Origin: Zoopage sp. CT-All
Lineage: Eukaryota > Zoopagomycota > Zoopagomycetes > Zoopagales > Zoopagaceae
Reading direction: 5' to 3'
Length of the DNA: 20,632 nt
Assembly: GCA_004114245.1 (NCBI GenBank)
Contig: QZWS01000159.1
Coordinates: forward strand, 1-20,632
The notes beneath the pieces are model-generated. The model was not told the DNA's origin. It saw only the letters and a list, made by a program, of their open reading frames with translations, and ran no database searches. Position 1 is the stretch's first letter. Every line of letters starts with the position of its first letter. Shown here piece by piece: positions 1 to 20,632 of the stretch. A program made the translations under genes and the position numbers.

Positions 1-23
1 TAGAGTGTTTGCGCAGCCACTTT
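1..23 (+). repeat. Left terminal inverted repeat of the Harbinger element
   Basis: The first 23 bases (tagagtgtttgcgcagccac plus ttt) are the exact reverse complement of 2656-2678. The first T may belong to the target-site duplication rather than the element. Confidence 0.95.
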
Positions 24-68
24 ACCTTAGCTCACTTTACCTTGAGACTGCTTTTATCAAGGTAAAGT
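19..68. repeat. Left subterminal repeats and hairpin
   Basis: The motif cactttacctt occurs twice in direct orientation (19-29 and 33-43). The second copy also forms a perfect 12-bp inverted repeat (34-45 with 57-68, 11-nt loop). Subterminal repeats of this kind commonly serve as transposase or Myb-partner binding sites in Harbinger elements; that role here is inferred. Confidence 0.7.
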
Positions 69-120
69 GTTTGGGGGAAGTCGGCTGCCCTAATAGACTT
101 CTCCTTAGCTAAGGGAAAGC

Positions 121-1166
121 ATGCCGCCATCACCACCACTTCCCCCATTGTCACCACCACCACATACGCCCTTATCCTGTCCTGTAGGTCTTTGTTTTGA
201 TGTTAATGATGGCTGATCTTTGCATAGCCCGGGTCTAATGGGGAGGCGGGAGTGGATCCAAGAGGCGCGGATGCTGCCGCGCATGCCCCCACCACCGATC
301 CTGAGATGCAACCACCAACACGCACCACCACCACCACCAAACGACGCGGATGGAATGAGGCGTGGGACCTGCCACTCCTGATTGCAGCACAGATGCACGG
401 TTGCCACAAAAAGGAGTACGGCTCAATCGGGAAGGCGTACGGCAAGGTCGCGGCTGATCTCAGTGCGGCGCTTGGCGCAGAGGTTACGCCGCGGCAGGTA
501 GAGAATCACCTCAAGGTTTTGATGGTGGCCGGGAAGGCCAAAATGGTAGAGGCGCAAAGGGCGACGGGAATCGAGGTGTCCTACACCGAGGTACAACAAA
601 AGGCCGCGGAAATGGTTGGCGAGGCTGAGGAGATCAAGGTAAGCAAGCGCGCATGTTCAGGGGCTAAACTACTGCATTAGGAGCATGCAGCAACTAAGAA
701 ACGGCAGTTGGAGGATGAGGATGAGCTTTTGGAACAGGTTGCAATGGAAGGCTTCTCCGCGGGAAGATCTGCACGGGCCAAATTACTCTCAACAAGCCAA
801 GATCAAGTGCGCCCCTCCAACGACAATGCAGGCGAAGCATTGGGAAGTATGCCATTACCTTCACGGGCAAGATCACGGGCTAGGAGACGATGCTATGCCG
901 AAGAAGATCGTGAGTATCAAAATATTGTGGAGAAGATTACCAAGGAATTGCAAGAGCAGCGCAAATATGAGCAGGCCCGCGAGGAACGCAATCAAGCCCA
1001 GAGGCAGATGCTAGAAAAGCTAATGGTGGAGCATCAAGAGGCAAGCACGCGTCAGGCCGAGAAGGAGGCAAAGGATGCTGAGCGGCAGCAAGAACACAAT
1101 ATGATGATAATGCAGCTGCAGCTGCAAATCTCACAGCAGCTGCAGCAGCTAGGCAATAAAAAATAA
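121..1166 (+). CDS. Harbinger-associated Myb/SANT-like DNA-binding protein, three exons
   Basis: Proposed exons are 121-183, 228-638 and 681-1166, giving 319 residues. Intron 1 (184-227, 44 nt) has a CTGAT branch-like site and intron 2 (639-680, 42 nt) starts GTAAGC and ends TTAG; all junctions are phase 0. A start at ATG 306 without the first exon is the alternative. After a Pro/Thr-rich N-terminus, residues about 60-145 form a Trp-containing Myb/SANT-like domain (GWNEAWDLPLL near residue 62, then a second helical half ending in RQVENHLKVL). The C-terminal half is acidic, then strongly charged and Gln-rich, with a long predicted coiled coil ending in QLQQLGNKK. Known family role: the second Harbinger protein, which binds subterminal DNA and carries the transposase to the nucleus. 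It is encoded inside the inverted repeats and converges on the transposase gene. Confidence 0.8.
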
Positions 1167-1283
1167 ATGCAGTGCATTATAACCTGCAATGAGTATTATT
1201 TATAAATGCAGTAAAGTTTTGCCAAAGTAATAATTGACGTGTACACACTAAATGCACACTAGTTGCCACCCAACAATGTATTA
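1167..1283. other. Shared 3' region between the two convergent transposon genes
   Basis: AT-rich, with AATAAA-like stretches just after the Myb-like stop codon. No open frame is supported. It presumably carries the 3' ends of both transcripts. Confidence 0.5.
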
Positions 1284-2536
1284 TTAAGCACCATTCTGGA
1301 GGAGTGCTGTAGCTAGATACTCCTCCAGTGTTGGGGGAGTGCACTGAAACCTACTAGCAATCTGGCCCCCATACAAGCAGTTATGAATGTTGGTAAGAAT
1401 TGCCGCCACCTTGTACTCCTTTCCCACTGGGGACTGCCAGATTCGCTGATGGCACTTAAGATTCAACTTAGTCCACATACTAGGCATTATTAATACACTA
1501 TTTAAAGGGAGCTAGAGGGCAAACTGACTTGGTAATTCGTCCAAATGACCATTCCACCACCACACATTTTGATGACATTTCCCGGTTCTCTGCAGCCACC
1601 AGGACATTCTGGATTGCTGCACGGACATTTGGACCACGTACACAATTCATACGAAAGCCGTAGGCCGGGTCCCCATAGAGGTGGAGGTCCTGGTTGTCTG
1701 GGAGATATCCCTCAAGCAACTCCACTAGACCAGACCTTCTCAACATCCAAGCATCATGATGCCTAGCTGCATAAGGCCCACCCAAAGCCACAATCGTCCC
1801 ATCCGGAGTAACAACGCCTTGGAACTTCATCGCATGGAGGTGCTTGAAGCCACTGTACATGGCCCTCTGGTGGAACTTTGGCCTGGCAATTGGTCTGACT
1901 GTCCCATCAATGAAACCAAAAACGCCCTCAGCCCCATCCACAGGTCTCCCTTGAGCTGCCACGCATTGAGCATACTCCTGTAGCTTTCCAGGAGTCAGAC
2001 GCCGCGTATCAAAGTCTAGGAGGCAGCCAAACTGGCTGTAGAGAAGCTCCAACATTGCTTGAGCAGCTCTGGACAAAGTGCTGTAATCCCTGTGGAAAAT
2101 GCTGCTCAAGTCATCCAACCGCAGCGGCCAGGCCAGACGAGCAAGAAGAATGCAGAATGCCTCGATTCCAGTGATAACCACACGATTCTCCAGGGTGAGG
2201 AGGGGAGGAAGATGCAAAGCCTCAAAAACAAGGTGCAAATCTGCAGTACTATGAAATCTATTGTATTTTAGCCCTAGCCCCCAAACCAATCATTCTAATG
2301 ACATACCGGAACCTTATACGAACACTTGCATCATCCCAGACACTTGGGTCATCGATATTGAAGGCCCCAGGGGAGAAAAGGGAACCATAAACTCTGGGAC
2401 GTGGGACGCGTTTTTTCGCCTCCAAATGGGTCTGCAGCTCTAGGAGCAAGTTTGCAATGTTGGTAGTAGGCCTAGCATCATCTGCGATTGTGTTGTGGAG
2501 TGTGTAGAGGAGTTTGAGGGGGAGTTGGATGTGCAT
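1284..2536 (-). CDS. PIF/Harbinger DDE transposase, three exons
   Basis: Proposed exons on the minus strand are 2536-2307, 2257-1529 and 1479-1284, a protein of 384 residues. Introns 2306-2258 (donor GTATGT) and 1528-1480 (donor GTCAGT) are both 49 nt. Splicing the second restores the family motif FGRITNMW, which reads on into PVGKEYKVAAILTN, a typical Harbinger C-terminus. Catalytic residues expected for the DDE_Tnp_4 family are visible: D194 in FIDGT, D273 in YGDPAYG and E312 in VVEWSFG. The helical N-terminal region (residues 77-150, with LLARLAWPLRLDDLSSIF) is the usual DNA-binding part. I chose ATG 2536 because the open frame upstream lacks an ATG and runs into the subterminal repeats. 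No stop or frameshift interrupts the spliced frame, so it appears intact. Confidence 0.9.
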
Positions 2537-2576
2537 GGCGGCAGGATGGCACAAGGAAAAGTGGGTGGGGAAAGTG

Positions 2577-2634
2577 AAGTGCTGCGCAAACACTTTTTTG
2601 CACTTCACTTTACCTTAGCTTGGCTAAGGGAAAG
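2577..2634. repeat. Right subterminal repeats with a partial second copy of the terminal repeat
   Basis: Positions 2577-2594 repeat the inner core of the right terminal repeat (gctgcgcaaacact) about 80 bp inside it. Positions 2608-2619 and 2623-2634 form a 12-bp inverted repeat with one mismatch that shares ctttaccttagc with the left end. The two ends therefore share modular binding-site-like blocks. Confidence 0.7.
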
Positions 2635-2655
2635 TGGCGGGGAAAGTGGCTGGGG

Positions 2656-2678
2656 AAAGTGGCTGCGCAAACACTCTA
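2656..2678 (-). repeat. Right terminal inverted repeat of the Harbinger element
   Basis: Perfect 23-bp inverted match to positions 1-23. The final A (2678) probably starts the ATT target-site copy at 2678-2680. Confidence 0.95.
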
Positions 2679-2732
2679 TTGTGTAGAGGTGTCTGGCGTC
2701 AAGAGCGTTATCAGTGCGGCAAGCAAGAGCGG
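2678..2732 (-). pseudogene. Relic 5' region of a duplicated secreted-protein gene, cut by the transposon
   Basis: The sequence from 2678 (attgtgtagaggtgtctggc, then gtcaagagcgtt) closely resembles 3634-3685 (attgtgtggaggtgtctatg, then gcgtcgagagcgtt). That second stretch is the leader and the first bases of the start codon of the minus-strand secreted-protein gene. In that gene the ATG reads as CAT at 3633-3635. In this copy only ATT remains before the transposon, so the element appears to have inserted inside the start codon. Any coding part would lie left of position 1, outside the window. Confidence 0.6.
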
Positions 2733-3059
2733 TAGGTGAAAAATGGGCACAGCCAAGTTCCAGTATTGCTGGGCTGGGCTATTCATGGCATCTACTTGCC
2801 CATTGACGGAATATTATATTCTCCGCCTCTATACTATTGTTATAGTAATAAAGTCCATTTAGTACATTCTGCAATAGATATTTCCTATGACTTTTAGCAA
2901 GGTGGATCATATTCAATGAGAACTCAATCTATATTCCAGTGCATAAGCGGCTTAAATACTACAGAATACATGCAAAGTTTTTGCTGAAAAGCTCATTATT
3001 TCATTGGAATATCAGAAGAGATTCTATAGGTCCTCAATAAATTCCCGCTCCCTTTTTCT
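2733..3059. other. Intergenic stretch, no gene seen
   Basis: AT-rich sequence between the transposon-cut relic and the 3' end of the secreted-protein gene. Only short chance open frames occur; nothing resembles an RNA gene. It likely holds the 3' end of the gene at 3060. Confidence 0.5.
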
Positions 3060-3635
3060 CTAGGCATTTGTAATCTGACGTCCCAGGGCCTGGATTTGGG
3101 CCTGGAGCTTGTGACGGCGTATGTTGATCATGCCCTGCCCAAATATATTTGATTTAGAACTGAATTCTTGTGCTCTATGTATCAATTTTGATGCACCAGC
3201 AAGAATTTTCAAAAGGAATTGGTGCGTGACCGGTTTCAACTCGTTATCACCAGTAGTTGTCCCCTTTTTAATTCTTACTGGTACGATATCTGCTCCTAAC
3301 TTCATGAGGTTGAAACACGCCTGGACAACCTTAAAAAAGCCGTCGGCCCTCTTCAAGGCACCATCGGCATCCTTAGGTTCACTATCCAAGAAAGAAACTA
3401 AATCCTGCTTTGGGGCATCAGTGGCTGGCGACTTCTTTTTAGAGCGGAAGGGGTTTTGAAAACGGCCTTTCTTGGTAGCAGAGGGAGGGGACTCATGCTG
3501 GTCGGTGCTTGGCTGGGTTGTTGTCCATGAGTGGGAGCCACGCTCCATGGCAGCAGCAGGCGAGATGGCAGTGCCGGCAAGCAGCACGGCGGTGGCGGCA
3601 ACAAAGATGAAGAGAGTGGTGTGCAGGCGTGTCAT
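3060..3635 (-). CDS. Small secreted protein of unknown function (candidate effector)
   Basis: A single-exon frame of 191 residues. I chose the ATG at 3635 because the protein then begins with a textbook signal peptide: a short basic start (MTRLHTT), a hydrophobic core (LFIFVAATAVLLAG) and small residues before a cleavage point near residue 29 (AISPAAA). The open frame extends 24 codons upstream, but those residues are basic and would spoil the signal. The mature part (about 160 residues) has a low-complexity Ser/Thr/Pro stretch, a basic patch (FRSKKKSP), then an amphipathic helical C-terminus. There is a single Cys, so it is not a disulfide-rich type. I recognise no family. A second copy of its leader lies at 2678-2732, indicating a tandem duplication. 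Secretion is inferred from the signal; an effector role is speculation from genomic context. Confidence 0.7.
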   Translation of the reverse strand: MTRLHTTLFIFVAATAVLLAGTAISPAAAMERGSHSWTTTQPSTDQHESPPSATKKGRFQNPFRSKKKSPATDAPKQDLVSFLDSEPKDADGALKRADGFFKVVQACFNLMKLGADIVPVRIKKGTTTGDNELKPVTHQFLLKILAGASKLIHRAQEFSSKSNIFGQGMINIRRHKLQAQIQALGRQITNA

Positions 3636-4044
3636 TGTGTGGAGGTGTCTATGGCGTCGAGAGCGTTGTTGGGTGAGCAAGAGGGTGGCGGCAAGCTGCA
3701 TGACCACATGGCTTCACATTCAAGGGAGATAACGGCTTTACACACTTGCAAACATCGAGAGGTTGGTCCACGCCATCCAGCCTCGCCCTCGCCCTTGCTA
3801 CAATGTTGATTCACTTTGCATCAAGCTTCAGCTCCAGATTCAAGGGATGGTGTAAAAGCCCATGCTTAGTATTGCGCATAAATACACTATTTGCTTGATA
3901 TAACTCGCCCTGTTGTCCTGTGGGCTACTTGGTGCATTGCTACTCTCTTTTAGCAATAATCTGCTGAAAAGGACTGCACTGACTGCATAAATAAAGGATT
4001 GGCCACAGCTGCAACATAGCCGTCACGTTGCTAACTCACGCTAC
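3636..4044. promoter_or_regulatory. Divergent promoter region between the secreted-protein gene and SLX4
   Basis: The two genes are transcribed away from each other across 409 bp. On the plus side TATA-like strings occur at about 3878-3886 (cataaatac) and 3985-3994 (cataaataaa), the latter about 50 bp before the SLX4 ATG. The minus-side leader (3636-3685) is the part duplicated at 2678. No other gene is visible. Confidence 0.4.
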
Positions 4045-5003
4045 ATGGACTCTGATGACGCCTTTGACCGTATCGACGCCCTCCTCGCCCGCCTCGAAAC
4101 TATATCTATTGGGCCCAATACTGCTACCACATCACAGTGTAATGCTCCTGCAAACGGCACGATCGGCACTCACATCCAGCCTCTGTCGACGAGCAGCCTG
4201 CGCACTCCTATCAATCCCAACTGCGACGCGTCGAATTATACCGCAATCGATGCCTGCACAGCGTCAATCGATGGTAGCAATGCTGGTTATATTATCAACA
4301 GCAGTTCTAGGAAAGTAACAAGCAATGAGCAGCAGCCGCGGGTTATCGATTTGACAATTTCCGACGATGATGATGCAATCGCCATCACTCCTGAAGCGTC
4401 AGAGTTATTGGATGCGACACGCTTGTTTCGTTCGCCCAAGGGGCATGTCGAGGCTGCAGAAAGTGCAGTGTATATATCAAGTGCTTCCGACGCGGAATTT
4501 GCTGCCAACTCCAAAGCGGTTGATCCCGATAGCTCTGCTGCACATAGCGAGGACGAATCACGCGAGTTCGACCAGCGCGATGAAGATATACTACATGCGA
4601 CGTTGGAGGGATGCAACATGGAGGCCGAGAATGAGTCGTGGGATGATTTAGGTGGCGACAACTCGACATCCGTCGTGGAATCGCTGACGCACTGTATTCG
4701 CCAAAACGAGCAGCTATACACTAAAATTTTGATATTCAAGGTGACCATTAGTTTCCTCGGCATTCCTTAATCATCCGCTATCACAGCCGGTATCGTTCGA
4801 GGAGGTGGAGCATATCACCAAACACGCTGGTGTCAAGACAACCAAAGGCGACTTGAGAGCCTATCTCGATGACCAGGTTCTCTTTATCCGATGCCTGAAT
4901 TTAATGTTGACTATGCCAGGGCATTATTTTCTTCACTGAATCCGAGCGGGGTAAACGGCGGCAAAAGAGCACCAACAGGCTGCGATCTGTGAAAGCATCA
5001 TGA
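4045..5003 (+). CDS. SLX4: Slx4-like structure-specific endonuclease subunit, three exons
   Basis: Exons 4045-4740, 4787-4876 and 4920-5003 give 289 residues; introns are 46 and 43 nt, both phase 0. After splicing, the C-terminus (residues 211-289) reads as an Slx4 conserved C-terminal domain: NEQLYTKILIFKPVSF, then GVKTTKGDLRAYLDDQ followed by GIIFFTESERGKRRQKS. Slx4 uses this domain to bind and activate the Slx1 nuclease, which cuts branched DNA during recombination and replication-fork repair. The N-terminal 210 residues are acidic and probably disordered. They contain a clear SUMO-interacting motif, VIDLT at 100-104 followed by an acidic run, also typical of Slx4. The protein is short for the family (usually above 400 residues), lacking recognisable zinc-finger, BTB or SAP regions. 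The gene converges on PCC1, 225 bp away. Intron 2 has a weak donor (GTTCTC). Confidence 0.75.
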
Positions 5004-5228
5004 GAATTCTTGCAGTGCTGTCGTGTATTGTACATTATTCAGCAATCATTGTTTCGCACGCAATTACACTGATCTCCTTCAACGGATTCAGTCACGGTAG
5101 TGGAGTAGCTGAGACAGTTCCATCTGATCATGCATCATCCGCTTACGTACATCCACAGACAAACACATATCCAATAGATCATGCAATGAAATTACAGCCA
5201 AGGAAGACGCGCAACGTCAATAGACGGG
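5004..5228. other. Convergent intergenic region between SLX4 and PCC1
   Basis: 225 bp between two stop codons with only chance open frames. Presumably the 3' untranslated ends of both genes. Confidence 0.5.
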
Positions 5229-5502
5229 TTAGACAAATGCATCCATGGTCTGCACCACAAGCATTGCGGACTCGAGCATCGTATTCACACTGACTCGCAG
5301 CGACCGTAGCGCGACGCTCCTAAATGCACTACACATCCTCAGCCTCGGCACGGGACGAAGGATGAAGGCACACATCTCCAGAGTCGAACCGACGACGCGA
5401 AACTCTCGCGTTGTCTGCGACGTCCGCGGCTCCTTGTCAACCTCGAGCGACGCCTTGGCAATGTCCGCTAGCCGCGCCTCCGGAAACGGAATCCGAACTG
5501 TT
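5229..5502 (-). CDS. PCC1: Pcc1 subunit of the EKC/KEOPS complex (5' exon unresolved)
   Basis: Two exons are clear: 5502-5374 and 5328-5229, with a 45-nt intron (5373-5329, donor GTGTGC, CTGAG near the branch position). The spliced protein reads TVRIPFPEARLADIAKASLE, then STLEIAFRSVALRSLRVSVN, then ESAMLVVQTMD. This is the whole small Pcc1 fold (strand, helix, strands, long helix), about 80 residues. Pcc1 is the dimerisation subunit of KEOPS, which makes the t6A modification on tRNAs that read ANN codons and also affects telomeres and transcription. No in-frame ATG precedes the first exon: a TACTAAG branch-like string and an AG at 5504-5503 indicate an intron just upstream. The start codon probably lies on a short exon between about 5530 and 5635, overlapping the leader of the divergent p23 gene; several phase-compatible choices exist. 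Confidence 0.85.
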
Positions 5503-5633
5503 CTGCCCAATCCTTAGTACAAAACAGCGCTGCAGTTCGCCTGCATGTTGTGCTCCATGAACGCCAGCGAAGCTCATCGACTGTCCTTTTTCTCGCCGAC
5601 CGCCCACATCGCCAGCACGCCACCGCGATCATC

Positions 5634-6240
5634 ATGACGTCCTCCGCCCAACCCACGCACCCCGAAGTTCTCTGGGCCCAGCGTGGCGACCACGTCACGG
5701 TCGTTATCAATATCCCCGACCTCGACGCCTCCTCCATGGCGCTCGAGCTCAAGCCGGCGTCCATGTCCTTCACCGGCCACACCACCACCCCCGAGCAGAC
5801 CCAGTACCACTTCTGTGTCGACTTCTTCGAGGAAATTGATCTAGCCGCGTCGAAATACGCGCCGCAGGGCCGTGGAATTCTGTGCATGTTGCAGAAGAAG
5901 AATGGCGGGTACTGGCCGCGGCTGACCAAGGAAAAGGTCAAGCTGCACTGGCTGCGCACGGATTTCTCGCGCTGGAGAGATGAGGATGACGAAGAAGAAG
6001 CGGCGGTGGAGGAGGCAGATCCGTATGCTGGGATGGACTTCTCGCAGTTTGGATCCATGGGTGGCTTCGACGGTGGCCTGACAGGTGGGCAGTTTGATGC
6101 CGACAAGCTGGCATTCAATGAAGTGGAGGATGAGGATGAGGATGAGGATGGTGAGGGTGAAACGTTGGATATGAACGCTACGGTAAGTGCTCTTGCTCCA
6201 TCAAAGTAGTGGCATGCTGATGTGCCACATGTAGGATTAA
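5634..6240 (+). CDS. SBA1: p23/Sba1 family Hsp90 co-chaperone, two exons
   Basis: Exon 1 is 5634-6182; a 52-nt intron (6183-6234, donor GTAAGT, branch CTGAT) leaves a final exon of only two codons (GAT TAA), for 184 residues in total. Residues about 8-112 are a CS domain (PEVLWAQRGDHVTVVINIPD, then FCVDFFEEIDLAASKY). The p23 signature region GYWPRLTKEKVKLHWLRTDF, then SRW, lies near residues 98-120. The tail is highly acidic with FSQFGSMGGFDGG and a Glu/Asp run, as in fungal Sba1/Wos2. Known role: binds ATP-bound Hsp90 dimers, slows ATP hydrolysis and stabilises clients. The open frame extends upstream to 5550, but the first ATG is 5634, at the head of the conserved region. It is divergent from PCC1 and converges on the TFIIIC gene across 144 bp. 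Confidence 0.92.
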
Positions 6241-6384
6241 AATGTTGCGTTGATATGACTTTGCGCGCTGCAATATAGTCTGCTGCTTCATTCATTCACT
6301 TGTAGCGTAGTGTGTGTTTCACCCGTCAGTGAAGAGCGGACAATTATTGCCACGTGGAGCACTGCAATGACCGTCATACATCGC
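6241..6384. other. Convergent intergenic region between p23 and TFIIIC
   Basis: 144 bp between two stop codons. No gene is visible; it presumably contains both 3' untranslated ends. Confidence 0.5.
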
Positions 6385-9274
6385 CTACACCGCACAGTAA
6401 AATTCGCTGCCGCAACGAGGACACTTCTCTGCGTCCAACAACAGCTGGTTAACAAGAACGCCAGCGGGAGTATTTCCGAGTCCGTCGTTGCCCACGTCCA
6501 GAGACGATAACCGCCATGACTCCGATCGCGGAGCATCGTGAGCTCGGAGGCCGCATTCTGCGCAGGTACGAGCTCTAGGAGACGCTAATAGTAGCTGGGT
6601 CACTGCACAGCGATCTATTCACATGCTTAGATAGGATTGTGCAATGATGGGCAATTCTTCACCCCATATGTGTCCGTCGGAACACTCAACATTCCCACCA
6701 ACATCAAGAAGGTTTACCCAGCCCATAATGTCGCCAGAGCTCTCCTGCTCCAGACCGATGTGGGTTGAATCCGCATGGATGACAGCACTGCAAGCAGGAC
6801 ACCGCTCTTTCTCGGCAACGACCGATAGCAAGGCAGAGCTCGATTTTGCCTCATTGAGCCAACCGTCGAGAATGTGTCGCTCATTGCGACAAGGATCGCT
6901 GGGAATAGAGCGAAAGCGGTCCGACCATCTAGACACAGAAATGACATCTGCAGCTATGAAATGTGAGAATAGAGCGGTTGGAGTATTGTCCTACTGGTAA
7001 TCTCGTCGAAACCTGCATGCTTGACAAGGCTAGAAAGGCGTTTTGCCCAGTGCCGCAGGAGCAGGGGAGCGACTTGCTGCATAGCTCGGCTGATGTGATT
7101 TCTTTGCTCATCATTGAGACATAACTTCTACACATGATGTTAATCGCAACATTGCAACACCGCACAATACCGTAGCAGTCCAATTTAAAAAGTACATGGA
7201 TTGGGCCGCTTGTACTAACCTAGGAGAATGCTCAATGGTCACTAACTGGTGCATGGCACATTACCGAGTGGCATAGCTATCGGCAAAACTGAGCCGCAAG
7301 CCATCAGTGAATCCTTGAATGCCCGCTGAGTCCGCCAGCTGAATATACGCATGAAGTAGATCCCATATGACGTATTTTGCTGGGGCACAGCCACTTGTAG
7401 CCTTCAGAGCACTTCGAACGCCGCAGGATATTGCGCAACTTTTCGCCTCGTTCCCTCTAATGGGCTTTTCTATACTCTCTCCTGCATGTGCATTCGCCAT
7501 GAATGAGATCGATACGTGCGCAGCATCTTCGTTGGCTGTTCGGTAATGTAGCTCCACAGTTGGCTTTAACCTGGACAATTGAGCTCATGGAAAATGGAGC
7601 ATACTGTACCAGTAGACCGTCGCAACGCATAGCTTGTTGCTGCTTACCGCTGCACCAAGAAAGCATGCGCTTCTTTGAAAAATCCCAGCGCTGATGCTTC
7701 CGTTGGTAATATCTTGTTTCTCAGACTCTTTGAGATCCTGTAAGATCACGTGGCGCGTACGTGTCCGGACGTCTGCGCTTATAATAGCACTTGGTATGAC
7801 TTGTTGACTGCTAGTAGGGTTTATGGTGCGAAGGGTCGGTCCACTTGGACTGTGAATATCCAGTTGCATGTCGTGAATGGAACCGTCGTAGCTGTAGGCA
7901 AGTATGCTTGCTGAAGAATGACTAGTATCCACTGCGCATGGGTGTCCCTTGGTGAGAGCTAGAATTGTGATGACTACATGGAAGGCAGTAAAATTGCGCT
8001 ACCATAAATGGGTAGGCCAAAAGGGAGCTGGAGGTGGGCAAGACACGGTCGAATTTCTTTGCTAGCTTTCGATCGAGCATCCCAAGCATAGATGTCGGTG
8101 CCTTTTGCAATGATGAAATAGCCGGGCGATTTGTCGAGACCATCGACCCAGCAAACAGCAGTGATAGGTCGAGCATCTGCCGATATTAGCACTGACGTGT
8201 CCGAACACTCGACGCGTATGCCCCCTTTGCGAAGCTCGTCCATATAAATGCAAATTTCGTGAAGCCGCACGCATCCATTGCAATCAGCGCTGAGAATCCA
8301 TGCACTCTGAGAATCAGAAGCTGTCGACGACCATGCCGACCAGACTAGGAAATCGATGGGCGCCAAATCATGCACATTTGATCCACGAAAATCAGATTGA
8401 GTGTAGAGTTCCTCGACGTGAGCACTATCAGCTGGATCGGTCTTGCGCTCCAATGTTCGGCTACGCTTGCTTCAGTGGCTCCAAGATTAGTAGTATGATT
8501 TACGCTACGATTCGCAATCGACCATTTCGCTGACCCAAAACGAGCAGCGATTGTCCTCGCACACGCGAATTCAATTCCTTGAAAAACGGCTTGGACCAGC
8601 TAAAAGCTACAAAGCGTCCGTTCCTGAGCCAAGAGCAGGACGCATGCCACCGTCACCTGTGTAATAGTCTGACAAGCAACCGCTATCTGGAAAAATTGAA
8701 TCAATCTAGGGTCGTGTTATTCTACGTGCAAGAGCATTGTACTGGTTTACCGCTCGCCAAAGGCCGAGGTCAGGGTGCTTGAATGGCTCAAGAATAAGAA
8801 CGTCCCCGCCTGTGGTAATAGTTGTGAGTAGAACACCACCGAAATTCGAGCATCCTGTTGGAGACCAGCCTGACTTTAGAAATCCCTCAGGACCGCGCAA
8901 GGCCTCGCCTATCAGATTATCAGTGGAGCGAAGAGCGAGGCAGTGTACATACTATTTGCATTACGGACTTTATTCAGGCGACGTTGCTTTGCTGCGGGCT
9001 CTTCCTCGTGTCCCACCGCTCCCACGCAATCGTTATATAACAAGACATGCTGTTTGAGAAAGTATTGGCGCCGAGTACAGGTCACGGTGGCTAAGGGAGC
9101 GATCGAGGGAGTCTAGGCAAATCGCCGACGAGCATCAGCTCCGGTCATGAATGGTTAAATCGGTGCTTATACCAAAATATGCAGCGAATTAAACGTGCAA
9201 ACAAGCAGCTGATTATCTTCGGACCACGTCAAGCTTCCGGGGACATCGGGTCGGGATCGAATCTCAGCATGCAT
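6385..9274 (-). CDS. TFIIIC subunit with N-terminal beta-propeller and C-terminal zinc finger (GTF3C4/Sfc9 type), 12 exons
   Basis: Exons (minus): 9274-9173, 9112-8953, 8908-8751, 8705-8674, 8623-8504, 8460-8003, 7958-7610, 7570-7265, 7219-7132, 7076-6995, 6953-6623, 6574-6385. They total 2376 nt, 791 residues, with every phase matching and a terminal TAG. Introns are 39-60 nt. The N-terminal two thirds is a WD-like propeller (GSLTWSEDNQLLVCTFNSLH at residue 13; later FVAFSWSKPFF, GQRNGRLRI, SILAYSYDGSIHDM). It closes with a TFIIIC-delta motif, KLCVATVYWLKPTVELHYRT. The C-terminus is a putative TFIIIC zinc-finger region with C670/C673, C709, H713, C733/C736 and C780/C783. TFIIIC binds the A/B boxes of tRNA genes and recruits TFIIIB. 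The exon of 32 nt and the intron after exon 9 are least certain; a 31-nt alternative at the latter would add residues. The start codon lies only 24 bp from a Copia insertion. Confidence 0.85.
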
Positions 9275-9297
9275 TGGCAGTGTCACGTGTCGACGAT

Positions 9298-9302
9298 GTC
9301 TG
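9298..9302 (+). repeat. Target-site duplication GTCTG (3' LTR side of Copia)
   Basis: GTCTG lies immediately before the LTR at 9303 and is repeated exactly at 13609-13613 after the other LTR. Five bp is the usual duplication size for Copia integrases. Confidence 0.95.
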
Positions 9303-9406
9303 TGAAGGATAATGTGGCAGTAGGTCAGCGTGAAAAGTAAAAGATTCAGAGACCAGTCACCCCATGCCTGCCTCCTTTCACCGCACCCTAGGTCCTACTC
9401 CCAACA
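9303..9406 (-). repeat. 3' LTR of the Copia element
   Basis: 104 bp; in element orientation it begins TGTTGGGAGT and ends TTATCCTTCA. It is identical base for base to 13505-13608. It contains the last nine codons and the TGA stop of the Gag-Pol frame. It is unusually short for an LTR. Confidence 0.96.
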
Positions 9407-12400
9407 CTTCCGCTCGGTGGAAGAGGCCAATCTTACTTCTAAACTTCTCTTGCTTATTCCGTCCCAGACCCTTGGTAAACATATCCGCAGCCATCTCCTC
9501 TGTCGGACAAGACACCAATTCGATTTCTGCTGAAGCTACTCTTTCGCGTAGGAAATGATATCGAATGTCTATATGCTTGGCTCGGTGGTGGCTAGCTTCG
9601 TTTTGTGCTAGTTTAATAGCACCTTGATTATCTTCCCAAATTTTTGTTGCTTTTCTTTGGGGGAATCCAATCTCGGCCAGGAGCGCTCGGATCCAGATTG
9701 CCTCAGATGCTGCCTCAGCTGCACTCATGTATTCTGCTTCCGTTGATGATAACGCCACCGTTGCTTGCTTGCGGCACCTCCAGGCTATGGCTGCACCTCC
9801 GAGGAGAAAGCAAAAGCCTGTGATTGACTTTCTTGCGTCGAGATCATTCGCCCAATCTGCGTCTGCATATCCACGCGCATCAAGCGTTTGATTCTCCCCT
9901 CCGAACACCAATCCCACATCCTCTGTGGCCTTCAGATAGCGTATAATTTGTTTCACAGCTATCCAGTGGGATTCGCGCGGTTCTTTCAGGTACTTGGATA
10001 CTGTGCTGACCGCGAATGCAATGTCCGGCCGAGTTGTTACCATTGCATGCATCACCATTCCCACAGCCTTTCGGTACATTGTCCTGTCCTTGGCTGGTGG
10101 ATCATTCTTTTGTGTGTTGCTCAGTCTCAAACCAGGGGCAAATGGTGTTGCGCTCGGGTTCACATCTTCCATCTTCAGCGTCGATAGGATTTCTCTTACG
10201 TATCGTTTCTGCGTCAGCGTCAGAATCTTCCGCTTCCTATCGCGCTTGACTTCCATGCCTAGCATCATGTTCACCTCGCCGAGATCTTTGATGTCGTATG
10301 CCAAAGCAATCTCTCCCTTCACATATGCCACGGCTTCCGCTGATTTCGACACCACAATCATGTCGTCAACGTAAAGGCCCACCAGCACTAGTTCTCCTTC
10401 GAGCTGCATCGCGAAAATACTGTGATCGTTTGCTAGTGTTTGCAGTCCTATCCGCTCAAAAGTAGCTTTGATCTCATGGTACCATTCACGCGGGGATTGT
10501 CGCAGGCCGTAGAGGGCTTTCCGTAGACGCCAGACATTGTTCGGCTGATCTACGCTTTCAAAACATTCCGCTGGATATGCGAAGACCTTTTCTTTCAGGG
10601 TGGCATTGAGGAACGCGGACTTCACATCAAGTTGGTGTATCTCCATATCTTCCACTGCCGCGATCGCCAGTAGTATCCGTAGGGATTTGTACTTCAATGT
10701 TGGTGCGAATGTTTCTTTGAAGTCTATCCCTTCGATCTGCTCAAATCCGCGGACACAGATTCTCGCTTTCCATTCAACTGGTATGCCGGCTTCATCCCTC
10801 TTTAGCGCAAATACCCACTTGAGACTCAGTGGGCGTTTTCCTTCTGTGGCATCTGGATCAACACTCTCGTATGTACCTTTCCGATCCAGCGAGGTCATTT
10901 CCTCAACCATCGCCGTGTAGATATCATCCCAGTGTGGGCTTGCTCGGGCCTGATCCATTGTCAAAGGTACATCGGGGTCCAGTAGTGATTCTGCCACGAA
11001 TGCTGTTTCGTAATCTTGTAGGTGCGCTGGTGGTCGTCGCACGCGGGTAGATAACTGTCTCCTGTCGTCTTCCTGTTCTTCCGCTTGCTCATCATTCGGC
11101 TCTTCGGGTGGCTGGACTACAGGGGCAAGTTCGATGATTGGTTCTGGCTCATGGAGTATCTCTGCCACTTCATCCGGTGTTGATGCTACGGTTTCTGCTG
11201 GGTTGGTTTCGCGTTCGCCTTCTTCTGCCTGCGGCTCGCATTCCACCTCCACCGTTTGTCCCTCCATGAATACACAGTCTCGGCTGACATTCAACTTCTT
11301 TGATACTGGGTCATAGATCCGATAAGCTTTGACCCCTTGTACAAAGCCCATGAACAACACTGGTTTCGATCGTACGTCCAATTTCTTGCGTCCCGGTGAC
11401 AGATCCAGTGCGTAGATCTTTGCACCAAACCGTCTAATCTCACTAACATTTGGTCGCTTGCCGTGATATGCTTCATAGGGTGTTGTCCCTGGTAGTGCTC
11501 GGGTGGTTACTCTATTCCTAATATGCGCCGCGTAGTGGACTGCCTCAGCCCAGAATTCCGTTGGTAGCTGCGCGTCTAGGAGAATTGCCCGTATCATCTC
11601 GCCAAGAGTTCTGTTCATCCGTTCGGCAACTCCATTCTGTTGCGGCGTGTACGGAACGGTCAACTGCTGTGCAATCCCGTGCTCACTTAAATGTGCCTTG
11701 AACGCGCTGCTGATGTATTCTCCACCATTGTCTGTTCTGAACGCCTTGATTTTCCTGCCAGTTTCGAGCTCGGCCGCTGCTCTGAACTGCCGGAATGTGT
11801 CGAACACATCGCTCTTCTCTCGGACGGTATACACTCGCATATATCTTGTTGCATCGTCTATGAAAGTCACGAAGTAACGCGTCCCGCCCAGTGACTTTAC
11901 TTGCATCGGTCCGCATACGTCCGAGTGCACCAGCTCAAGTGGTTCCTTAGCCCGACTTGTCGAAACAGGGAACGGCGCTCGCGTCATTTTCGTCCTGAGA
12001 CATACATCGCAGTTGACCTGCGCATCTGGGTTGTCCACCACTAGGCCCTCAATCAGGCCCTTGTCCGCCAGTTCCCGGATTGCATTCGTATTGACATGAC
12101 CCAGACGCCGATGCCACATTTCTAATGTCGAAGTTGCCACCAGCGCATTGTAGGCGGTGTGCTCTGTCCATGCTTCGTTGACCAGCATGTAGATATAATT
12201 CGATCCATGTCCTACCGCAACTGTCTTGCCATCCTTCCTGATATAGCATACATCCGGGTCAGGATCGGGAAACCTCAGCGTGAATCCGCTATGCCGCAGG
12301 CGACCCAGAGAGAGTAGCGTCCGCTTGAATCCCGGAACAAACAGTACTCCGAGGATCTCCAGGAGCTCCACGGTTCCATTGATACGTGTATAGATCCGCA

Positions 12401-13433
12401 AGTCGCCGCATCCTACCGCTTTGTACCTGTATTCACCGTCCGCGAATCCCACCTGTACAGGGGCAATCTCTTGGTAATTGAACAACAGTCCTTTATTGTC
12501 CGTCATGTGTGCACTGCTCCCCGTGTCGGCCACGAAATTACTGTTGTCTGATTGCTTCGTCCATGGAGTCGACGATGCGGCGTATGCCACTATATCGGTG
12601 TTGTGGGCGGCCTCTCTTGGTTTCTTCGTCGGACAGTTATACTGCATGTGCCCTTTCTTCTTGCACACATGACAAGTGATTGTCGGACATCTCGCGCGGA
12701 CGTGCCCGACCTGGTTGCATTTGTAACACCGTTGCTCATCGTCCGTGCCAGTCGGGTTTGATCCGCCGCGCCTGAACGCTGCATGCGCCTCCTCGACTCT
12801 GTTCTGTTCGTCACGAAACTTGATCTTGTCTTCGTACTGTAGGAGGGCGGACGATGCGTTCTCAATTGTGAGCGTGCCTACGATCTGCTGCATCTCGAGA
12901 TGCTCAACCATCTTCATGAATGGCGATCCCTCGAGTCCGATCAGCACTCCCGCCAACAGCTCGCTCCGGTCTTCTTTGGCTCCGCCGACCATATCTGCCC
13001 ACAACCGCTCTCGCACTGCCAGGTACTCTTCCATTTTCTGTCCGGGTGGCATTCTGTATGCATAAAAACGCGAGCGGGCTAGCATCCGGCGTGCCTCCGT
13101 CTCTCGGCCCATGATCACCCGTATCTTCTCCCAGATCAGCTTAGCTGCGTCTATCCCGTTTACCATTGGTCTAACGCGATCGCTTAGAGAAGACTTGATC
13201 ATGTGCGCGGCCTTGGCATTCTTACGCACGTCTTCAGCTGATGGTCCTGACGTCAACATTATCTGCACTGTTCCGTCGGTCGTCTCTGCCTCACGTTCGA
13301 GGACGTTAGTTTCCACATATTGCCAGACGTTGGCCGCGATCAGCGCGGTCCTCATCGAGTCGGCCCAGCTCGTCCAGTCGTCGCGGAGTCGGGGCAGGCC
13401 CTGCACGTTCAAGCCTGATTCAAGGCTATTCAT
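9378..13433 (-). CDS. Copia Gag-Pol polyprotein, 1351 residues
   Basis: One frame from ATG 13433 to a TGA within the 3' LTR. Order of parts: a Gag region (about 10-220) of the UBN2/retrotransposon-gag type; two CCHC zinc knuckles (CYKCNQVGHVRARC at 236-249 and CHVCKKKGHMQYNC at 254-267); aspartic protease DTGS at 303-306; the HHCC integrase zinc-binding segment (H441/H445, C475/C478); the integrase core with D504, D568 (DNGGEY) and E604; reverse transcriptase about 860-1080 with YVDD at 1021-1024; and RNase H with YADADW near 1189 and STEAEYM near 1230. Gag and Pol share one frame without frameshift or stop, so the Gag:Pol ratio must be set by another route such as proteolysis or splicing. 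All key catalytic residues are present. The last residues are encoded by the LTR. Confidence 0.96.
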   Translation of the reverse strand: MNSLESGLNVQGLPRLRDDWTSWADSMRTALIAANVWQYVETNVLEREAETTDGTVQIMLTSGPSAEDVRKNAKAAHMIKSSLSDRVRPMVNGIDAAKLIWEKIRVIMGRETEARRMLARSRFYAYRMPPGQKMEEYLAVRERLWADMVGGAKEDRSELLAGVLIGLEGSPFMKMVEHLEMQQIVGTLTIENASSALLQYEDKIKFRDEQNRVEEAHAAFRRGGSNPTGTDDEQRCYKCNQVGHVRARCPTITCHVCKKKGHMQYNCPTKKPREAAHNTDIVAYAASSTPWTKQSDNSNFVADTGSSAHMTDNKGLLFNYQEIAPVQVGFADGEYRYKAVGCGDLRIYTRINGTVELLEILGVLFVPGFKRTLLSLGRLRHSGFTLRFPDPDPDVCYIRKDGKTVAVGHGSNYIYMLVNEAWTEHTAYNALVATSTLEMWHRRLGHVNTNAIRELADKGLIEGLVVDNPDAQVNCDVCLRTKMTRAPFPVSTSRAKEPLELVHSDVCGPMQVKSLGGTRYFVTFIDDATRYMRVYTVREKSDVFDTFRQFRAAAELETGRKIKAFRTDNGGEYISSAFKAHLSEHGIAQQLTVPYTPQQNGVAERMNRTLGEMIRAILLDAQLPTEFWAEAVHYAAHIRNRVTTRALPGTTPYEAYHGKRPNVSEIRRFGAKIYALDLSPGRKKLDVRSKPVLFMGFVQGVKAYRIYDPVSKKLNVSRDCVFMEGQTVEVECEPQAEEGERETNPAETVASTPDEVAEILHEPEPIIELAPVVQPPEEPNDEQAEEQEDDRRQLSTRVRRPPAHLQDYETAFVAESLLDPDVPLTMDQARASPHWDDIYTAMVEEMTSLDRKGTYESVDPDATEGKRPLSLKWVFALKRDEAGIPVEWKARICVRGFEQIEGIDFKETFAPTLKYKSLRILLAIAAVEDMEIHQLDVKSAFLNATLKEKVFAYPAECFESVDQPNNVWRLRKALYGLRQSPREWYHEIKATFERIGLQTLANDHSIFAMQLEGELVLVGLYVDDMIVVSKSAEAVAYVKGEIALAYDIKDLGEVNMMLGMEVKRDRKRKILTLTQKRYVREILSTLKMEDVNPSATPFAPGLRLSNTQKNDPPAKDRTMYRKAVGMVMHAMVTTRPDIAFAVSTVSKYLKEPRESHWIAVKQIIRYLKATEDVGLVFGGENQTLDARGYADADWANDLDARKSITGFCFLLGGAAIAWRCRKQATVALSSTEAEYMSAAEAASEAIWIRALLAEIGFPQRKATKIWEDNQGAIKLAQNEASHHRAKHIDIRYHFLRERVASAEIELVSCPTEEMAADMFTKGLGRNKQEKFRSKIGLFHRAEVLGVGPRVR

Positions 13434-13436
13434 ACC

Positions 13437-13491
13437 AGTCGGGGTATCAGTCGGGGTCGGTCGGGTCGGTCGGTTCAGTCGGTTAAAGTGT
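13437..13491. repeat. Short tandem GTCGG-type repeats in the Copia leader
   Basis: Imperfect repeats of gtcgggg/gtcggtcggg fill most of the 71-nt leader between the 5' LTR and the Gag start. Function unknown; they may be a packaging signal or simple replication slippage. Confidence 0.6.
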
Positions 13492-13504
13492 GGCGCTGAT
13501 AACG
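13485..13504 (-). promoter_or_regulatory. Candidate primer-binding site of the Copia element
   Basis: Directly after the 5' LTR, in element orientation, the leader starts CGTTATCAGCGCC. Many Copia elements have a TTATCAGC-type sequence here that pairs with an internal tRNA fragment (anticodon stem-loop) rather than the tRNA 3' end. The complement, GCGCTGATAA, has the look of an anticodon loop, possibly isoleucine. The position is strong; the primer identity is inference. Confidence 0.45.
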
Positions 13505-13608
13505 TGAAGGATAATGTGGCAGTAGGTCAGCGTGAAAAGTAAAAGATTCAGAGACCAGTCACCCCATGCCTGCCTCCTTTCACCGCACCCTAGGTCCTAC
13601 TCCCAACA
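13505..13608 (-). repeat. 5' LTR of the Copia element
   Basis: Identical 104-bp copy of 9303-9406. As the 5' LTR it should hold the promoter and transcript start, though no obvious TATA box is present in it. Confidence 0.96.
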
Positions 13609-13613
13609 GTCTG
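13609..13613 (+). repeat. Target-site duplication GTCTG (5' LTR side of Copia)
   Basis: Exact repeat of 9298-9302, marking the far edge of the insertion. Confidence 0.95.
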
Positions 13614-13861
13614 GTGACTCCAAATGCGTAGAGCTAGATCAATACTATTGGATATGCAAGCATATCTCATCAGGATAGCAGACTGTAGAATACTACTGGC
13701 AGTACCTTGGACGCAACTTTCCCTTTGTTCAGAAGGCAGAGCAAGTAGTTCGAGGGGGGTGTGTATGGCGAGGCAGCGCGGGAGACTCCTTGGCTGGCCT
13801 TGCCGCTTTCACCAAGACAACATCAATAAAGTGCTTAGCATTAGGTCAAGCTTATTGCATT
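13614..13861 (-). promoter_or_regulatory. Displaced upstream region of the TFIIIC gene
   Basis: Removing the Copia element joins this 248-bp stretch to the TFIIIC start codon, restoring an intergenic distance of about 270 bp to the STRIP stop codon. It should contain the original TFIIIC promoter and the STRIP 3' end. No coding frame is supported. It is now about 4.3 kb from the TFIIIC start. Confidence 0.6.
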
Positions 13862-16800
13862 TCATGGCACTTCGGTGGTGAATCTCGCCAGTTGAGCGTC
13901 TTCGACTTCGTCGCGACAGGGAGAATGCAGTGCTGATGCGTTGGCTTCGCCTGAAGGTGAAGCTGGAGTGCTGCTCTCCTCGACGAGTACAATTCCAGCA
14001 TCCCAATCCATCTCTACACCATCTTCAGGATGCGCAGCATATACCTCTGCGGCCAGCCAGCTATTCATATCGTTCATAAAGGTTAGGTCAAAATCCAGGA
14101 TATCCTTTTTGGGCATCAAGTCCCATTCAATAAAGGCACTGTTCCGTGTCGATCCTGATTCCGAGCCAGGCAGAATAGAGGCGTGGGAAATCATCGACTC
14201 TCGTTTCGAATGCGCACACTTGACATCATGCGTGATTTCCATCGTGGACGAATGCAGGCCCTTGTCGAAATTTCGCGCATTGTACCACTCGATCAGCTCG
14301 CGCATGTTGACTTCTTGATCCTGTCGATGTCAGGAACACAAGCACTTGCAATTGGACATACCACCGAAGCCTGGTCGTCGATCTCGGGCTCACCCCCGGC
14401 TAGCCAGTCATCCCGAAGCTCTTGTCGACAATGATAATAAATGCCAGTGATAATCTTCATGTTGGCTTGCATCGTGTCAGCTACGTCGTCGTGCAGGAAC
14501 CATCTTACCGCTTCTCCATTTCCGTCCCGTGAATGGTACCACGTTTTTGCAGATTTTATAAACATACTGATGGACAAGTGGTAGCTCCAGCTTGAGCATT
14601 CGCTTTAGAACAGCCTGGCGGGAATAATTAATTCGGAAAACAAATAGCAAAGCATACTGGCGCCTTGTACTGCATGAGTAGAAATATCCGATGGCCGCGG
14701 CGCTTGATGAGCATCTGCAGGACTCGAAGGTAGTTTGCCATGGAAAATACATTTCTCCAAGCGAGGGGCGCCGGATGCGCTTTTGCTCGATCAGCAATGC
14801 TCTCATCGTCGTCATACTCGTCTGAGCTGGCATCGCTGAGCGGAATGCGCGAACTCAGCGAAGGATGGCCGTGAGCATTGAATGAGTCGAAATCGGGATC
14901 CAAATCACTATTGCGGTCTGGTCCTGTGCAGTACGCAAGAAAGCTAGTCCAGCATCAGCCAGTGATGTAGAATCCATCTGGGATACTTGAGCGCAGGGAC
15001 TTCATTGAATGCCGTGGCCCATGCAAGGGTATCCTGCTGGCTGAAAAGTTTCAGCAGCAGCGGAATGATGTTGGCATCAACTAGCATGTGGCCAAAGTAT
15101 TCGAAGCCGATTGCATCTATCTCGATGTAAATATATGCAACCGGTACGAAGGGCATACTCTCGCTCTTCAAATGCTTCGCCAGAAGCACAAGCACACCAG
15201 ACACGGCCTTCCACATAATTTCCTTGTGACGAGCAGCATCGATTTCTTCAATAGTTTGCGGTCGCTTGGACTCGTCCGTATCGGAGCCGTCTGTTGGAGG
15301 GTGAGCGGTCGTTCAGCTATGAAGGAAACATGCCCGAGCGATGTGGCAGCGCCACTTGAGACATTGTAGCGATCAGGATTTTGGCCAGGAAGAGGACAGC
15401 GGACGAAAGATGCTCATGAATGGACCGCTACCATATCATCAGCGCAATGCAGCATGATGCGATAAGCATACATAAAAGAGTTCAAAATCCGTGCCTGGTC
15501 GACTCTCCTTTCCAGAGTCAGGTATCAAGCCCCGCTCGATGGCGTCGCGACGCACCATCACATTCCATATCTGTCTACGCAATCCAGACTCGTGTATCGA
15601 ATCGCACATGACGCAGGCTGCTTCTACCAATGCTGCCGGAACACCGTCGTTGGCAAGCCCCTCATTTTCAGCCTCGAAAGGAAATATCATGGGTGGCGGT
15701 AAATTCGTATTATTTTGATTTCCGGCGTTCGAAAGACTCATCAGGCCAAGCCCGAAGCCTTGACGACGGCGCACAGGAATAGTGTCCGTGAGGGCATTCG
15801 ATGGAATATGTTTTGTCGAAAACTTTGGGTGGGATGCGGGCATGCGAGGAGATGGCGGCGGTGGGGGTTCGTAGAATGGGTATTTGTCGTCGTATTCCTC
15901 GCACAGACGAGCATAGTCAGCGAGTGTCGACTTGCAGCCGGTGTGCTCTAGAAGGCGTATTGGAGAGAGAAGAATTCGACGGCTCATACCGTGCGTTGGC
16001 AGACCAAGCTCCAGTCTCAATCGAAGACGACTTTCTTTTGCGCTGTCAACACCGCCAAAGGCAACTAGGACGGACTTCCAGAGCGTGAGCAGCAGCTTCT
16101 TTACTGGGAATCCCTTTGTGCTGCGCTCCATGAGTTTGGACACCATCTCAAACAGCAGAGAGGGCAAGGAGATATCCGCGGAGACTAAAAATGCTGCAAT
16201 GAGCACTGCAATCAGAGATTGATGGCAACGTACGAACTTGAGTGGAAAATTGCTGACAATCGGGCTCCAGGCGCTGCGTTTCCAGTAAATAGTACACGAG
16301 CGTCAGAAGCAACTCAATCTCGCCACATGCCCTTTCTGCCGCAACATGTGACGCGGACGACAGGCCCTTGCGCGTGGGCGCCGAGAGCACTGCCAGCGCA
16401 GCGGCGAGCGACTGCACATACAAATGCAACGCATCAGCATCGCGAAGCATTCTGTTGCATCGCCGAATGCGATCAACTTGCATGGCTTCCAGCGTCCCTG
16501 TGGCGTCTCCATTGGTGGATTCCTTCCATACCCCTTGGGCGATGTAAATCAGCTTTCGCGCTGTAATGACGCGTGTGACTTGTTGTGGATCATCCAGTCG
16601 ACTCAGTAGCTCCACTATATGCTCTCTCTGATCTTTCTCGGACCGAGACAGCCATGCTGAGCAACATCAGGCACCAAAACGAGGCAGCGAAGGGTACCCT
16701 CTTCGGTCTTGTAAAAGAGCGCGGCATGCTCCCGCCATTGCCTCGCCTCGGCATATGAATGAAACTCGTCCAGCTCCTGCGCCAATGCATCTGAATCAGC

Positions 16801-17022
16801 GTAGTCGAAGTTCAGGCGCTGGGATCCGGCGGCATCGCTTACACCGGCGGTATCGCGTGGGAGGGTGTTGAGGACAATATCGCGCAGCTGGCCCAAGGTG
16901 AGCGAGTCACGGGTCTCTCCGGGCGCAAGGCCGATTCCGTCCGACATGTTCTGTGGAATGCCAGTGGATGCGCGCGGATCCTGCGCGGTGGAGATGCGTA
17001 GCTGGCGCACGTTGTTTGTCAT
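13862..17022 (-). CDS. FAR11: STRIP/Far11 subunit of the STRIPAK complex, nine exons
   Basis: Exons (minus): 17022-16698, 16656-16234, 16193-15472, 15427-15334, 15290-14987, 14943-14658, 14614-14509, 14465-14362, 14320-13862. They total 940 residues, with phases consistent throughout. The N-terminal N1221 region shows LNFDYADSDALAQELDEFHS, then WLSRSEKDQREHIVELLSRL and GFPVKKLLLTLWKSVL. The C-terminal DUF3402-type region shows FEYFGHMLVDANIIPLLLKL, then VPFTGRKWRSANMKIITGIY followed by YHCRQELRDDW, and RELIEWYNARNF. STRIP proteins scaffold striatin, PP2A and GCK kinases; fungal STRIPAK controls cell fusion, septation and mating signals. Intron 4 (15333-15291) appears to be GC-AG (donor G|GCATGT); no GT donor gives the right phase. 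Intron 2 has three in-phase acceptors (28, 40 or 49 nt); I used 40 nt. Confidence 0.88.
15291..15333 (-). other. GC-AG intron in the STRIP gene
   Basis: A 43-nt intron starting GCATGT after a G and ending CCAACAG, with CTGAA near the branch position. Splicing joins ALPHRS to DGSDTDESKRPQTIEEIDAA in phase 1, giving the family's expected EEID-ARH region. Every GT in the preceding frame falls in the wrong phase or leads to a stop. Confidence 0.7.
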
Positions 17023-17220
17023 TTGAAGCTGATTATGGTGGGAGGGCCCTGTTCACAAGAGAATTTGCGCAAAACTTCAAAGCATGCTCACGCTGCATGG
17101 TTAAGAGAAAGTTCAGGCTTCTATTGCATAACATTACATTAGCCAGTGTCGTATACTGACTACGGGACTATGCTCGCTTTATCACTCGCTTTCACTGCCA
17201 ATATCGATTACACAACCACT
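17023..17220 (-). promoter_or_regulatory. Intergenic region upstream of the STRIP gene
   Basis: 198 bp between the FTS stop codon and the STRIP start codon, both on minus. It must hold the FTS 3' end and the STRIP promoter; no clear motif is seen. Confidence 0.4.
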
Positions 17221-18446
17221 CTACTGCTCATCCAGGAACTTGCTCACGTTCAGCGATAATTGCCGGAACGTGTCCATCACCTCGGCCTTGCGTGGCACTT
17301 CGTTTTCCGCTGGATGGTCGTCATCTTCTGGCCACTGGTCGCGGTTGTCAAATACTTCCTTCTTGATCTCCTCTACAGGTGGCTTAGCACGCAAAACAGT
17401 GCACCTCAAACTTGCCCAGCTTGCGGTCGGTAAGCTTGCTGAAGCGAATCGGTCCCATGCCATCGTCATCATCGCCCCAGGCACCCAGTCCTCCTGCACC
17501 GCCGGCAGCAGCAGCCACACCCAGCGGGCCACCACCTACACCTCCATCGCCGTATAAATTAACATCCTGTAGCGACATGCGCGCGCTCTGCTGGGCCAGC
17601 CGCGCGAAAATACCCGGCTCATTGCGCAACAAATGCACCGCCTCGCGGTTGGGACACGCCTCCTCCGGCACCGCATCCAACACGCGTCGACCAAACACAT
17701 CCCGGATGAAGGTGAGAAGATGGTGCATGTGGTCGCGGCGGGGGCGCCATTGGGGGAAGCGTGTGCTGCAGGCCAGGCGGCGATCGGCGTTCACGAGGGG
17801 GTGGTAGACATCGGTGAGGAAGTGCACCGTTGGGGCCTGCAGCGGGTAGGTGTCGGGGATGTGGATGCGGAAGCGGAAGACTGCGTCGCGGTAATAACCC
17901 GAGGAAAGGAAAAGGATGCCGTGCCAGACACGGGTGGGTGTCAGCGGATCCGGCATGACATACATTCCGCGCGGACAGTGATTCGGATTGGAGAGATTAG
18001 CGCTACGATGGCATTAGCTGGCGGATCAATGGGTATTTCAGGCTGTACTATTCAATCATGAGCTCGTAGCGACGGAAGTACTGCCGATATGCGGGGTCCG
18101 GCTGCCCGGCGAGCGCGGCAATCCCAGGCCGGGAGCCTCGATTTGAACCAAACGCACCCGCGCCACCCATTGCAAGCAGAGCATTTCTCGCACGCGCCAT
18201 GGACGCATTTCGGCCAAGAGAGCCACTCTGGCTCAATGTCGGGCTGCCAGTATTCGTCGACGACTGACCTCCAAGATCGAGCCGCGACAGCCGTGACGGG
18301 ATCGCGGGCACCGGTGGGAGACTGCTCCCGCCACCAGCACCACGGGAACCCGCATTAGATGTAGCGCCGGCGGACTGCATTGCGCCGAGATTGGAGTACA
18401 TGACGGAGGTTGTACGGCGAGGAAGGATATTACCAGACGGATCCAT
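17221..18446 (-). CDS. FTS: FTS/AKTIP-type inactive E2 (ubiquitin-conjugating-like) protein, three exons
   Basis: Exons 18446-18049, 18002-17416 and 17372-17221 give 378 residues; intron 1 is 46 nt (donor GTACAG, branch CTAAT), intron 2 is GC-AG. The first 115 residues are a Ser/Gly-rich, probably disordered extension. An E2 fold follows (about 120-270): YRQYFRRYELMIEYANL, then VWHGILFLSSGYYRDAVFRF, HIPDTYPLQAPTVHFLTDVY, and HPLVNADRRLACSTRFPQWR. The HPLV...W pattern with a long insert and no Cys in the E2 active-site context is that of FTS/AKTIP; C211 is close to the spot but off register and not followed by the usual LDIL. In fungi and animals FTS joins Hook and FHIP to couple dynein to early endosomes. 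A Gly/Ala-rich linker and acidic tail complete it. It is tandem with STRIP, 198 bp upstream. Confidence 0.82.
17373..17415 (-). other. GC-AG intron in the FTS gene
   Basis: A 43-nt intron starting GCAAGT after a G (the standard GC donor) with CTAAG near the branch position and CTGTAG at the end. It joins FSKLTDRKL to EEIKKEVFDN in phase 1. Available GT donors would need introns of 22-25 nt or discard a conserved-looking segment. Confidence 0.75.
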
Positions 18447-18631
18447 TTGCTAAGATGCCCCCCGGGGCACATGATCAGATGATTTAATAGGAAAACGTGG
18501 AGTGTACGTCAAGCATATTGAAATGCAGCGAGGATCGCCGCGGTGGTGCAGGGCCGGACATGCACGCGGAGAGCAAGTGGTTTATAGCAGCAGATCGCTG
18601 AGAAGTCACGTAACCACGGACGCCTTGCTCC

Positions 18632-18829
18632 TGTTGTGATAAGAGCGACGGCTTAGTCAAACTCAACAGCCTGGAACCCAACAAAACCCAGAGGAACAAA
18701 GACGTCATCAAAGTGATGACTTGGCGTTAGTAATCCTTTAGTATAAAAGGAGAGCGAGTACAACTTGTCTCATGACAAATACAGAAATTCTATACCCTGA
18801 ACACATCTGTGATCTTACAAAACCCAACA
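18632..18829 (+). mobile_element. Solo LTR (198 bp) with GCTCC target-site duplication
   Basis: Starts TGTTGTGATA and ends AAACCCAACA, giving a 5-bp TGTTG/CAACA inverted end. It is flanked on both sides by GCTCC (18627-18631 and 18830-18834). Inside is a TATA-like box (gtataaaagg, about 18739-18748), suggesting plus-strand orientation. No internal domain follows, so it is most likely a solo LTR left by recombination between two LTRs. Its sequence differs from the Copia LTR at 9303. It begins about 185 bp upstream of the FTS start codon. Confidence 0.82.
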
Positions 18830-19259
18830 GCTCCTACGTCCCTCCAACATCGATTGCAGGTAGCACGCAAGAGAGAATTGAGCCCTCCTGAAAGAAGCTG
18901 GTTGTCATAATGATTGAGAATGACTGACATGTATCTTTCTAGTCTATTTGATGATTTGTTGGATATGACTGGGTGGCCATGCTATAGGGCTCATTTCCTG
19001 TAGCCCATGGTGACATGACAGATGGATAGAATGCACAAACCACTTGGGCAGGCTTATGGTTGCTACATAAGAATATGCACTACAAATAATCCTGCTTAGC
19101 TTGTATATACATCTAACAAGCTAGATCTTAGACCAGATGGATAAAAGGAAGATTTATTTAAAGTATAAAGATTATGACATGTGGCCTCTGGGGAATAGTT
19201 TAGCAAAGCTGGGTCTGACTCAGTAGTCTCTTTTCTCTCTATTGGGTCAACACAAATAC

Positions 19260-19464
19260 TGTTGGAAATGAGCAGCTACACTTTTGAATGACAGGGTATA
19301 GATGGCTGCATTGACCATGTGGTCTACTAAATAATACTTTCTTCTTTTCTTCTTCCTCTGCCCCCATCCTCATTCTATAATCACCCTTATTATACCTTAC
19401 TATAACTGGTCTTAATATCATTACTGAAGCTAAATATCTCTGCATCCCACCATACCTTTCTACA
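19260..19464 (+). mobile_element. Possible degraded solo LTR with AATAC flanks
   Basis: Begins TGTTGGAAATGAGC, a common type of Copia LTR start, and ends CTACA. AATAC lies on both sides (19255-19259 and 19465-19469). The inverted ends match poorly and AT-rich sequence raises the odds of chance, so this is tentative. Confidence 0.35.
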
Positions 19465-19623
19465 AATACATCCTTCTTTACCATTGACCTTATTGTAAGG
19501 GCTCCAAAGTGGATTAGAGGAAATTTATTTGTATTGAAATCCATATTGATATTAGTTGGATGAAAACAGAAATGACTACTATGAAAATTGCTTAATTAAT
19601 CTTCATAATTTACTTAATCAAAC

Positions 19624-19744
19624 TGTTACAACCGCCCAGGTCTGGGGGCTTGCAGGGACAGAAAGAAGGCGTAGAGGCAGGTATAACTTATATTGCTCAG
19701 ATAAGAAAAGACAAGACTGCTCTACCCGGGGTCCAATCGTGACA
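19624..19744. mobile_element. Short solo LTR-like element (121 bp) with CAAAC target-site duplication
   Basis: Starts TGTTACAACC and ends TCGTGACA, an inverted end matching in five of six positions. It is flanked by exact CAAAC copies (19619-19623 and 19745-19749). Its base composition is clearly GC-richer than the AT-rich surroundings, as expected of a foreign insert. It most resembles a solo LTR, probably of a Gypsy-type element given TGTTAC/GTGACA ends; the superfamily is a guess. Confidence 0.75.
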
Positions 19745-20176
19745 CAAACTAATTGAAATTTATGATGTTTATATTTTAAAATATACAGAAGCTCATCTGA
19801 AGTCCAGGCATAGGTGAAGGGAAGATGTAAATTAGTAGAACATATTTTATAAGCAAAGAGTTAAACTTGCTATCATATGCACTACAATCAATATGTCTAA
19901 TTATATAGTTATAATCATAATACTTTGGTATATCAGAATAGTCACTTCTTTCTATTAAATTAGCATAATGCAATCCTTTTTATCTTTAATCTTGCCTAAT
20001 TTTTTGTATCATAATATATAGCTAACCTTAGAGTAATTTTCCTATATTATTAAAAAGTCTATAGTTTACTAACAATACTGCTATAAAAATTAAAATGTGC
20101 TATTTATTATGGTATTAGATAGCAAGGAGTAAGATTGATGGAACCAATGTATTTTCCACTATAATACAAGAAAATA

Positions 20177-20236
20177 GGTGAGAGTCACCCTAAAGAGCCA
20201 TTCTTAAGAACCCCCCTAAAGAGCCCCCCTAAAAAA
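20177..20236. repeat. Repeat cluster: hairpin, palindrome and CCCTAAAGAGCC copies
   Basis: A 13-bp hairpin (ggtgagagtcacc, 20177-20189) overlaps the first of two CCCTAAAGAGCC copies (20188-20199 and 20214-20225). A perfect 10-bp palindrome ttcttaagaa (20201-20210) lies between them, and a partial third copy (ccctaaaaaa) is at 20227-20236. It could be the terminus of an unrecognised transposon or a regulatory cluster upstream of the F-box gene. Confidence 0.55.
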
Positions 20237-20443
20237 TCACCCATTTAATATACCCCTTCAATGTACTCTATAGTTTCAAGTCCAATATGTCCAACCGCTA
20301 TACAGTGCGCGGTTTGTTTGAAACATTTCTGCTGTCCCACTGACTCGAGCACGACTTGCACCCGCATAACCTTTTTTAAGTCACGGGCCCAAGTATCTGT
20401 CAGACGCTTCTTATCCATCTCGTCCAACACTAAACCCACCAAC

Positions 20444-20632
20444 ATGCCGCCTACCATGCTGCTCGATCTCCCCGCGGAGCTCCTCGCCCGCATCCTCATC
20501 CACCTCTTCCCCACCCCTGCCTCCGATTCCTCCGACGCAGCGGATGCGCGCTCGTTGATGGCGGCCGCCAGCGCCTGCCGCCGCCTGTGCACCGAGTCCC
20601 AGCCGATTCTCTATGCCCGCCCCACGCTGCAC
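20444..20632 (+). CDS. F-box protein, N-terminal fragment cut by the window edge
   Basis: Sixty-three codons are open from ATG 20444 to the last base, so the gene continues beyond the window. The start reads MPPTMLLDLPAELLARILIH, an F-box first helix with the LP..LL..I pattern. It is followed by a second helix, LMAAASACRRLCTESQPILY, and ARPTLH. F-box proteins bring substrates to the Skp1-Cullin-F-box ubiquitin ligase through repeats in the C-terminal part, which is not visible here, so the target class cannot be named. The GC-rich, strongly biased codon use contrasts with the AT-rich block just upstream. Confidence 0.85.
   Translation, partial: MPPTMLLDLPAELLARILIHLFPTPASDSSDAADARSLMAAASACRRLCTESQPILYARPTLH

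Follow-up and report, generated by a model that had tools for sequence, protein, structure and literature searches.

A Copia-type retrotransposon next to the start codon of a TFIIIC90 gene in Zoopage sp. CT-All, and a possible inosine footprint in its half-tRNA primer-binding site

The described elements closest to the retrotransposon analysed here are Copia-type elements primed by half-tRNAs (copia, Ty5, fungal Copia and Helenus), in which, according to the text portions of PMC10886601, the primer-binding site is complementary to the anticodon arm of a tRNA and ends at nt 39. In the same portions, anticodon-loop priming is given as known for Drosophila copia and Ty5, tRNA-Ile-AAT is placed among the anticodon-loop primers of the fungal Helenus elements, and a tRNA-Ile anticodon-loop site is assigned to Copia-18_PHord (PMC10886601). 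The present element has a site of this kind and differs from these relatives by a C opposite A34 and by a similarity to the tRNA that continues towards nt 10.

With regard to the position of the element beside a gene, two fungal systems are close. Insertions of Tf1 and Tf2 of Schizosaccharomyces pombe lie near start codons, as does the insertion reported here; those of Tf1 cluster there, and the element is described in passages of PMC7175516 as supplying control sequences and compensating for the disruption of a promoter. Tf1 is a Ty3/gypsy-type element with a systematic preference for promoters, whereas the single site of the present element gives no evidence of targeting. In Zymoseptoria tritici, transposable elements upstream of the Zmr1 gene alter its control, and the abstract of PMC6047131 reports that insertions upstream of the promoter lowered expression. 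The likeness lies in an element upstream of a fungal gene; the Zmr1 insertions stand upstream of the promoter, whereas the present one stands next to the ATG.

The window, that is, the whole stretch of DNA analysed (20,632 nucleotides), is contig C407 of an assembly of 8.6 Mb in 419 contigs. Its genes are eukaryotic, with TFIIIC, N1221/DUF3402, CS-domain and ubiquitin-conjugating frames, and the features of the locus are listed in Table 1. The frame ending at 13862 has no Pfam match of its own and would be the end of the N1221/DUF3402 gene. We take these two Pfam families to be of the STRIP1/Far11 type.

Table 1. Coordinates of features in the window (strand as written; position 1 is the first nucleotide)
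Feature	Position	Strand	Remarks
Downstream gene, CS domain	5550-6209		Convergent to TFIIIC90, 175 bp apart
TFIIIC90 (GTF3C4-type) gene	6385..9274	-	ATG at 9274, 11 exons, 787 aa
Leader between element and ATG	9275..9302	-	23 bp plus one 5-bp duplication copy
Target site duplication GTCTG	9298..9302	.	Copy adjoining 3' LTR
Complete Copia-type LTR retrotransposon	9303-13608	-	4306 bp; LTRs, duplication, Pfam domains
3' LTR	9303..9406	-	104 bp; directly upstream of TFIIIC90 ATG
gag-pol	9378..13433	-	Single open frame, 1351 aa; Copia domains and motifs
Primer-binding site	13473..13503	-	13-nt core 13491-13503; tRNA similarity at 27/31 positions in all
5' LTR	13505..13608	-	104 bp; identical to 3' LTR
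Target site duplication GTCTG	13609..13613	.	Copy adjoining 5' LTR
Displaced upstream intergenic sequence	13614..13861	-	Presumed promoter region
Upstream gene, N1221 and DUF3402 exons	13862..17022	-	Same strand as TFIIIC90

On the element strand, both LTRs start with TG and end with CA, and the pair is bounded by the target site duplication, as is usual for a Copia LTR retrotransposon; a first-pass LTR length of 105 bp had taken in one chance base. The frame contains gag, two CCHC zinc knuckles, and protease, integrase, RT and RNase H motifs, with Pfam matches to Retrotran_gag_2, gag_pre-integrs, rve (residues 496-597) and RVT_2 (862-1098), so that the order protease, integrase, RT, RNase H is found with Copia-type domains. 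The motifs DTGSS at 303, YVDD at 1021 and TEAEY at 1231 presumably represent protease, RT and RNase H, respectively. The element is thus similar to Ty1/Copia elements (Pseudoviridae) in its single-frame Gag-PR-IN-RT-RNaseH arrangement, its 5-bp duplication and its TG..CA LTRs, and differs from them in the very short LTRs (104 bp). In itself it is a Copia element of ordinary make, with a primer-binding site of the half-tRNA kind. In the polypurine-tract position before the 3' LTR there is just a short, interrupted purine-rich stretch (GAGCGGAAG). The gag-pol stop lies inside the 3' LTR, and the last codons of the polyprotein are therefore encoded by the LTR (9378-9406).

Relatives of the gag-pol protein are 32-48% identical among the 120 listed of 3918 matches, and the best match among solved structures is the integrase chain 7z0h_W, which we take to be Ty1 integrase bound to Pol III. 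Since no tRNA gene was found in the window by ARAGORN and no Rfam match at the gathering score, Ty1-like targeting to a Pol III gene is without support at this insertion site.

The exon model of the TFIIIC90 gene was set by hand, as splice modelling with a simple codon score gave poor models; all ten introns are 39-119 nt long, and the weakest part of the model is intron 3 (119 nt). The spliced product contains both domains of the TFIIIC90/GTF3C4 family, the TFIIIC_delta propeller (PF12657, E 8.2e-16, 58.7 bits against a cut-off of 27) and zf-TFIIIC (PF12660, E 7.1e-9, 36.1 bits against a cut-off of 23), the latter forming its C-terminal end. The match to the solved GTF3C4 chain 8cli_B is weak, with a whole-sequence E of 5.6e-4 and no single stretch significant alone. 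A search with the PF12660 family gave no match anywhere and is uninformative, its controls being likewise unmatched, and no TFIIIC90 homologue at E <= 0.001 was obtained among the 7994 candidates scored from a large protein set. When the flanks of the element are joined, no in-frame ATG stands between the ATG at 9274 and the in-frame stop that precedes it. With a full frame, the zinc finger and no sign of decay, the gene looks intact as judged from its sequence, but so little time may have passed since the insertion that decay would not yet be visible.

The preliminary description of this DNA had placed a Copia element in the sense of the gene between the TFIIIC start codon and whatever lay upstream, with the 3' LTR directly upstream of the ATG. 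Domains, LTRs, duplication and joined flanks agree on this placement, and the 3' LTR at 9303-9406 does directly precede the ATG at 9274. Two details of that description need correction. The duplication had been put 24 bp from the ATG, and is separated from it by 23 bases (9275-9297), or by 28 with one copy of the duplication included; the empty site had been written as 13614 joined to 9297, which drops the duplication, and it should be 13614 joined to 9302 (or 13609 to 9297) with one GTCTG kept. The pre-insertion intergenic space obtained by this joining is 276 bp, and the insertion point lies 28 bp before the ATG, in the same orientation as the gene. The remaining 248 bp are now beyond the element, 4.3 kb away from TFIIIC90. 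In view of so short an intergenic space, we infer that the displaced flank, upstream of the insertion point, contained the native promoter; this flank presumably also held the 3' end of the upstream gene. The earlier statement that the promoter is now 4.3 kb off therefore holds for the upstream region as displaced sequence, while the position of the promoter itself is presumed from the 276-bp space. In the displaced flank, a 7-bp perfect inverted repeat, GATATGC-TT-GCATATC, is present at 13651-13666 beside a CCAAT; its pattern (GATATGCNNGCATATC) has one other exact match in the assembly and three more with one mismatch, and no regulon claim is made.

The identity of the two LTRs suggests that the integration was recent, and over just 104 bp it dates the event loosely, up to about 2.8% divergence being compatible at 95%. 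In the assembly, the window element is the sole full-length match to the gag-pol protein among the at least 21 matches listed, and the other 20 (again a lower bound) are partial and 24-58% identical. An LTR query found 15 places, two of which are the LTRs of the element itself. Duplications were checked at six remnant loci, which represent 7 of the 13 other places and leave out C323, C262 and four places on C11. At four of the six, perfect 5-bp duplications flank solo LTRs; the other two are partial matches without duplication. A Copia LTR on C78 (L008 389-607) is interrupted by some 97 bases that do not belong to it, with a GAGCA duplication still flanking it.

We propose that the TFIIIC90 gene, looking intact beside a recent same-sense Copia insertion, is still expressed, most likely by way of the 3' LTR, and we give this proposal about as much belief as doubt. 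The 3' LTR has the sequence of the 5' LTR, which should start the RNA of the element itself, and transcripts started in it would run through the 28-bp leader to the TFIIIC90 ATG. Since the 3' LTR has no in-frame upstream ATG and just one two-codon upstream frame, an mRNA started in it could be translated from 9274. This upstream frame (Met-Gly-stop, out of frame, ATG at 9365) would lower translation only for transcripts that begin ahead of it. As Tf1 is reported to bring control sequences with it, impairment of TFIIIC90 is not the default expectation; the lower expression found for Zmr1 in Zymoseptoria, though with insertions upstream of the promoter, counts against the LTR-driven proposal. 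We regard the insertion as real and as ordinary in kind, the gene that it adjoins being what is unusual. With the gene of a core factor of RNA polymerase III cut off from its upstream region by an element, the locus provides a natural experiment on whether a housekeeping gene can be carried by a 104-bp LTR.

The strongest rival to an LTR-driven TFIIIC90, though a rather unlikely one, is that the source was diploid, dikaryotic or mixed, that an allele with the empty site supplies TFIIIC90, and that the assembly kept the inserted allele. Collapsed assemblies keep one haplotype and this one may hide an empty allele; identical LTRs also suit a young insertion that is possibly unfixed. Against it, no second TFIIIC90 copy was found by protein search of the 8.6-Mb assembly, where the only match was at the window locus, and each of the two insertion flanks was likewise found once, without a second copy. 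We consider it improbable that the native promoter drives the gene from 4.3 kb by reading through the element, or that expression is simply weak: the same sense of the element and the intact upstream flank would allow a host transcript to run in, but that transcript would have to cross a complete element, with its long frame and presumably a 3' end formation of its own, before it came to the ATG. That the entire element is spliced out as an intron of 4.3 kb is also disfavoured by the 39-119 nt of the modelled introns.

A chimeric transcript was considered as well, in which a 61-nt intron from 9360 in the 3' LTR to the CAG of the duplication at 9300 would fuse a short LTR-coded N-terminus to TFIIIC90. 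The branch-point-like CTGAC, pyrimidine stretch and CAG stand in the right order, the upstream stop would be removed and, by eye, the spliced frame would be open into the ATG. The donor GTGACT is weak, and an equal or better intron was obtained in 632 of 2000 shuffles of the same stretch, with site scores taken from 9 of the 10 modelled TFIIIC90 introns; being no better than shuffled sequence, this LTR-made intron was rejected as very improbable. Least credible of all is the possibility, named in the preliminary description as one that would overturn the insertion, that an artefact of assembly or amplification joined the element to TFIIIC90. The assembly is fragmented (419 contigs), but the 5-bp duplication is clean, the LTR ends agree with those of separately placed solo LTRs, and the duplications at four of the six remnant loci argue against an artefact.

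The primer-binding site of the element, GTTATCAGCGCCA, begins one base past the 5' LTR. In its core, 12 of 13 bases are complementary to nt 39-27 of tRNA-Ile(AAU), with tRNA nucleotides numbered by our reading of the cloverleaf, and the exception is a C opposite A34. The site is thus internal to the tRNA and lies near nt 39, as in half-tRNA-primed Copia elements. The opposite strand of the tRNA-Ile(AAU) gene (L032 1466-1541) reads GTTATTAGCGCCA over nt 39-27, and the sole difference between the two sequences is at the position opposite A34. In eukaryotes, A34 of tRNAs is edited to inosine. The tRNA set of this assembly has A34 anticodons for Ile, Thr, Val, Ala, Arg, Leu and Pro.

When the assembly was scanned with the core allowing either base, five places were found, which are the tRNA gene with A and four sites with G, including the window element; a backward-read control had two chance matches. 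A longer pattern with any base opposite 34 kept the tRNA gene and three of the four G sites, and its control was without matches. The other three sites with C opposite A34 are in L031, L033 and L034. Two of them, on C119 and C373, are closely followed by Copia gag frames; the third stands at the beginning of C232, its interior being off the contig, and marks a candidate element only. All four sites have CA one base before them. The stretches of up to 129 bases preceding the four sites share short local similarity only, with scores of 13 to 20 points that were reached in 13 to 448 of 500 shuffles; for the pairs window-C373 and C119-C373, fewer than 20 of 500 shuffles reach the score, and remote kinship of these preceding sequences is a possible reading. 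The four sites may share an ancestor and do not count as four independent events. In L012, the region behind the C373 pol yielded no copy of the sequence that precedes the site.

Beyond the core, only the window element remains similar to the tRNA, as far as about nt 12-10; there 15 of 18 further positions agree, a value reached in 0 of 20000 mononucleotide shuffles of its leader, a lenient control as the leader is repetitive; the corresponding values at the other three sites are 4/18, 3/18 and 3/12. In a half-tRNA scan of 13 Copia loci, several of them overlapping, the only matches in elements were the tRNA-Ile sites on C119 and C373, and the tRNA-Cys matches were that tRNA gene itself. The scan set consisted of 37 distinct entries from 51 tRNA reads, with intron-bearing tRNAs unspliced.

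We suggest, with belief and reserve in balance, that the four sites were served by the 5' half of tRNA-Ile after A34 had been converted to inosine, the C in the DNA recording both editing and cleavage. The C would pair with, and be copied from, the inosine at 34, and the tRNA-like stretch towards nt 10 in the window element looks like an almost complete copy of the half-tRNA taken up by that element. Another possible primer is an exactly matching tRNA-Ile(GAU): ARAGORN gave no second tRNA-Ile among all the tRNA places found (at least 50), one weak place (L083) yielding no tRNA, but there may be more such places, and the mitochondrial genome may be absent from the assembly.

Half-tRNA-Ile priming is already known, and the inosine footprint is unreported as far as our literature search reaches, which found no mention joining inosine and half-tRNA primer-binding sites. 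The word inosine is absent from the main text of PMC10886601, where the sites themselves are shown in figures, and within the sections available of a tRNA-modification review it is named once, in another setting (PMC13191261; PMC5371799). The footprint is a more general lead than the insertion. If the inosine reading is true, a genome sequence by itself shows whether a tRNA is edited and cleaved, and if C opposite 34 holds across half-tRNA-primed elements, retrotransposon DNA would report tRNA editing and cleavage in uncultured organisms.

Some minor observations may be added. The leader from the primer-binding site to the gag ATG (13434-13503) contains CCGACTG/CCGACC repeated several times and resembles the complement of the tRNA-Ile D arm. 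A DDE_Tnp_4 transposase frame, which we assume to be of the PIF/Harbinger type, is located near other frames in the window (1498-2289 and 252-1166). A relative of the frame at 252-680 is present on C133 (L004), where it is broken by a solo LTR of the same Copia family as the window element.
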